This document shows, piece after piece, positions 1 to 55,058 of a stretch of 55,058 nucleotides of DNA. Where the stretch lies: contig JAIEQK010000010.1 in the NCBI GenBank assembly GCA_019747795.1, positions 1 to 55,058 of the forward strand, in the 5' to 3' direction. The notes beneath the pieces were generated by a model, which saw only the letters and a list, made by a program, of their open reading frames with translations, did not search any database and was not told the DNA's origin. The position numbers and the translations under genes are program-made. The stretch's first letter is position 1. Every line of letters starts with the position of its first letter. This stretch comes from Gammaproteobacteria bacterium (lineage in GTDB: Bacteria > Pseudomonadota > Gammaproteobacteria > Ga0077536).

Positions 1-584
1 GCGCAGGCAAGCGCGCCCATCGCCAGCGCGCCACAGGTCACGAGCGCGAACCAGGCGTAGCCCGCGGTCGCGCCGTGGGCGCCGGTCAGCCAGGTCGGCA
101 GGGCGGCGCCCGCCAGCACGCCGGCCAGCGCGAAGGTCTCGCGAAGAGCGGTCACGCGGGTGCGCTCGGTCGCATCGAGCGTCAGTTCCGCGCCCTGCGC
201 GTAGTGACTGACCTGCACCAACGCGAGCGCGCTGTAGACCACCACCAGCATGGCGAAGAACCATGCCGCGACGAAGGGCAGTACCGCGGCGGGTGGCGCG
301 AACAGCCCCCAGGCGGCGAGCGCCAGCAGCGGCGCGCCAAGCAGGATGAACAGGCGACGGTCGAGGCCACGCGCCCGCGCGCGATCGCTCAAGAGCCCGA
401 GCAGCGGATCGACGAAGGCGTCCAGCGCGCGCGCGGCGACCAGCAGCACGCCCTGCGTGGCGAGCCCGAGACCGTAGTGCTCGGCGTAGAGCTTGGGCAC
501 GTGCACGTAGACCGGCAGGGTCAGCATCGCGAGCGGCGCGGCGAGCGTGCAGTAGGCCGCGAGACGCGCGCGCGGCAGGCTCAC
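1..584 (-). CDS. MFS/GPH-type transporter, partial (C-terminus outside window)
   Basis: The minus-strand frame reads continuously from a GTG at 584 off the left edge (194 codons seen). It encodes hydrophobic helices separated by short polar loops. A loop with AFVDPLLGLLSDRARARG matches the DPxxGxxSDR signature of the GPH (sodium:galactoside-like) branch of the major facilitator superfamily. The GTG overlaps the stop of the upstream chalcone-isomerase-like gene by four bases, so it is the last visible gene of the operon that begins at 4487. A carrier at this place is common beside Cfa/DUF1365 clusters. The substrate is unknown; a lipid or lipid-derived product is only a guess from context. Confidence 0.75.
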   Translation of the reverse strand, partial: MSLPRARLAAYCTLAAPLAMLTLPVYVHVPKLYAEHYGLGLATQGVLLVAARALDAFVDPLLGLLSDRARARGLDRRLFILLGAPLLALAAWGLFAPPAAVLPFVAAWFFAMLVVVYSALALVQVSHYAQGAELTLDATERTRVTALRETFALAGVLAGAALPTWLTGAHGATAGYAWFALVTCGALAMGALAC

Positions 585-1120
585 GGCTGGCGCTGTGTCG
601 TGCCGAGCAGGCCGGCGCGCACTTCCGGCGCGCTGGTGCCGTGATCGAGCCAGATCGAGAAGAAGGCGTCGACGAAGGCCGGGTCGCGGATCGTCGCGAG
701 ATGACGTTCGTTGGAATAGAAGCGCGCCTCCTGTCCCGGCAGCGCGAGTCCCACCAGCCGATCGCCCTTCTTGACGTTGGGAAAGGCCGCCGCCATCGCC
801 ACGCGCCAGCGCTCGAGCAGCGCGTCGTCGCGCTGGCCCAGGTCGCGCATCTCGTCGATGCTGACCTCGGCCAGGTCCTTGCCCTTCAGGTTCACCGCGT
901 ACTCGATGTCGAGCGCGAAGGGTTGACCGGGCCGATAGCCTTCCGCGCCGGTCCACAGCCGCGCGGTGTAGATCTTGAAGCCCAGGCGGCGCATCTCGGC
1001 GCTGCCGTGCAGATCGAGGCCCGGCGCGTCGGCCAGAACCACGCTCGGCAGATCGCGCGCCGCCGCAGCGAACGCCGTGGCGTAGAGCAGGAACGCCAGC
1101 GCGACGCGCTCAAGCCGCAT
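581..1120 (-). CDS. Chalcone isomerase-like exported protein
   Basis: A 179-residue protein. The N-terminus (MRLERVALAFLLYATAFAAA) is a typical signal peptide, so the mature protein is probably periplasmic. The body contains GFKIYTARLWTG, LDIEYAVNLKGKDLAEVS, and a late FSIWLDHGTSAPEVRAGLLG, which fit the bacterial chalcone-isomerase-like fold (CHI/FAP type). These proteins are thought to bind fatty acids or small hydrophobic ligands rather than make flavonoids. The start at 1120 was chosen over longer in-frame options because it begins exactly at the signal peptide. Its start overlaps the end of the Cfa-like gene by 11 bases and its stop overlaps the transporter start. Ligand unknown. Confidence 0.8.
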   Translation of the reverse strand: MRLERVALAFLLYATAFAAAARDLPSVVLADAPGLDLHGSAEMRRLGFKIYTARLWTGAEGYRPGQPFALDIEYAVNLKGKDLAEVSIDEMRDLGQRDDALLERWRVAMAAAFPNVKKGDRLVGLALPGQEARFYSNERHLATIRDPAFVDAFFSIWLDHGTSAPEVRAGLLGTTQRQP

Positions 1121-2330
1121 GATGGAAGCCGAACTGCACGACGTCCGTGCGTCCGCTGCGGAACCCGGCCTCGCAGTAGCACAGGTAGAACTGCCAGAGC
1201 CGCAGGAAACGCTCGTCGAAGCCGAGCGCGCGGATCGCGCTCGACGCCGCCTGCACGCGCTCGCGCCACAGCACGAGCGTGGTGGCGTAGTCGATGCCGA
1301 AGCGATGGCGCGCGGCGCAGGCGAGTCCTGCGCGGGCGGCATCGTCGACCATGCGCTGCTCGGGGGCGAGCATGCCGCCCGGGAAGATGAACTCACGGAT
1401 GAAGTCGCTGGTGCTGCGGTAGCGCGGAAAGACCTCGGGCGCGATGGTGATGGCCTGCACCGCGGCGCGACCGCCCGGCGCGAGGCGCGCGGCGAGCGTC
1501 TCGAAGTAGCGTCGCCAGTAGCGCTCGCCCACCGCCTCGAACATCTCGATGGAGACGATGTGATCGTAGCGGCCGGTGAGATCGCGATAGTCGATGAGTT
1601 CGAGACGCACGCGGTCCTCGAGCCCGGCGGCGGCGATGCGCGCGCGCGCGAACCCGAGCTGGGCCGGCGACAGGGTGATGCCGGTGACGCGCAGGTCGTG
1701 GTGGCGGGCGGCGTACTCGGCGAAGCCGCCCCAGCCGCAGCCCACTTCCAGCACGTGCTGGCCGGGATGCGGATCGATCAACTCGATCATGCGTTGGTAC
1801 TTGGCGGCCTGCGCGTCTTCCAGCCCGCGACCGGGCTCACCGTCGAAGCAGGCCGCGGAGTAGGTCATGCTCGGATCGAGCCACAGACCATAGAAGTCGT
1901 TGGACAGGTCGTAATGCGCGGCGATGTTGCGCCGTGCCTGGGCGCGGGTGTTGGTGCGCAGCAGGTGACGCAGGCGGAGCGCGAACGACACCAGCGGCTG
2001 CGCGTAGAAGCGCTGGCCGAGCGCCGCTTCGTTGGCGGCGCAGAGCAGCAGCAGGCCGGTGAGATCGGAGGTCATGAGGCGACCGTCGCGATAGCACTCG
2101 GCGAGACCGACGTCCGCGGCGCGCAGCAGCGCGCCGGCCACGTCCCAGTCGGCGAGCTCGAGATCCGCCTGCGGACCGGGATGGCGACCGCGGAACACGC
2201 GCTGCGAGCCGTCCGGCGCGGTGAAACACAGTTGGCCATGGTCGAGGCGCGCCAGCACCGCGAGCAGGGCGCGGGCGGCGGCCGGCGGCGCAGACAGGGA
2301 CAGCGCTTTGGCGGCGCGTTCAGAACTCAT
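1110..2330 (-). CDS. Cyclopropane-fatty-acid-synthase-like SAM methyltransferase
   Basis: A 406-residue protein of the Cfa family, which methylates acyl chains of membrane phospholipids using S-adenosylmethionine. The SAM motif VLEVGCGWGG lies at 193-202, preceded by HYDLSNDFYGLWLDPSMTYS (139-158) and followed by IEMFEAVGERYW (261-272). It differs from E. coli Cfa: the segment after the SYSCAY-type motif reads YSAACF, and the region that carries a bicarbonate-binding His in E. coli reads QAITIAPEVF. It therefore belongs to the variant group found with FAD/DUF1365 proteins. In Rhodobacter, genes of this type act in methylated/furan fatty acid synthesis (a UfaM-like role is possible). Its start lies 10 bases after the DUF1365 stop. 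Confidence 0.88.
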   Translation of the reverse strand: MSSERAAKALSLSAPPAAARALLAVLARLDHGQLCFTAPDGSQRVFRGRHPGPQADLELADWDVAGALLRAADVGLAECYRDGRLMTSDLTGLLLLCAANEAALGQRFYAQPLVSFALRLRHLLRTNTRAQARRNIAAHYDLSNDFYGLWLDPSMTYSAACFDGEPGRGLEDAQAAKYQRMIELIDPHPGQHVLEVGCGWGGFAEYAARHHDLRVTGITLSPAQLGFARARIAAAGLEDRVRLELIDYRDLTGRYDHIVSIEMFEAVGERYWRRYFETLAARLAPGGRAAVQAITIAPEVFPRYRSTSDFIREFIFPGGMLAPEQRMVDDAARAGLACAARHRFGIDYATTLVLWRERVQAASSAIRALGFDERFLRLWQFYLCYCEAGFRSGRTDVVQFGFHHAA

Positions 2331-2340
2331 GTGGGCTCTC

Positions 2341-3138
2341 TCAAGTGATGGATTCGAGGGTCGGGCCGGGCGGCTTGCGGTACCAGGGCACGCGCTTGTG
2401 CCACAGGCGCAGCGCCTGCCAGTGAATACGTGCGATCACGCCGAGGGTGAACAGCGGATGGCGCAGAAAGGCGGTGAGCGCGCTGCCCGAGTCCAGCGCC
2501 CGCGGCCTGCCGCTGACCACGGTGCGGATCAGCACGTCGGCGGCGGTGGCGCCATCGTGGTAGTCGATGCGCGCGGTCGCGTTCGCGCCGTCCTGGCTGA
2601 AGCGGAAGCGGTAGTGTCCCTCGACCCTGCAGAACGGCGAGACGTGCAGCGCCTTGTCGGCCACGAGCCAGCGGTCGGCGTCGATCTCGCCGCCGTCGGG
2701 CGCGGTGAGCACGTAGTCGTGACGCTCGCCGAAGGTGTTGGAGACCTCGGCGATGACCGCGCGGAGCGCTCCCGCCTGGTCGTGGCAGTACCACAGCGTG
2801 ATCGGATTGAAGACGTAGCCGAGCAGGCGTGGAAAGGTCTGCAGCACCACCTCGCCGTCGGCCGCGCTGCAGCCGGCGGCGGCCAGGCGCGCGCGCGCCC
2901 AGGTCAGCAGATCGCTGCCGTCCCGTGGACCATAGTCGCGGGCGTGGAAGGACAGCAGGTTGAAGCGCTCGCGGGACAGCCAGCGGTTCGGCAGGCGTGC
3001 GAGCGTCGACAGGGGCACGCGCAGGAAGAACACCGGGTAGCTGAAGCGATGCGCGCGTGGCCGCAGGCGGTGGTGCATCACGCGCCCGAAGCAGATCTCC
3101 GGCCGCGTGGGCGGGCCCGCGTGGGGCGCCTCGCTCAT
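2341..3138 (-). CDS. DUF1365 family protein
   Basis: A 265-residue protein starting MSEAPHAGPPTRPEICFG. It has the DUF1365 hallmarks: HHRLRPRAHRFSYPVFFLRV near residue 25, RLLGYVFNPITLWYCHD near 105, and AEVSNTFGERHDYVL near 135. The family is almost always encoded between a COG2907-type FAD oxidoreductase and a Cfa-like methyltransferase, exactly as here, and is assigned to lipid modification without a proven reaction. Its start codon overlaps the stop of the FAD gene by four bases, so translation is probably coupled. No signal peptide is evident; the C-terminus is basic and hydrophobic and could contact the membrane. Confidence 0.85.
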   Translation of the reverse strand: MSEAPHAGPPTRPEICFGRVMHHRLRPRAHRFSYPVFFLRVPLSTLARLPNRWLSRERFNLLSFHARDYGPRDGSDLLTWARARLAAAGCSAADGEVVLQTFPRLLGYVFNPITLWYCHDQAGALRAVIAEVSNTFGERHDYVLTAPDGGEIDADRWLVADKALHVSPFCRVEGHYRFRFSQDGANATARIDYHDGATAADVLIRTVVSGRPRALDSGSALTAFLRHPLFTLGVIARIHWQALRLWHKRVPWYRKPPGPTLESIT

Positions 3139-4487
3139 GCCGCGCTCGCCAGCGCGCGGCGCCAGCCGGCGGGCGGCAAAGCGACGCGGCTAGGCTGCGT
3201 CGGCATGCCCCAGGGCCGCGCGACGTCGCCCAGCTGTTCCGCCACCAGGAGTCCCGCCTGCAGACCGTCCTCGTGAAAGCCGTAGCCGCACCACGCGCCG
3301 CAGAACCAGGTGCCCCGCTGACCCTGGATGTCCCACAGCGCGTCCTGCGCGGCGATGGCCGCGGCGTCGAACTGCGGATGGGCATAGGTGGTGGTGAAGT
3401 GGCACTGGGCGGGATCGGGCTCGATGGAAGGATTCAGCGTCACGAACCAGTCGCGGGCGCTGTCCAGGCTCTGCAGGCGATTCATCCAATAGCTTACGCA
3501 CAGCTCGCTCTGCGCATCGTCGGCGAGGAAGTTCCAGCTCGACCAGGCGCGACGACGGCGTGGCATCAGGCGCGGGTCGGTGTGCAGCACCGCGCGATTG
3601 GGCGCGTAGCGGAACGCCGACAGCAGGCGTCGCTCGTCGCGACTCGCGTCCGCCAGCAGGGCGAGCGATTGGTCGGCGTGGGTGGCCAGCACGACGTGGT
3701 CGAAGGCGCGACTCACGCCGTCGGCGGTCGTGATCTGCGGCCCTCGTGGCCCTCGTTCCACGCGGGCCACTGGCGTGCCGACGTGCACCGCGCCGCGCAG
3801 GCTCTCTCGCAGTCGCGCGACGTAGGTCCGCGAGCCGCCCACCACGGTCCGCCATTGCGGCCGGTCGCTGAGCTGCAGCAGGCCGTGGTTGTCGCAGAAG
3901 CGGATGAAGGTCCGCGCCGGGTAGGCGCCGATGTCCTCGGCCGAGGCCGACCAGATGGCGGCCGCCATCGGCAACAGGTGATCGCGAGCGAAGTCGCGCG
4001 AGTAGCCGTGTCGGGCGAGCAGTTCGCCGAGCGACCACTCGGCCGCCGGTCCGGCGAGGTAGTCGGGCGCCTCGCGGTAGAAGCGCAGGACGTCGCGCAG
4101 CATGCGCCAGAAGCGGCCGCGCAGAACGTTCGATGGCTGGGCGAAGAGGCCGGCGAGATCCCCGCCCGCGTATTCGAAACGACCGCCGTCCAGCGAGGCC
4201 GCGAAGGACATGTCACTGGCGCGGGTGGGCACGTCGAGCAGGTCGAACAGCGCGACCAAGTTGGGGTAATTGCGCGCGTTGTAGACGATGAAGCCGGTGT
4301 CGATCGCGAGTTCGCGGCCGCCGTCGTCGACCACGACCGTGTTGCTGTGCCCGCCGAGCCGCCCTTCAGCCTCGAATACGGTCACGCGGTGGCGCTGCCC
4401 GAGCAGCCAGGCGGCCCCGAGGCCCGCGATGCCGCTGCCGACTACGGCAATATCGAGCGCCGCGCCCTGCGTGAACTCCTGGCCCAT
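3135..4487 (-). CDS. FAD-dependent oxidoreductase (COG2907 type)
   Basis: A 450-residue flavoprotein and first gene of the minus-strand lipid operon. The Rossmann FAD motif VVGSGIAGLGAAWLLG lies at 15-30, with an acidic residue (E39) closing the second strand and LGGHSNT just after. The C-terminal FAD segment WFCGAWCGYGFHEDGLQAG matches COG2907 proteins. The ATG at 4487 was preferred over the longer frame because a G-rich ribosome site (GGGGTGGGG) lies directly upstream and the FAD motif then falls at the usual distance. A TGATCC-N18-TAG promoter lies about 30 bases upstream. In the related singlet-oxygen regulon such an enzyme is implicated in unusual fatty acid formation; the exact reaction here is not shown. 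Confidence 0.88.
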   Translation of the reverse strand: MGQEFTQGAALDIAVVGSGIAGLGAAWLLGQRHRVTVFEAEGRLGGHSNTVVVDDGGRELAIDTGFIVYNARNYPNLVALFDLLDVPTRASDMSFAASLDGGRFEYAGGDLAGLFAQPSNVLRGRFWRMLRDVLRFYREAPDYLAGPAAEWSLGELLARHGYSRDFARDHLLPMAAAIWSASAEDIGAYPARTFIRFCDNHGLLQLSDRPQWRTVVGGSRTYVARLRESLRGAVHVGTPVARVERGPRGPQITTADGVSRAFDHVVLATHADQSLALLADASRDERRLLSAFRYAPNRAVLHTDPRLMPRRRRAWSSWNFLADDAQSELCVSYWMNRLQSLDSARDWFVTLNPSIEPDPAQCHFTTTYAHPQFDAAAIAAQDALWDIQGQRGTWFCGAWCGYGFHEDGLQAGLLVAEQLGDVARPWGMPTQPSRVALPPAGWRRALASAA

Positions 4488-4515
4488 GTCCCCACCCCCG
4501 AATAATGCCCCGCAG

Positions 4516-4545
4516 TGGCTACGCGTTCGCCGCGGGCACGGATCA
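4516..4545 (-). promoter_or_regulatory. Candidate ECF (ChrR-partner sigma) promoter for the lipid operon
   Basis: On the minus strand TGATCC (4540-4545) is followed after 18 bases by TAGCCA (4516-4521). This resembles the -35/-10 pair recognised by Rhodobacter RpoE, whose -35 core is TGATC. Predicted transcription starts near 4509, leaving a leader of roughly 20 bases with a G-rich ribosome site before the ATG at 4487. The same architecture faces the other way toward the sigma gene. Confidence 0.6.
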
Positions 4546-4556
4546 CCCCGCCCACC

Positions 4557-4586
4557 TGATCCGCTCGTGGGCCCTCGCCGTAGAAG
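4557..4586 (+). promoter_or_regulatory. Candidate autoregulated ECF promoter for sigma/anti-sigma pair
   Basis: TGATCC (4557-4562), an 18-base spacer, then TAGAAG (4581-4586). Spacing and -35 core match the divergent promoter exactly, arguing for recognition by the sigma factor encoded immediately downstream. The expected transcription start is about 4592-4593, which coincides with the first candidate ATG, so the mRNA may be leaderless or nearly so. Confidence 0.6.
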
Positions 4587-4591
4587 CTGGC

Positions 4592-5245
4592 ATGATGAGC
4601 AAGCCCATGACGACACGACGACCGACCGAGGACGCGGAGATCCTGCCCTTTCCCCACCCGCCGGAGGAGCGCCGCGAGCCCGCGGCCGATCCGGCGGCGC
4701 TGGAACGTGCCGAAGAGACCGCGCTCCTGGTGAAGGTGCGAGACGACGGTGACCGGGCGGCCTTCCAGCGGCTGTTCAAGCTGCTCGCGCCACGCATCAA
4801 CAGTCACCTGCGTCGCGGCGGCATGGCCCCGGCGGATGCCGAGAACCTGCTGCAGGACGTGTGGCTGGTGGTGTGGCGCAAGGCCAATCTATTCGACCCC
4901 AAGCTGGCCTCGGCCCGCACCTGGATCTTCACCCTGGTCCGTAACCGGCGCATCGACCTCGAGCGCGCCGCGCAGCGCGAGCAACGCCTGGTCGCGGACT
5001 TCGCGCGCAGCGAGGGCGGTGTGGACAGCTACGAGGTCGACCTCCTTTCGCAGGCATTCGGCGCGCGTGTCGGCCTGCTTCTGAATGACCTGCCCGTGGA
5101 ACAGCGCGACGTGCTCATCAAGTGCTTCGTGGAAGGGAAATCTCAACGCGAAATCGCCGAAGAGAGCGGTTTGCCCATCGGCACGGTGAAATCCCGCGCG
5201 CGACTCGCCTTCGAGCGCGTGCGGGCCGTGCTGGGAGAAGGATGA
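4592..5245 (+). CDS. rpoE: ECF sigma factor, ChrR-regulated (RpoE/singlet-oxygen type)
   Basis: A 217-residue group IV sigma factor. Region sigma2 spans about 44-120 (core binding DAENLLQDVWLVVWRKANLF, -10 reading RTWIFTLVRNRRID) and region sigma4 about 160-213, with the helix-turn-helix SQREIAEESGLPIGTVKSR. The neighbouring ChrR gene, overlapping by ATGA, identifies the subfamily: RNA polymerase is redirected when reactive oxygen inactivates the zinc anti-sigma factor. Start choice is uncertain: ATGs at 4592, 4595 and 4607 are possible, none with a strong ribosome site, and the promoter position suggests a leaderless start at 4592. A longer frame from 4505 would include the promoter itself and is unlikely. 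The symbol follows the Rhodobacter convention. Confidence 0.88.
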   Translation: MMSKPMTTRRPTEDAEILPFPHPPEERREPAADPAALERAEETALLVKVRDDGDRAAFQRLFKLLAPRINSHLRRGGMAPADAENLLQDVWLVVWRKANLFDPKLASARTWIFTLVRNRRIDLERAAQREQRLVADFARSEGGVDSYEVDLLSQAFGARVGLLLNDLPVEQRDVLIKCFVEGKSQREIAEESGLPIGTVKSRARLAFERVRAVLGEG

Positions 5246-5895
5246 TGACTAGCATGCGACACCCGGACAGCGGCTGGCTGATGGACTATGCCTGTGGGCA
5301 TCTGAGCCCGGCCTTCGACGCCGTGATCGCCACTCACTTGCTCGGCTGCGCCGAGTGCCGGCGCGACCTCGAACTCGCCGAGCGCCTCGGCGCCGAGGTC
5401 ATGGTCAACGATGGCCTGCTCGCGCCGCGACTGGCCGCCGAGGACGTGCTGGGCACGCAGCGGCCCATCGCCGATTCGCTCGGCTGGCGGCCGAGCAGCG
5501 CGGTGCAGGGCGCACGCGACCTGACCGCCGTGGCCAGCACTTATTTGTCGCTCGGCGAGCCCGCGCTGCGCTGGCGCAGCGTCGGTGGCGGCGTGGCGAT
5601 GGCCAAGCTGCGCGGCGGCGAAGGCGACCGGCTGTGGCTGCTGCGGGCGCAGCCGGGCGCGGTGCTGCCGCGCCACAGCCATCACGGCAGTGAGCTGACC
5701 GTGGTGCTGCAGGGGGCTTACGTGATCGACGACCAGGTGTTCGGCGTGGGCGACCTGGAAGACGCCGACGAGTCCGTCACGCACCAGCCGATAGTCACCA
5801 CGCGTGGCGAATGCCTGTGCCTGGCGGCCACAGCGGGGCCGCTGCGCTTCGCGAGCTGGCCAGCGCGTCTCGCGCAGCACTACCTCGGGATTTGA
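5242..5895 (+). CDS. chrR: ChrR-type zinc anti-sigma factor with cupin domain
   Basis: A 217-residue cytoplasmic anti-sigma factor. The N-terminal zinc-binding anti-sigma domain shows H7, H32, C36 and C39 (HLLGCAEC), the expected HxnHx3Cx2C ligands. The C-terminal cupin carries H145, H147, E151 and H181 (RHSHHGSELT and downstream His), matching the second zinc site that senses singlet oxygen and organic peroxide in Rhodobacter ChrR; C191 and C193 follow. The start overlaps the sigma stop as ATGA with GGAGAAGG upstream, giving coupled, near-stoichiometric synthesis. It should hold the sigma factor inactive until oxidative stress releases it, activating both divergent promoters. Confidence 0.9.
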   Translation: MMTSMRHPDSGWLMDYACGHLSPAFDAVIATHLLGCAECRRDLELAERLGAEVMVNDGLLAPRLAAEDVLGTQRPIADSLGWRPSSAVQGARDLTAVASTYLSLGEPALRWRSVGGGVAMAKLRGGEGDRLWLLRAQPGAVLPRHSHHGSELTVVLQGAYVIDDQVFGVGDLEDADESVTHQPIVTTRGECLCLAATAGPLRFASWPARLAQHYLGI

Positions 5896-5961
5896 TCGCC
5901 ATCAGACAGGCGTCCTCCACGCCGACTTTTCCTGCGAGCGACTATCGGCAAGACTGGGCGC

Positions 5962-6492
5962 ATGCCCGGTCCTCAGATTCGACGTTGGCTGCCCAAGCCT
6001 GACTCCCTGCGACGCTACCGTTCCCTGCGCTGGTTCGGGCCGCTCCTCGACCGGCGCTGGCTGTGGCACGCCGACCGGCGCAGCATCGCCACCGGCCTCG
6101 CGGCCGGCACTTTCATCGGTCTGACGATCCCGGTCGCGCAGATGCTGCTCGCCTGCGTGGCGGCCCTGGTCCTGCGCGCCAACCTGCCGGCCGCGGTGCT
6201 CGCGACCTTCGTCTCCAATCCTTTGACCACGCCGGCCATCCTGGTCGCGGGCTACCACCTCGGCGTCCTGGTGCTGGGCGTGCCGGCGCCGCTGACCGAC
6301 CAGGCGATGATGGGGTTGCCGCTGGCCGACAAGCTGCGCGCGACGGGCGAGCCACTGGCGACCGGCATCGCGCTCATCGCGATCGCGGCCTCTCTCGCGA
6401 GCTATTTCGCCGTGCACGCCAGCTGGCGCCTCGCGGTGTACCTGCGCCTGCGGCGCAAGCGGCGCAGCGCCGCCGCGCGCGCACAGAGCTGA
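5962..6492 (+). CDS. DUF2062 membrane protein
   Basis: A 176-residue protein with the DUF2062 pattern: RRSIATGLAAGTFIGLTIP near 39-57, LLACVAALVLRANLPAAV, then FVSNPLTTPAILVAGYHLG, with further membrane helices around 80-100 and 130-155. The N- and C-termini are basic, giving an inner-membrane protein with cytosolic tails. The family is widespread in proteobacteria and its function is not established. It lies 66 bases after chrR on the same strand, so it could be in the same transcript, but no overlap or promoter decides this. It ends base-to-base against the convergent dioxygenase gene. Confidence 0.8.
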   Translation: MPGPQIRRWLPKPDSLRRYRSLRWFGPLLDRRWLWHADRRSIATGLAAGTFIGLTIPVAQMLLACVAALVLRANLPAAVLATFVSNPLTTPAILVAGYHLGVLVLGVPAPLTDQAMMGLPLADKLRATGEPLATGIALIAIAASLASYFAVHASWRLAVYLRLRRKRRSAAARAQS

Positions 6493-7350
6493 TCAGGCTT
6501 CGCGTGCCGCGCCGTAGCCGAGCGCGAACGCTGTGTCACCGTCGCGGCCGAGGTCGCGCACGGTCGGCACGACCGCGCGGCGGCCGTTCGGGATCTGCGC
6601 CTCGACGTTGCCGTGGAAGTAGCCCAGCCGATCGAGGAACGCGGGCGAGAGCCGGGCGATGGTCTCGGGCCACAGCGCCGCGTTCCAGTTGATCTGTGGC
6701 CGTAGCCAGCGCTTCACGAAGTAGCCGAACAGCGCGGCGCGCCGACAGTCGCGCGAGCGGTTGGCGCCGGTCTGATGCCATAGTCGACCATCCATGACCA
6801 GCATGCTGCCGGCCGGCGCTTCGATGGCCACCGTGCTCACCGTCTCGCCCGCCGCCGGACCCCGCCCGAGGCGATGGGATCCGGGCACGTAGCGCGTGCC
6901 GCCGTTATCCTCGGTGAAGTCGTCCAGCAGCCAGGCGACGTTGCAGGCCAGCGGCTGGTCCGGCCAGGGCGGCAGTACGTAGCCCTGGTCGGCGTGTAGC
7001 GGCATGGGCCGGCTGCCCGGCGCGGTGATGTTGGCGCTGAAGTTCGAGATCAGGAAGGCGCGCCCGAGGGTCTGTTCGACGAAGCGCACGCCCAGCGGGC
7101 GCTGGATGAGATCGATGAACACCGGGTCCAGGTTGAACAGGTGGAATACCCGCTCGTTCAGGTCGTCACTGTCGAAGGCGTAGCCGCGGGTCGGCACGCC
7201 ATCGGCCTCGCTGACGGCGATCGCCGCCTCGAGTCGCTGGCGGACCTCGCGGGTCTCGTGGGGCGACAGCGCGCCCGCGAGCAGGGCGAGTCCATGCTCG
7301 GCGAGATCGCGGCTGGCCTGTTCGGGGTCGGCGGTGAGGGTAACGGTCAT
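6493..7350 (-). CDS. Phytanoyl-CoA dioxygenase (PhyH) family protein
   Basis: A 285-residue Fe(II)/2-oxoglutarate oxygenase of the PhyH family. The iron triad is visible as H119-x-D121 (MPLHADQGY) and H192 (GRLWHQTGAN); NGGTRYVPGSHR (149-160) is the conserved strand before it, and arginines near 197-204 are candidates for binding 2-oxoglutarate. The start at 7350 was chosen because the longer frame merely reads through the small-RNA repeat region. Substrate cannot be told from sequence: members hydroxylate acyl-CoAs, small metabolites and secondary products. It is oriented away from the small-RNA units and 99 bases beyond the last of them, so read-through expression is possible. Confidence 0.82.
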   Translation of the reverse strand: MTVTLTADPEQASRDLAEHGLALLAGALSPHETREVRQRLEAAIAVSEADGVPTRGYAFDSDDLNERVFHLFNLDPVFIDLIQRPLGVRFVEQTLGRAFLISNFSANITAPGSRPMPLHADQGYVLPPWPDQPLACNVAWLLDDFTEDNGGTRYVPGSHRLGRGPAAGETVSTVAIEAPAGSMLVMDGRLWHQTGANRSRDCRRAALFGYFVKRWLRPQINWNAALWPETIARLSPAFLDRLGYFHGNVEAQIPNGRRAVVPTVRDLGRDGDTAFALGYGAAREA

Positions 7351-7448
7351 GGGCCACCTGGGCGGCATCGGCGCCGCAGTGCCCGTGATACGCGATTGGA
7401 AGCGGCCCGCCAACCCGCCACCGGGGAGGTGAGGATTTTTCGAGGCCC

Positions 7449-7537
7449 AGAAATAAGTCGCCGGGCCTTTTTTAGGGGCCCGGCGAGGGGAGGTCCCAGA
7501 GACAGGTCTCGAGGGGAGGTCGATTGCTGTCTTGGTG
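7449..7537 (-). ncRNA. Putative small RNA 1 with two CCUCCCC (anti-SD) motifs
   Basis: The minus strand predicts an about 89-nt RNA beginning CACCAAGACAG. Its first hairpin is closed by GACAG/CUGUC and an inner UCGA/UCGA stem, placing CCUCCCC (complement of 7513-7519) in the loop. A second CCUCCCC (complement of 7487-7493) sits single-stranded just before a 10-bp GC terminator stem (7458-7467 with 7477-7486). CCUCCCC can pair with purine-rich ribosome sites. Structure and motifs are repeated almost exactly in the unit at 7629-7714, and the two share a promoter arrangement. The design resembles CcsR/cuckoo-type RNAs of alphaproteobacteria, but homology is not claimed. Confidence 0.65.
7458..7486 (-). 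terminator. Terminator of small RNA 1
   Basis: A 10-bp perfect GC stem (7458-7467 with 7477-7486) with a 9-base loop. On the minus strand it is followed by CUUAUUUCU, a broken U-tract, so termination is probably weaker than in the second unit and some transcripts may run on into the dioxygenase gene. Confidence 0.6.
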
Positions 7538-7543
7538 AGGCAC

Positions 7544-7571
7544 ATGATACCGCATTAATGCGGCAGTGCAA
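7544..7571 (-). promoter_or_regulatory. Candidate promoter of small RNA 1, with internal palindrome
   Basis: On the minus strand TTGCAC (7566-7571), 16-base spacer, TATCAT (7544-7549). The spacer is filled by the perfect palindrome CCGCATTAATGCGG (7550-7563), a likely operator position. A preceding TTGATTG is shared with the second unit. Transcription would start near 7537. Confidence 0.45.
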
Positions 7572-7628
7572 CAATCAATTTGAAAAAGACTGTTGCTTGA
7601 TGTGCGGGCACCGGGATTACGGACGCCC

Positions 7629-7660
7629 AAAATAAAATGCCGGGCCTTTGGGGGCCCGGC
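7629..7660 (-). terminator. Terminator of small RNA 2
   Basis: An 8-bp perfect stem GCCGGGCC/GGCCCGGC (7639-7646 with 7653-7660), 6-base loop, followed on the minus strand by AUUUUAUUUU (complement of 7629-7638). This is a good intrinsic terminator. Confidence 0.75.
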
Positions 7661-7714
7661 GAGGGGAGGTCCCGAAGACAGGCTTTCGAGGGGAGGTCGA
7701 TTACTGTCTTGGTG
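7629..7714 (-). ncRNA. Putative small RNA 2, tandem paralogue with two CCUCCCC motifs
   Basis: The minus strand predicts an about 86-nt RNA with the same 5' end (CACCAAGACAG), the same first hairpin (GACAG/CUGUC with UCGA-CCUCCCC-UCGA inside; motif complement at 7690-7696), a second unpaired CCUCCCC (7663-7669), and a terminator GCCGGGCC-loop-GGCCCGGC followed by AUUUUAUUUU. Between the copies, stems and motifs are kept while connecting bases differ (for example GAGAC versus GAAAGC), the pattern expected of selection on RNA structure. It has its own candidate promoter at 7721-7748. Short reading frames across both copies look alike for ten residues and then diverge, which speaks against coding. 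Confidence 0.7.
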
Positions 7715-7720
7715 GGAGCA

Positions 7721-7748
7721 ATCTTACGCCGCTTTTGGTGCGCCGCAA
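7721..7748 (-). promoter_or_regulatory. Candidate promoter of small RNA 2
   Basis: On the minus strand TTGCGG (7743-7748), 16-base spacer, TAAGAT (7721-7726), with the same TTGATTG upstream as the first unit. Transcription would start near 7714, giving the same 5' end (CACCAAGACAG) as unit 1. The palindrome of unit 1 is not present here. Confidence 0.42.
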
Positions 7749-7787
7749 CAATCAAAAAGTAATAAACCTGTTTCCAAATATGCACAA

Positions 7788-7821
7788 GGCGCGGGAAATC
7801 CGTAACACGAATTCCCGCGCC
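7788..7821 (-). terminator. Terminator after the dimethylformamidase-like large subunit
   Basis: A 10-bp perfect stem GGCGCGGGAA/TTCCCGCGCC (7788-7797 with 7812-7821), 14-base loop region, followed on the minus strand by TTGTGCATATTT. It lies 11 bases past the stop at 7832 and insulates the small-RNA promoters from the upstream gene. Confidence 0.65.
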
Positions 7822-7831
7822 CTCGTCGCCC

Positions 7832-10090
7832 TCAATCGAGCAGCGATTTGCCGCTCGCGAACCTGTCCAGCACGTTCTTGGTGATGCGCGAGACGTTGTT
7901 GCGGTACTTGTCGTGGGCCAGCGATCCCGGCCAGGCGATGGAACTGGCCGAGAACACCCCGCCGCCGTTAGAGGTCGGGTAGAACACCATGTCGGCGCGC
8001 ACCAGCTCGCTCTCCTGTCCGCCGGTGCCGGGGTAGTTGATCAGCAGTTCCTCGCACACCACCAGGTAGATGTCGGTGTGGTCCACCGACGAGGCCAGCA
8101 GGTAGGCGCCGGGCGGCGTGCCGAGCGCCCGATCCGCCCGGTCGATCTCGAGGCCGGCGGCGCCGCCACCGATGAGCCCGAAGTCGCCGATGCGTTCGTC
8201 CTTGCCCACCCCGGCCATGATCCACTTCACCTCCGGACGGAAGCTGTCGGGCTTGCGCAGGTAGTAGGAGGAGATGTCGAAACCCTGGGCGGTGAAGCCG
8301 GTACCGAGCAGCTTTTGCGGCGCGCGGCCGTTGCGCCGCCACAGGCCACCGTACTCGCCGGTGAAGGAGTGGTAGTACTCGCCGGTGCGCGCCTCCCAGG
8401 CGCGAATGCCGCCTTCGGCGCGGCGCACTTCCATCACGCCGGCCTGCTCGCGATGGAAGGCCACGCGCCAGTACCAGCCGTTGGCGCCGAGGTACATCAA
8501 GCGGCCGCCGCGCTGCTGGTAGGCCGCCATCGCGTCCCACATCTCCTTCGAGTGGTACTCGGGGTGCGACGCGGTGACCACGACGTTGTATTGCTCGATG
8601 GCCGCGACGCCCTGGTAGTGCAGGTCTTCGTCGGTGATGACGTCGTAATCGTAGCCCATCGCCTCCAGCCAGTTGATGGTGTGGGTGTCGGCGTTGAACT
8701 GCCACAGCGTCGAGCCTGTGCCGCCCAGCCACGAGCGGTACTTGGGCCGCATGTTCAGGATCGGGCGCAGGCGCGAGGTGTAGCACACGCCCGAGCCATC
8801 GCTGTGGGTGTCGTAGCAGCTCGCGCCGTACTCGCGATGTTCGTTGCGGAACAGATCCTGGCGCTCGTGCTCGACCAGTCGCCCGCCGAGCAATTGCGCG
8901 ATGGGCGCGTCGGAGCCCATGTGCTCGTTGGCGTAGGCCATGTAGCTTGCGGTAGGCAGCAGGAAGCAGATCTTCGCGGTCGCCTGTCCGCGCGGTGGCA
9001 GGATGGCGAAGGGTACGTAGTCTTCGTCCTCGAGGCCCTTACCGCAGCGCAGCCGCGCCGCGTAAAGACCGCTCTTCAGACTCTTGGGCACGGTCAGCGA
9101 GACATCGACCTGCCAGCCCGCGTCGTGCAGGTCGTCGTCGTGGAAATGGATCGCGCCGTACTGCTCGGGCGCGTGGCGCCAGCACATTTCTTCGCCCGTC
9201 CAGTTCCAGCCGGTCATGCCGCGCGCCGGCATGTTGACCACGCGGCCGTCGAGCCGGTTGGGCGAGGCGTCGCTGACCTTGACGCTGGTGATGTCGGCGC
9301 CGAAATCCCAGGCGGCGACCAGGTCGTGCAGCAGCGCACCGTTCACGCGCGGCGCGCGGAAGGCCTGCAGTTCACTTTCGGACAGCGCGCGGCTGGCGAT
9401 GCGCGGACTGTCGATCTTGCCGTTGTAGTGCGCGGTGCACGCCGTGCGCCCGGCATCGAAGCGCTCGAAGCAGGCGCCGAGGGTGAGCGGCGCGTCGTGC
9501 GCCATGCCGACGCCTTGCTTGAGCTTGACGCGCTTGCGCGCGGCGTCGTTGGTGCCGACATGGTTGTGCAGCGGTTCCTGGTGCAGCGTGACGGTGCGAC
9601 TCCCGGCGTCGTAGCTCGCCGCGACGAAGTACCACTCGTGGGATACGAAGGGCTTGCCGGTGGTGACGGTCTGCACGCGTCCGCGGCCCGCGCCGACGCG
9701 CAATCCCAGGCCCTGCGGGCCCAGGCTCAGCACTGCGCCGCGCTGCGCGTCCGTCGACCAGTGCGCGATGAGCGCCTGCTCGCGGCGCGCGGGAGTGGTC
9801 GGCCACACATAGGCGGCGAAGGTGAAGCTCTCCAGCGCGCTGACCGGCCCGCCGCCCGGCACCTCGACGAAGGAGCCGGCGTGGATCACCTGGCGCCGAC
9901 CCTTGTAGCGTCCGCTCGCAGCGGTGCGCACGACCTTCTCCTTGTAGCCCGGGCCGTCCGGGTTCAGGTCGCCGCAGATGAGCTGCACGATGTCGCACTC
10001 GAAGCGCGAGGCCTCGCAGTTGACCATGAAGTTGATGGTTTCGCCGGGCGCGACGCTGATGCGATCGGCATAGGCAGTGATTTTCATCAT
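7832..10090 (-). CDS. N,N-dimethylformamidase-like large (beta) subunit
   Basis: A 752-residue protein of the DMFase large-subunit family, which hydrolyses N-substituted formamides in Paracoccus and Alcaligenes. It begins with a beta-rich domain (MMKITAYADRISVAPGET), continues with a LamG/concanavalin-like region (about 85-245, SFTFAAYVWP, HEWYFVAASYD) and ends with the catalytic domain. ASHPEYHS contains H509 and E511, matching the His and Glu iron ligands described for Paracoccus DMFase; the tyrosine ligand is probably Y426 in CYDTHSDGSG. The first of two adjacent ATGs has GAGG at good spacing. The small-subunit gene lies 114 bases upstream. The physiological amide here is unknown. Confidence 0.82.
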   Translation of the reverse strand: MMKITAYADRISVAPGETINFMVNCEASRFECDIVQLICGDLNPDGPGYKEKVVRTAASGRYKGRRQVIHAGSFVEVPGGGPVSALESFTFAAYVWPTTPARREQALIAHWSTDAQRGAVLSLGPQGLGLRVGAGRGRVQTVTTGKPFVSHEWYFVAASYDAGSRTVTLHQEPLHNHVGTNDAARKRVKLKQGVGMAHDAPLTLGACFERFDAGRTACTAHYNGKIDSPRIASRALSESELQAFRAPRVNGALLHDLVAAWDFGADITSVKVSDASPNRLDGRVVNMPARGMTGWNWTGEEMCWRHAPEQYGAIHFHDDDLHDAGWQVDVSLTVPKSLKSGLYAARLRCGKGLEDEDYVPFAILPPRGQATAKICFLLPTASYMAYANEHMGSDAPIAQLLGGRLVEHERQDLFRNEHREYGASCYDTHSDGSGVCYTSRLRPILNMRPKYRSWLGGTGSTLWQFNADTHTINWLEAMGYDYDVITDEDLHYQGVAAIEQYNVVVTASHPEYHSKEMWDAMAAYQQRGGRLMYLGANGWYWRVAFHREQAGVMEVRRAEGGIRAWEARTGEYYHSFTGEYGGLWRRNGRAPQKLLGTGFTAQGFDISSYYLRKPDSFRPEVKWIMAGVGKDERIGDFGLIGGGAAGLEIDRADRALGTPPGAYLLASSVDHTDIYLVVCEELLINYPGTGGQESELVRADMVFYPTSNGGGVFSASSIAWPGSLAHDKYRNNVSRITKNVLDRFASGKSLLD

Positions 10091-10204
10091 GTGAAGGTTC
10101 CTCGGCCTCGACGCCCGCACGCCACCGATGCGACGGTGATCATCAGGCGGGCTGCAAATGATGGACGATGCGTGATGGCCCGGGTGGGGCCCGCGTGACG
10201 CGCG

Positions 10205-10531
10205 CTAGTCGCTGAGCGTCTCGCCGGTCAGCGCCTTCCAGCGCTGGCGAAACACGTACCACTCGGCGTCGTTCATGCTGTTGAAGCGCTTGTCCAACAT
10301 CTTGAGCGGCTTGCCGGGCACGCCGCTGGTCTTGGCGAGTTGCCACACGCGATTCGGCTCGACCACCACCAGGCAGAACTTGTCTGCCATCGGCGCGCCG
10401 CGCATGCGGTTCAGCAGGCGCTGCAGGTCCGGGCTGTGATGGCCGATGGGATTCTTGCGGAATTCCTCGATGAGGCGTCGATCGTCGGGCGTCGGCCGAT
10501 AGTTTTCGGTCGCGTCATGAATATCCACCAT
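10205..10531 (-). CDS. N,N-dimethylformamidase-like small (alpha) subunit
   Basis: A 108-residue protein (MVDIHDATENYRPTPDDRRL) whose LIEEFRKNPIGHHSPDLQRL and KPLKMLDKRFNSMNDAEWYV segments fit the DMFase small subunit, which forms an alpha2beta2 enzyme with the large subunit encoded just downstream. It is shorter than the roughly 130-residue Paracoccus subunit. A G-rich stretch (GGGGGAACTGCGC) precedes the ATG. Recognition rests partly on the neighbour, since the family is small and poorly conserved. The 114-base gap to the large subunit holds no clear terminator, so cotranscription is likely. Confidence 0.75.
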   Translation of the reverse strand: MVDIHDATENYRPTPDDRRLIEEFRKNPIGHHSPDLQRLLNRMRGAPMADKFCLVVVEPNRVWQLAKTSGVPGKPLKMLDKRFNSMNDAEWYVFRQRWKALTGETLSD

Positions 10532-10608
10532 GCGCAGTTCCCCCCGTAAGAAGGTGGATTGAAGACGCGGCGGAGTATAGCGCGACGACAGGGCTGAACA
10601 GCGCGCCC

Positions 10609-11472
10609 TCAGAAGGGCACGCCGTGGCTGATGGCATACTCGGTGTACGCCGCCTGCAGGCTGGCGATTACCGGGCGCGCGCCCGTGCCGATGACGGCAT
10701 CGTCCAGGCTCGCGACGCTCACCAGGCCCGCGCCGCTGCCGGACAGGAACACCTCGTCCGCCGCGAGCAGATCGTAACGGCCAATCGAGCGAACCTCGCA
10801 GGGCAGGCCGCTGGCCGCGCGACAGCGCAACACGGTGTCCCGCGTGATGCCGGGCAGCGCGCCGTCGATGGTCGGCGGCGTGACCAGCACGCCGTCCAGC
10901 ACCGCGAACAGGTTGGCGCCGGTGACCTCGGTGACGTGGCCGGCGGCGTTCAACAGCACCGCGTCGTCGAAGCCCTTCAGGCGCGCCTCGCGCTTGGCCA
11001 GCACGTTGTTCAGGTAGTTGAGGCTCTTCACCTGCGGGTCGAGCACGTCCGCCGCGGGCCGTCGCCAGGACGAGGTCATGAGACGCAGTCCCTGTCGCCG
11101 CACCTCGTCCGGAAACATGCGCAGGCTCGCGACGATGCAGAAGAGTTCGGGTTCCTTGCAGCTCGCCGGATCGACCCCCAGTTCGCCGACGCCGCGCGTG
11201 ACCAGGATGCGTACGTAGGCCTCCGCCTCGCCATTGGCCCGCGCGGTGGCGAGCACCGCCGCGGCGAGCGCGTCTGGCGTGAGCGGCAGTTCCAGCCCGA
11301 TGGCGCGCGCCGAGCGCGCGAGCCGCGCGATGTGATCGTGCAGGCGGAACACCCGTCCGCCGGTGATGCGAATACCCTCGAACACGCCGTCGCCGTACAG
11401 CAGACCGTGGTCGAAGATCGACACTCGCGCCTCGCGCGCGTCGCCGATGTGATTGCGATGCCAGACCTTCAT
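10609..11472 (-). CDS. Class IV PLP-dependent aminotransferase (IlvE/Dat-like)
   Basis: A 287-residue fold-type IV aminotransferase. The PLP lysine is K149 in VKSLNYLNNVLAK, E182 lies in VTEVTGANLF, and the N-terminal segment VSIFDHGLLYGDGVFEGIR and the phosphate-binding PGITRDTVL and SGSGAGLVSV motifs are in order. Sequence alone does not separate branched-chain from D-amino-acid or (R)-amine transaminases. The start overlaps the IclR gene stop by four bases (ATGA), so enzyme and regulator are translated together. That coupling suggests a catabolic or inducible role rather than housekeeping isoleucine synthesis. The downstream DMFase-like genes, 77 bases away on the same strand, may share the transcript. 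Confidence 0.85.
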   Translation of the reverse strand: MKVWHRNHIGDAREARVSIFDHGLLYGDGVFEGIRITGGRVFRLHDHIARLARSARAIGLELPLTPDALAAAVLATARANGEAEAYVRILVTRGVGELGVDPASCKEPELFCIVASLRMFPDEVRRQGLRLMTSSWRRPAADVLDPQVKSLNYLNNVLAKREARLKGFDDAVLLNAAGHVTEVTGANLFAVLDGVLVTPPTIDGALPGITRDTVLRCRAASGLPCEVRSIGRYDLLAADEVFLSGSGAGLVSVASLDDAVIGTGARPVIASLQAAYTEYAISHGVPF

Positions 11473-12200
11473 GGAGTGCGTCCCTCGATGCGGAGTGCGA
11501 TGCCTTCCGCCGCGTGGATGACGCGGCGGGTGATGGTGGTGAGGCCGAGCGCGCTGAAGCGCGCGCTGACGGTGGCGAGCGCCACCACGCCGTACAGCCG
11601 CCCGCCGGCCAGCACCGGCGCGGCGGCGACCGCGAGCCCGGGCTGCCATTCCTCGAGATTGGTGGCGTAGCCCTGCGAACGGGCACGCTCGACTTCAAGA
11701 TCGAGCGCGCGCCGCGAGCGCGGCGTGGCCGGCGTGTAGCGCGTGAACTCGTCGACCGTGACCTGCTCGGGCGCGTGGGCGAGATAGAGCTTGCCGGCGG
11801 CCGTGGCGTGTACCGGTACGCCGGCCCCGAGCCGCGGCGCCGCGCGCAGGAAGCCATTGCCCTCGGCCTTCTCCAGCACCACCAGGCGACCGGCGCGCGC
11901 CACGACCAGGAAGAAGGTCTCGCCGAGTTCGTCGGCCGCGGCCTCCAAGACCGGGCGGGCAGCGGCCGCCAGCGGTTCGCGGCTGGCGGCGTTCAAGCCG
12001 AGCGCCATGAGCGCGAAGCCGGCGCGGTAGCGACCGTCGGCGTCCTGCTCTGCCAGGCCCCGCTTCACCAGCGGCGCGAGAATGCGATGGGCGCTCGAAC
12101 GCGGCATGCCGAGCCCGTGCGCGACTTCCCCCAGGCGTAGTGCCTGCCCGCGCTCGCTGAGCAAGAAGAGCGCGTCCAGGGCCTTGTCTATGCTGCTCAT
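11469..12200 (-). CDS. IclR family transcriptional regulator
   Basis: A 243-residue regulator. The winged helix-turn-helix occupies about 1-65 (SIDKALDALFLLSERGQALR, then GMPRSSAHRILAPLVKRGL) and the effector-binding domain about 75-240 (AAGKLYLAH near 134, YATNLEEWQPGLAVAAAPV near 175). IclR proteins bind small carboxylates or aromatics and repress or activate adjacent catabolic genes. It is first in a coupled operon with the aminotransferase. Two overlapping inverted repeats lie immediately before the ATG and would allow autoregulation. The effector is not identifiable. Confidence 0.87.
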   Translation of the reverse strand: MSSIDKALDALFLLSERGQALRLGEVAHGLGMPRSSAHRILAPLVKRGLAEQDADGRYRAGFALMALGLNAASREPLAAAARPVLEAAADELGETFFLVVARAGRLVVLEKAEGNGFLRAAPRLGAGVPVHATAAGKLYLAHAPEQVTVDEFTRYTPATPRSRRALDLEVERARSQGYATNLEEWQPGLAVAAAPVLAGGRLYGVVALATVSARFSALGLTTITRRVIHAAEGIALRIEGRTP

Positions 12201-12204
12201 GGTT

Positions 12205-12232
12205 GTTCCGTTATTCGGAACATATATCCGAA
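12205..12232 (-). promoter_or_regulatory. Overlapping palindromes, candidate IclR operator
   Basis: GTTCCG-TTATT-CGGAAC (12205-12221) overlaps TTCGGA-ACATATA-TCCGAA (12214-12232). Both are perfect inverted repeats sharing the central TTCGGA half-site. They begin four bases upstream of the iclR-type ATG, so a bound dimer or tetramer would block transcription or ribosome access. Half-sites of the TTCCG/CGGAA type are usual for IclR proteins. Confidence 0.55.
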
Positions 12233-12457
12233 TTACAGAACGACCATAGCGAGCGAGGAGTGACGAGGCAAGCCGTCGGCCCGACGCCGGACGCGGGCCG
12301 GCAAATCAGGCGCGTACCACGGCCGCCCCACGCTCGCGTCGTGACGTGCGACGGCCCGCGCGCGGCGCCGCGTTTCATATGCCGAAACGCTCGGCCGCGC
12401 TGCCCGCCGCATGGATAATCCCCTCCTACAAGTTCACCAGCGAGGAGGGCGCGGACG

Positions 12458-13507
12458 ATGGACAAGGACAAGATGCGGGCGATGGCCGATCGCGTGTTTC
12501 GCGACGTGGCGGGCGGCATGGCGACGGCGCTCGCTTTCGTCGGCACCGAGACCGGTCTGTTCCGCGCCATGGCCGGACGGGGGCCGATGTCGATCGCTGA
12601 TGTCGCCGCGGCGAGCGGCCTCGAAGCGCGCTACGTGGAGGAGTGGCTGAAGGGCATGGTCTCGGCCGGCTATCTCGACTACGAGGCGGCGGCGGAGACC
12701 TTCACCCTGCCTGACGAGCACGCCTTTCTTCTGAGTTCAGAGGGTACGGACCACTTCATGGGCGGCATGTTCGCGATGGTGCCGCCGCTGCTCGGCGTCG
12801 CGCCGCGCGTGGCCGAGTCCTTTCGCCGCGGCGGCGGCGTGCCCTTCGCCGACTTCGCGCCGGAGTGCCGCCACGCCATCGATCTCATGAACCGCGGCAA
12901 CTACGAACATCGCCTGGTGGACTACTGGCTGAAGCAGTTACCCGAAGTGACCGCGCGCCTCGCCGCCGGCGGCCGCGCGCTGGACGTCGGCTGCGGACGC
13001 GGCTACGTGCCGCTGGCGTTGAAGAAGGCCTTTCCCGCGGCGGAGTGCGTGGGCGTCGATCCGGATCGCGCATCGATCGCCGAGGCGCGCGCCGCGGCGC
13101 AGGCCGCCGGTCTCACGCCGCGCTTCGAGGACGTCACCAGTGACGCGCTCGCCGACACCGCGCCCTTCGATCTCATCAGCCTGTGCGACGTGCTGCACGA
13201 CCTGCCATCGCCGCTCGACGTTCTGCGCGGCCTGCGCGCGCGGCTCGCGCCCGAGGGCGTGCTGCTGGTAATCGAACCCCGGGTGTCGGACCGGCTGGAA
13301 GAGAACATCAATCCGATGGCGACCATGTTCTACGGTTTCAGCACCTTTCACTGCCTGACCCAGTCGCTCGCCCATGGCGGCGCGGGCCTCGGAGCCTGCC
13401 TGGGCCCCACGCGCACCCAGGCGCTGTTCAGCGCGGCGGGCTACGGCAGCGCGACGCTGCTGGACATCAAGAGTCCAACCAATCTGTTCTACGCGGTGCG
13501 CGCCTGA
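12458..13507 (+). CDS. SAM-dependent methyltransferase with N-terminal winged helix
   Basis: A 349-residue class I methyltransferase. The N-terminal dimerisation/winged-helix domain (about 15-110, TETGLFRAMAGRGPMSIADV) resembles Rv2258c-like enzymes, followed by the SAM fold (about 165-290) with ALDVGCGRGYVPLAL, VGVDPD and SLCDVLHDLPSP. The C-terminus (SPTNLFYAVRA) also fits this group. A GAGGAG ribosome site precedes the ATG. The likely acceptor is a small molecule, perhaps a secondary metabolite or xenobiotic. It stands alone: upstream is the divergent IclR gene and downstream a convergent NTF2-like gene nine bases away. Confidence 0.82.
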   Translation: MDKDKMRAMADRVFRDVAGGMATALAFVGTETGLFRAMAGRGPMSIADVAAASGLEARYVEEWLKGMVSAGYLDYEAAAETFTLPDEHAFLLSSEGTDHFMGGMFAMVPPLLGVAPRVAESFRRGGGVPFADFAPECRHAIDLMNRGNYEHRLVDYWLKQLPEVTARLAAGGRALDVGCGRGYVPLALKKAFPAAECVGVDPDRASIAEARAAAQAAGLTPRFEDVTSDALADTAPFDLISLCDVLHDLPSPLDVLRGLRARLAPEGVLLVIEPRVSDRLEENINPMATMFYGFSTFHCLTQSLAHGGAGLGACLGPTRTQALFSAAGYGSATLLDIKSPTNLFYAVRA

Positions 13508-13516
13508 GCGCGCGCT

Positions 13517-13987
13517 TCACACCGGCACGCCGTGCGGGAAACCGAGCGGCGCCATGCGCTCCACGGCCGGGCTCGGCGTCGGCATCATCTCGACGTCGAT
13601 CTGGCGCGAGAGGAACTGCCAGCGATGGTCGTTGCGCACGTACTCGTCGGTGTAGCTGCCGGTCGCCAGGAAGGCCTCGCCGGTGCCGACATTGACGCCG
13701 CTCGCCAATAGGTAGACCGAACCCGTCGCCCGTTCGCCGACCACCTCGATCAGCGGCGACATGATCATGTGCTTGAGATGCCGCACCTTGCTCTTGAAGT
13801 GGGTCTCGTACCAGGCGTACCAGCTCTCCACCGCGGCGCGGCCGCGCACCTCGTAGCGGCCATCGTAGAACGGCCGCAGCACCGCGTTGGTCGCGAACAG
13901 CGCGGCGACCTCGGCCGGCGTGCCGCGGTCGACGCGGTGACAGTAGGCGTAGAGCAGTTGCTCGATGGCGACGATCTCGGCACTCAT
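13517..13987 (-). CDS. NTF2-like/SnoaL-type protein
   Basis: A 156-residue protein of the SnoaL_4/NTF2-like fold: IEQLLYAYCHRVDRGTPAEV at the N-terminus, then VAALFATNAVLRPFYDGRYEVRG, SWYAWYETHF, and a late WQFLSRQIDVEMMP. Members include dehydratases, isomerases and ring-hydroxylating dioxygenase beta subunits; no partner alpha subunit is present here. Y13, H17 and D20 occupy the usual pocket positions, so catalysis is possible but the reaction is unknown. It lies 40 bases downstream of the serine hydrolase on the same strand, so the two are probably cotranscribed. Confidence 0.75.
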   Translation of the reverse strand: MSAEIVAIEQLLYAYCHRVDRGTPAEVAALFATNAVLRPFYDGRYEVRGRAAVESWYAWYETHFKSKVRHLKHMIMSPLIEVVGERATGSVYLLASGVNVGTGEAFLATGSYTDEYVRNDHRWQFLSRQIDVEMMPTPSPAVERMAPLGFPHGVPV

Positions 13988-14027
13988 GTTCGATCTCCGC
14001 TACGTGGTGACTTGCCGCGATGCGCGC

Positions 14028-15245
14028 TCACAGCGCGCGCCGCACCGCGTCGATAAAGGCGAAGCGCCGCGGCCCGCCGTGCTGGGAGCCGCGTTCCCTG
14101 GCGGCCGGTTCGTCCGGCCGCATGAACACCTCGCGTGGCATCGCGCCGACCATGACGAATACCAGTTGCTCGGCCGGCTCGACGTGGATCCACTGGCCAT
14201 AGGCGCCGAGCGCCATGAAGCTGCCCGGGTGATGCACCCACCACAGGTAGCCGTAGCCGGTGAACGCCGAGGTGTCGAGGCGCGGGCGCGCACCGATGTC
14301 CTTGTGGAAGTTGGGCGCGGAGGGCGCGGTGGCGAGCGCGGTCCAGCCCTCCGGCAGCACGCGTCGGCCGTCGGGCGCCACGCCATCGTTCAGCATCAGC
14401 TGGCCGAAGCGGCCGTAGTCGCGCAGGCCCGCCCCGCAACAGCTGCCGGTGATCTCGTCGCCGTCATCGGCCTCCAGCAGGAAGTACCCGTCCAGCTCCA
14501 TGCCGCAGGGCTGCCAGATCTTCTCCGCGCAGTAGTCCGCCACGCGTCTGCCGGTGGCCGCCGAGAGGATGAGACTGAGCAGAAAGGTGTCACCGGTGTT
14601 GTAGTAGAACTGCGTGCCCGGCGGATCGAGCCGCTGCAGGGTCTTCAGATAGGCGCGGATGTAGCCGCCCTGCCGAGCGGCGATGGGCTTGATGTAGTGC
14701 TCGGCGACGTCGGCGCGCAGATCCTCGTAGTCCTCGGTCCAGCCGACGCCCGAGGTCATGGTGAGCAGGTGGCGCAGCGTGACGTCCTCGTAGGCCGTGC
14801 CCTGGAAGTCCGGCAGGTAGCGTGTCATGGGGTCATCGAGGCTCGCGATCGAGCCGTCGTGCAGGGCGGCGCCCACCAGGGTCGAGGCGATGGACTTCAC
14901 CATCGACGACGACTGCCAGCGATGCGCTGGTGTGAGGCCGAGCGCGTAGCGCTCGAGCAGCACGCGGCCGCGATGCAGCACCAGGAGCCCGCTCAGGTGC
15001 TCGTCCCGCATGAGGTTGTCCACGTCGCAGTCGCGACCCTGGTCGGTGAAGCGCACGTCGAGCGTGGTGGACGCGGACGGCAGGACGTGCACCGCGCCGC
15101 CACGCGGCACCGTGCGCGTGGCGAAGATGCGGTCCCAATGGAGGAAGCCCTCGGGTTGGATGTTCGGCGACCACAGCAGGAAGTCACCGCCCAACAGGCG
15201 GGCCAGCCAACGCGTCGTGTTCTCCTGCGAGTCATGCTCGGCCAT
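14028..15245 (-). CDS. Beta-lactamase-fold serine hydrolase (class C / NylB-like)
   Basis: A 405-residue serine hydrolase. The SxxK motif is S114-M-V-K117 and the YxN motif Y214-Y-N216 (FYYNTGDTF); GYGYLWWVH and MALGAYGQWIHV sit where the third motif lies. There is no signal peptide, so the enzyme is probably cytosolic, as in the 6-aminohexanoate-dimer hydrolase (NylB) and esterase branches rather than true beta-lactamases. C257, C258 and nearby residues form an unusual CC pair. Possible substrates are esters, amides or lactones. It pairs with the NTF2-like gene downstream. Confidence 0.82.
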   Translation of the reverse strand: MAEHDSQENTTRWLARLLGGDFLLWSPNIQPEGFLHWDRIFATRTVPRGGAVHVLPSASTTLDVRFTDQGRDCDVDNLMRDEHLSGLLVLHRGRVLLERYALGLTPAHRWQSSSMVKSIASTLVGAALHDGSIASLDDPMTRYLPDFQGTAYEDVTLRHLLTMTSGVGWTEDYEDLRADVAEHYIKPIAARQGGYIRAYLKTLQRLDPPGTQFYYNTGDTFLLSLILSAATGRRVADYCAEKIWQPCGMELDGYFLLEADDGDEITGSCCGAGLRDYGRFGQLMLNDGVAPDGRRVLPEGWTALATAPSAPNFHKDIGARPRLDTSAFTGYGYLWWVHHPGSFMALGAYGQWIHVEPAEQLVFVMVGAMPREVFMRPDEPAARERGSQHGGPRRFAFIDAVRRAL

Positions 15246-15391
15246 GTCCAGCTCCCGCGCGTTGTGATGTCTTCGTCACGAAGCTAAGCGCAGGGCGCGG
15301 TCGCTGGCAAGCCGGCGCGTCACGCGCCTTGTTATCATGCGTTCGCCCCGCGGCCCATCGTCACGTTCATCGCGCCCAGCAGACCCGCACC

Positions 15392-17113
15392 GTGAAAGTT
15401 CTCGCCTTGCCGGCCCTGTGGCTGTTCGCGCCGTTCGTCCTGGGTTTCGACGAGACTCTCTCGGTCGACGCGGTCGCCGCGCCGGCCGCTTCCGGCGCCG
15501 CCTCGGTCATCGAACTGCAGGCGCATCGCCAGCGCACCGTCGGGCGCGTGGACGGCCGTGAGCGCGCGGCGCTGACCGATCTGAACCCGCTGCAGCACGG
15601 CTGGTACCTGCTCGAACGCATGGCTGCGGACGGCAGCGTGCGGCGTTATCACCTGCAGCTGCCGGCGCCCGCGCGGCAGCGCCTGGCCCTCGATGCGGCC
15701 GACGGTTCGCGGCTGCGCATCAGTGGTCCCACGGGTGAGCGGCTGTGCGAACTCGATGCAGATGACGCGCTGGCAAGCGCAGCGGCGCGCGCGCTGCCCT
15801 ACGTACCGCTCTGCGACCACCAACTCTATCTGCGCAGGCGCCTGCGCGGCGCGGAGACGCGGCTCGAGAACGTCACCCAGTTCCTGCGCGATCGCGTGTG
15901 GGGCGGCGAGGCGCTGGTCGACGTGGTGAAGTCGCACCTGACGGATGCCGAGCGCGAAGAGGGTGTGATGCACGCTGCGCGCGCGGTGCCGAGTTCGCCG
16001 CTCGAGGGACCGCACCCCGCGCGCGTCGCGGCCGAGTACGCGGAGGCGGCGCTCGACACCGGTCGTCTCGGCATTTCCGTCGACGCTCCCGAGGGGCTCG
16101 TCACCGGGCGCTGGTATCCCGCGCGCGCGCAGCGCGACGTGTTCGTCAGCGCCATGCTGCCCGCCGCCGTCGCGCCCGAGATCCTCGCGCGCCATCACGG
16201 CAGCGTGAACACCTTGGACACAGTGGAGCGCGCCGCGCTGGTCTACCTGGTAGCGTTCGACCTCGCGCAATTCGAGGTCGGCTTCGCGCTCGGCACCGAG
16301 CATCCGCGGGTGGAATGGTCGCCGCGCGCCGCCGCGGCGCGTGCCGATTCGCCCTGGCCCGGACCCGATGGCTTCGCGAGCCTGGCGCCGCTCGCGATGA
16401 CCGGCATGGTGCCCCCCTGGCACACCGCCGACACCATCGCGACCTTCATCGGCGGCTTCAAGCGCGAGCATGGCGCGTTCAAGTACGGCGCCTTCGCGCA
16501 AGCGCGCAACGGTAACCATTACGGCTTCGTCGAACAGGGCGTGGTGCTGTCGAGCCTGAAGCCCGGGCTCGCCACGCTCTACGTGCTGATGGACGGCAGT
16601 GTGCGCCTGGGCACCTGGCGGGAGCGCGACGACGTCAAGCTGCAACTCGTGCGTCACGCGCGGCAGAACGGCGTGCCGCTGGTGGAACGGGATCGCGAGA
16701 CCGGCGAATCGGCGCCCGGCCTGCTGGTCAACCGCTGGGGGCCGGGCAACTGGTCGGGATCGAGTGAGTCGAGCCTGCGCGCGCTTCGTTCGGGCCTGTG
16801 CCTCGCCACGCACGGCGAGCGACGCTGGCTCGTCTATGCATACTTCTCCACCGCCACGCCCTCGGCGATGGCGCGTGTGTTCCAGGCCTACGACTGCGAC
16901 TACGCCATGCTGCTCGACATGAACGCGCTGGTGCACACCTACCTCGCGCTCTACGCGCTCGACGACCAGGCGCTGACCGTGGAACACGTGGTGCGCGAGA
17001 TGCGCGAGGCCGATCCGAGCGTCGACGGCAAGCCGGTGCCGCGCTTCCTGGCCGCGCCGGACAACCGCGATTTCTTCTACCTGACCCGGCGCCGGGCGGC
17101 GCACGCGCCATGA
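15392..17113 (+). CDS. Exported protein with phosphodiester-glycosidase-like C-terminus
   Basis: A 573-residue protein beginning at GTG 15392, chosen because a signal peptide (VKVLALPALWLFAPFVLGF) starts there; an upstream TTG would add a non-hydrophobic leader. Residues up to about 280 match nothing I recognise. The C-terminal half has GNHYGFVEQGVVLSSLKPG, GTWRER, LLVNRWGPGNWS, then TATPSAMARVFQAYDCDYA leading into MLLDMNAL, which resembles the end of the NAGPA/DUF2233 phosphodiester glycosidase domain (usually AlxLDGGGS). The catalytic assignment is tentative since the GGG segment is replaced by MNAL. Its stop overlaps the next gene start (ATGA), so the two exported proteins probably work together. 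Confidence 0.6.
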   Translation: MKVLALPALWLFAPFVLGFDETLSVDAVAAPAASGAASVIELQAHRQRTVGRVDGRERAALTDLNPLQHGWYLLERMAADGSVRRYHLQLPAPARQRLALDAADGSRLRISGPTGERLCELDADDALASAAARALPYVPLCDHQLYLRRRLRGAETRLENVTQFLRDRVWGGEALVDVVKSHLTDAEREEGVMHAARAVPSSPLEGPHPARVAAEYAEAALDTGRLGISVDAPEGLVTGRWYPARAQRDVFVSAMLPAAVAPEILARHHGSVNTLDTVERAALVYLVAFDLAQFEVGFALGTEHPRVEWSPRAAAARADSPWPGPDGFASLAPLAMTGMVPPWHTADTIATFIGGFKREHGAFKYGAFAQARNGNHYGFVEQGVVLSSLKPGLATLYVLMDGSVRLGTWRERDDVKLQLVRHARQNGVPLVERDRETGESAPGLLVNRWGPGNWSGSSESSLRALRSGLCLATHGERRWLVYAYFSTATPSAMARVFQAYDCDYAMLLDMNALVHTYLALYALDDQALTVEHVVREMREADPSVDGKPVPRFLAAPDNRDFFYLTRRRAAHAP

Positions 17114-18114
17114 AAGTACTCGTCGCGCTACTGTTCGGCGCGCTGATCGTGGCGCAGGTGCGCGCCGAGTCGCCGACACTCGCCGCCGAGAACGCGGCAC
17201 TGCTCGAACGCATCGCCGCCACCCACGGCTACGACGCGGCACAGATGGCGGCGCTGCGTACGCTGCTGTCTGCGTCCGGCTACATGGGCCAGGGCAACCC
17301 GGCGATCACCGAGCACGCGGCGAGCCGCGAGGCCTGCCAATCACGCGCGGCGGCGGCGCGCGTCGAGTTCGCCGACCCGGCCTTCGAGCGGGTGTGCGGC
17401 GCGAAGTACATGGCGCCGCTCTACGATCCCGCCCGCGAACGGCCCGAGGATGCGCGCGCCTGCATCGACCAGTTCGAGTTTCCGGATATTCCCTGCGACT
17501 ACCCGGTGGTGTGGGTGAAGGCCAAGGAAGCGGCCCAGGTCTGCGCCGCGGTCGGCAAGCGGCTGTGCGACGCTCATGAGTGGGAGGGCGCCTGCCAGGG
17601 CGCGCTCGAGGCGCCCGACTATCGCTTCGATCTCGCCGCGGGGGCGGGCTATGGCGCGGCGGTGTCGCGCATGCGCGCCGCGCACAATCGCGCACACGCC
17701 GCCGACGCGCGCTGGAGCTACGGCCCGGCGTTCGCGCGCGGCGTGTGCGCCCAGGACGGCCACAAGTCCGCCGGCTGCGACGGTGGCAACTGGGCGCGCT
17801 GCGGCTCGAACACCTACCCTGCCGGCCATTTCCCCGCCTGTCGCAGTCCGCTCGGCGTCTACGATCTGAATGGCAACGCCGCCGAACACATGAACCTGCC
17901 GCTCACACGAACGCAAATGGCGAGCGCCGGCAGCACCGAACTCGGCGTGACGGAGATGAAGGGCAGCTGGTTCATCTTCGATCGCTACCGCGCCCATCCC
18001 GACTGGTGCCGCTGGCGCGCGCCGTTCTGGCACGGCAGCCGCGTGCTGGACGCGCACAGCCACGCCAACTACCACCTCGGGTTTCGCTGTTGCAAGAGCG
18101 TGGGCGATCGGTAG
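17110..18114 (+). CDS. Exported formylglycine-generating-enzyme-like (FGE-sulfatase) protein
   Basis: A 334-residue protein with signal peptide MKVLVALLFGALIVAQVRA. The FGE/SUMF1 fold is indicated by FEFPDIPCDYPVVWVKAKEA, GKRLCDAHEWEGACQG, GVYDLNGNAAEHM and the closing NYHLGFRCC. Of the two active-site cysteines of true FGE, the one in the YCYRYR-type motif is present (WCRWRAP), but no cysteine lies five residues before it. It therefore probably lacks classical FGE activity. It is Cys-rich (over ten), which suits disulfides in the periplasm. Translation is coupled to the upstream gene. Its stop TAG falls in a GTAGGGCGGAC stretch resembling the repeat that follows. Confidence 0.78.
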   Translation: MKVLVALLFGALIVAQVRAESPTLAAENAALLERIAATHGYDAAQMAALRTLLSASGYMGQGNPAITEHAASREACQSRAAAARVEFADPAFERVCGAKYMAPLYDPARERPEDARACIDQFEFPDIPCDYPVVWVKAKEAAQVCAAVGKRLCDAHEWEGACQGALEAPDYRFDLAAGAGYGAAVSRMRAAHNRAHAADARWSYGPAFARGVCAQDGHKSAGCDGGNWARCGSNTYPAGHFPACRSPLGVYDLNGNAAEHMNLPLTRTQMASAGSTELGVTEMKGSWFIFDRYRAHPDWCRWRAPFWHGSRVLDAHSHANYHLGFRCCKSVGDR

Positions 18115-18121
18115 GGCGGAC

Positions 18122-18203
18122 TGTAGGTCGGACTTCAGTCCGACACTCTCATTCCAGAGCACCAGACGCCGGCATCGACTGTCGGGTGCAAGTCCGACCT
18201 ACA
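18122..18203. repeat. Inverted pair of REP-like elements (family A, copy 1)
   Basis: Left element at 18122-18145 (core GTAGGTCGGACTTCAGTCC, itself an imperfect hairpin), right element in opposite orientation at 18181-18203. The spacer contains CCAGAGC, the complement of GCTCTGG in the other two copies. The right element supplies the TAG stop of the minus-strand gene at 18199, and a degenerate half-copy covers the stop of the gene ending at 18114. Confidence 0.85.
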
Positions 18204-19098
18204 GGCTCCCCGCCATCGTCATCTGCAGCCTCGCGAGCTGACGGCGTTGTTCGGGGATGTGACGCGCGAGTCCCGGCACGGGCCCCTCCGTGCTCAGCAC
18301 CGCCGCCAGGCGCGGGTTGGCCAGCACCTGGTGCACGGAGGTCACGCGGCCGTTCAGCAGCATCACGTCACTCACCAGCCGGATGCCGTGGCTGTAGTCC
18401 ACGTACTCCACACCGTGAGCAGTGCTGAGCGGCTGTATCGGTTCGCCGTTGGACTCCTGCCAGCCGTAGATGGCAAGGCGCCCGGGGTGGGTGTCCATGC
18501 GGTTCGAGAGCACGAGGTCTTTCTTGTGGCCGGCGAGCAGCAGGCCGGCGGGCACGCCCATGCGTCGCGCCTCGCGCGCGATCTCGGCGTCGTGGCGCCG
18601 GATGTAGGCGGTACTGCGCATCTCCGGCCCGGCGCGCAGCGGCTGCGGACGGAGTTGGACGTCGGCGGCGTGGTAGATGGCATCCACCATGCGCGGCGTC
18701 GGCAGCACGAAGCCGAGGCGCGCGGCGATACGCGTGGCCGCGGCGAGGCCCATGGGCATGCGCAGGTAATCGGCGTCGCTGCCGATGGCGAGATAGTCGG
18801 GCATCACGCACAGCACGGCGTTGAGCGGGCGACCGTCGGGGGTGTAGGCGTGCATCTCCACCGGACGCAGACGTCGCAGGAACGATGGCACATTGCCGCG
18901 CAGCACTTCGCGGACTGACACCGCGTCGCGCGCGCCGCGGGTGAGAGCAGCGACCTTGGCGGAAAAAGCGGCGCCGCTCGGCAGGTCCGAACTGCGGTCG
19001 GGCAGGGCGGCGCTCAGCGCGGCCGGACATACGGTGGCCGCGTGCGCGGGCGGTGCGACGATCAGGGCCCAGAGAATGGCGAGCAGGGCGCGACGCAC
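18199..19098 (-). CDS. Exported protein of unknown function
   Basis: A 299-residue protein with signal peptide MRRALLAILWALIVAPPAHA and an early cysteine after cleavage (TVCPAAL). The rest is soluble, with DYLAIGSDADYLRMPMGLAA, LAGHKKDLVLSNRMD and VEYVDYSHGIRLVSDVMLL as the most family-like stretches. I do not recognise a characterised domain; the HKKDL and DYSHG segments suggest a hydrolase-like or carbohydrate-associated fold but do not prove one. It is convergent with the FGE-like gene, and its last codons run into a REP element: the stop TAG lies within the repeat sequence. Confidence 0.7.
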   Translation of the reverse strand: MRRALLAILWALIVAPPAHAATVCPAALSAALPDRSSDLPSGAAFSAKVAALTRGARDAVSVREVLRGNVPSFLRRLRPVEMHAYTPDGRPLNAVLCVMPDYLAIGSDADYLRMPMGLAAATRIAARLGFVLPTPRMVDAIYHAADVQLRPQPLRAGPEMRSTAYIRRHDAEIAREARRMGVPAGLLLAGHKKDLVLSNRMDTHPGRLAIYGWQESNGEPIQPLSTAHGVEYVDYSHGIRLVSDVMLLNGRVTSVHQVLANPRLAAVLSTEGPVPGLARHIPEQRRQLARLQMTMAGSL

Positions 19099-19193
19099 GG
19101 TGAGGTCCCGCGAGCGGTTAGAACCCCGCCAGTTAACCCCATGCGGTCAGCGCGTTCAACCGCCACGGGAGCAGCGAGCCGGCGGGAACCCGC

Positions 19194-19829
19194 CTACAAG
19201 AATCGCGCACGCGCTTCGGGGGACAGCGCCTCCAGGGCGTCGAGCGTAGCCGCGAAGGTCGCGAGCGCACAAACGCGCAGCTGAGCCGTGAGCGGTCTGG
19301 ACAACACCTCGGTCTCTAGCCGGCTCGCGCGATTGGTCGGCAGGTCGTTGCGCGCGATCACGATCGAGACATGCGCACGGCGCGACCTCACCGCGTGAAA
19401 TACTTCGCGATACCGTTCGATGGCATAGGGCGCGCCCGCGCGCACGATGAGTTGGCCACGGGCCAGCACCATGTCCGGCGCGGCGCGCAGCTCCCACGGC
19501 ATGTCGTAGAGCGGCGTGCCCAGCGGCATCGCCGTCGCCATCGGCCATACGGCAAGCGGCAACGCGTGATCGTGCATGACGGTCTCCGCGCCGGCCGCGC
19601 CGAAGCTGTGGACCAGCACCCGGTAGCGCCTCGGACCGTCCTCGGTGCACAGGTCGGAGGTGCAGGCGAGGCGCTCGTAGACGTGCCCATTGGCCACGTC
19701 GCGCGCGCGAAAACCTTCCCACGCCCCAGGCTCGCACAGCTTCTCGAGGAGCACGCGGCGCACGCGCCACAGATCGGCGAGCGCGGTGCAGCTCGATGTG
19801 CCGGACAGTACCGCTTCGCCGCCGCTCAC
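19194..19829 (-). CDS. Conserved protein, possibly cupin-like
   Basis: A 211-residue protein of unknown function. YRVLVHSFGAAGAETVMHDHALPLAVWPM contains an H-x-H pair followed 20-30 residues later by LYDMPWELRA and then GQLIVRAGAPYAIERYREVFHAVRSRRAHVS, an arrangement like a cupin or cysteine-dioxygenase metal site (HDH plus a later His). I infer a metal-binding beta-barrel at low certainty. No signal peptide. It lies seven bases after the stop of the PRISE-type reductase on the same strand and is probably cotranscribed with it. Confidence 0.6.
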   Translation of the reverse strand: MSGGEAVLSGTSSCTALADLWRVRRVLLEKLCEPGAWEGFRARDVANGHVYERLACTSDLCTEDGPRRYRVLVHSFGAAGAETVMHDHALPLAVWPMATAMPLGTPLYDMPWELRAAPDMVLARGQLIVRAGAPYAIERYREVFHAVRSRRAHVSIVIARNDLPTNRASRLETEVLSRPLTAQLRVCALATFAATLDALEALSPEARARFL

Positions 19830-19835
19830 CTGTGA

Positions 19836-21005
19836 TCAGTCGAGATTGCAGCGTCGCTGCTCGCTCTCATTGAAGACCCAGTGGACGCGCTCCATCGTCG
19901 CCTTTTGGACTTCGCGCCATGAGCGCGGCAGGATGCGACGCTGCTGCAGGTCACGCAGCCAGTGGACGAAGCTCTCTTCAGTGTTCCAGCAGAGGTCGAA
20001 GCCCGCCTTGCGGATCTTGACCGTGCTCACATAGACCGGCGGCGGTGCTTCAGTCGCCCCATGCGCCAGGCACATGTCGGCGTAGAAATGCGACTCGCCT
20101 AGCAACGCGTTGAGCGGAATCTCGCGCAGACCATGACGCAAGATAGCCAGGCGCCAGACAGCTTCGTGGGCGGGAATATACTCGGCGAGGCTGAGCGGCT
20201 CGTCGGGGCCGACCTCCATCTCGAACACCTCGGCGATGGCCGGCCACATGTCGCGGAACGAGAACACCTCGCCGTTGGTGAGATTGAAGATCTCGCCGCT
20301 CGGCAGCGCGGGGTGTTCGGCCGCCCAGCGCAGCGCCGCCGCCACCAGGCGCACGTCCGCCGCTTCCCACACCCATTCCGGCCCACCCGGAAAGGCCAGC
20401 GGCTGGCCCAGCGTCTCGCGAATGGCGGCGTACACGCCGAGCACCGGCAGCAGGTTCATCACCACCCCGTGGTTCGGACCGACCACCAGCTGCGGGCGGA
20501 AGATGGTGTAGCTGAACCCGTGGCGTGGCGCGAGCTCGGCCAGGTAGTCCTGCTGCACCCAGTAGAAGTTCGGGTGCTCGACGCGCGGCTGGCTCTCGCG
20601 CGCCGGCACGCGCATGCGCCTGAACGGCGCGCCGTAAGCCTTGGTGCCCTGAAGCAGGCTGACGTGCCGCAGGTTGCCGCGGGCGACCAGCGGCGCCATG
20701 AGATTGCGCAGCATGCGGTCGTTGGTCTCGATTTGCTCAGGAGCCGACCAGCCCGCGATCAGGCCCGGCAGTTCGTGCACCGCGGCGTAGACAAGGTGCG
20801 TCACTTCGCCGAAGCCGGCCGCCGCCCGTGCGCAGGCGTCGCGGTCGGTGAGATCGAGCGGCACATGTTCCACCGCCCGGCCTTCCAGCAGTTCGGGCGG
20901 GCGCCGCGACAGGGCGATCACGCGCCAGCCGCGCTCCGAGAATTCGATCGCGGCGGCGGTGCCGATGAGGCCGCTCGCGCCCGCGATGAGAACGGTGCCT
21001 GTCAT
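19836..21005 (-). CDS. PRISE-type NAD(P)H-dependent short-chain reductase
   Basis: A 389-residue extended SDR enzyme. The nucleotide motif is GASGLIG (9-15). Instead of the classical YxxxK it has the PRISE signature (progesterone 5-beta-reductase/iridoid synthase-like): LLQGTKAYGAPF with K122, and PNFYWVQQDYL with Y148. TIFRPQLVVGPNHG and GGPEWVWEAADVRLVA follow. PRISE enzymes reduce activated C=C bonds of enones by 1,4-addition, so an enone or unsaturated aldehyde/ketone is a likely substrate. It is upstream of, and seven bases from, the 211-residue gene. Start at the ATG right before the glycine motif is clear. Confidence 0.8.
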   Translation of the reverse strand: MTGTVLIAGASGLIGTAAAIEFSERGWRVIALSRRPPELLEGRAVEHVPLDLTDRDACARAAAGFGEVTHLVYAAVHELPGLIAGWSAPEQIETNDRMLRNLMAPLVARGNLRHVSLLQGTKAYGAPFRRMRVPARESQPRVEHPNFYWVQQDYLAELAPRHGFSYTIFRPQLVVGPNHGVVMNLLPVLGVYAAIRETLGQPLAFPGGPEWVWEAADVRLVAAALRWAAEHPALPSGEIFNLTNGEVFSFRDMWPAIAEVFEMEVGPDEPLSLAEYIPAHEAVWRLAILRHGLREIPLNALLGESHFYADMCLAHGATEAPPPVYVSTVKIRKAGFDLCWNTEESFVHWLRDLQQRRILPRSWREVQKATMERVHWVFNESEQRRCNLD

Positions 21006-21093
21006 GGTTTGCTTCCTCCGATGGGTCAGCGCGCAGCGCCGGGCAGGGCGCGACCGCGGTCAATCGCGCGGCGCACGCCGGCGCCGCGGTCTC

Positions 21094-21555
21094 TCATGCC
21101 AGGTTCTTCAGCCCGGGTTGGTAGCCCGTGCCCTTGGCGATGGACAGCAGTTCACCGCGGGGTGGCGCGTCTTCGGCCGGGATGGCCAGGTGCACCCACT
21201 GGCTGTACTCGTGGATGATCTGGTCGAAAGCCACGCCGGATTTCGCCACGGCCTTGGCGGTCGCGAGCACCGAGCCGAAGGCCGGGGCGGTGAAATCGAC
21301 CGCGAGGCCGCGGGTGTGCGCGCTGTTCTTGGCGCCGCCGACGGCGCGGTTGAGTTCGGCCGAGCGATAGCCGCTGCTGATGCGGATCGGCACGTCGCCG
21401 AGCACGACACGAACGTCCTCCAGCGTGCGGGCCAGGCGTTGCAGGTTGCGCAGACTCTCCGCGTCCGGCGTGTTGTCGATGCCGCGGCGCGCAGCGGTCT
21501 GGCTGTCGGTGAACTCAGAGAGTTTGAAGTTGGGACTCAGCTTGCGATCGACCAT
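21094..21555 (-). CDS. Peptidase M15-type D,D-carboxypeptidase (M15_3)
   Basis: A 153-residue single-domain zinc peptidase. RISSGYRSAELNRAVGG (59-74), SAHTRGLAVDF with H80 and D87, and QWVHLAI with H122 are the expected substrate-binding and zinc residues of the M15_3 family. No signal peptide is seen. Such small enzymes cleave D-alanyl bonds in peptidoglycan and are often phage endolysin-like or tied to cell-wall recycling. No phage genes are nearby, so it is likely a domesticated lone enzyme. AGGACCTCC lies upstream of the ATG. Confidence 0.82.
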   Translation of the reverse strand: MVDRKLSPNFKLSEFTDSQTAARRGIDNTPDAESLRNLQRLARTLEDVRVVLGDVPIRISSGYRSAELNRAVGGAKNSAHTRGLAVDFTAPAFGSVLATAKAVAKSGVAFDQIIHEYSQWVHLAIPAEDAPPRGELLSIAKGTGYQPGLKNLA

Positions 21556-21651
21556 GAGGACCTCCGTGTAGATGGCTGCCAGGCGTGCGCTCGATCATCC
21601 AGCCGCTATCGTGCACTCGACTGTTGGAATTCGCACACGCGGCTCGCGCCC

Positions 21652-22821
21652 TCAGCGCGCGAGGCGCAGGCGATTGGCGATGTTGTTGCGCTGCATGTTC
21701 GACGAGCCGCCGACGATGGGCAGGCAGGTCATGTCGCGCACGTGGCGCTCGAGATCGTATTCCTCCGCGCAGCCGTAGGCACCGAGCACCTGCTGGCACT
21801 GGATGACGATGTCGAGCCCGTGATCGGTGACGAACATCTTCGCCATCGAGCTCTCCACCGCGCAGCTGCGACCTTGATCAGCGAGCCAGGCGGCGTGGTA
21901 GAGCATGTGCTCGCAGGCCTGGAACAAGGTGCGCAGATCGACCAGCTTGTGGCGTACCGCCTGGTGTTCGCCGATCGCTTTGCCGAACTGCTTGCGTTCG
22001 CCGGCGTAGCGCCAGGCATCCTCCAGCGCGCCGCGCGTGATGCCGAGCGCCATCGCCGCCACCGCCAGGCGCTCGACGTCCAGCGCCGGACCGACCAGCT
22101 TCTGCCAGCCGCGATTCCAGTGCTCGGGGCCGCCGACGATGTTCGCGGCCGGCACTTCGACGTCGTCGAACAGCACGTCGCAGGTGCGGGTGTAGCGCAG
22201 CCCGATGTGATCGATGTCGTGAATGGTGATGCCCGGCGTCGACGGCGGCACCAGCACCAGCGACAGATTCTCGTAGCGCGGCGCCTGCGGGTCGGACTTC
22301 ACCAGGCAGTAGATGTAGTCGGCGTCGCGCGCCATGGTGCACCAGCGCTTCGCGCCGTTGATGCGCACCACGTCGCCGTGCAGTTCCGCGCGGGTCTTCA
22401 CACTCGCGAGATCGCCGCCGACGTCCGGTTCGGAGAGCCCGTAGGCGAACAGGCACTGGCCGGCCGCGACGCGCGGCAGGAGTTCGCGCTTCTGCGTTTC
22501 GGAGCCGGACTCGGTGAGATTCAGGCCCGCGTACATCGCCGAGTGCACGAAGGGGCCGGCCAGCGCCGTGCCGCGCGTGCAGAGCTCGTCGATGACCGCG
22601 ATGGCGGCCACCACGTCGCGCCCGGCGCCGCCATATTCCTCGCCGAAGGTCAGCCCCAGCACGCCGAGCTCGGCGAGTTCGGCGAACACGTCCGGTGGGA
22701 AGTGGTGCTCGCGCTCCCACTGCCGCGCACGCTCGCGCGGCGACTTGTCCGCGATGAAGCGCCGGAGCGTGTCGCGCAGCAGGACGATGTGTTCGGGCTC
22801 GTCGCCGTAGTAGGCCGGCAT
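21652..22821 (-). CDS. Acyl-CoA dehydrogenase-like flavoprotein lacking the usual catalytic Glu
   Basis: A 389-residue protein of the acyl-CoA dehydrogenase fold: FAYGLSEPDVGGDLASVKT, INGAKRWCTMARDADY (flavin and substrate strands), DVEVPAANIVGG, and a C-terminal helical domain with YGCAEEYDLERHVRDM. The segment that normally reads EGT with the catalytic base reads LPIVGGSSNMQ, so glycine (G371) stands at the Glu position. The base may lie elsewhere, as in isovaleryl/long-chain types, or the enzyme may do another reaction. The start at 22821 begins the recognised N-terminus. It lies four bases after the HpaB-like gene, so the two form an operon. Confidence 0.83.
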   Translation of the reverse strand: MPAYYGDEPEHIVLLRDTLRRFIADKSPRERARQWEREHHFPPDVFAELAELGVLGLTFGEEYGGAGRDVVAAIAVIDELCTRGTALAGPFVHSAMYAGLNLTESGSETQKRELLPRVAAGQCLFAYGLSEPDVGGDLASVKTRAELHGDVVRINGAKRWCTMARDADYIYCLVKSDPQAPRYENLSLVLVPPSTPGITIHDIDHIGLRYTRTCDVLFDDVEVPAANIVGGPEHWNRGWQKLVGPALDVERLAVAAMALGITRGALEDAWRYAGERKQFGKAIGEHQAVRHKLVDLRTLFQACEHMLYHAAWLADQGRSCAVESSMAKMFVTDHGLDIVIQCQQVLGAYGCAEEYDLERHVRDMTCLPIVGGSSNMQRNNIANRLRLAR

Positions 22822-22825
22822 CGAA

Positions 22826-24241
22826 TTATCTCTGTGGCGTCGCGCCTGCCGCCGCCAGCGCCGCCTTGCGCGCATGCGCCATGTCGAAGGTGCGCGCCAT
22901 CATGATGCGCTGCGCCTTGAGTCCGCCGCCCGCCTGCAGCGCGGTCACCAGGTTCCAGCCGCCGTAGGCGTCGGCCGTCATGTCGCGGATGAGCGTGATG
23001 ACCCGCATGCGTGTCTCGACATCGGTGTTGGGCCCGGTGGCGAGGTACTTGCGCAGGTAGGCGCCGGCCTCGGGATGCCGCAGGTCTGCTTCTTCCGGCA
23101 GGGTGATCACCAGGCCGCCCGCCACGTCCTGCAGATGCTTCACCATCTGGTGGAAGTGCGAGGCGTAGTAGTACTTGGTGACGTTGATGCCGAGGATGTT
23201 CGGGTGGACCATGCCGTCCGGCGTGGTGTCGTAGTGGCGCACCGCGTAGTCGATGCCCATGCGGATGGTCTCGGTGTAGCAGATGAGCTCGGCGATGGTG
23301 TCCTGCACGTGGGCATCGCGATCCTTGCCCTGCTGCTCGGCGACGAGCTGCGCCAGGCCGGTCATGACTTCGGCCTCGTGGTGGGCGATGACGAGACCCA
23401 GCGTGCGTTCCCACAGTCCGAGCGCGGCGGCGAAGGCGCCGGCCAGCTGCCACTCACCGGCCAGGAACACCCGGTCCCAGGGAATGAACACGTCGTCGAA
23501 CACCACGAAGCCCTCCGGCATGCTGTGGCGCGCGCTCGCGGGGTAGTCGAACTCGTTGAGATCCGCCGGGGCGAAGCTGCGATTGATGATCTTCACGCCG
23601 GGCGTGTTCACCGGAATGCTGAAGGCGACCGCGTAGTCGGCCTCTTCCGGGCGCATCGCCTTGGTCGGCATCACCACCAGTTCGTGCACCAGCGCGGCGG
23701 CGGTGATGTGCAGCTTGGCGCCGCGCACCACGATGCCGTCGTTGCGGCGTTCGACGATGCGCACGTAGAGATCCGGGTCGGCCTGCTCGTGGGCCTTCTT
23801 CGAGCGGTCGCCCTTGGCGTCGGTGATGACCTCGGCGGCGCGCAGATCGTTGTCGCGCGCGTAGAGGTACATGCGTTCGATGTTGTGCGCGAAGCGTGGG
23901 TTGATCGCCTCCAGCCGGTCCCTGACCTGCAAGAGCGCCATGTATACCCCGGTGACGCCGCCGACGATGGTCATGTGGCGGCCGAGCTCGAGGCGCATCT
24001 CGAGTTCCTCGGTGGTGCGCGGCACCTGGTAGACGCGGTGGGCCGTGGTGCCATCCTCGGTGCGGTAGGTGAGGATGTCGGCCAGCGCCGGGTCGTCGTA
24101 GGCGTAGTCGCGGCACGCGACCTCGATCGGCACGCGGAAGCGCGGGTGGTTCGCGACGTCGGTGATCTTCTCGCCGCCCCAGTAGATGACACGGCCGTCG
24201 TTCAAGGATGCGCGGTACTGCGCGGCGGTCATGAGACCCAT
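22826..24241 (-). CDS. HpaB-family flavin-dependent enzyme (4-hydroxyphenylacetate 3-hydroxylase-like)
   Basis: A 471-residue protein of the HpaB/4-hydroxybutyryl-CoA dehydratase family. MTAAQYRASLNDGRVIYWGGEKI and VTGVYMALLQVRDRLEAINP are N-terminal family segments; VHPNILGINVTKYYYASHFH and ADAYGGWNLVTALQAGG are C-terminal ones. Only two cysteines are present, so the four iron-sulfur ligands of the dehydratase branch are missing and a flavin mono-oxygenase or other HpaB role is more likely. GGGGAG at suitable spacing supports the start at 24241. No reductase partner (HpaC) is present; instead an acyl-CoA-dehydrogenase-like gene follows four bases later, hinting at a CoA-linked pathway. Substrate unknown. 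Confidence 0.82.
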   Translation of the reverse strand: MGLMTAAQYRASLNDGRVIYWGGEKITDVANHPRFRVPIEVACRDYAYDDPALADILTYRTEDGTTAHRVYQVPRTTEELEMRLELGRHMTIVGGVTGVYMALLQVRDRLEAINPRFAHNIERMYLYARDNDLRAAEVITDAKGDRSKKAHEQADPDLYVRIVERRNDGIVVRGAKLHITAAALVHELVVMPTKAMRPEEADYAVAFSIPVNTPGVKIINRSFAPADLNEFDYPASARHSMPEGFVVFDDVFIPWDRVFLAGEWQLAGAFAAALGLWERTLGLVIAHHEAEVMTGLAQLVAEQQGKDRDAHVQDTIAELICYTETIRMGIDYAVRHYDTTPDGMVHPNILGINVTKYYYASHFHQMVKHLQDVAGGLVITLPEEADLRHPEAGAYLRKYLATGPNTDVETRMRVITLIRDMTADAYGGWNLVTALQAGGGLKAQRIMMARTFDMAHARKAALAAAGATPQR

Positions 24242-24309
24242 GGCGAACTCCCCGGTTGGAACGGGGCTGAAGATACCACGCGTGCCGCCGCTACCCATGG
24301 ACCCCCGGG

Positions 24310-24339
24310 GTGACCGCGACGTCGCTTCGTGGGTAGAAT
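24310..24339 (+). promoter_or_regulatory. Weak candidate promoter for tRNA-Ala
   Basis: TAGAAT (24334-24339) is a good -10 match. GTGACC (24310-24315) at 18-base spacing is a poor -35. It sits about 65 bases upstream of the tRNA and is the only AT-containing patch there. Confidence 0.3.
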
Positions 24340-24403
24340 GCAGCCGCCGTCGTCGGCCCGTCCCGGGCCACCCGCGACGGCCCGCGCAAGCCGGAATGAC
24401 GTT

Positions 24404-24479
<76 letters not shown>

Positions 24480-24515
24480 CTTCCGCCGTTCACGCGAGGA
24501 CCACGATGCGCCCCT

Positions 24516-24535
24516 CCGGGACCGCTGAGTCCCGG
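24516..24535 (+). terminator. Possible hairpin after tRNA-Ala
   Basis: CCGGGAC-CGCTGA-GTCCCGG forms a 7-bp stem with a 6-base loop 37 bases past the tRNA. There is no U-tract, so intrinsic termination is doubtful. Confidence 0.3.
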
Positions 24536-24600
24536 CGCCCGGGGGCTGAAAGGTCCCTGCGACCCGCGCCAGGCACCGCACGCGAACCTCACGCCACACC

Positions 24601-24981
24601 ATGAAAGACAAGAAGCGTCCGCTGCCACCGCCCGAACCCGCGGCCAGCCCCTTTGCCGCGCTGGCGGGGCTGGTGACCGCGTCGCCCGCGCCGGCAGCTG
24701 CGCCAACGCCGTCACCTGCAGACCAGCCTCGGGCTGCGCGCGGCCGCGTCGACGTGCTGCGCAACACCGCCCATCGCGGCGGCAAGACCGTGACCGTGCT
24801 GAAGGGCTTTGTCGACGTCGACGCCGCCGAACTCCAGGCGCTCGCCCGGCAACTGCAGAAGCGCTGCGGCGCCGGCGGCACGGTCAAGGCCGGTACCATC
24901 GAAGTCCAGGGCGACCATCGCGACACCGTCATGACCGTACTGGCCGAAGCCGGCTTTCGGCCGGTGCGCGCCGGCGGCTGA
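24601..24981 (+). CDS. yciH: SUI1/eIF1-like translation factor (YciH family)
   Basis: A 126-residue protein. The C-terminal half (about 50-126) is the SUI1 domain: VLRNTAHRGGKTVTVLKGF, LARQLQKRCGAGGTVKAGTI, VQGDHRDTVMTVLAEAGFR. The N-terminal 45 residues are a Pro/Ala-rich tail. Bacterial YciH influences start-codon fidelity and initiation complexes and is non-essential. It follows the tRNA-Ala on the same strand by 121 bases and is the only gene in this direction here. Confidence 0.9.
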   Translation: MKDKKRPLPPPEPAASPFAALAGLVTASPAPAAAPTPSPADQPRAARGRVDVLRNTAHRGGKTVTVLKGFVDVDAAELQALARQLQKRCGAGGTVKAGTIEVQGDHRDTVMTVLAEAGFRPVRAGG

Positions 24982-25066
24982 ACCACTGAGCCGCGGACGA
25001 CGCCTCGTCACAACACTGGGCCGCGCGCAGCGCGGCGAGCCCCGGTCACGCGAAGCGCGCGGCAGA

Positions 25067-26689
<1,623 letters not shown>

Positions 26690-26908
26690 GAACGTCCATC
26701 CGTGATGTTGCGACCGACGGCCAACCCTGCTTGAAATGGCCACCGGCAACGGTGGTACGGCGGAGAGTATGCAATCGCGCTCGGTCCATGACCTTGAGAA
26801 TCGTCAAATTCCGATGCTCGACTTAGGTGGGTTGGGTGCTCGAGAGGCAACTAGCGAGACGACCTGGGTGGTCGCGCGCAAGTCGAGTGATCCGGACCGA
26901 GAACAGGC

Positions 26909-27541
26909 CTAGCCCGGCAGGTCTCGCGCCTTGCGGTCCGCCAGCACCGTGGCGATATCGCGCAGACGCTCGAAAGGTATCGGCTTCGGCAGGATCGGAA
27001 TCCCGACCAGCGGGGCCCCTCTGGCCGCGATCTGCTCCGGCGGGAGTCCGGAGACCACGATGGTCGTCATGCCCTGCAACTCGGGCATGCCTCTCAGCAC
27101 TTCCAGCATGCGGAAACCATCCATGTCCGGCATGTGCAGGTCTGCCACCAGCAGGTCGGGCCGGGCCATGCCGAGCTTGACCAGCGCTTCGATGCCGTTG
27201 CGCGCGGTGACCACCTTCGGCTGCATGGGCCACTTGCGCATCTCGCGTTCGTAGAGTCGCAGCAGGGCCGGTTCGTCTTCGACCACGAGGATGGTGAGCG
27301 CGTCGCGGGCGCCACCGGTCTGGACGCCCCCGGCATCCGCCGCGGCAGCCAGATTGCGTTCGACCGAGACACGGGAAATGCGCCGATGTCCGCCGCGGGT
27401 CTTCCAGCCTTCCAGGATGCCTCGCTCGCTCCACAGCTGCGCCGCGCGCACCGAGATGCCGAGCAGCCTGGCCGCCTCGCTGGTCGTGCAATAGGCCCGC
27501 GAGACCAGGGGACCGGGCGGGTCTTTGTCCTGCTTGTTCAT
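26909..27541 (-). CDS. HTH (MerR/excisionase-like)-receiver response regulator
   Basis: A 210-residue regulator of inverted architecture: DNA-binding domain first (TTSEAARLLGISVRAAQLW, then GWKTRGGHRRISRVSV, about 18-60), then a receiver (about 83-205). The receiver has E88/D89, phospho-acceptor D134 (LVADLHMPDMDG), T/S at VVSG and K186 (LPKPIPF). It is upstream of the interrupted kinase on the same strand (219-base gap) and divergent from kaiC across 423 bases, so it is a natural candidate to control either set. The DNA target is unknown. Confidence 0.82.
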   Translation of the reverse strand: MNKQDKDPPGPLVSRAYCTTSEAARLLGISVRAAQLWSERGILEGWKTRGGHRRISRVSVERNLAAAADAGGVQTGGARDALTILVVEDEPALLRLYEREMRKWPMQPKVVTARNGIEALVKLGMARPDLLVADLHMPDMDGFRMLEVLRGMPELQGMTTIVVSGLPPEQIAARGAPLVGIPILPKPIPFERLRDIATVLADRKARDLPG

Positions 27542-27964
27542 GAGTCCTGCCAGTGGGCGGCCTTACCAATAAGTATCAAATATCGGCCGCCTGTTCGGAT
27601 TCTGACGAGATCGAATCTCAGTCGCAACGAACTGCGCGCCGAGCGATGGGCAAGTCTTCGGCCCAGCCCCATAGCGCACCTACTATTTCGGGTAATGAGG
27701 TAAGCACCAACCGGTAAGGATTTGCCGAAAGATCCGTTTCAGGCATAAGGAGTTTCATTTTTTGCCATTAAGTATCGCTTATGCTTGCCGCCATACCTCC
27801 AGTGCCGGCCACTGCCGAGCCGGGAGCCGCACGGGCAGGCGCCCGTTGCGCGCTGTCGGACATGTGGCTTACGGCCATCGGTCCTGCGCGGGGCCGCAGG
27901 CGGAGTGAATGGGTCGAAGGCGGCGTCGGCCTTCACGCACGAAACCCAAGCAGGAGTTGCTGGC
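27542..27964. other. Divergent intergenic region between HTH-receiver gene and kaiC
   Basis: 423 bases, clearly more AT-rich than its surroundings around 27565-27600 and 27740-27785. AAGTATC occurs twice (in AATAAGTATCAAATATC and TTAAGTATCGCTTATG), about 200 bases apart, and could be a shared regulator site. Promoters are expected in both directions but no -35/-10 pair is convincing. The last 180 bases up to the kaiC ATG are GC-rich and open in frame, but lack coding character I can recognise. Confidence 0.4.
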
Positions 27965-29668
27965 ATGGGCGAGACTGTTCCGAACGGGCTGCCGAAATGC
28001 CCTACCGGGATTTCCGGCTTTGACGAGATGACCGGCGGCGGTCTGCCGCGCGGCCGCCCGACCCTGTTGGCCGGCTCGGCCGGCTCGGGAAAAACCCTGT
28101 TCGCCCTGGAATTCGTGCTGCATGGCATCGAGCGGTTCGACGAGCCGGGCGTGTTCGTCAGCTTCGAGGAAACCCCCGAAGAACTGACCGCCAACATGGC
28201 GTCGCTCGGACACGACCTTGAGGGCCTGCAGCGTGAGAAGCATCTGTCGGTGCTGTACATCGCCCTCGAGGCGCACGAACTGATCGAATCCGGGGACTAC
28301 GACCTCGACGGCATCTTCCTGCGACTCGGCGCGGCTATCGACGCCACCGGCGCGCGGCGCATCGGACTCGATGCGGTCGAAAACCTGTTCTCGGCCTTTT
28401 CCGACCTGCGCATCCTGCGCGCGGAATTCCATCGCCTCATGGCATGGCTGAAGGCGCGGGGCATCACCGCCGTGGTCACCACCGAGCGCGGCACCGACAG
28501 CCTCACTCGTCATGGGCTCGAGGAATACATCGCCGACTGCGTCATCGCGCTCGACAACCGCATCGAGAACCAGCTGGCCACCCGGCGGCTGCGCATAGTC
28601 AAGTACCGCGGCTCGGCGCACGACAGCGACGAGTGCCCGTTCGTGCTGAATCGTCACGGGTTTTCGGTCATTCCCATATCCTCCTCGGGACTCGACTACC
28701 AGGCCAGCACCGAGCGCGTGTCTTTCGGCATCGAAACGCTCGACGACATGCTGGGCGGCGGCATCTATCGCGGCAGCAGCGCGCTGGTCAGCGGTACGGC
28801 AGGCACCGGCAAGAGCAGCCTGGCGGTGCAGATGGTCGACGCCGCCTGCCGGCGCGGCGAGCGTTGCCTCTATGTCGCGCTGGAGGAGTCGCCGGTACAG
28901 ATCGAGCGCAACATGGCTTCGGTCGGGTTCGACCTGGCACAGTGGCGACGCGCTGGTCTTCTGCACTTCCACGCCACGCGCCCCACCTCCTGCGGGCTGG
29001 AAGCCCATCTTGCGACCCTGGTCGCGCTGGTGCGGGAGGTGCGTCCCCAGTTCGTCGTGATCGATCCGATTACCGCCTATAGCACCAGGGGCTACGAGGA
29101 ACGGGTGAAGCTGATGCTGATCCGTGCCGTGGACCTGTTCAAGTCGATGGGCATCACTTCGGTCTTCACGGCGCTCACCTACGGCGGCAACGCCGAGGAG
29201 AGCACCTCGGTATCCATCTCGTCGGTGGTCGACGTGTGGTTGCTGGTCAGGAACCTGGAGTCCGCCGGCGAGCGCACCCGTGGACTCTACGTGTGCAAGG
29301 CCCGCGGCGCGGCCCATTCCAACCAGGTCCGGGAGTTCCAGCTGTCCAGCGAGGGACTGCGCCTGGTGGACGTGATGCTGGACGACGCCGGCCAGATCCT
29401 GACCGGCTCGGCACGCCGCCTGCACCAGACCCTGAAGGAGGACGAGAGTACCGCGCGCGACCTGGCCGACCAGCGCCGGCGCGCGGCGATCGAGAATCGT
29501 CGACTGGTGCTTGAAGCCCGGATCGCCGCGATGCGCGCCGAGTTCGAAGACGAACTGCGCGCGCTGGAAGCGGAGATCGAAGGCGAGGACTCGCGTCTGC
29601 GGGCCGCCAACCGCAAGTTCCTGAACCTGGCCAACCTGCGCAACCAGGTTGGTCGCGGCGACTCGTGA
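27965..29668 (+). CDS. kaiC: KaiC-like circadian clock ATPase/kinase
   Basis: A 567-residue tandem RecA-type protein. CI: Walker A GSAGSGKT (37-44), catalytic FEET at 67-70. CII: Walker A GTAGTGKS (277-284), catalytic LEES near 306-309. The segment aligned with the cyanobacterial phosphosites (HISTITD) reads VSISSVVD, so the phosphorylated pair would be S419/S420. After about 485 it has a long charged helix ([20 protein letters not shown] and on), a probable coiled coil in place of the short KaiA-binding tail. The ATG at 27965 has AGGAG upstream. KaiB, a GGDEF-EAL protein and a kinase follow; no kaiA is present. Confidence 0.9.
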
Positions 29669-29684
29669 CGAGGGGGCGACGTAC

Positions 29685-30008
29685 GTGAAGCACAATCGCG
29701 ACGGCACCTCGACCACTGACGGGCAAAGCGCCGAGTGGGTGCTGCGTCTCTACATCGCCGGCCAGACGCCCAAGTCGCTGGCCGCCGTGTCCAATCTGCA
29801 TCAGATCTGCGAACAGCATCTGGCGGGTCAGTACGACATCGAAGTCATCGACCTGCTGGAGAAGCCGCAGTTGGCCGAGGGCGACAAGATCGTCGCCATC
29901 CCGACCCTGGTGCGCATGCTGCCCCTGCCGATCCGCAAGATCATCGGCGACCTGTCCGACACCGAGAAGACGCTGGTCGGACTGCAACTCAAGCCCAAGG
30001 CGAGCTGA
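29685..30008 (+). CDS. kaiB: KaiB-like protein
   Basis: A 107-residue thioredoxin-fold protein: [20 protein letters not shown] (18-37), [40 protein letters not shown] and a short acidic-basic tail. These match KaiB, which binds the CI ring of KaiC and in clocks sequesters KaiA. GTG at 29685 is preferred because GAGGGGG lies eight bases upstream; an in-frame TTG at 29649 would overlap kaiC. The gap to kaiC is 16 bases and to the next gene 7, so the three are one operon. Confidence 0.9.
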
Positions 30009-30015
30009 GCCCCCC

Positions 30016-32331
30016 ATGACCACGACGAATGTCGACTCGATGGACGCGGACCAACTGCGCCAGCGCCTGGCGGAGGTGGAGGAGACGCTGGACGCGCTGC
30101 GCACGGGCGCGGCCGACGCGATCTTCGGCAAGGGCGGCGACATCCATCACCTGCCCGGCTCGGAGAAACCCTACCTCGCCTATTTCCGCGCCATGGGCGA
30201 GGGGGGCGTGACGCTCGACAGCGCCGGCAACATCCTGCACGGCAATCCCCGCTTCGAGGAAATGCTCGGCCAGCCCTTCAGCGCCTGGCACGGCGTGTCC
30301 TTCCTGGCGTTCGTCGCCGAGCCCGACCGCGCGTGCGTCGCGGCGCTGCTGCGGAGCGAAGCCACCGCCGCCGCCGAGGTGTCACTGATCTCTGCCACCG
30401 GACCCATGCCGGTGCGCATCTCGATCAATCCGGTGGACATCGGCGCCCTGCGAGCCGTCTGCCTGGTGGTGACTGACCTGCGCGAACGCGTGCAGGCGGA
30501 GGCCGAGCTGCGCATCGCCGCCATCGCCTTCGAGTCGCAGGACGGCATCGCCGTCACCGACCCGGCGGGCAGGATCATCCGTGTCAACCGCGGTTTCACC
30601 CAGCGCACGGGCTATAGTCCGGAGGAGGTGGTGGGGCGCACGCACGCGGTGCTGCATTCCGGTCGCCAGAGCCGCGCGTTCTACGAAGCCATGTGGAAGT
30701 CGCTGCTGCAGACCGGCTACTGGCAGGGCGAGATGTGGAACCGCGGCAAGGACGGCAAGGTGTACGCCGACTGGGTCACGGTGTCCGCCGTGACCGCGCC
30801 GGACGGACGGGTCACGCACTACGTGGGCATGTTCTCCGAGATCACCAAGAACAAGGAGGCCATGGCCGAGATCCATCGACTCGCCTACTACGACCCCCTG
30901 ACCGGGCTGCCCAATCGCCGCCTGCTGCAGGACCGTATTCGCCAGGCCCTGGTCAGCAGCAGCCGCAGCAGACACTACGGCGCCCTGCTGTTTCTCGACC
31001 TGGACCACTTCAAGACCTTGAACGATACGCGGGGGCATGACATCGGCGACCAGCTGCTCGTCGAAGTCGCGCGACGGATACGGGCCAACATCCGCGAGAT
31101 GGACACGGTCGCGCGCCTGGGTGGCGATGAGTTCGTCGTGATGCTGGAGGAACTGAGCGCCGAAGCCGCGGACGCCGCGGTGCAGGCCGGTCACGTCGGC
31201 GAGAAGATCCGCGAAGCGCTGTGCAGCCCCTACCCGCTGCCGGGACGTGACCATCACGGCGGCGCGAGTCTCGGCGTCACCCTGTTCCGCGGCAAGACGG
31301 AGTCGGTGGAAACGCTGCTGAAGCACGCCGACCTCGCGCTCTACAAGGCGAAGACTTCCGGCCGCAACGCGCTGCACTTCTTCGACCCGACCATGCAGTC
31401 GGCGATAGAGGAACGCAGCGCGATGGAAGCGGACCTGCGGGTGGCCATCGATGACGGCCAGCTCGAGCTCCATTACCAGGTACAGATCGGCGCGCAGGAC
31501 GAAGTGGTGGGCGCGGAGGCGCTCCTGCGCTGGCGCCATCCGCGGAGCGGGCTGGTCGCACCGGGTGAGTTCATCCCGCTCGCCGAGGAGACAGGCCTGA
31601 TCGTGCCCATCGGCCTGTGGGTGATCGAGGCCGCCTGCACCCAGCTGCTCGGGTGGGCGAAGATCGCCGCGCTTCGACACCTGCCCATCTCCGTGAACAT
31701 CAGCGCGCGACAGCTGCGCTGCGACGACTTCGTCTCGCAGGTGCGCCATGCGCTCGAAAGCAGCGGCATCGATCCGACGCGCCTCAAGCTCGAACTTACC
31801 GAAAGCATGGTCATTGACGATTTCGAGGCGACGGTCGAGAAGATGCGCGCGCTCGCGGCCGTCGGCATTCGCTTCTCCCTGGACGACTTCGGCACCGGCA
31901 GCTCGTCCTTGTCCTACCTGACGCGTCTGCCGCTGGACCAGATCAAGATCGACCGCTCGTTCGTGGTCAATCTCCCGGACAGCCCGCGCGACGCGATCAT
32001 CGCCGATACGATCATCACCATGGCGCGGAGTCTCAGGCTGGATGTCGTCGCGGAGGGGGTGGAAACGGAGGCGCAGCGGGACTTTCTCGCCGAGCGCGGC
32101 TGTGGGACCTACCAGGGCTTCCTGTTCGGCCGGCCGCAGGCGCCCGGCGAGTTCGAGCGCTTCGTCACGCGCTACGTCCGCAGCAACCGGCGCCGCAAGC
32201 AGGACAGCGGTCTGCGCGCCCTTCTGGACCCCGAACACCACGGGCAGAGATGCATCGAAGCGCGCCGCGCCACGGGTCGCGGCGGACGCATGCTGGGCTC
32301 GAAGCCCTGCGCGCCGCCGGCTGGCCGGTGA
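30016..32331 (+). CDS. PAS-PAS-GGDEF-EAL c-di-GMP signalling protein
   Basis: A 771-residue cytosolic protein. A short coiled segment (10-30) is followed by PAS domains at about 55-155 and 165-285, GGDEF at 290-455 and EAL at 470-720. The cyclase motif GGDEF (369-373) is intact, with an RxxD inhibitory site (R360-D363) exactly five residues before it. The phosphodiesterase motifs are also intact: EAL (501-503), SVNISARQL, ELTES, DDFGTGSSS, KIDRSF and AEGVET. It could thus both make and break cyclic di-GMP, switched by the PAS sensors. The N-terminal segment VEETLDALRTGAADAI resembles linkers seen in PAS-kinase partners. It lies seven bases after kaiB; the unconserved last 40 residues are basic. 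Confidence 0.9.
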   Translation: MTTTNVDSMDADQLRQRLAEVEETLDALRTGAADAIFGKGGDIHHLPGSEKPYLAYFRAMGEGGVTLDSAGNILHGNPRFEEMLGQPFSAWHGVSFLAFVAEPDRACVAALLRSEATAAAEVSLISATGPMPVRISINPVDIGALRAVCLVVTDLRERVQAEAELRIAAIAFESQDGIAVTDPAGRIIRVNRGFTQRTGYSPEEVVGRTHAVLHSGRQSRAFYEAMWKSLLQTGYWQGEMWNRGKDGKVYADWVTVSAVTAPDGRVTHYVGMFSEITKNKEAMAEIHRLAYYDPLTGLPNRRLLQDRIRQALVSSSRSRHYGALLFLDLDHFKTLNDTRGHDIGDQLLVEVARRIRANIREMDTVARLGGDEFVVMLEELSAEAADAAVQAGHVGEKIREALCSPYPLPGRDHHGGASLGVTLFRGKTESVETLLKHADLALYKAKTSGRNALHFFDPTMQSAIEERSAMEADLRVAIDDGQLELHYQVQIGAQDEVVGAEALLRWRHPRSGLVAPGEFIPLAEETGLIVPIGLWVIEAACTQLLGWAKIAALRHLPISVNISARQLRCDDFVSQVRHALESSGIDPTRLKLELTESMVIDDFEATVEKMRALAAVGIRFSLDDFGTGSSSLSYLTRLPLDQIKIDRSFVVNLPDSPRDAIIADTIITMARSLRLDVVAEGVETEAQRDFLAERGCGTYQGFLFGRPQAPGEFERFVTRYVRSNRRRKQDSGLRALLDPEHHGQRCIEARRATGRGGRMLGSKPCAPPAGR

Positions 32332-32687
32332 AGTCTCGAGGAGCCGCTCTGCTCAGGCTCGCTCCGCTCGCGTGGCGCGGCGAACGTCTAGTCCAAGCTG
32401 CCACTACCGCAGCTCCAGCCCTCGAAGAACCTTTTTGGCGCCCGGCATCATAGAAGGCGAGTGATCCCTGCCGCGACGACGCCGGGCCTGCCGGGGCCGG
32501 GCTTGCCCGACATGCAAATAGCCCGCGGGTGCCCGCAAACGGTGCGCCAACCGGCTGAATCGCCAACGTCGCTCGGCACGACGCGCGAGTCGGCTTATGC
32601 TTGCGACACGACCGCCATCACGAACCCTTGTCACACCTGTAGACCCGCCGCCCCGGATGGGCTCTCTGCCAGCGAACCCGCGCACCC
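32332..32687. other. Intergenic region before the hemerythrin-kinase gene
   Basis: 356 bases without a supported gene. A GC hairpin region lies near 32482-32510 (GCCGGGCC...GGCCGGGC) and could stop transcripts of the kai operon. The following 150 bases are AT-balanced and should hold a promoter for the kinase gene at 32688, but no clear -35/-10 pair is visible. Short frames here lack ribosome sites or family features. Confidence 0.35.
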
Positions 32688-34424
32688 ATGACCGTCGCCT
32701 CCAACTTCGACATCTTCCAATGGAGTGACAAGTACGACACCGGCATCACGCTGGTGGACGAGCAGCACCGCAACCTGGTGCGGCTCCTGAACAAGCTCAT
32801 CGATCACCTGGCGCACCAGGCGGAGCCGCCGGTGCTGCGCGCCGTGCTCGAAGAGCTCGAGAACTACGCGGCGGTGCATTTCCAGGCGGAGGAGGCGCTC
32901 TGGCAGGCGCATTTCGGTGATGACGAGTGGCGCGAGCGTCATCACGCCACCCATGCGGCGTTCATCGCCGAGGTCGAGCGCCGCGCGGCGGAAGACACAC
33001 GGCCGCTAGGCGAGGTGGTCGCAGGCATCGCGTCCTTCCTCACCCATTGGCTCGCCTATCACATCCTCGACGACGACAAGCGCATGGCCAAGGTGGTGCT
33101 CGCCATGCAGCAGGGCGAGACACTGGAGTCGGCCAAGCAGACCGCGCAGGCGCAGATGACCGGCGCGACGCGCGTACTGATCGATGCCCTCATGACCATG
33201 TCCGACTGCCTGGCCCAGCGCACCGTGCAGCTGGTCGACGAGGTCGCGCGGCGCAAGGCGGTGGAGCTCGAACTGGTGGCGGCGACCCGCGCCAAGAGCG
33301 CCTTTCTCGCCAACATGTCCCACGAGATCCGCACACCGATGAACACCATCGTCGGCATGACCCGCCTGTTGCGCGATCGCGGCGGGCTGAACGGCGAGCA
33401 GCGCGAGAAGCTCGATCAGGTCGTGACCGCGTCCGACCACCTGCTGAGCATCGTCAACGACGTGCTCGACCTGTCGAAGATCGAGGCCGGACGTTTCGAT
33501 CTCGAGCTCACGCCCTTCGCGCCCCGCGAACTGCTGGACAAGGCCCGCCTGCTGATCGCCGACCGGCTGCAGGCGCGCGGGCTCGCGTTCCGCATCGAGG
33601 CCGATCCGCTGCCGCCGCTGTTGCGTGGCGACGAGACGCGGCTGTGCCAGATGCTGCTGAACTATCTCGGCAACGCGGTGAAGTTCACCGACCAGGGCGA
33701 GGTGGTGCTGGAGGCGCGCCTGCGCGCCGAGACGGGTGAGGGGCTGCTGCTCGAGTTCGCCGTCACCGACACCGGCTGCGGCATCGAGCCCGCGATCCTG
33801 CCGCGGCTCTTCACCGCGTTCGAGCAGGCCGACAGCAGCGCCACGCGTCGGCACAGCGGCACCGGCCTCGGACTCGCCATCAACGCGCATCTGGCCCGGC
33901 TGATGGACGGCGAGGTGGGTGTTACGTCCACGCTCGGCGAGGGCAGCCGCTTCTGGTTCACCGCGCGCCTGGCCCGCGCGCCGACGCAGACCGCGCCCGC
34001 GCCGCGCGCGCTCGAGTCGGAGACGTCGACCGCGCGCCTCGCGCGCGACCACGCCGGCAAGCGCGTGCTGGTCGCCGAAGACAACGACATCAACCGTTTC
34101 CTGGTGCGCGAGATCCTGGTCGACAGCGGCCTGGAGATCGACTTCGCGAACGATGGGCGACGCGCGCTGGAAGCGGCGCGCGACGCCGACTACGCGCTCA
34201 TCCTGATGGACATGCAGATGCCGGAGATGGACGGCCTGGCCGCGACCCGCGCGATTCGCGCCCTGCCGGGCCATGCGCTTACCCCGATAGTCGCCATGAC
34301 CGGCAACGTCTTCAACGAGGATCGCGCCGCCTGCCTCGCGGCCGGCATGAACGACTTCCTCGCCAAGCCCATCCTGCCCGCCGATCTGCTGGACACCGTG
34401 CTGCGCTGGCTGGACGGCGCCTGA
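32688..34424 (+). CDS. Hemerythrin-histidine kinase-receiver hybrid protein
   Basis: A 578-residue cytosolic sensor. The hemerythrin domain (1-140) keeps the diiron ligands: H27, HxxxE at 64-68, HxxxH at 85-89 and HxxxxD at 125-130. A linker helix leads to HisKA (H212 in MSHEIRTPMN), HATPase (N329 region LNYLGNAVKFT, VTDTGCGIEP, GTGLGLAI) and a C-terminal receiver (phospho-acceptor D508 in LMDMQMPEMDG, K560 in AKPI). Oxygen or redox state at the diiron centre would set kinase activity; no output domain is attached, so it must pass phosphate on or act by binding. It follows the kaiBC/GGDEF-EAL operon on the same strand. Confidence 0.9.
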   Translation: MTVASNFDIFQWSDKYDTGITLVDEQHRNLVRLLNKLIDHLAHQAEPPVLRAVLEELENYAAVHFQAEEALWQAHFGDDEWRERHHATHAAFIAEVERRAAEDTRPLGEVVAGIASFLTHWLAYHILDDDKRMAKVVLAMQQGETLESAKQTAQAQMTGATRVLIDALMTMSDCLAQRTVQLVDEVARRKAVELELVAATRAKSAFLANMSHEIRTPMNTIVGMTRLLRDRGGLNGEQREKLDQVVTASDHLLSIVNDVLDLSKIEAGRFDLELTPFAPRELLDKARLLIADRLQARGLAFRIEADPLPPLLRGDETRLCQMLLNYLGNAVKFTDQGEVVLEARLRAETGEGLLLEFAVTDTGCGIEPAILPRLFTAFEQADSSATRRHSGTGLGLAINAHLARLMDGEVGVTSTLGEGSRFWFTARLARAPTQTAPAPRALESETSTARLARDHAGKRVLVAEDNDINRFLVREILVDSGLEIDFANDGRRALEAARDADYALILMDMQMPEMDGLAATRAIRALPGHALTPIVAMTGNVFNEDRAACLAAGMNDFLAKPILPADLLDTVLRWLDGA

Positions 34425-34434
34425 GCGCCGCCCC

Positions 34435-34866
34435 TCAGCTCATCAGGAAGTGACCCGAGAGGGTGGCTATCGGCCGCTCGGGATCGTCCTGCCAGCAGCT
34501 CGCATGCACGTTGGCCACGCGCCGCCCGAGCTTGGTGACGCGCGCCGCGGCGCGGGTGTCCGCCACGCGGCCGCCGCGCAGGTAGTCGACGGTGATGTTG
34601 ATGGGTTTGGGCAGCGAATCGCTGTCCTGCTCCAGGATCAGCTGCACTATGGCCGCGGTCTCGAGAAACGCGCCGATGAATCCGCCGTGCAGCGCCTGGG
34701 TGAAGGGATTGCCGACGTGGATGCTGCTCGCGGCCAGCGTCAGCAGCATGCCCTGGGGCGACTCGGTGACGGTGATGCCGAGCGCATCGATGTAGGGCAT
34801 GGCCTCGCCGAGACCGCGGTAGTCGCGGCTCTGCCGCGCGGCGCGCAGGGCGTCGATGATGCTCAT
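34435..34866 (-). CDS. Hotdog-fold thioesterase (PaaI-like), second of pair
   Basis: A 143-residue hotdog protein. TQALHGGFIGAFLETAAIVQ (about 57-76) is the hotdog helix, with ITVDYLRGGR on the following strand and LGRRVANVHASCWQDD after it. Members hydrolyse acyl-CoA thioesters. Its start overlaps the stop of the upstream thioesterase gene by four bases; the two are paralogous in fold but clearly divergent in sequence, so they may form a heteromer or act in sequence. Substrate unknown. Confidence 0.8.
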   Translation of the reverse strand: MSIIDALRAARQSRDYRGLGEAMPYIDALGITVTESPQGMLLTLAASSIHVGNPFTQALHGGFIGAFLETAAIVQLILEQDSDSLPKPINITVDYLRGGRVADTRAAARVTKLGRRVANVHASCWQDDPERPIATLSGHFLMS

Positions 34867-35330
34867 GCTTGCGTCGCCTCCTCCTGGACCAAGGTCGTGT
34901 CCTTGATCATGAAGCTCGCCGCGCAGTTCGCGATGGGGTCGTCACGGTCGGCGTGGTAGGCCAGCGCGCGCACGAAACACACGTTGCGCGTGACCTTGTA
35001 GCAGTGCGCCGCGGCGGTCACCGCCATCCCCGGGGTCGCCGGCTTCAGGTAGTCGATGCGCAGATCGAGCGTCGCAATGTTGATGCGCCGCCCGAGCGCC
35101 GCGATCACCGACCAGCCGCCGGCCGAGTCGATCACGGTCGTGATCACCCCGCCGTGCAGCACGCCATTGGTGGCATTGCCGGCGAGGCGCGCCGCATACG
35201 GCACGCGCAGCACCGCGCGCGCGTGTTCGAGATGCACCACCTCGATGCCGAGGAAGCGATTGTGCGGGGATTGGTTCTCCGGGCGGGCGAGTTGCTCGCG
35301 GAGCGCATCGAGGAAGGTGTAGTCGGTCAT
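34863..35330 (-). CDS. Hotdog-fold thioesterase (PaaI-like), first of pair
   Basis: A 155-residue hotdog protein: NATNGVLHGGVITTVIDSAG (68-87) carries the HGG and Asp of PaaI-type thioesterases, followed by LDLRIDYLKPA. The start at 35330 (MTDYTFLDALREQ) was chosen because the longer frame runs through the palindromic repeat at 35357-35439. It is first of a two-gene operon with an ATGA overlap. A function in removing stalled or aromatic acyl-CoAs is the family expectation. Confidence 0.82.
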   Translation of the reverse strand: MTDYTFLDALREQLARPENQSPHNRFLGIEVVHLEHARAVLRVPYAARLAGNATNGVLHGGVITTVIDSAGGWSVIAALGRRINIATLDLRIDYLKPATPGMAVTAAAHCYKVTRNVCFVRALAYHADRDDPIANCAASFMIKDTTLVQEEATQA

Positions 35331-35356
35331 CGTCGGAGTATAGGGCGGCAAGGGGA

Positions 35357-35439
35357 GAATTCGGGGACAGACCACGATTTCATTGAGGCCGTGGTCTGAC
35401 CCTGAACTCGTCTTGAAATCGTGGTCTGTCCCCGAATTC
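35357..35439. repeat. Long inverted repeat, family B (GGGGACAGACCACG), copy 1
   Basis: Perfect 25-base arms at 35357-35381 and 35415-35439 (ends GAATTCGGGGACAG... and ...CTGTCCCCGAATTC) separated by 33 bases that contain another partial half (GTGGTCTGACCC). It lies between the dps stop and the thioesterase start and can serve as a terminator for dps. Confidence 0.9.
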
Positions 35440-35448
35440 GGGGCTGAC

Positions 35449-35961
35449 CTACTCCTCCAACAGGCTGCGCAGCATCCAGGCGGTCTTCTCGTGCACGTCG
35501 AGGCGCTGGGTGAGCAGATCCATGGTCGGCTGGTCGTTGGCCTTTTCCACCGCCGGGAACAGCGAGCGCGCGGTGCGCGCGGTGGCCTCCTGGGCGCTCA
35601 CCAGGTGGCGCACCATGTCGAGCGCCTTGGGCACACCGCCCACTTCCTTGATCGACGCGAGCTTCACGAACTCACCGTAGGTGCCCGGCGCCGGGAAACC
35701 CAGCGCGCGAATGCGCTCGGCGATCAGGTCGAGCGCGGTCCACTGCTCGGTGTATTGCCCCATGAACATGAGATGCAGGGTGTTGAACATCGGGCCGGTG
35801 ACGTTCCAGTGGAAGTTGTGGGTCATCAGGTAGAGCGTGTAGCTGTCCGCCAGCAGATGGGACAGACCGTCGGCAATCTTCTTGCGATCGGCGTCGGAAA
35901 TACCGATGTCGATGCTGGCGCCGGGAGCCTTGCGCGGGGTCGGGAGCTTGTTCTTCGCCAT
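35449..35961 (-). CDS. dps: Dps-type ferritin-like DNA-protection protein
   Basis: A 170-residue Dps/miniferritin. [17 protein letters not shown] gives H51 and H63, and [15 protein letters not shown] gives D78 and E82, the intersubunit ferroxidase residues at the same numbers as in E. coli Dps. The N-terminus is lysine-rich ([14 protein letters not shown]), as in DNA-binding Dps proteins. It oxidises Fe(II) with hydrogen peroxide and stores it in a 12-mer. AGGAGA precedes the ATG. It stands alone, bounded by a family B repeat downstream. Confidence 0.92.
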
Positions 35962-36121
35962 GGTGTGTCTCCTGAGAGTGATCGAGGGGCGCGGCGCATG
36001 GGCCGGCGGTATGGCCTCATCCTAGCAAGGCGCCCCATCCACCCTCTACGCCTATCGCAGGTCGCCGGGTCAGCCGCGCTGCGCTAACCTGCCGGCCTCG
36101 ACACGGTGGAGAAGGGCCTTC

Positions 36122-37324
36122 ATGAGCGGTGCATTGGCGGGCGTCAGGATCATCGATCTGACCACGGTGCTGATGGGGCCTTTCGCGACCCAGCAGCTCG
36201 GCGATCTCGGCGCGGACGTGATCAAGGTCGAGCCGCCGACCGGCGACACCAGCCGCAACGTCGGCCATGCCCGTCATCGCGGCATGGCGAACGGTTTCCT
36301 GCACGTGAACCGCAACAAGCGCGCCATCGTGCTGGACCTGAAGCAGCCGGCCGGACGCGAAGCCCTGCTGCGTCTCTGCGCCGGTGCCGACGTGCTGGTC
36401 TACAACGTGCGGCCGCAGGCCATGGCGCGGCTCCAGTTGACCTATGCCGACGTCGCCGCGGTCAATCCGCGCATTCTCTACGTCGGCATGTTCGGCTACG
36501 GTCAGCGCGGGCCCTACGCGGCCAAGCCGGCCTACGACGACCTCATCCAGGGCGCGGTGGGGATTCCCTCGCTGGTCGCGCGGGTCGGCGACGGTACGCC
36601 GCGCTATGTGCCGGTGACGATGATTGACCGTACCGTCGGTACCGCCGCCGTCGGCCAGATCTGCGCGGCGCTGTTCCAGCGTGAGCGCAGTGGCCAGGGC
36701 CAGTCCATCGAGATCCCGATGTTCGAGACCATGGTGCCCTTCGTGCTCGGCGAGCACCTGTCCGGCGAGACCTTCGATCCGCCGCTGGGCCCGCTCGGCT
36801 ACAGCCGCCTGCTGGCGCGGGAGCGCACGCCCTTCGCGACGCTGGACGGCTACGTATGCGCGCTCATCTACACCGACCAGCACTGGCGCGCGTTCTTTGC
36901 CGCGCTCGGCGAGCCCGAGCGCTTCGCGGCCGATCCGCGCCTTGCAGACATCGGTACCCGCACGCAGCACATCGCCGCGCTCTACGGCATGCTGGCGGAG
37001 ATCCTGCGCACTCGCAGCACCGACGACTGGCTGGCGTTCTTCGATCGCGCCGACATTCCCGCCATGCGCCTGAACACCTTGGAGTCGCTGCAGCACGACC
37101 CGCATCTCGAAGCGATCGGCTTCTTCGAGACCGTCGAACATCCGAGCGAAGGTCGCCTGCGGCAGTTCGGCCACGCCAGCACCTGGTCGGCCACGCCGCC
37201 TTCGACCCGGCGCCTCGCGCCGCGCCTGGGTGAGCACAGCGTGGAGGTGCTGCGCGAGGCGGGGTACGGCGAAGAGGAGATAGCGGCGATGCTCGCCGCC
37301 GGGGTGACGAAGACGGCAGGCTGA
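36122..37324 (+). CDS. CaiB/BaiF (class III) CoA-transferase
   Basis: A 400-residue family III CoA-transferase. VRIIDLTTVLMGPFATQQLG (8-27), GADVIKVEPPTGD, VLDLKQPAGREALLRL and PAYDDLIQGAVG with the likely catalytic D139 follow family order; the C-terminal half has VCALIYTDQHWRAFFAALG. It moves CoA between carboxylic acids. Substrate is unknown and no partner dehydrogenase is adjacent. The ATG at 36122 begins the family N-terminus. It ends 25 bases before an inverted pair of family A repeats. Confidence 0.88.
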   Translation: MSGALAGVRIIDLTTVLMGPFATQQLGDLGADVIKVEPPTGDTSRNVGHARHRGMANGFLHVNRNKRAIVLDLKQPAGREALLRLCAGADVLVYNVRPQAMARLQLTYADVAAVNPRILYVGMFGYGQRGPYAAKPAYDDLIQGAVGIPSLVARVGDGTPRYVPVTMIDRTVGTAAVGQICAALFQRERSGQGQSIEIPMFETMVPFVLGEHLSGETFDPPLGPLGYSRLLARERTPFATLDGYVCALIYTDQHWRAFFAALGEPERFAADPRLADIGTRTQHIAALYGMLAEILRTRSTDDWLAFFDRADIPAMRLNTLESLQHDPHLEAIGFFETVEHPSEGRLRQFGHASTWSATPPSTRRLAPRLGEHSVEVLREAGYGEEEIAAMLAAGVTKTAG

Positions 37325-37349
37325 TTCACGTTCCCTGCAGGTCGGACGT

Positions 37350-37434
37350 GTAGGTCGGACTTCAGTCCGACATTCAATGCCAGGGCCTCAATGACGGCTC
37401 TGGAAAGGGAATGTCGGACTGAAGTCCGACCTAC
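37350..37434. repeat. Inverted pair of REP-like elements (family A, copy 2)
   Basis: Perfect 26-base arms: GTAGGTCGGACTTCAGTCCG... at 37350-37375 and its exact complement at 37409-37434. The 33-base spacer contains GACGGCTCTGGAAAGG, shared in shortened form with copy 3. It sits between two convergent genes (stops at 37324 and 37448). Confidence 0.92.
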
Positions 37435-37447
37435 GAAGATCAGCTGC

Positions 37448-39046
37448 TCAGAACTGGTAGATGAACTGGAACACCGACTCGTGGCGGCTCTGGCCGTTGG
37501 AGTGGCCCCAGAGGTCACCGAGCTGCCAGGGCCCGATCTCCTTGCCGCCGAAACGCCAGAACAGGTTCTGCTGGAAACGCAGCACCACGTGGGTCGAGAG
37601 CAGGTAGTCGACGTAGATCTGGTTGTAGGCGCCGGTCGAGCGGGGGTCGAAGGCAAACACGAAACGCGGCTGCAGCAGGCCGGCGTCGCCGTAGGTGGTC
37701 GAGGCGGAGAAGGTCATCACCACCTCGTCCTGGTCTATTTCGTCGTTGTTCACGCTGAAGAAGCGCCCCGGCTGCACCACGCCGTTCAGGGTCGCGGGCA
37801 GCGCGCTCGAGAGGCCGCGGAAGCTCTCGTCATAGTCCAGCCAGCGGCGCCAGAAGATCTGGCTGGAGAGGAAGATGGTGCGGTCCTTGTTCAGCCACTT
37901 CATCCAGGTCGGACGGTCCGCGGCCAGCATCACCACGCTGCGGCGCGCGGTCTCGAACTGGTCTTGGTTCGGGTCCACCGACAGGGGCGCGCCGGGCGCG
38001 ATGGTGATCGGCACGCCGGTGGTGAAAGTGGTCTCCAGGCGGAACACCGTCTGGGTGTACTTCTCCTCGGAATAGTTGGCGGTGAAGCCGACCAGGTGGT
38101 TGCGCGGGTACTTGGTCTCCACCACCGCGTTCAGCGCGGTCGGCGTCACGCGCGTGAACTCGTTCCTGAACTGCGCGCGCGGGTCGGCCGAGAAGCTGTA
38201 GAAATAATTGAAGCTGAAGTCGACGTTGCCCCACACCGCCTTGAAGCGGAAACCGGCCTGGCCGTTCTCGAGCTTGCGTCCCGGGCGGCCGTCGATGACC
38301 TTGAGATTGAGATCGAGGAGATCGTTGCCAACCAAGGCCGAATTGGGCAGCGCCTGCGCGCCCGGGCCGTACAAAGACCAGGGCTTGTTGGGGTCGGTCT
38401 CGACCACGTTCTGGCGCACATCCCAGGGGATGTACACGACCTCGAGGAAGGACTCCTCGAGCTTGCCAATCTTGCCGATGTCGTACACGCCGCGCGCGGC
38501 CCACAGCGGAATGCGGATGTCTTCCCAGGACTCCCACACCCAGTGCCAGGACAGGTCCAGGGGGTTGATCACATCGAGCGCGCGGAAGTTGTCAGTCTCA
38601 CCCCACACGATCTGCTGCTTGCCTAGCCTGAGCGAGAAGGGCGGCAGCACCAGGTCCAGGTAGGCCTCGCGCACCTTGCCTTCGTGCTGGCGCGGCCCGT
38701 TCTCCCGGCCGATGTAGTCGTCACGGTAGGACTCGCGTATGTCGTAGATCGAGTCGTACACCGCGCGGCCGACGAAGGTGAAGGTCGCTTCTTCCAGCTT
38801 GCCGGTGTTGAAGCGGCCAAAGGCCGTACTGTCCTTCAGGAAGTAGTACTTGCTTTCGATCTGCGCGGTATTGCGCTGCATGATGAACTCGGCGTCGTCC
38901 ATCTGCGGCGTGCGCAGGATGTTCTGCGACTGGACGAAGCCTTCCACCTCGATGTTGTCGTTCAAGGTGATGATGGCGGGCGCGGTGAGCGGCAGGCCGG
39001 TGAGCAAGGCAGCGACTGCCAGCAATCCGTGGCGACGGAGCGTCAT
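37448..39046 (-). CDS. DUF1302 outer-membrane beta-barrel protein
   Basis: A 532-residue exported protein with signal peptide MTLRRHGLLAVAALLTGLPL. Amphipathic strands throughout and the motifs LRLGKQQIVWGETDNFRALD, WVWESWEDIRIPLWAARG and the final aromatic FQFIYQF identify a DUF1302 beta-barrel of the outer membrane. Such proteins pair with DUF1329 proteins and are linked to handling of hydrophobic compounds. ATG 39046 is preferred to an upstream TTG because GGGGAT lies eight bases before it and the signal peptide then starts correctly. The DUF1329 gene is 82 bases upstream on the same strand. Confidence 0.88.
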   Translation of the reverse strand: MTLRRHGLLAVAALLTGLPLTAPAIITLNDNIEVEGFVQSQNILRTPQMDDAEFIMQRNTAQIESKYYFLKDSTAFGRFNTGKLEEATFTFVGRAVYDSIYDIRESYRDDYIGRENGPRQHEGKVREAYLDLVLPPFSLRLGKQQIVWGETDNFRALDVINPLDLSWHWVWESWEDIRIPLWAARGVYDIGKIGKLEESFLEVVYIPWDVRQNVVETDPNKPWSLYGPGAQALPNSALVGNDLLDLNLKVIDGRPGRKLENGQAGFRFKAVWGNVDFSFNYFYSFSADPRAQFRNEFTRVTPTALNAVVETKYPRNHLVGFTANYSEEKYTQTVFRLETTFTTGVPITIAPGAPLSVDPNQDQFETARRSVVMLAADRPTWMKWLNKDRTIFLSSQIFWRRWLDYDESFRGLSSALPATLNGVVQPGRFFSVNNDEIDQDEVVMTFSASTTYGDAGLLQPRFVFAFDPRSTGAYNQIYVDYLLSTHVVLRFQQNLFWRFGGKEIGPWQLGDLWGHSNGQSRHESVFQFIYQF

Positions 39047-39128
39047 GCAAGAGATCCCCAATCTGATGTGAGCGAAGTGCCGCCGCGACGCCGAACCCCC
39101 TCGAGCGTCGCGCCGGGTAGCGGGCGCC

Positions 39129-40442
39129 TCAGCGCCGACCGCTGATCATGTTGCGCAGCGAGTAGTACTGCCGCGCGCGCGCCGAGGAGAACACCCGCTT
39201 GTTGGTGTAGCAGTGCGACATGGTCGCGTGCGGCTTCTTGGCGTTGATGTCGGTCTCGCCGAGGTGCATCAGCACGTGGTGACCGACGCTCTTGTTCCAG
39301 TCCTGCGAGATGTAGGGCGCCTGCTGCGGCGGCTCGTCATCGTAGGATTCCGTGTACTTGAGAAAATGCTGCTGCATGCGCAGCAGCTGATCGTCGGCCT
39401 TGTCGAACGCGAACATCCACAGCGTCCAGAAGTTCTCCGCGTCGATGAACACCACGCGGTGGCTGTAGGGATGGTCCTTGGCCTTGGGCTCGATGAGCAG
39501 CACGTGGGCCTTGCGCACTTCCCAGCGCGCCTTGTTCGGCACCCACAGGTGCGGGCCGCCGAACTCCGGGTTGTCGGCGACGTTGATGGTCGCGACCACG
39601 TTGCGCGTGCCGAGATAGGTCCAGTTGTTCTCGTGGACCTTGCCGCCGAAGCCGTCCATGTCCTCGCGGATCATGTCCATGCCCATCAGCTCGCTGGTGC
39701 GCTCGGAAGCCAGCGTGCGGCGCGGCTTGCGCTGCGCGGGCATGTACAGCCAGCCGGAGTCCTCGCGATCGTGGTCGACGAAGGACACCAGCATGTCCTT
39801 GGCGCCCGCCATGTCGCGCGGCGAGCGGAATTCCATGATCCGCTTGCTCTTCACTTCTTCGTAGCCGGGGACCAGGCATTCGTCGCCCTTGGCATAGGTG
39901 GAATTGACCGCCATGTACTCGAGCTTGCGGTCGAGCTTGCCACCCTCGCCGCGCAGCCAGGTGACCATGGGCATGTCGTAGTCGTTCTGGCCCGGACGCC
40001 ACAGCATGTTCCAGATGACCTTGTAGGCGGCCTGCGGATCGTCCGGGGTCACCTCGGGGAACGGATAGCCGCCGCCGGTGAAGCCCTTCAGCACGCCGCG
40101 ATCGTCCAGCGTGTAGCCGGCCTTGACCGCCTTGCCCCAGGTCGGGGGTGGCGGGTAGTCACCGGGCGCCGCTACCTCCATGTCCATGTCGTCGAAGAAG
40201 TAGTAGGTCCAGGCGGTCCGCGGGATGTAGGCCTCGAGCTGTGCGCGATCCTTGGCGCCGAAGTGCTGGCCGGCGGTCAGGCCCTCGGTCGGCGGGTCGC
40301 CTGCCGCGAGCCAGTCGCGCAGCGCCTGGTAACCCGCGTCGCCATCGGCCTCGGCGGCGGCGGCGAAGAGCAGAGCGCAGAGCGGCGCGAGCCAGCGGCG
40401 CAGCGAAGAACGAGGACTGACACAGGGCGTGGCGATGGACAT
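39129..40442 (-). CDS. DUF1329 exported protein
   Basis: A 437-residue protein with a signal peptide (RRWLAPLCALLFAAAAEA). DUF1329 hallmarks: YPFPEVTPDDPQAAYKVIWN, SGWLYMPAQRKPRRTLASE, VHENNWTYLGTRNVVA, HPYSHRVVFIDAENFWTL and a closing NMISGRR. The fold is thought to be LolB-like, i.e. periplasmic binding or transfer of lipid-like molecules to the outer membrane. It is first of a two-gene operon with the DUF1302 barrel; no RND exporter, often the third partner, is found in the window. Confidence 0.88.
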   Translation of the reverse strand: MSIATPCVSPRSSLRRWLAPLCALLFAAAAEADGDAGYQALRDWLAAGDPPTEGLTAGQHFGAKDRAQLEAYIPRTAWTYYFFDDMDMEVAAPGDYPPPPTWGKAVKAGYTLDDRGVLKGFTGGGYPFPEVTPDDPQAAYKVIWNMLWRPGQNDYDMPMVTWLRGEGGKLDRKLEYMAVNSTYAKGDECLVPGYEEVKSKRIMEFRSPRDMAGAKDMLVSFVDHDREDSGWLYMPAQRKPRRTLASERTSELMGMDMIREDMDGFGGKVHENNWTYLGTRNVVATINVADNPEFGGPHLWVPNKARWEVRKAHVLLIEPKAKDHPYSHRVVFIDAENFWTLWMFAFDKADDQLLRMQQHFLKYTESYDDEPPQQAPYISQDWNKSVGHHVLMHLGETDINAKKPHATMSHCYTNKRVFSSARARQYYSLRNMISGRR

Positions 40443-40617
40443 GGCGTGGGGAACCTCGGCTGACGCTCGAGCGTCTGGCAGTCGGCCGACGGTGGGCGCA
40501 AGCATGGCCGGCGTTCACTGTCGGTGGGGTCGAGCGCGAAAAGTAATTAGCTAATGCGATCTTACGCGGGCGGCCATGTTCACGGTTACCCCACTTCGCG
40601 GGTAAAGCGACGTCGCC

Positions 40618-41259
40618 TCACGGACGATAGCGCCGCGCCGGATCTTCGAACCAGGCGAGCAGTGCGCGCAGGCGCGCGGCGAGCGCAGGCGCCGTGTGGG
40701 GCGGATCGAACAGCGCGACGATGTGCAGGTTGGGACCGATGAGCACGAAGTGGGCGGAATGCTCGTACCACCACTGCGCCGGGTCGTCAGCCGACAGACG
40801 CGTATAGCGCATGTCGAGCTGGGTCGTGAGGTAGTGGAGCCGCGCGGGCGGCGCGGTCGCGGCGCGAAAGGCGGGATCGAAATGCCCGACGTACTGGGCG
40901 AGCCGCGTCGGGGTGTCGCGCTCGGCATCCACCGACACGAACACCACCTGGCCCCTGGCGCGCCAGGGCGCCAGGTCGGCCAGCGCGGCGCTGGTCGCGG
41001 CCAGCGTCTCGAGCGTCGTCGGGCAGACGTCAGGACAGTGGGTATAGCCCAGGAACACCAGCGACCAGTGGTCGCGCAGCGTCTCCAGGTCGAGCGCGCC
41101 GCCGCGCGCGTCGTCCAGCGCGAAGGGCTGCAATTCGGGCTGGCCAGGCCACAGCAGGCCGGGATCGTCAGGCGGCCCGGCGTTCCGTGCGGCGCCCAGG
41201 AGGAAGCCGAGCACGGCGAGCACCCAGGCGAGACACAGCGGGACGGCGAGGTGACGCAT
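40618..41259 (-). CDS. SCO1/SenC family copper-binding thioredoxin-fold protein
   Basis: A 213-residue protein anchored by an N-terminal helix (CLAWVLAVLGFLLGA). The thioredoxin fold carries CPDVC (C75, C79) after LVFLGYTH and the third copper ligand H167 in YEHSAH. SCO proteins deliver copper to cytochrome oxidase CuA or act as periplasmic thiol-redox proteins. No cytochrome oxidase genes lie here; the divergent gene encodes a His-rich outer-membrane protein followed by a TlpA-type thioredoxin, which suggests a metal or redox role. A perfect 10-base palindrome ATTAGCTAAT (40546-40555) lies downstream. Confidence 0.88.
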   Translation of the reverse strand: MRHLAVPLCLAWVLAVLGFLLGAARNAGPPDDPGLLWPGQPELQPFALDDARGGALDLETLRDHWSLVFLGYTHCPDVCPTTLETLAATSAALADLAPWRARGQVVFVSVDAERDTPTRLAQYVGHFDPAFRAATAPPARLHYLTTQLDMRYTRLSADDPAQWWYEHSAHFVLIGPNLHIVALFDPPHTAPALAARLRALLAWFEDPARRYRP

Positions 41260-41381
41260 GGTGGGTGATCATAGCCGCAGGCGCGCCCGAGCCCTGCGAC
41301 AATTTGTCGCATTCTCGCTGACGCACCGAGCGGCCTAAGCTCCCGCCGTCGTTCATCCCCCCGACCCGGATCCACATACCG

Positions 41382-42419
41382 ATGCGTCATTCAGTTCACG
41401 CCGCGCTGGCCGCGGCGCTCGCGAGCGTTGCCGTCGGCGCGCACGCCTGCGACTTCTGCCTGGTGTCCCAGGGCGTGTCGCCGCTCGACACGGTCAATGG
41501 CCATGGCCTGCGCCTCACCGAGCGCTATACCGAGCTCGACCGGGTGTACGAGGGCACGCGCGAACTCGACAACCCGGGCGCCAGCGAGCGCTACTACACC
41601 ACCGAGGTCACCGGCTTCTGGACGCCGCTGCCGTGGCTCACGCTGCTCGGCGTGGTGCCGTTCCGAGTCACCGAAGTGGACGGCCATCTCGAGCATCGCG
41701 GCGGCCATCACCATCACGATGAGGGCGGCCACGAGGAAGAGGAAGAACACGGCCACGACGACGATCACGCGGCCGATCCCGCGATCCGCGGCGTCGAGGA
41801 CCAGCACGGCGGCGATGGCGGTCTGGGCGACATCTCGCTCCTGACGCGCGCCCGCGTCTTCCAACGCCATACCTTGACCGGCACCACCACGGTCGCAGTG
41901 CTGGCCGGCGTCAAACTGCCGACCGGCAACACCGACGGCCGCGCCGACGGCGGCGACTACCTCGACGCCCACCTGCAGCTCGGCAGCGGCGCGGTGGACG
42001 GTCTCTTCGGCGCGGCCTTCAGCCACGTGCAGGGCCGCTGGGGCGTGGCCGCCAACCTGCTCGGCGCGGTCAAGGGCCAGGGCGAGGCCGGCAACCACGA
42101 CTACGACTACGGCGATTCGCTGAACTACGACCTGACGCTGCGCTACCGCGTGAGCCCCGCCGACGTGGGCCCGTCGCCCAACCGCTGGTTCCTGACCTTC
42201 GGCGTGGCCGGCGAGCTGCGCGGCCAGGAGACCGAGGCCGGGAGCATCATCGACGACTCGGGCGGCCACGTGACCTTCGTGCAGCCCGGCATGCAGTTCA
42301 ACCTCGGCGGCCGCTGGCTGTTCGAGGTCTCCGCGCAGGTGCCGGTGCGCCACGACCTGGCCGGCACCCAGCTCGGCGAAGACCTGCGCGTGGTGGGATC
42401 GATCACCGTGCTACTGTGA
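41382..42419 (+). CDS. Outer-membrane beta-barrel protein with His/acid-rich metal-binding loop
   Basis: A 345-residue protein with signal peptide ending at AVGAHA, followed by CDFC (23-26), a CxxC site at the mature N-terminus. Amphipathic strands with a C-terminal VGSITVLL fit an outer-membrane barrel. A loop at 101-129 is dominated by His, Glu and Asp (GGHHHHDEGGHEEEEEHGHD) and should bind divalent metal. Opposite the SCO1 gene and overlapping the TlpA gene, it looks like a copper or zinc import/sensing component; no characterised family is certain. Confidence 0.72.
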   Translation: MRHSVHAALAAALASVAVGAHACDFCLVSQGVSPLDTVNGHGLRLTERYTELDRVYEGTRELDNPGASERYYTTEVTGFWTPLPWLTLLGVVPFRVTEVDGHLEHRGGHHHHDEGGHEEEEEHGHDDDHAADPAIRGVEDQHGGDGGLGDISLLTRARVFQRHTLTGTTTVAVLAGVKLPTGNTDGRADGGDYLDAHLQLGSGAVDGLFGAAFSHVQGRWGVAANLLGAVKGQGEAGNHDYDYGDSLNYDLTLRYRVSPADVGPSPNRWFLTFGVAGELRGQETEAGSIIDDSGGHVTFVQPGMQFNLGGRWLFEVSAQVPVRHDLAGTQLGEDLRVVGSITVLL

Positions 42420-42424
42420 GCGGC

Positions 42425-42940
42425 ATGCGCGCCGCTCACTTGTCCCTCTTCCTGTGCCTGGTCCTGCTGGCTGGCCCGGCCGCGGCCGCCGATCTCGGCC
42501 TGCAGCCGGTGGTCGGCGAGGTGCCGGCCTTCGTGCTCGAGCCCTTGGGCGAGGGTGAGACGCTGCGCAGCGAGAGCCTCGCCGGGCGCGTCGTGCTGCT
42601 GCACTTCTGGGCGACCTGGTGCGCGCCCTGTCGCCAGGAGTTGCCGGCCTTGGAGCGACTGGCCGCAAGCCTCGACCCGCAACGCTTCGCGGTCGTGCTG
42701 GTGTCGATCGACGAGGAGGTCCCACCCACCGAGGTCGAACAGTTCGCGCGCGGCGCCGGCGTGCGCGGGCCGCTGTACCGCCCGGGGGCCAAGGACGTGG
42801 TGGATCAGTTCTGCGGCTGGGGCCTGCCGGTGTCCTATCTCATCGACAGCAAAGGCGGCTTCATCGGCCGCGTGATGGGCGCGCGCGACTGGAGCGACGC
42901 CAACGTGTTGGCCGCGGTCGCGCAACTGGGCTCTCGCTGA
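42425..42940 (+). CDS. TlpA/ResA-like periplasmic thioredoxin
   Basis: A 171-residue thioredoxin-fold protein with signal peptide MRAAHLSLFLCLVLLAGPAA and redox motif WCAPC (C66, C69) in LLHFWATWCAPCRQELPAL; GLPVSYLIDSKG carries the cis-proline. It should reduce disulfides or assist metal-centre assembly in the periplasm. An in-frame GTG at 42416 overlaps the barrel gene stop (GTGA); the ATG nine bases later starts the signal peptide and was chosen, but either start couples translation to the barrel gene. Confidence 0.85.
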   Translation: MRAAHLSLFLCLVLLAGPAAAADLGLQPVVGEVPAFVLEPLGEGETLRSESLAGRVVLLHFWATWCAPCRQELPALERLAASLDPQRFAVVLVSIDEEVPPTEVEQFARGAGVRGPLYRPGAKDVVDQFCGWGLPVSYLIDSKGGFIGRVMGARDWSDANVLAAVAQLGSR

Positions 42941-42945
42941 TTTAC

Positions 42946-43025
42946 GGGGACACGATACTGAATTCCGACGCGCTGCCTGGCGGTTCGCGCGGTGCCGCGG
43001 TCCAGGAGTCGCGTATTGTGTCCCC
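42946..43025. repeat. Inverted repeat of GGGGACAC type (family B relative)
   Basis: Left arm GGGGACACGATAC (42946-42958), right arm the complement with one mismatch (43013-43025). Both outer flanks carry GAATT-type sequence (GAATTC, CAATTC). It sits between the TlpA stop and the TetR start and ends in TCCCC like the other family B elements. Confidence 0.75.
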
Positions 43026-43069
43026 GCAATTCAGCGCTACCATGCGGCCATGATCCCGCACCGCGCGCC

Positions 43070-43708
43070 ATGAACGCCGCCGCCTCGCGCCTGCTCGGGC
43101 GCCCGAAGGACATGGAGAAGCGCGCGGCGATCCTCGCCGCCGCCTCGCGGCTGATCCTCGATCTCGGCTTCGAACGCGCGACGGTGGATGCCATCGCGGC
43201 GGCCGCAGGTGTATCCAAGCTCACCGTCTACAGCCACTTCGCCGACAAGGAAGGGCTGTTCGTCGCGCTGATCGCCGCCAAGTGCGAGGAGCACTTCGAG
43301 CAGCGCGCGTTCGTCGAAATGGCGCCGCTCGGGCCAAGGGAGGCGCTCAGCCGCATCGCGGGCGCGTTCCTCTCACTCATGTACCACCCGGATGTCGTCG
43401 CGCTGCACCGCGTGCTGATGACTTCGGCCTGCAGCGCGACCCACATGAACGAAGTGTTCTGGCAGGCAGGGCCGGCGCCGACGCTCGACGCGCTCGCGAC
43501 CTTGCTGGCGCGCTTCGATACCGACGGTCAGCTCGACGTGTCCGATCCCGATCGCGCCGCCGACCAGTTCTTCGCCATGCTGAAGGGCGGCGATCATCTG
43601 CGTACGGTGCTCGGTGTCGGCGCGCCGCCCGACAAGGCCGCGCTGGCCGCGCTGGCGCAGGACACGGTGGACACTTTCCTGCGCGCCTACGCGCCGCCCA
43701 ATGTCTGA
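43070..43708 (+). CDS. TetR/AcrR family regulator
   Basis: A 212-residue regulator. The helix-turn-helix (about 22-68) is RATVDAIAAAAGVSKLTVY with SHFADKEGLF; the ligand domain (80-212) contains YHPDVVALHRVLMTSA and AADQFFAMLKGGDHLRTVL, like AefR-type C-terminal domains. The start at 43070 gives the usual short arm. It is 72 bases upstream of the phosphotriesterase-like lactonase gene on the same strand and probably regulates it. No palindromic operator is obvious in the GC-rich gap. Confidence 0.86.
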   Translation: MNAAASRLLGRPKDMEKRAAILAAASRLILDLGFERATVDAIAAAAGVSKLTVYSHFADKEGLFVALIAAKCEEHFEQRAFVEMAPLGPREALSRIAGAFLSLMYHPDVVALHRVLMTSACSATHMNEVFWQAGPAPTLDALATLLARFDTDGQLDVSDPDRAADQFFAMLKGGDHLRTVLGVGAPPDKAALAALAQDTVDTFLRAYAPPNV

Positions 43709-43780
43709 ATGAACACCGGGGCCTGAACGAACACCCGGCCCGCCGCGGCGGGCCGCCACGCTGCCAGAAGGGGAGAGACC

Positions 43781-44758
43781 ATGCCTTTGTCCAAGATCCA
43801 GACCACCACCGGCACCGCCGAGCCCGGCCAGCTCGGCCGCACGCTGATCCACGAGCACGTGCTGATCGGCTATCCCGGCTGGGAGCTCGACGCGCGCGCG
43901 CCGAAGTTCAAGCGCAACGACGCGATGATCCGCGCCGTCGACCAGATGCACGAGCTGCAGAGCCACGGCGTCGAGACCTTCGTCGATCCCTGTCCGATGG
44001 ACTTCGGCCGTGACCCGGTGTTTCTCGCGGAGCTGTCGCAGAAGAGCGGCATGCGCATCATCTGCACCACCGGCGCCTACTTCGAGGCGGAGGGCAACAC
44101 CTACACCTTCCGTCACATGCCGATGGAAGAGCTGGTCGAGATCTACATCCAGGAGATCGAGCAGGGCATCAACGACACCGGCATCAAGGCCGGCGCGGTC
44201 AAGATCGCGACCGGCGCGCACAAGGTCAGCGACTACGAGCGCAAGCTGGTGACCGCGGGCGCGCGCGCGGCCAAGGCCACCGGCGTGCCGGTCATCTCCC
44301 ACACCCAGGAAGCGACCTGTGGCCACGATCAGATCGACATCGTCACCGGCGAGGGTTGCCCGCCTGAGCAGCTGGTGGTCGGCCACTCCGACGGCACCAC
44401 CGACTTCGACTACCAGAAGTCGCTGGCCGACCGCGGCGCCTTCGTCGGTTTCGATCGTTTCGGCATCTCGTTGTTCCAGCCGGACGAGGTGCGCATCGCG
44501 AACATCATCAAGATGATCGAGGCCGGTCACCTCGAACGCGTGCTGATGTCCCATGACTCCATCGTCTGCTGGCTGGGGCGGCCCTTCCCCTACGCGAGCA
44601 GCTTCGAGGCGATGCTGGAGATGCTGCCGAACTGGCGCTCGAACCACATCTTCAAGGAAATCCTGCCGAAGATGCGCGCCGCCGGCGTGAGCGACGAACA
44701 GATCCAGACCATCCTGGTGAAGAACCCGGCGCGGCTGTTCAGCCGCGGGTTGCAGTAG
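43781..44758 (+). CDS. Phosphotriesterase-family hydrolase (lactonase-like)
   Basis: A 325-residue TIM-barrel metallohydrolase. The binuclear metal ligands are all present: H24 and H26 (LIHEHVL), carbamylated K141 (AVKIATG), H174 (ISHTQ), H202 (VGHSD) and D259 (MSHDS). Length and motifs match phosphotriesterase-like lactonases, which cleave acyl-homoserine or other lactones. The loop-7/8 region (DSIVCWLGRPFPY) does not allow assignment of substrate. GGGGAGAG precedes the ATG. Its stop codon TAG lies within a family A REP element. Confidence 0.87.
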   Translation: MPLSKIQTTTGTAEPGQLGRTLIHEHVLIGYPGWELDARAPKFKRNDAMIRAVDQMHELQSHGVETFVDPCPMDFGRDPVFLAELSQKSGMRIICTTGAYFEAEGNTYTFRHMPMEELVEIYIQEIEQGINDTGIKAGAVKIATGAHKVSDYERKLVTAGARAAKATGVPVISHTQEATCGHDQIDIVTGEGCPPEQLVVGHSDGTTDFDYQKSLADRGAFVGFDRFGISLFQPDEVRIANIIKMIEAGHLERVLMSHDSIVCWLGRPFPYASSFEAMLEMLPNWRSNHIFKEILPKMRAAGVSDEQIQTILVKNPARLFSRGLQ

Positions 44759-44863
44759 GTCGGACTTGCACCCGACATTCGTTCCGCGGGCTTCGAACGA
44801 CGCTCTGGCAAGGAATGTCGGGCTGAAGCCCGACCTACAGCGAATGTCGGGCTGACGTCCGAC
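44755..44863. repeat. REP-like triplet (family A, copy 3)
   Basis: Element at 44755-44780 (GTAGGTCGGACTTGCACCCG...), inverted element at 44813-44838 (ending GACCTAC), and a third partial element at 44842-44863 in the same orientation as the second. The spacer contains GACGCTCTGGCAAGG, close to that of copy 2. The first element provides the stop of the lactonase gene. Confidence 0.88.
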
Positions 44864-44877
44864 GTTTGCTGCAATCC

Positions 44878-44917
44878 GGGGACAGACCACGGTTTATGCG
44901 AAACCGTGGTCGGTCCC
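44878..44917. repeat. Hairpin repeat, family B (GGGACAGACCACG), copy 2
   Basis: Arms of 17 bases (44878-44894 and 44901-44917) with a single mismatch and a six-base loop. It follows directly after the family A elements and ends 11 bases before the stop of the minus-strand rubrerythrin-like gene, for which it may act as terminator. Confidence 0.85.
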
Positions 44918-44927
44918 AGCAAGGCAT

Positions 44928-45422
44928 CTACGCCGCCAGCAGCTTCTTCACCTGCTCGACCCGCTCGCCGTGGCGGGTCTCTTCGCGGCCGTTCTGGCGC
45001 AGCAGCTCGGCGACCTTGGGATCGCTCTCGGCGTCGGCCCACACCTGGTAGACCAGGTCGCCGTCGGCTTCGCCCTGCATCAGCGCCGCCATGAGGTCGT
45101 CGTCGCACTTCAGTTCGCTGGGCGCGAACTTGAAGAAGGGGTTCTCCTCGTTCGACGGCAGCGCGTAGTCCTGGCCGCTCTTCAGCTTGATGGCCTTCAG
45201 CAGGCGATGCGCGTGGCCGCGCTCTTCGTTGCCGTTGCGGGTGAGCAGGGCGCGGGCCTCGTCGTTCTTCACGTTCTCGGCGAGGATGAGATAGAAGGCT
45301 TCGCCGAAGCACTCGATCATGGCGAGCACCTGCATGTCTTCGACCGACAGTTCGGTGCGCGACTTCAGGAAGGCAAAGGCATCGAATGCCTGGTCGGGAT
45401 ATCCGGCGGGAAGACTGGCCAT
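44928..45422 (-). CDS. Rubrerythrin/ferritin-like diiron protein
   Basis: A 164-residue four-helix protein. Two pairs of diiron ligands are visible: E37/E42 region (MIECFGEAFY) with EERGH, and GEADGDLVYQ with EETRH near the end. No rubredoxin domain follows. The arrangement fits erythrin-type ferritin-like proteins that reduce peroxide or handle iron. GAGGAGC lies upstream of the ATG. It is a single gene, downstream of the flavoprotein on the same strand by 41 bases, so cotranscription is possible. Confidence 0.8.
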   Translation of the reverse strand: MASLPAGYPDQAFDAFAFLKSRTELSVEDMQVLAMIECFGEAFYLILAENVKNDEARALLTRNGNEERGHAHRLLKAIKLKSGQDYALPSNEENPFFKFAPSELKCDDDLMAALMQGEADGDLVYQVWADAESDPKVAELLRQNGREETRHGERVEQVKKLLAA

Positions 45423-45463
45423 GAAAGGGCTCCTCGTGAGCGTTGCGTTGATGGGGCGCGAAG

Positions 45464-46717
45464 TTAGCCGAAATTCGCGGTACCGGAAACCGGGCCCGAC
45501 TTACCACGGGCAAACGCCGCCGCGGCCGCGCCCACCGCGCGCCCGGTGGCGAGGCAGGCGGTGAGGAGGTAGCCGCCGGTCGGCGCCTCCCAGTCCAGCA
45601 TCTCGCCGGCGCAGAACACGCCGGGCAGTGCGCGCAGCATGAAGTCCGGCGTCAGCGCGGCGAAGCGCACGCCGCCGGCGGTGCTGATGGCCTCGGCCAG
45701 CGGGCGCGTCCCGTGGAGCGTGATGGGCAGGCGCTTGATGGCTTCGGCCAGCGCCGCCGCGTCGCCCTGCGCGGCGGGCGCCGCGAGCTCGCGCAGCAGC
45801 GCGGCCTTCACACCCCGCAGCCCAGCGCGGCGCTCCAGCCACTTGGCGAGCGACTGGCCGGTACGCGGCCCGACGAGCGCGCGGGCGAGCGCCGTCGCGT
45901 CGCGTTCGGGCAGCAGGTCCACTTCCAGGATCGCGCGGCCCGTGCTCTCGAGGGCTCCGCGCAGCGGCCGCGACAGGGCGTACACCAGGCTGCCCTCCAC
46001 GCCGCTCTCGGTCAGCAGGAACTCGCCACGCGTCCAGGGCGCGTCGGCGTGGGCACGGGCCGCGACGTTCTTCACCGCCGTGCCGGCCCAGCGGCTCACG
46101 AGATGCGCGCTCCAGGCGCGCTCGAAGCCGCAGTTGGCCGCGCGCAGCGGCGCGATCGCGACGCCGTGGGCGGCGAGGGCAGCGCACCAGGCGCCGTCCG
46201 CGCCGAGCGCCGGCCAGCTCGCGCCGCCGAGGGCCAGCACGACCGCATCGCTCGCGACCCGCACTTCGCCCGACGGCGTGTCGAAACGCAGCGCGCCATC
46301 AGCGTCGAACCCGAGCCAACGGTGGCGCAGCGCGAACCCCACGCCGTCGCGTCTCAGTCTTGCGAGCCAGCGGCGCAGCAGCGGCGCGGCCTTCAGATCG
46401 CGCGGGAACACGCGGCCCGACGTGCCGACGAAGGTCTCGATGCCGAGCCCGAGCGCCCAGGCGCGCACGGCCTCGTTGTCGAAGGCACTGATCGTGCCCT
46501 CCAGGTGCGCGGCTTCCGGCCCATAGCGCGTCAGGAGGCGCGCCAGCGGCTCGCCATGGGTGAGATTCAAACCGCCCTTGCCGGCCAGCAGGAACTTGCG
46601 ACCGACCGAAGCGAGGCCGTCGTAGAGCGTGACCACGGCACCCGCGGCGCGCGCCGCCTCGGCAGCCATCAGGCCGGCGGGGCCACCGCCGACCACGGCG
46701 ACCCGCGGTGCGCCCAT
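45464..46717 (-). CDS. FAD/NAD(P)-binding flavoprotein (HI0933/BaiN, PP_4765-like)
   Basis: A 417-residue flavoprotein. VAVVGGGPAGLMAAEAARAA (5-24) is the FAD Rossmann motif; SVGRKFLLAGKGGLNLTHGE is the diagnostic HI0933-family segment; LALGGASWPALGADG and the C-terminal GEMLDWEAPTGGYLLTACLA complete FAD binding. Family members include BaiN-type enoate reductases, but most are uncharacterised. The start at 46717 lies two bases after the stop of the YgjP-type metallopeptidase gene. Confidence 0.88.
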   Translation of the reverse strand: MGAPRVAVVGGGPAGLMAAEAARAAGAVVTLYDGLASVGRKFLLAGKGGLNLTHGEPLARLLTRYGPEAAHLEGTISAFDNEAVRAWALGLGIETFVGTSGRVFPRDLKAAPLLRRWLARLRRDGVGFALRHRWLGFDADGALRFDTPSGEVRVASDAVVLALGGASWPALGADGAWCAALAAHGVAIAPLRAANCGFERAWSAHLVSRWAGTAVKNVAARAHADAPWTRGEFLLTESGVEGSLVYALSRPLRGALESTGRAILEVDLLPERDATALARALVGPRTGQSLAKWLERRAGLRGVKAALLRELAAPAAQGDAAALAEAIKRLPITLHGTRPLAEAISTAGGVRFAALTPDFMLRALPGVFCAGEMLDWEAPTGGYLLTACLATGRAVGAAAAAFARGKSGPVSGTANFG

Positions 46718-46719
46718 GC

Positions 46720-47511
46720 TCAGCGCAGGCTGGCTTCGAGCAGGCGCTTGCGCGCGCGCCAGTCGGGCAACACGGTGTCGAGCAGCTTGTAGAAGCCCTT
46801 GCCGTGGCCGTGATAGCGCAGGTGGCAGAGCTCGTGCATCACCACGAACTCGATGCACTCGCGCGGCGCCTGGATGAGGATGAGGTTCAGGGTCATGCCG
46901 CGCCGCGAACCGAGACTGCCCCAGCGCGTGCGCATCGCGCGGATGTTGAGCGTGGGGCATGGGTAGCGCTGAAAGCGCGGGTGCAGGTGGCACTGCGCGA
47001 GGATCTCGGCGAATTCCTCCTGGGCTCGGGCGCGATACCAGTGCTCGAGCGCGAGGCGCGTGCTGGCGATGTCCTGCGCGGCGCGTCCGCCGATCACCAG
47101 GCAGTCCTCGCGCCGCTCGACGCCATGGCGCTCGGCGGGATCGAGTCGCAGGCGATGGGGCAGTCCCAGGTAGTAGTGCACCGCGCCGTCGTCGTAGCCG
47201 GGCAGCAGGGGCACGCGCGGCGCGCGCCGGAAATGCTCGAGCTGCGCGCGGATCCAGCCCGCGCGCGCGGCGACGAAGTGCTCGATCTCGTGACGCGGAG
47301 AGCGCAGCGGCGCGCGCACTACCACGCGCAGGTCCGGATGCACTTCGATGCTGAGACTGCGGCGCCGCTCGCTCTGGCGCAGTTCGTAGATGAAACCTGT
47401 CGGCGCCCTCGCCGGGTCGTCCACGGGCGGCGTGGGTCGCGCGCGCGCGCGACCCACCTGCTGGGCGAGATCGCCGAACAGGTCGAGCGCGAGTTGCAGA
47501 GGCTTCAGCAT
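46720..47511 (-). CDS. YgjP-like (DUF45/M48-type) zinc metallopeptidase
   Basis: A 263-residue protein with the YgjP metallopeptidase domain: RTRWGSLGSRRGMTLNLILI, then MHELCHLRYHGHGKGF with zinc ligands H226, H230 and H236 and catalytic E227. The N-terminal half contains LSIEVHPDLRVVVRAPLRSP, the family beta-domain. No signal peptide or membrane helix. The biological substrate is unknown for the family. It forms an operon with the flavoprotein that follows after a two-base gap. Confidence 0.87.
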   Translation of the reverse strand: MLKPLQLALDLFGDLAQQVGRARARPTPPVDDPARAPTGFIYELRQSERRRSLSIEVHPDLRVVVRAPLRSPRHEIEHFVAARAGWIRAQLEHFRRAPRVPLLPGYDDGAVHYYLGLPHRLRLDPAERHGVERREDCLVIGGRAAQDIASTRLALEHWYRARAQEEFAEILAQCHLHPRFQRYPCPTLNIRAMRTRWGSLGSRRGMTLNLILIQAPRECIEFVVMHELCHLRYHGHGKGFYKLLDTVLPDWRARKRLLEASLR

Positions 47512-47681
47512 CGCGCGACGCGGCGAACGTGGGCGTGGATGGGCGACACGGCTGGCGGACGCAGGCTCGAGGACTGGACGATGCGGGAAAGTTTAAGCGC
47601 CGGCCGTCGCGGCGAACAGCTATGCGCGCGGCGCGAACGTGACAGCTTGTATCGGGCGCGAGCGCCTGCCCACAATGGCAC

Positions 47682-48911
47682 ATGGCACACCGGGGGGAGT
47701 GGCGAGCCGAGATCGCGGCAGGCTGGACGCTGCTCGCGACCGCGACCTATGCCTGCGGCACTGGCGTGTCGGCGCTGGTGTATTACAGCTTCGGCCTGTT
47801 CGTCGAACCGTTGCAGCAGCACTTCGGCTGGAGTCGCGGCGAGATCTCCACCGCGCTCGTGTTCGGCAGTTTCGGCCTGGTGCTCGCCGCGCCTGCCCTC
47901 GGCTGGTGCATGGACCGCGTCGGTGCGCGACGCGTGGCCCTGGTCGCGATCCCGGCGTTGGGACTCGTGCTGCTGCTCCTGTCGCGCTTCGAGGGGCCGC
48001 GCGCGCTGTTCTACAGCCTGTTCTTGCTGCTTAACGTGGCCGGCATCGGCACGTCGTCCATTCTCTATTCCCGCGCGGTCGCCGGCAGTTTCGACGCCGC
48101 CCGCGGCCTCGCGTTAGGACTCACGCTGGCGGGCCCCGGCACGGCCGCCATCCTGCTGCCGCTCTTGATGACGGCGGTGATCGGTGAGTGGGGCTGGCGC
48201 GCGGGCTTCGTCACGCTCGCGCTGCTGGCGTTCTCGCCGTGGCTGCCGGTGTGGCGCTGGCTTCAGCCCAGCGTCGCGCAGGCGAAGCCGGGACTGGAGG
48301 CCGGGCTCGAGGGCCTGACGCCACGCGCGGCCTTCGCGAGCAGGACCTTCTGGGTGCTGACCATTGGCTTCGGCGCCACGGCCGTGGCCTGTTCGGCGGT
48401 GGTGGTGCACCTGGTACCGCTGCTGCGCGACGCCGGCCTGAAACCCGGCGAGGCCGCGCGCATCGCCGCGCTGGTCGGCATGGGCGTGATCCTCGGGCGG
48501 GTGGGCATCGGTTTCCTGGTCGACCGCCTGTTCGCGCCGCGGGTCGCGGCGACCATCTTCGTCATCACCGCCGCCGGCTGCGCGCTGCTGCTCGCGGCCG
48601 GCGCCGATGCCGCGCGCGAGGCGGCCTTCCTGATCGGCTTCGCGCTCGGCGCCGAGGTCGACCTGCTGGCCTATCTCACCTCGCGTTACTTCGGCCTGCG
48701 CCACTTCGGCGTGATCTACGCGACCATCTACGCGGTGTTCTGGATCGGCAGCGCCTGCGGCCCGACGCTCGCGGGCAGGCTGTTCGATCGCTACGGCAAC
48801 TACGACCTGGCGCTCGCGCTGGTGGCGGGGCTGTTCCTGTTCGGCGCGGCGGCCTGCCTGGCGCTGCCGCGGTACGCCCGGCCGGCTGATACGGGGACAG
48901 ACCACGTTTAG
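47682..48911 (+). CDS. MFS transporter (monocarboxylate-type)
   Basis: A 409-residue, 12-helix carrier. WTLLATATYACGTGVSALVY begins helix 1; FGWSRGEISTALVFGSFGLV and GWCMDRVGARRVALV contain the A-like motif; WGWRAGFVTLALLAFSPWLP ends the first half, and SRYFGLRHFGVIYATIYAVF is typical of the oxalate/formate and monocarboxylate branches. The last codons (GTDHV) and the TAG are read from the 66-base palindrome at 48893-48958, so the natural C-terminus was altered by that repeat. The ligand is unknown. Confidence 0.87.
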   Translation: MAHRGEWRAEIAAGWTLLATATYACGTGVSALVYYSFGLFVEPLQQHFGWSRGEISTALVFGSFGLVLAAPALGWCMDRVGARRVALVAIPALGLVLLLLSRFEGPRALFYSLFLLLNVAGIGTSSILYSRAVAGSFDAARGLALGLTLAGPGTAAILLPLLMTAVIGEWGWRAGFVTLALLAFSPWLPVWRWLQPSVAQAKPGLEAGLEGLTPRAAFASRTFWVLTIGFGATAVACSAVVVHLVPLLRDAGLKPGEAARIAALVGMGVILGRVGIGFLVDRLFAPRVAATIFVITAAGCALLLAAGADAAREAAFLIGFALGAEVDLLAYLTSRYFGLRHFGVIYATIYAVFWIGSACGPTLAGRLFDRYGNYDLALALVAGLFLFGAAACLALPRYARPADTGTDHV

Positions 48912-48958
48912 CTAAACAGCCCCCTTGGGGGCTGTTTAGCTAAACGTGGTCTGTCCCC
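48893..48958. repeat. Perfect 66-base palindrome, family B copy 3
   Basis: Arms of 32 bases (48893-48924 and 48927-48958) are exact complements around a TT centre, from GGGGACAGACCACG to its complement. It ends the MFS gene and lies seven bases from the stop of the convergent CoA-transferase gene; it can terminate transcription from both sides. Confidence 0.95.
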
Positions 48959-48965
48959 TCTGGCG

Positions 48966-50321
48966 TCAGCCGCGCTGGTCGACGAAGTCGCAGCCGGTCT
49001 TGGCGCGCACTTCCTCCAAGGTCGTGCCGGGGAACAGTTCCTTCAGCGCGAGGCCCTTGCCGGGGATGACGTCGAACACCGCGAGTTCGGTGATGATCAT
49101 GGTCACCACGTTCTTGCCGGTGATGGGCAGCGAGCAGGACTTCAGGATCTTCGGGCTGCCGTCCTTCGCGGTGTGCTCCATCAGCACGATGACCTTCTTC
49201 ACGCCGGACACCAGGTCCATCGCGCCGCCCGGACCCTTGACCATCTTGCCGGGCACCATGAAGTTGGCGAGGTCGCCGTTCTCCGCGACTTCCAGGCCGC
49301 CCAGGATCGACAGGTTGATGTGGCCGCCGCGAATCATCGCGAAGGAGTCGGCGCTCGAGAAGATGCTCGCGCCGGGAATGGTGGTGATGGTCTGCTTGCC
49401 GGCGTTGACCAGGTCCGCGTCGACCTCGGCTTCCGGCGGAAACGGGCCGATGCCGAGCAGACCGTTCTCCGACTGCAGCGTCACCGTCATGCCTTCAGGA
49501 ATGTAGTTCGCGACCAGCGTCGGAATGCCGATGCCGAGGTTCACGTAGAAGCCGTCCTCGAGTTCCTGCGCTGCCCGCTGCGCCATGCGCTGGCGCTCGG
49601 GCGTGTCCTTCTTCGCGCCGGCGCCGGCCACGGTGCGGAACTCGATGCGCTTCTCGTAGTTCGTGCCCTGGATGATGCGGTCGACGTAGATGCCGGGCGT
49701 GTGGATCTGGTCAGGGTCCAGTTCGCCCACTTCCACCAGCTCTTCGACCTCGGCCACGCACACCTTGCCGCAGGTCGCGATCATCGGGTTGAAGTTGCGC
49801 GCGGTCTTGCGATAGATGAGGTTGCCCGCCTTGTCGCCCTTCCACGCCTTGACGATGGCCAGATCGGTGGTGATGCCTTCCTCGAGCACGTACTCGACGC
49901 CGTTGAACACCTTGCTCTCCTTGCCCTCGGCGAGCTTGGTGCCCGCGGCGGTGCGGGTGTAGAAGCCGGGGATGCCGGCGCCGCCGGCGCGCAGGCGCTC
50001 GGCCAGCGTGCCCTGCGGGGTCAGCTGCAGCTCGAGTTCGCCGGCCAGCACCTGGCGTTCGAATTCCTTGTTCTCGCCCACGTAGGAGGCGATGACCTTC
50101 TTCACCTGGCGGGTGCGCAGCAGGAGTCCCATGCCGAAATCGTCGACGCCGGCGTTGTTGCCGACGATGGTGAGGTCCTTCACGCCGCTCTCGACCAGCG
50201 CGCCGATCAAGTTCTCGGGGATGCCGCACAGTCCGAAGCCGCCGGCGGCGATGGTCATGTTGTCCTCGAGCAGATCGGCGAGGGCGGTCTTGGCGTCCGG
50301 GTAGACTTTTTTCATGGGCAT
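48966..50321 (-). CDS. 3-oxoacid CoA-transferase (SCOT), single-chain alpha-beta fusion
   Basis: A 451-residue family I CoA-transferase in which the two usual bacterial subunits are joined. The alpha part (1 to about 225) has [18 protein letters not shown] and [17 protein letters not shown]; the beta part (about 243-451) has [20 protein letters not shown], and the catalytic Glu, E285, in [10 protein letters not shown]. The joining segment is short ([12 protein letters not shown]). The enzyme moves CoA from succinyl-CoA to acetoacetate or related 3-oxoacids. The first ATG has AAAGG upstream. It is convergent with the MFS gene. Confidence 0.92.
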
Positions 50322-50530
50322 TGAGGCCTTTCAGTCGTGGCTGGGAGGGGCGGCGCATGGATGCTGCACCGCGAGCAGGGGGCAGTGTAGCGCGTCCGTG
50401 CGCGCAGCCGGAATGCCGCGCAGGGGCATCACCCGCCCGGTGACCCACCAGGGGGCGCGCGGCTTGGCGAGTCGTGTCGCCGTGCTTAGACTGCGAGCCA
50501 CGCCTGAGGCTTGTTCAAGGAGGGAACGCC

Positions 50531-51217
50531 ATGCGTCATGTCGTCAGAGAGTCCGCAGGAACCGCGCGCTGGTCGAGTGTCCTCGCGCTCTGCGCCGCGC
50601 TGGCCGGCTGCGCCGCGGAAGCGCCGCCACGCGCGGCCTACACCCCACCCCCGCAATCCCGACCGACGCCGGCCGCGCCTGCGACGCCGAGCGCGCGCTT
50701 GGGCGGCGTCGAAGGCGATACCGATGACATCGAGTTCTCCGGCGTGCGCGGCCTGACCTTCGAAGAGTTCCAGACCTGCATGGAGCAGAAGGCCGCGCTC
50801 AAGCAGCTCACCCGGCGCCTGACCGGCTTGCAGCCCACACTGGACGGCGAGCAGAAGCTGATCGCGACCGAGGAGGCGGCGCTGGGCAAGGCCAGGGCCA
50901 GCATCGACCCGTCGGACGGACGTGCGGTGGATGGCTTCAATGCGCGGCTCGGCCGGCAGCACGAGCACGTGCGGGCCTTCAACCGCCAGGTGAACGAATT
51001 CAACGCCGAGGTCGACAAGCAGCGGCGGGCGCGGGGCAGCTTCGCATTGAACTGTGCCAAGCGGCCATTCCGCGCCAGCGACGTCGAGCGTCTGCCGCCG
51101 GAGTTGCGCGAGGTGGCCAACGAAGACGTCGAGGACTTCGATCTGCCGGCTTATTTCACCGACACCCCGCCGCCACCCAAGCAGCCGAAGGCTGCGGATC
51201 TCGACCTCAGCTATTGA
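50531..51217 (+). CDS. Putative lipoprotein with coiled-coil region
   Basis: A 228-residue protein. Signal II peptide ends at LAGC (cysteine 32) after a hydrophobic stretch (WSSVLALCAALAGC), so it should be lipid-anchored. A Pro-rich linker (35-60) is followed by a helical, charged region (FEEFQTCMEQKAALKQLTRR to NRQVNEFNAEVDKQRRARGS, about 88-180) and an acidic, proline-rich end (YFTDTPPPPKQPK). No known domain. AAGGAGGG lies before ATG 50531, which is why this start was preferred to one further upstream. Confidence 0.75.
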   Translation: MRHVVRESAGTARWSSVLALCAALAGCAAEAPPRAAYTPPPQSRPTPAAPATPSARLGGVEGDTDDIEFSGVRGLTFEEFQTCMEQKAALKQLTRRLTGLQPTLDGEQKLIATEEAALGKARASIDPSDGRAVDGFNARLGRQHEHVRAFNRQVNEFNAEVDKQRRARGSFALNCAKRPFRASDVERLPPELREVANEDVEDFDLPAYFTDTPPPPKQPKAADLDLSY

Positions 51218-51234
51218 TGTGCCCAGGACACGCC

Positions 51235-51262
51235 GGGACAGACCCCATGCGGGGTCTGTCCC
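51235..51262. terminator. Perfect hairpin, family B-like, between convergent genes
   Basis: GGGACAGACCCC-ATGC-GGGGTCTGTCCC: 12-bp perfect stem with a 4-base loop. It lies 18 bases after one stop (51217) and 10 before the other (51272). Related in sequence to the GGGGACAGACC family and probably a bidirectional terminator. Confidence 0.75.
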
Positions 51263-51271
51263 ATTCGAGCG

Positions 51272-51766
51272 TCAGTTCGTCGCGAGACTGGTGACCAGCG
51301 CCTGGGTGACCTGGCCGTCCACCGGCATCTGGCGATCGCGCTGGTAGGCGCGGATCGCGGCGCGGGTGCGTTCACCCATCACGCCATCGACCGGGCCCGG
51401 GTCGTAGCCCTTGGCGGCAAGCTGGGCCTGCAGGTTCATCACCGCCTGGTTCAGATTGGGCTGTCCCTGGGCGACGGGGGCCGCGGCGGCGGCAGGCGCG
51501 GGTGCGGCGCTCTGCCCTTGTTTCCAGGCCGGGTCGCCCATGTTGACCTGGGACGGCTTGGTCAGCGCGCCGGCCAGGCCGCCACCGACCGCGCCGAGCA
51601 CCGCGCCCTCGAGCACGCTCAGGCCCGTCACCGCGCCGATGATGGCGCCGGCGCTCGCGCCGATGCCGGCGCCGCTGATGCCGCGGTCCTGGGTGGTGGT
51701 GCCGCAGCCGGTCAGCGCCACGGCCGAGGCGAGCAGGGCGCCCTGCAGAATGGCTGGATAGCGCAT
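51272..51766 (-). CDS. Lipoprotein with glycine-zipper and peptidoglycan-binding domain
   Basis: A 164-residue protein. The lipobox LTGC (Cys 21) indicates a lipid anchor. Residues 30-70 form a Gly/Ala zipper (GAGIGASAGAIIGAVTGLSV, LGAVGGGLAGALT), then an Ala/Pro linker, and from about 104 a PG_binding_1 domain (LQAQLAAKGYDPGPVDGVMG, RTRAAIRAYQRDRQMPVDG). It should tie the outer membrane to peptidoglycan. AGGAGT precedes the ATG. It is the last of three minus-strand envelope genes. Confidence 0.82.
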   Translation of the reverse strand: MRYPAILQGALLASAVALTGCGTTTQDRGISGAGIGASAGAIIGAVTGLSVLEGAVLGAVGGGLAGALTKPSQVNMGDPAWKQGQSAAPAPAAAAAPVAQGQPNLNQAVMNLQAQLAAKGYDPGPVDGVMGERTRAAIRAYQRDRQMPVDGQVTQALVTSLATN

Positions 51767-51794
51767 GGTGTCACTCCTATTCGTATTGAGACGT

Positions 51795-52406
51795 TCAGTT
51801 GTCGACGTACCAGTTCTGATCTTGACCGCGACAGGCCCGCCGCTGTTCCTGCCAGCGCTGACCGTCGCGCTCGGCGACCAGGGTGAAGGGCCGGCAGGCG
51901 TGACCGTTGCCGGTCACGATGGCGCCCGGTGTCATGACGTACGCGGTCGGCCCGTTCATCCACTGCACGGGCTGGCCGTTACGCGCGTACTGCAGCACTT
52001 GCTGGGTGCAGCCGCGGTCCGCCTGGTCGAGCGCGCGTCCGGCGACATTGCCGAGCAGGGCGCCGATGAGGGTGCCCACCGCCGTCGCGCCGACGTCGCC
52101 GCCGCTGGTCTGGTTGCCGACCACGCCCCCCGCCACGCCGCCCAGCACCGTGCCGAGCGCCTGCCGATTGCAGTGGCCGTTCAGCACGCCGTAGCGCGGT
52201 TCGATCACCACCGGCGCGGCGCTCGGCACCACCATCACGCGTTCCTCGTGATGGTGGTCGTCCTTGTGGTGATGCTTGTTGCGTTTGCCGTGGGCCGGTG
52301 CCCAGTCGGGCGGATCGGCCAGCGCTGCGCCACAGGCCGTGACGCCAATGATCAGTGCCATCGCAGCACCGGCGCGCCGAGTGTGTCTTGTGCCGCTCTG
52401 AAACAT
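51795..52406 (-). CDS. Glycine-zipper 2TM (RcnB/Rick_17kDa-like) exported protein
   Basis: A 203-residue protein with a hydrophobic leader ending at ACGAALA. It has a His-rich segment (HHHKDDHHHEER) near 46-57, then the glycine-zipper 2TM domain (GTVLGGVAGGVVGNQTSGGD, GTLIGALLGNVAGRALDQAD) and a C-terminal SH3-like/cysteine-containing part (GNGHACRPFTLVAERDG, RRACRGQ). The family (Rick_17kDa type) sits in the envelope; function unknown, His-richness suggests metal contact. GAGG lies upstream. The gene before it is a divergent, partly decayed paralogue. Confidence 0.8.
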   Translation of the reverse strand: MFQSGTRHTRRAGAAMALIIGVTACGAALADPPDWAPAHGKRNKHHHKDDHHHEERVMVVPSAAPVVIEPRYGVLNGHCNRQALGTVLGGVAGGVVGNQTSGGDVGATAVGTLIGALLGNVAGRALDQADRGCTQQVLQYARNGQPVQWMNGPTAYVMTPGAIVTGNGHACRPFTLVAERDGQRWQEQRRACRGQDQNWYVDN

Positions 52407-52557
52407 GCACGCCTCATGGTGGTTTAGGCCGTCGCAGTATAGGCGCGCCTCGAGCCATCCGCGTGACGCGGCGCACACTACCAATGGGCCGTAAGTGCCG
52501 TGCGAGGCCGCGATGTGGCGGCTATCACGCTGCTCGCACGAGGGGCTTCTAGGCACA

Positions 52558-53115
52558 TCAGTCGCGCACTTCCCAGGTGAGCGAGTCGACGCGGCAGGCG
52601 CGGCCGCGCGCCGTGCCGGTGGGCGGTCCGCCGCGCGCGACGAATTCAAAGGCGCGACAGCGCTCTTCCGCCGCGCCGCTCGCGGCCTGGGGTGTCAAGG
52701 CGAAGCGGGTCGCGCCGTGGCGCCAGGTGACGGCGACGCCATCGGCGCCGAACTCGAGCGCCTGTTGCGCGCAGCCGCGCTCGGGCATCTCCACTTCGAT
52801 GCGCCCATCGCCGCCCAGCAGGCGGCCTTCCAGTCGACCCACCGGCGTCGCGCGCTCGCCGCCGCCGCCGACGCGTTCGCCGACCGCAAGGGTGCCGCCG
52901 AGCACGGCGCCGACCACCAGGCGATTGCAGCGACCCTGCGGCACGCCGTAGTGCAGGACGGCGTCCTCGCGTTGCACGCGCGTCTCCGGCAGTGGGCCGA
53001 GCGCGGGCACCAGCGGTCGCGCGGCGGGCTCCGTGGCCTGCGTCAGCTGCGACGTTGCCGCCAGCGCGCACAGCAGCAGCGCGGCGCGCGGTCGGACAGG
53101 AAGTGATAGGAACAT
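52558..53115 (-). CDS. Decayed paralogue of the glycine-zipper exported protein
   Basis: A 185-residue exported protein (signal peptide with ALLLCALAATSQLTQA). It aligns with the neighbour at 51795 across its length: YGVPQGRCNRLVVGAVLGG versus YGVLNGHCNRQALGTVLGG, ERGCAQQALEF versus DRGCTQQVLQY, CRAFEFVARGG versus CRPFTLVAERDG. The glycine-zipper half after the shared LGG is eroded: Arg, Glu and Val interrupt it (GERVGGGGERATPVGRLEGR), so it probably no longer forms the membrane zipper. GAGGAGG precedes the ATG, so it is still expressed. It lies 11 bases after the AraC gene stop. Confidence 0.75.
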   Translation of the reverse strand: MFLSLPVRPRAALLLCALAATSQLTQATEPAARPLVPALGPLPETRVQREDAVLHYGVPQGRCNRLVVGAVLGGTLAVGERVGGGGERATPVGRLEGRLLGGDGRIEVEMPERGCAQQALEFGADGVAVTWRHGATRFALTPQAASGAAEERCRAFEFVARGGPPTGTARGRACRVDSLTWEVRD

Positions 53116-53126
53116 CGGATGCCTCC

Positions 53127-54155
53127 TCAGCGTGGCTCGGCGCCGTGGCGCACGCGGTAGCTGCCCGGCGAGATGCCGTACCAGCGCTTGAAGGCCTTGC
53201 CGAAGTTGGCCGGGTTCTGAAAGCCGAGCGCGGCCGCCACTTCCTTGATCTTCACCCGGTCGTTGGCCAGGAGCTCGGCCGCGCGGGCGCGCAGGAACTC
53301 GTCCATGATGGCCTGGTAGGTGGTGCCGAGCCGCCGCAGTCTACGGATCAGGGTGCGCGGCGCGAGGTGCAGATGGCCCGCGACTTCCTCCAGCGTCGGC
53401 AGCGCGCGGCGCCGGTTCGGCACCTCGAAGGCGCGACAGAGATAGTTACGCACTTCGCCGAGCGTGGTGCGATCCGGCGAAGACGCGATGGCCTCGCACT
53501 GGCCCAGCGCGTGTGCCCAGGTGGATTCCTGGTAGTCGAGATTGCGCAAGGCGCGCCACGCCTCCGGCATCACCAGCGCGACGCGCGGCGCATCGAACAC
53601 CACCGGTGCCAGGAAGTAGCGCGCGTAGCGCTCCGCCCAGGCAGGTGGCGGATAGTCGAGCTCGATGCGGGCCTGGCTGAAGTCGACCGCGTAGAGCGTG
53701 TGCAGGTACTGCTGCAGCACCATCAAGGGCGTCTCGACCAGGATCGGCTTGATGTCGCCGAGTTTGATCAGCGGACACAGCTCGGCGTAGAAGAGATCGC
53801 CATCGCGTCGCCCCTGCATGTGCATGTAGGGAATACGTACCGGGAAGTAGCGCACGAAGGTGTCCACCCCGTCGCCGAGCGTCGGCGCGCTCATCAGCGC
53901 GATGCTGACCGGACCGTGGAAGTGATCGGCGAGCGTGCCTGCCCAGCCCAGGTACCAGTCGGGCTCGGGGCCAAGGGCGAGCGTGTTGCGGATGTAGGCG
54001 AGCGCCTGGCGCACGGTGATGCGCCTGTCGGGCTCGGCGAAGTCGGCGGCGGTGAGACCGGTGCCGGCGAGCAGGGCCTCGGCCGGGAACATGCGCGTGA
54101 GATGGCGGCCGTAGGTCGCCGGCATCAGCAGGTCTTCGATGACGTTCGAGTCCAT
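53127..54155 (-). CDS. AraC family transcriptional regulator
   Basis: A 342-residue regulator. The N-terminal part (about 15-200) fits the Arabinose_bd/AraC ligand region (LAYIRNTLALGPEPDWYLGW and later); the C-terminal 100 residues hold two helix-turn-helix units: TLEEVAGHLHLAPRTLIRRL and VKIKEVAAALGFQNPANFGK, followed by FKRWYGISPGSYR. It should sense a small molecule. A longer in-frame start at 54185 (ten more residues) is possible; neither has a clear ribosome site. Divergent from a glutathione-transferase-like gene, which is a likely target; it also precedes the decayed zipper gene by 11 bases. Confidence 0.85.
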   Translation of the reverse strand: MDSNVIEDLLMPATYGRHLTRMFPAEALLAGTGLTAADFAEPDRRITVRQALAYIRNTLALGPEPDWYLGWAGTLADHFHGPVSIALMSAPTLGDGVDTFVRYFPVRIPYMHMQGRRDGDLFYAELCPLIKLGDIKPILVETPLMVLQQYLHTLYAVDFSQARIELDYPPPAWAERYARYFLAPVVFDAPRVALVMPEAWRALRNLDYQESTWAHALGQCEAIASSPDRTTLGEVRNYLCRAFEVPNRRRALPTLEEVAGHLHLAPRTLIRRLRRLGTTYQAIMDEFLRARAAELLANDRVKIKEVAAALGFQNPANFGKAFKRWYGISPGSYRVRHGAEPR

Positions 54156-54347
54156 GGGGCGCGTTGTCAGCCTCGCATCTGTCATCAAACTAACAGATAT
54201 TGGCAGGAGCGTCCCTTCCGCCGTCGCAAGGGGCCGACTACTGTGGCCCGCGCTCGCGCCGCGCGTGCCCGTCTGCGTCGACCTGGACCGCGACACACGA
54301 GACCCCGGCCGCACAGCCGCACACGTCAAGGGCGGGGGAGGTCCAGC

Positions 54348-55058
54348 GTGCACGACATCATTCTTCATCACTACGACGAGGCGCCTTTCGCTGAAAAGGT
54401 GCGCCTGGTGTTCGGCATCAAGGGGCTCGCCTGGCGCTCGGTGATCCAGCCCTCGGCCCTGCCCAAACCGGACCTCGTGCCGCTGACGGGTGGCTACCGC
54501 CGCACGCCGGTCATGCAGATCGGCGCCGACATCTACTGCGACACGCAGCTCATCATCGCCGAGCTCGAGAAGCGTCATCCGCGCCCGAGCGTGTTTCCCG
54601 ACGGCAACCCGGGCATCGGCTACGCGCTTGGCAGCTGGGCGCATGGACCGTACGTGGTGACCTCGGTCGCGATCTACATGGGCGCGGACGATCCCTTCGC
54701 CGGCGACGTCAGCCTGCCGCGGCACTTCTACGAAGACCGTAAGAAGATGTGGATGACGCAGTTCGACACCGACAAGCTGAAGCCGCGGCTGCCGGGCTAT
54801 CGCACGCGCCTGCGCGCGCACACCGACTTCCTGCGCATGCAGCTCGCCGACGGGCGGCGCTTCATGACCGGCGACAAGCCGGGCCTGGTCGACCTGCACG
54901 CGATGTGGGACCCGTGGTTCCTGCGCCGCTTCGCGCCCGCCGAAGCGAAGTGGGCCTACGATCCCTATCCCGAGATCGCGGCCTGGGAAGCGCGCCTCGC
55001 CGAGGTAGGCCACGGCACGCGGCGCGAGCTGGCGCCGGCCGACGCGCTCGCCGTGGCG
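54348..55058 (+). CDS. Glutathione S-transferase-like protein, partial (3' end outside window)
   Basis: The frame from GTG 54348 is open for 237 codons to the window edge. The N-terminal thioredoxin-like domain reads DIILHHYDEAPFAEKVRLVF, then TPVMQIGADIYCDTQLIIAE (the TP-vl and D-S-like strands for glutathione), and the helical domain contains RFMTGDKPGLVDLHAMWDPW. GGGGGAGG lies just before the GTG. The catalytic Ser/Cys in the first helix is uncertain (HYDEAPF), so it may be a non-catalytic or divergent member. It is divergent from the AraC gene, which probably regulates it. Confidence 0.78.
   Translation, partial: MHDIILHHYDEAPFAEKVRLVFGIKGLAWRSVIQPSALPKPDLVPLTGGYRRTPVMQIGADIYCDTQLIIAELEKRHPRPSVFPDGNPGIGYALGSWAHGPYVVTSVAIYMGADDPFAGDVSLPRHFYEDRKKMWMTQFDTDKLKPRLPGYRTRLRAHTDFLRMQLADGRRFMTGDKPGLVDLHAMWDPWFLRRFAPAEAKWAYDPYPEIAAWEARLAEVGHGTRRELAPADALAVA

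Follow-up and report, generated by a model that had tools for sequence, protein, structure and literature searches.

The window, by which we mean the whole stretch of 55,058 nucleotides that was analysed, carries on its minus strand two small-RNA-like units, a (about 7714-7629) and b (about 7537-7451), between a dimethylformamidase-like gene and a PhyH-type dioxygenase gene. A preliminary description had proposed two sibling units on this strand, each with CCUCCCC in a hairpin loop, a second unpaired CCUCCCC and a terminator, all of which we found in place. The features of the locus are the following:

7832-10090, minus strand: DMFA2_C gene (N,N-dimethylformamidase large-subunit-like; Pfam E 1.5e-101), just upstream of the units
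7759-7775, minus strand: distal promoter element GGAAACAGGTTTATTAC, read by eye
7735-7751, minus strand: conserved imperfect palindrome TTGTTGCGGCGCACCAA over the -35 box of unit a
7721-7748, minus strand: promoter a, sigma70-like; TTGCGG (7748-7743), 16 nt, TAAGAT (7726-7721)
7629-7714, minus strand: sRNA unit a, about 86 nt; start at 7714 predicted from the conserved -10 box
7672-7712, minus strand: hairpin 1 of unit a, CCAAGACAG ... CTGTCTTCGG, inner CGA-CCUCCCC-UCG
7690-7696, minus strand: anti-Shine-Dalgarno (anti-SD) motif CCUCCCC in the loop of unit a
7663-7669, minus strand: anti-SD motif CCUCCCC in the unpaired linker of unit a
7639-7660, minus strand: intrinsic terminator stem of unit a, GCCGGGCC/GGCCCGGC, then ATTTTATTTT
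7558-7574, minus strand: imperfect palindrome TTGTTGCACTGCCGCAT over the -35 box of unit b, less symmetric than that of unit a
7544-7571, minus strand: promoter b, sigma70-like; TTGCAC (7571-7566), 16 nt, TATCAT (7549-7544)
7451-7537, minus strand: sRNA unit b, about 87 nt; predicted start at 7537
7496-7535, minus strand: hairpin 1 of unit b
7513-7519, minus strand: anti-SD motif CCUCCCC in the loop of unit b
7487-7493, minus strand: anti-SD motif CCUCCCC in the unpaired linker of unit b
7460-7484, minus strand: terminator stem of unit b, GCCGGGCC/GGCCCGGC, with a weak T tract GACTTATTT
6493-7350, minus strand: PhyH-type dioxygenase gene (Pfam E 2.1e-27), downstream of the units

Both units start with CACCAAGACAG, at 7714 and 7537 respectively. 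In hairpin 1, an inner CGA/UCG helix presents CCUCCCC in the loop, the second CCUCCCC is unpaired, and a GC-rich terminator comes last. The motif, which we take to resemble the 3' end of 16S rRNA, provides both units with the anti-SD-like sites that had been noted earlier. Folding energy z-scores of the units range from -5.0 to -6.1, with 0 of 200 shuffles as stable, and RNAalifold run on the first eight homologues gives the same structure as the one drawn by hand. A fifth CCTCCCC lies outside the two units, at 7429-7423.

Each unit has its own promoter-like element, and the spacing of 16 nt between the boxes is identical in the two, as the preliminary description had it. A consensus promoter scan flagged neither promoter, and a consensus terminator scan flagged the terminator of unit a only, with 0.8 expected by chance. 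Promoters and terminators are credited for their conservation across the copies described below. Alignment of 21 copies on TTGC shows that these share TTGCxx and a TATAAT-like box, with the RNA start 32-35 nt after TTGC in those whose model match begins at the RNA start. A TTGnTGCnnnGCAnCAA-like palindrome overlaps the -35 box and keeps at least five of eight symmetric pairs in 21 of 23 copies, being weak in G023a (3 pairs) and G020 (4 pairs). Its mean of 5.9 versus 2.0 overstates the contrast, as the search expression forces two of the eight symmetric pairs, and its conservation was judged by eye. The distal GGAAA-type element is similarly spaced in copies of the window's genus, g1, and of genus g3. 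Between the stop codon of the DMFA2_C gene and promoter a, at 7788-7821, lies a 13-bp inverted repeat (92%) without a clear T tract.

A DMFA2_C-type gene stands just upstream of the units in 11 of the 14 loci found, so the dimethylformamidase-like neighbour is a recurrent one. In the window's family, 34 of the 36 genomes have DMFA2_C (PF20254) genes, up to six of them in one genome, and none of 14 control genomes has any, which marks an expansion of dimethylformamidase-like enzymes throughout the lineage. Elsewhere in the window, at 4505-5895 on the plus strand, the gene of an ECF-type sigma factor (sigma70 regions 2 and 4) overlaps that of a ChrR-like cupin (Cupin_7), a pair that resembles the RpoE-ChrR singlet-oxygen module. 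G001 and G002 have ChrR-like homologues close to the sRNA locus, and G001 also has a sigma-like one there. Control of the units by RpoE/ChrR, which these genes had suggested, is not supported: the four g3 loci that were examined have no such homologue in the cluster, and the promoters appear to be of the sigma70 type.

Distribution and conservation of the RNA family

We searched for homologues by BLAST, with covariance models and by synteny. G000 denotes the window's own genome, and g1 comprises G000, G001 and G002. BLAST with unit a in 40 genomes, the window's included, gave matches in five, with two copies each in the g1 genomes and one each in G007 and G008. A covariance model built from these eight copies (R1) matched 11 of the 36 genomes of the window's family, G006 and five g3 genomes being the additions. 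The second model, R2, had matches in 13 of the 36, and a search at the level of the order covers these same 36 genomes. The R2 match in G047 is spurious: it is a terminator that follows a gene identified by eye as rpmA.

Since the units sit downstream of a DMFA2_C gene, we read the DNA behind the corresponding genes in the model-negative genomes. The prediction held in two (G020 and G014) of the four with readable downstream DNA, and no unit lies downstream of the DMFA2_C gene in G017 and G022; the G015 contig ends just past the gene, and the G008 contig ends inside it, the sRNA of G008 being elsewhere. The units of G020 and G014 (R2 27 bits, E about 1e-5 on 7.7 kb) are diverged and have the same promoter element, C-rich hairpin loop, C-rich linker and terminator. 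A third model (R3), built from 23 copies with these two included, listed 19 of the 36 genomes at E 0.05, of which 14 were accepted (E 8.7e-8 or better) and five rejected (E 0.0068 to 0.020). The R3 matches in G045, G046, G005, G003 and at a third site in G001 are hairpin-plus-terminator pairs without the two motifs or the promoter element.

The covariance-model search of relatives that had been proposed as a check thus yielded, through R1-R3 and one synteny prediction, 23 copies in 14 of the 36 genomes of the window's family and order (Gammaproteobacteria), spread over 5 of 10 genera. Accepted genomes make up 3/3 of g1, 6/6 of g3, 3/3 of g5, 1/1 of g6 and 1/2 of g7, with none in g2, g4, g8, g9 and g10. 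Two tandem copies are present in 9 of the 14, including all six g3 genomes. A scan of named genomes for the pattern with both motifs returned 18 stretches; three of the 16 scanned with R1 scored as real, and the other two are the G001 and G002 contigs. These five family contigs, all titled as metagenome-assembled genomes, are JADLGE010000046.1 (Gammaproteobacteria bacterium SJ420), DBBP01000021.1 (UBA981), CAJWTO010000002.1, CALJHG010000003.1 (the latter uncultured Gammaproteobacteria), and CAMCBY010000286.1. The last, a metagenome contig, is titled Klebsiella pneumoniae; synteny and the sRNA place it in the window's genus, and the label is probably wrong. A plasmid collection held no match to the units.

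Beyond the family, we searched a class sample of 368 genomes, the window's own not counted, which includes at least three (G009, G010 and G016) of the window's family, under stricter filters than in the family searches and with model E-values that are rough. R2 gave no match in this sample at E 1e-4, R3 gave three weak ones (E 1.8e-4 to 6.5e-4, in G184, G114 and G235), and none of the 368 genomes was accepted as holding a member. The G235 match consists of ordinary hairpins, the G114 match has CUCCC in the linker and not in the loop (SorX-like, 28.6 bits, sub-threshold), and the G184 match is formed by two tandem anti-hemB RNAs, a known Rfam family; the promoter palindrome was not seen at any of the three. 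The matches in G184 and G114 indicate that R3 touches other anti-SD-type RNAs, an overlap that may reflect either kinship or convergence.

The aligned copies support selection on an RNA structure, as had been suggested from the two window copies. The 23-copy alignment had been fitted to the structure. In it, the proportion of paired cells is 94.3% (shuffles 78.4%), both sides have changed in 17 of 20 pairs (shuffles 9.0), and the score for covariation is 0.511 (shuffles 0.222). None of 500 shuffles attained any of these three values, and 2 of 500 attained the count of further pair types. With the partner shifted by one, two or three columns, the score is at most 0.089. When 16 copies were aligned with MAFFT without reference to the structure, 12 of 16 RNAalifold pairs were compensated. 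CUCCCC is kept in hairpin 1 of all 23 copies while the stem changes (GACAG/CUGUC to UUAG/CUAA), and CUCCC is kept in the linker of 19, the exceptions being G049a (CUACC), G018a (CUCUC), and G020 and G014 (UUCCCC). Within the window's genus, identity is 87-97% in the units, 79-85% in the 3'-terminal 300 nt of the upstream gene, 66-92% in the promoters and 31-58% in the spacers. Most copies of the family have a single motif hairpin and the linker site. The second sibling in g3 is longer, with an extra 5' hairpin that also has a C-rich loop in both copies folded (G004 and G018), and thus consists of two motif hairpins plus a linker site; the second siblings of the other four g3 genomes look alike in sequence. 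A chance origin is excluded by the 23 copies in 14 genomes together with a covariation score that no shuffle matched, and the units are almost certainly a real, conserved and structured RNA family.

An Hfq gene was found in 31 of the 36 family genomes, the window's included. The five without one (G008, G012, G014, G018 and G023) all bear the sRNA and thus represent 5 of the 14 genomes that do; listed completeness is 100% for G008 and 98% for G012. The missing genes could be assembly gaps or point to Hfq-independence, and if they are truly absent there, the RNA must work without Hfq, as sX13 does.

Candidate targets and mode of action

Counts of G-rich sites at Shine-Dalgarno (SD) positions differ between genera. 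In the six g3 genomes, GAGGGGAG followed by a start codon occurs at 37 sites versus 33 for the reversed pattern, and in four g3 genomes GGGGAGGT is SD-placed 30 times versus 20, so close to the reversed-pattern control that there is little global enrichment. In g1, GGGGAGGT is found 35 times versus 5 (one site counted twice), an excess that may be ordinary SD usage, for which the reversed pattern is no control. GAGGGGAGG occurs 12 times versus 2 in G000-G002, once versus 0 in G007 and 5 times versus 0 in G008.

Particular targets are weakly supported by these comparisons, the best candidate being a DMFA2_C paralogue of g3 (MLRITGYSD...; Pfam E 4.1e-28 on partial sequence). Its SD is GAGGGGAG in five g3 genomes, which are close relatives, and the link was noticed post hoc; the sixth genome, G049 (73% complete), yielded only two DMFA2_C genes, both of other types. 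Among 315 background genes from a 345-kb sample of G018, 3 form a duplex with the first loop of G018a at least as strong as that of the candidate paralogue, and 5-6, 15, 25-26 and 40 do so with the other four C-rich segments. The DMFA2_C gene adjoining the sRNA in G018 has 35 of 315 genes as strong with the first loop. In the same sample, GAGGGGAG stands before the start of 0 of 315 genes and GGGGAG before that of 7. The G006 orthologue of the paralogue has GGGAG, and none of the eight orthologues read in genomes without a detected sRNA, where part of the paralogues were covered, has GGGGAG, a comparison that predates the G014 and G020 units and counts both genomes as sRNA-negative.

Genes of the MKITAYAD type, the neighbour of the sRNA, have GGGGAG in G018, G012, G023 and G008, as well as in G015, where no sRNA was found, and lack it in g1, G004, G050 and G049. 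Targeting of the whole DMFA2_C family was rejected as inconsistent among orthologues. The gene that precedes a third DMFA2_C gene in g3 has roughly 140 residues and might encode the equivalent of a small subunit; GAGGGGAG is its SD in G012, with other sequences in G018, G050 and G049, the remaining g3 genomes with a readable start. Other SD matches fall before Amidase genes (G018, its counterpart in G012 and another in G004), Hydantoinase_A (G018, G012), luciferase-like monooxygenases (G018, G012 and a different one in G000), a CBS-domain gene (G000, G001), 3-hydroxyisobutyrate-dehydrogenase-like genes (two in G000, one in G002) and ribosomal protein L5 (G004, G050). At least one member of each set was examined with Pfam, and many further matches gave very short frames only. 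We hypothesize from these sequences that the sRNAs may control a catabolic regulon, into which ribosomal protein L5 does not fit.

Occlusion of SD sequences in trans by sibling small RNAs is, in our judgement, the best mechanism and a probable one. Its starting points are the observed genes, the structure with its covariation, the constancy of the motif, the conserved promoters and the synteny. Each unit would be transcribed from its own sigma70-type promoter to its intrinsic terminator, with the palindrome over the -35 box acting as a putative operator. Each RNA would offer two anti-SD copies, one clamped in the hairpin loop and one in the unpaired linker, or three sites in the second sibling of g3. 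Through these copies the RNA would bind a restricted group of mRNAs at their GGGGAG(G)-type ribosome-binding sites, probably mRNAs of catabolic enzymes with DMFA2_C-type amidohydrolases among them, and the pairing would block translation.

The same exposed motifs might instead act as a decoy, capturing a protein or a G-rich RNA rather than mRNAs one by one. Repeated identical sites and tandem copies suit titration, and the little global enrichment of SD targets in g3 agrees with it, whereas the complementarity of the motif to SD sequences and the pairing of tested analogues with mRNAs speak against it, and we regard a decoy as unlikely. It is highly improbable that the units form a cis-acting leader or attenuator of the downstream gene, in the window the PhyH gene. 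A PhyH-type gene does follow on the same strand in G000 and G007, where it is the next gene, and about 1.1 kb away in G008; however, G001 and G002 carry a DUF2062-like gene and no PhyH gene at that place, at the four g3 loci that were examined the next called gene runs in the opposite direction, save for an 81-residue frame over the G012 sRNA, and each unit has its own promoter and terminator.

Still less credence can be given to terminator duplications or a mobile repeat without a regulatory role. Such an origin would account for the tandem duplication, and several weak model matches elsewhere are ordinary hairpin-terminator pairs, yet a genome with the units has just one or two of them, most lie at a conserved location, the loop and linker motifs and the promoters are kept, and hairpin 1 covaries. 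Least probable of all is a conserved short peptide. Each of the 12 units translated, g3 units included, has some reading frame that stays open over most or all of its length, and the PhyH frame of the window could start at 7545. On the other side, the first 60 nt of these 12 units contain no ATG or GTG, except in G008 (two such codons), the residues differ between genera apart from those encoded by the C-rich motif, and recognisable PhyH homology in G007 begins well downstream of the unit; no peptide conserved across these units was found. Two of the observations that the preliminary description had named as refuting it, a lack of compensatory changes in homologues and a short peptide conserved across both copies, were thus not made. 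The plus strand was also considered as a CsrA-type GGA decoy and rejected, as the terminators with their T tracts and the promoters fit the minus strand.

Comparison with known small RNAs

Rfam 15 at gathering threshold finds no family for the units, and its one hit in the window, tRNA-Ala (anticodon CGC) at 24404-24479 on the plus strand, is also the sole RNA gene reported by ARAGORN. For 11 homologous loci, Rfam at E of 1 or below gave one match, to rli32, at 23.9 bits against a gathering score of 100. Literature searches returned no paper on CCUCCCC together with an sRNA, and no CCUCCCC among the anti-Shine-Dalgarno small-RNA matches listed. As far as these searches go, the family therefore appears undescribed.

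By analogy, its mode of action may be most like that of NmsRA/NmsRB, NgncR_162/163, NfeR1 and sX13. The Neisseria tandem siblings NmsRA/NmsRB (70% identical; PMC5362039) and NgncR_162/163 (78% identical; PMC9973317) occlude ribosome sites of metabolic mRNAs, and they carry one anti-SD in a stem loop and a second in a connector that is single-stranded. Both the tandem arrangement, here in 9 of 14 genomes, and the layout of loop plus connector are shared, so the suggestion in the preliminary description that the two-motif layout may be new is not supported. The likeness is one of layout only: the Neisseria RNAs have three stem-loops with seeds in the SL1-SL2 connector and the SL2 loop, whereas the units have one hairpin and a terminator, with CCUCCCC as motif, in another lineage and beside other neighbours. 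The units are best read as a separate RNA family that would work like the Neisseria siblings or NfeR1.

NfeR1 and the alpha-r14 RNAs are described as having several identical unpaired anti-SD motifs, hypervariable stems, a conserved sigma70 promoter motif and SD occlusion (PMC10746234, PMC7143759). The repeated identical motifs in unpaired regions and the conserved promoter motif recur here. In contrast, the anti-SD motif given for alpha-r14/cuckoo, CCUCCUCCC (PMC10746234), occurs in 0 of the 23 aligned copies, and these RNAs have three hairpins with the motif unpaired in each, while the window units have one hairpin, a linker and a terminator whose loop lacks the motif, and match no Rfam family. 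The suggested likeness to cuckoo RNAs thus does not hold in motif or hairpin number. SorX of Rhodobacter (RF02784), termed 3' UTR-derived in a title cited in PMC8307010, gave the lowest E-value among the sub-threshold Rfam alignments of the units, at 18.1 and 17.9 bits against a gathering score of 46.6; ACCUCCC and a GC-rich terminator are common to both, and the match fails the threshold. The hairpin-linker-terminator unit of G114 (L272:1501-1583, minus strand; SorX 28.6 bits against 46.6), preceded by a TTGACA-like box, is perhaps another C-rich sRNA. CcsR1-4 of Rhodobacter are four homologous sRNAs processed from a transcript shared with ccaF1 (PMC8307010), unlike the copies here with their own promoters.

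The C-rich loop design is also that of sX13 of Xanthomonas, whose loops repress mRNAs with G-rich ribosome-site motifs independently of Hfq (PMC3771888); sX13 differs in having three stem-loops with 4C/5C motifs. Anti-hemB (RF02837, Burkholderia RNA 7) likewise combines a single hairpin, whose loop contains CCUCCCU, with a linker and a GC-rich terminator, and differs in loop sequence and promoter. It is not listed by Rfam for the window units at E up to 10 or for the 11 homologous loci at E up to 1 (gathering score 49.5). The pair in G184, from another genus and family of the same class, lies at L273:1501-1780 (minus strand), the copies about 200 nt apart with near-identical upstream sequence; it scores 52.1 and 53.4 bits with the Rfam anti-hemB model (gathering 49.5) and 32.4 and 26 bits with R3.

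Taken together, these comparisons describe an apparently new sRNA family, in bacteria identified from metagenome assemblies only, and add another lineage with duplicated SD-mimicking sites. The covariance models can be used to annotate it, and since the numbers of copies and motifs vary in nature, one can test why its seeds are redundant. More speculatively, and with considerable doubt, it might be an operator-controlled, multivalent anti-SD family, located beside DMFA2_C genes, that tunes the catabolism of amides and related compounds in an uncultured lineage of Gammaproteobacteria, evolves by gain and loss of motif hairpins and by gene duplication, and could be one branch of a superfamily (C-rich loop, C-rich linker, terminator) together with anti-hemB and SorX. 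That the same design recurs in Neisseria, rhizobia, the anti-hemB RNAs of Burkholderia type and Xanthomonas may point to several independent inventions or to a superfamily not yet recognised.
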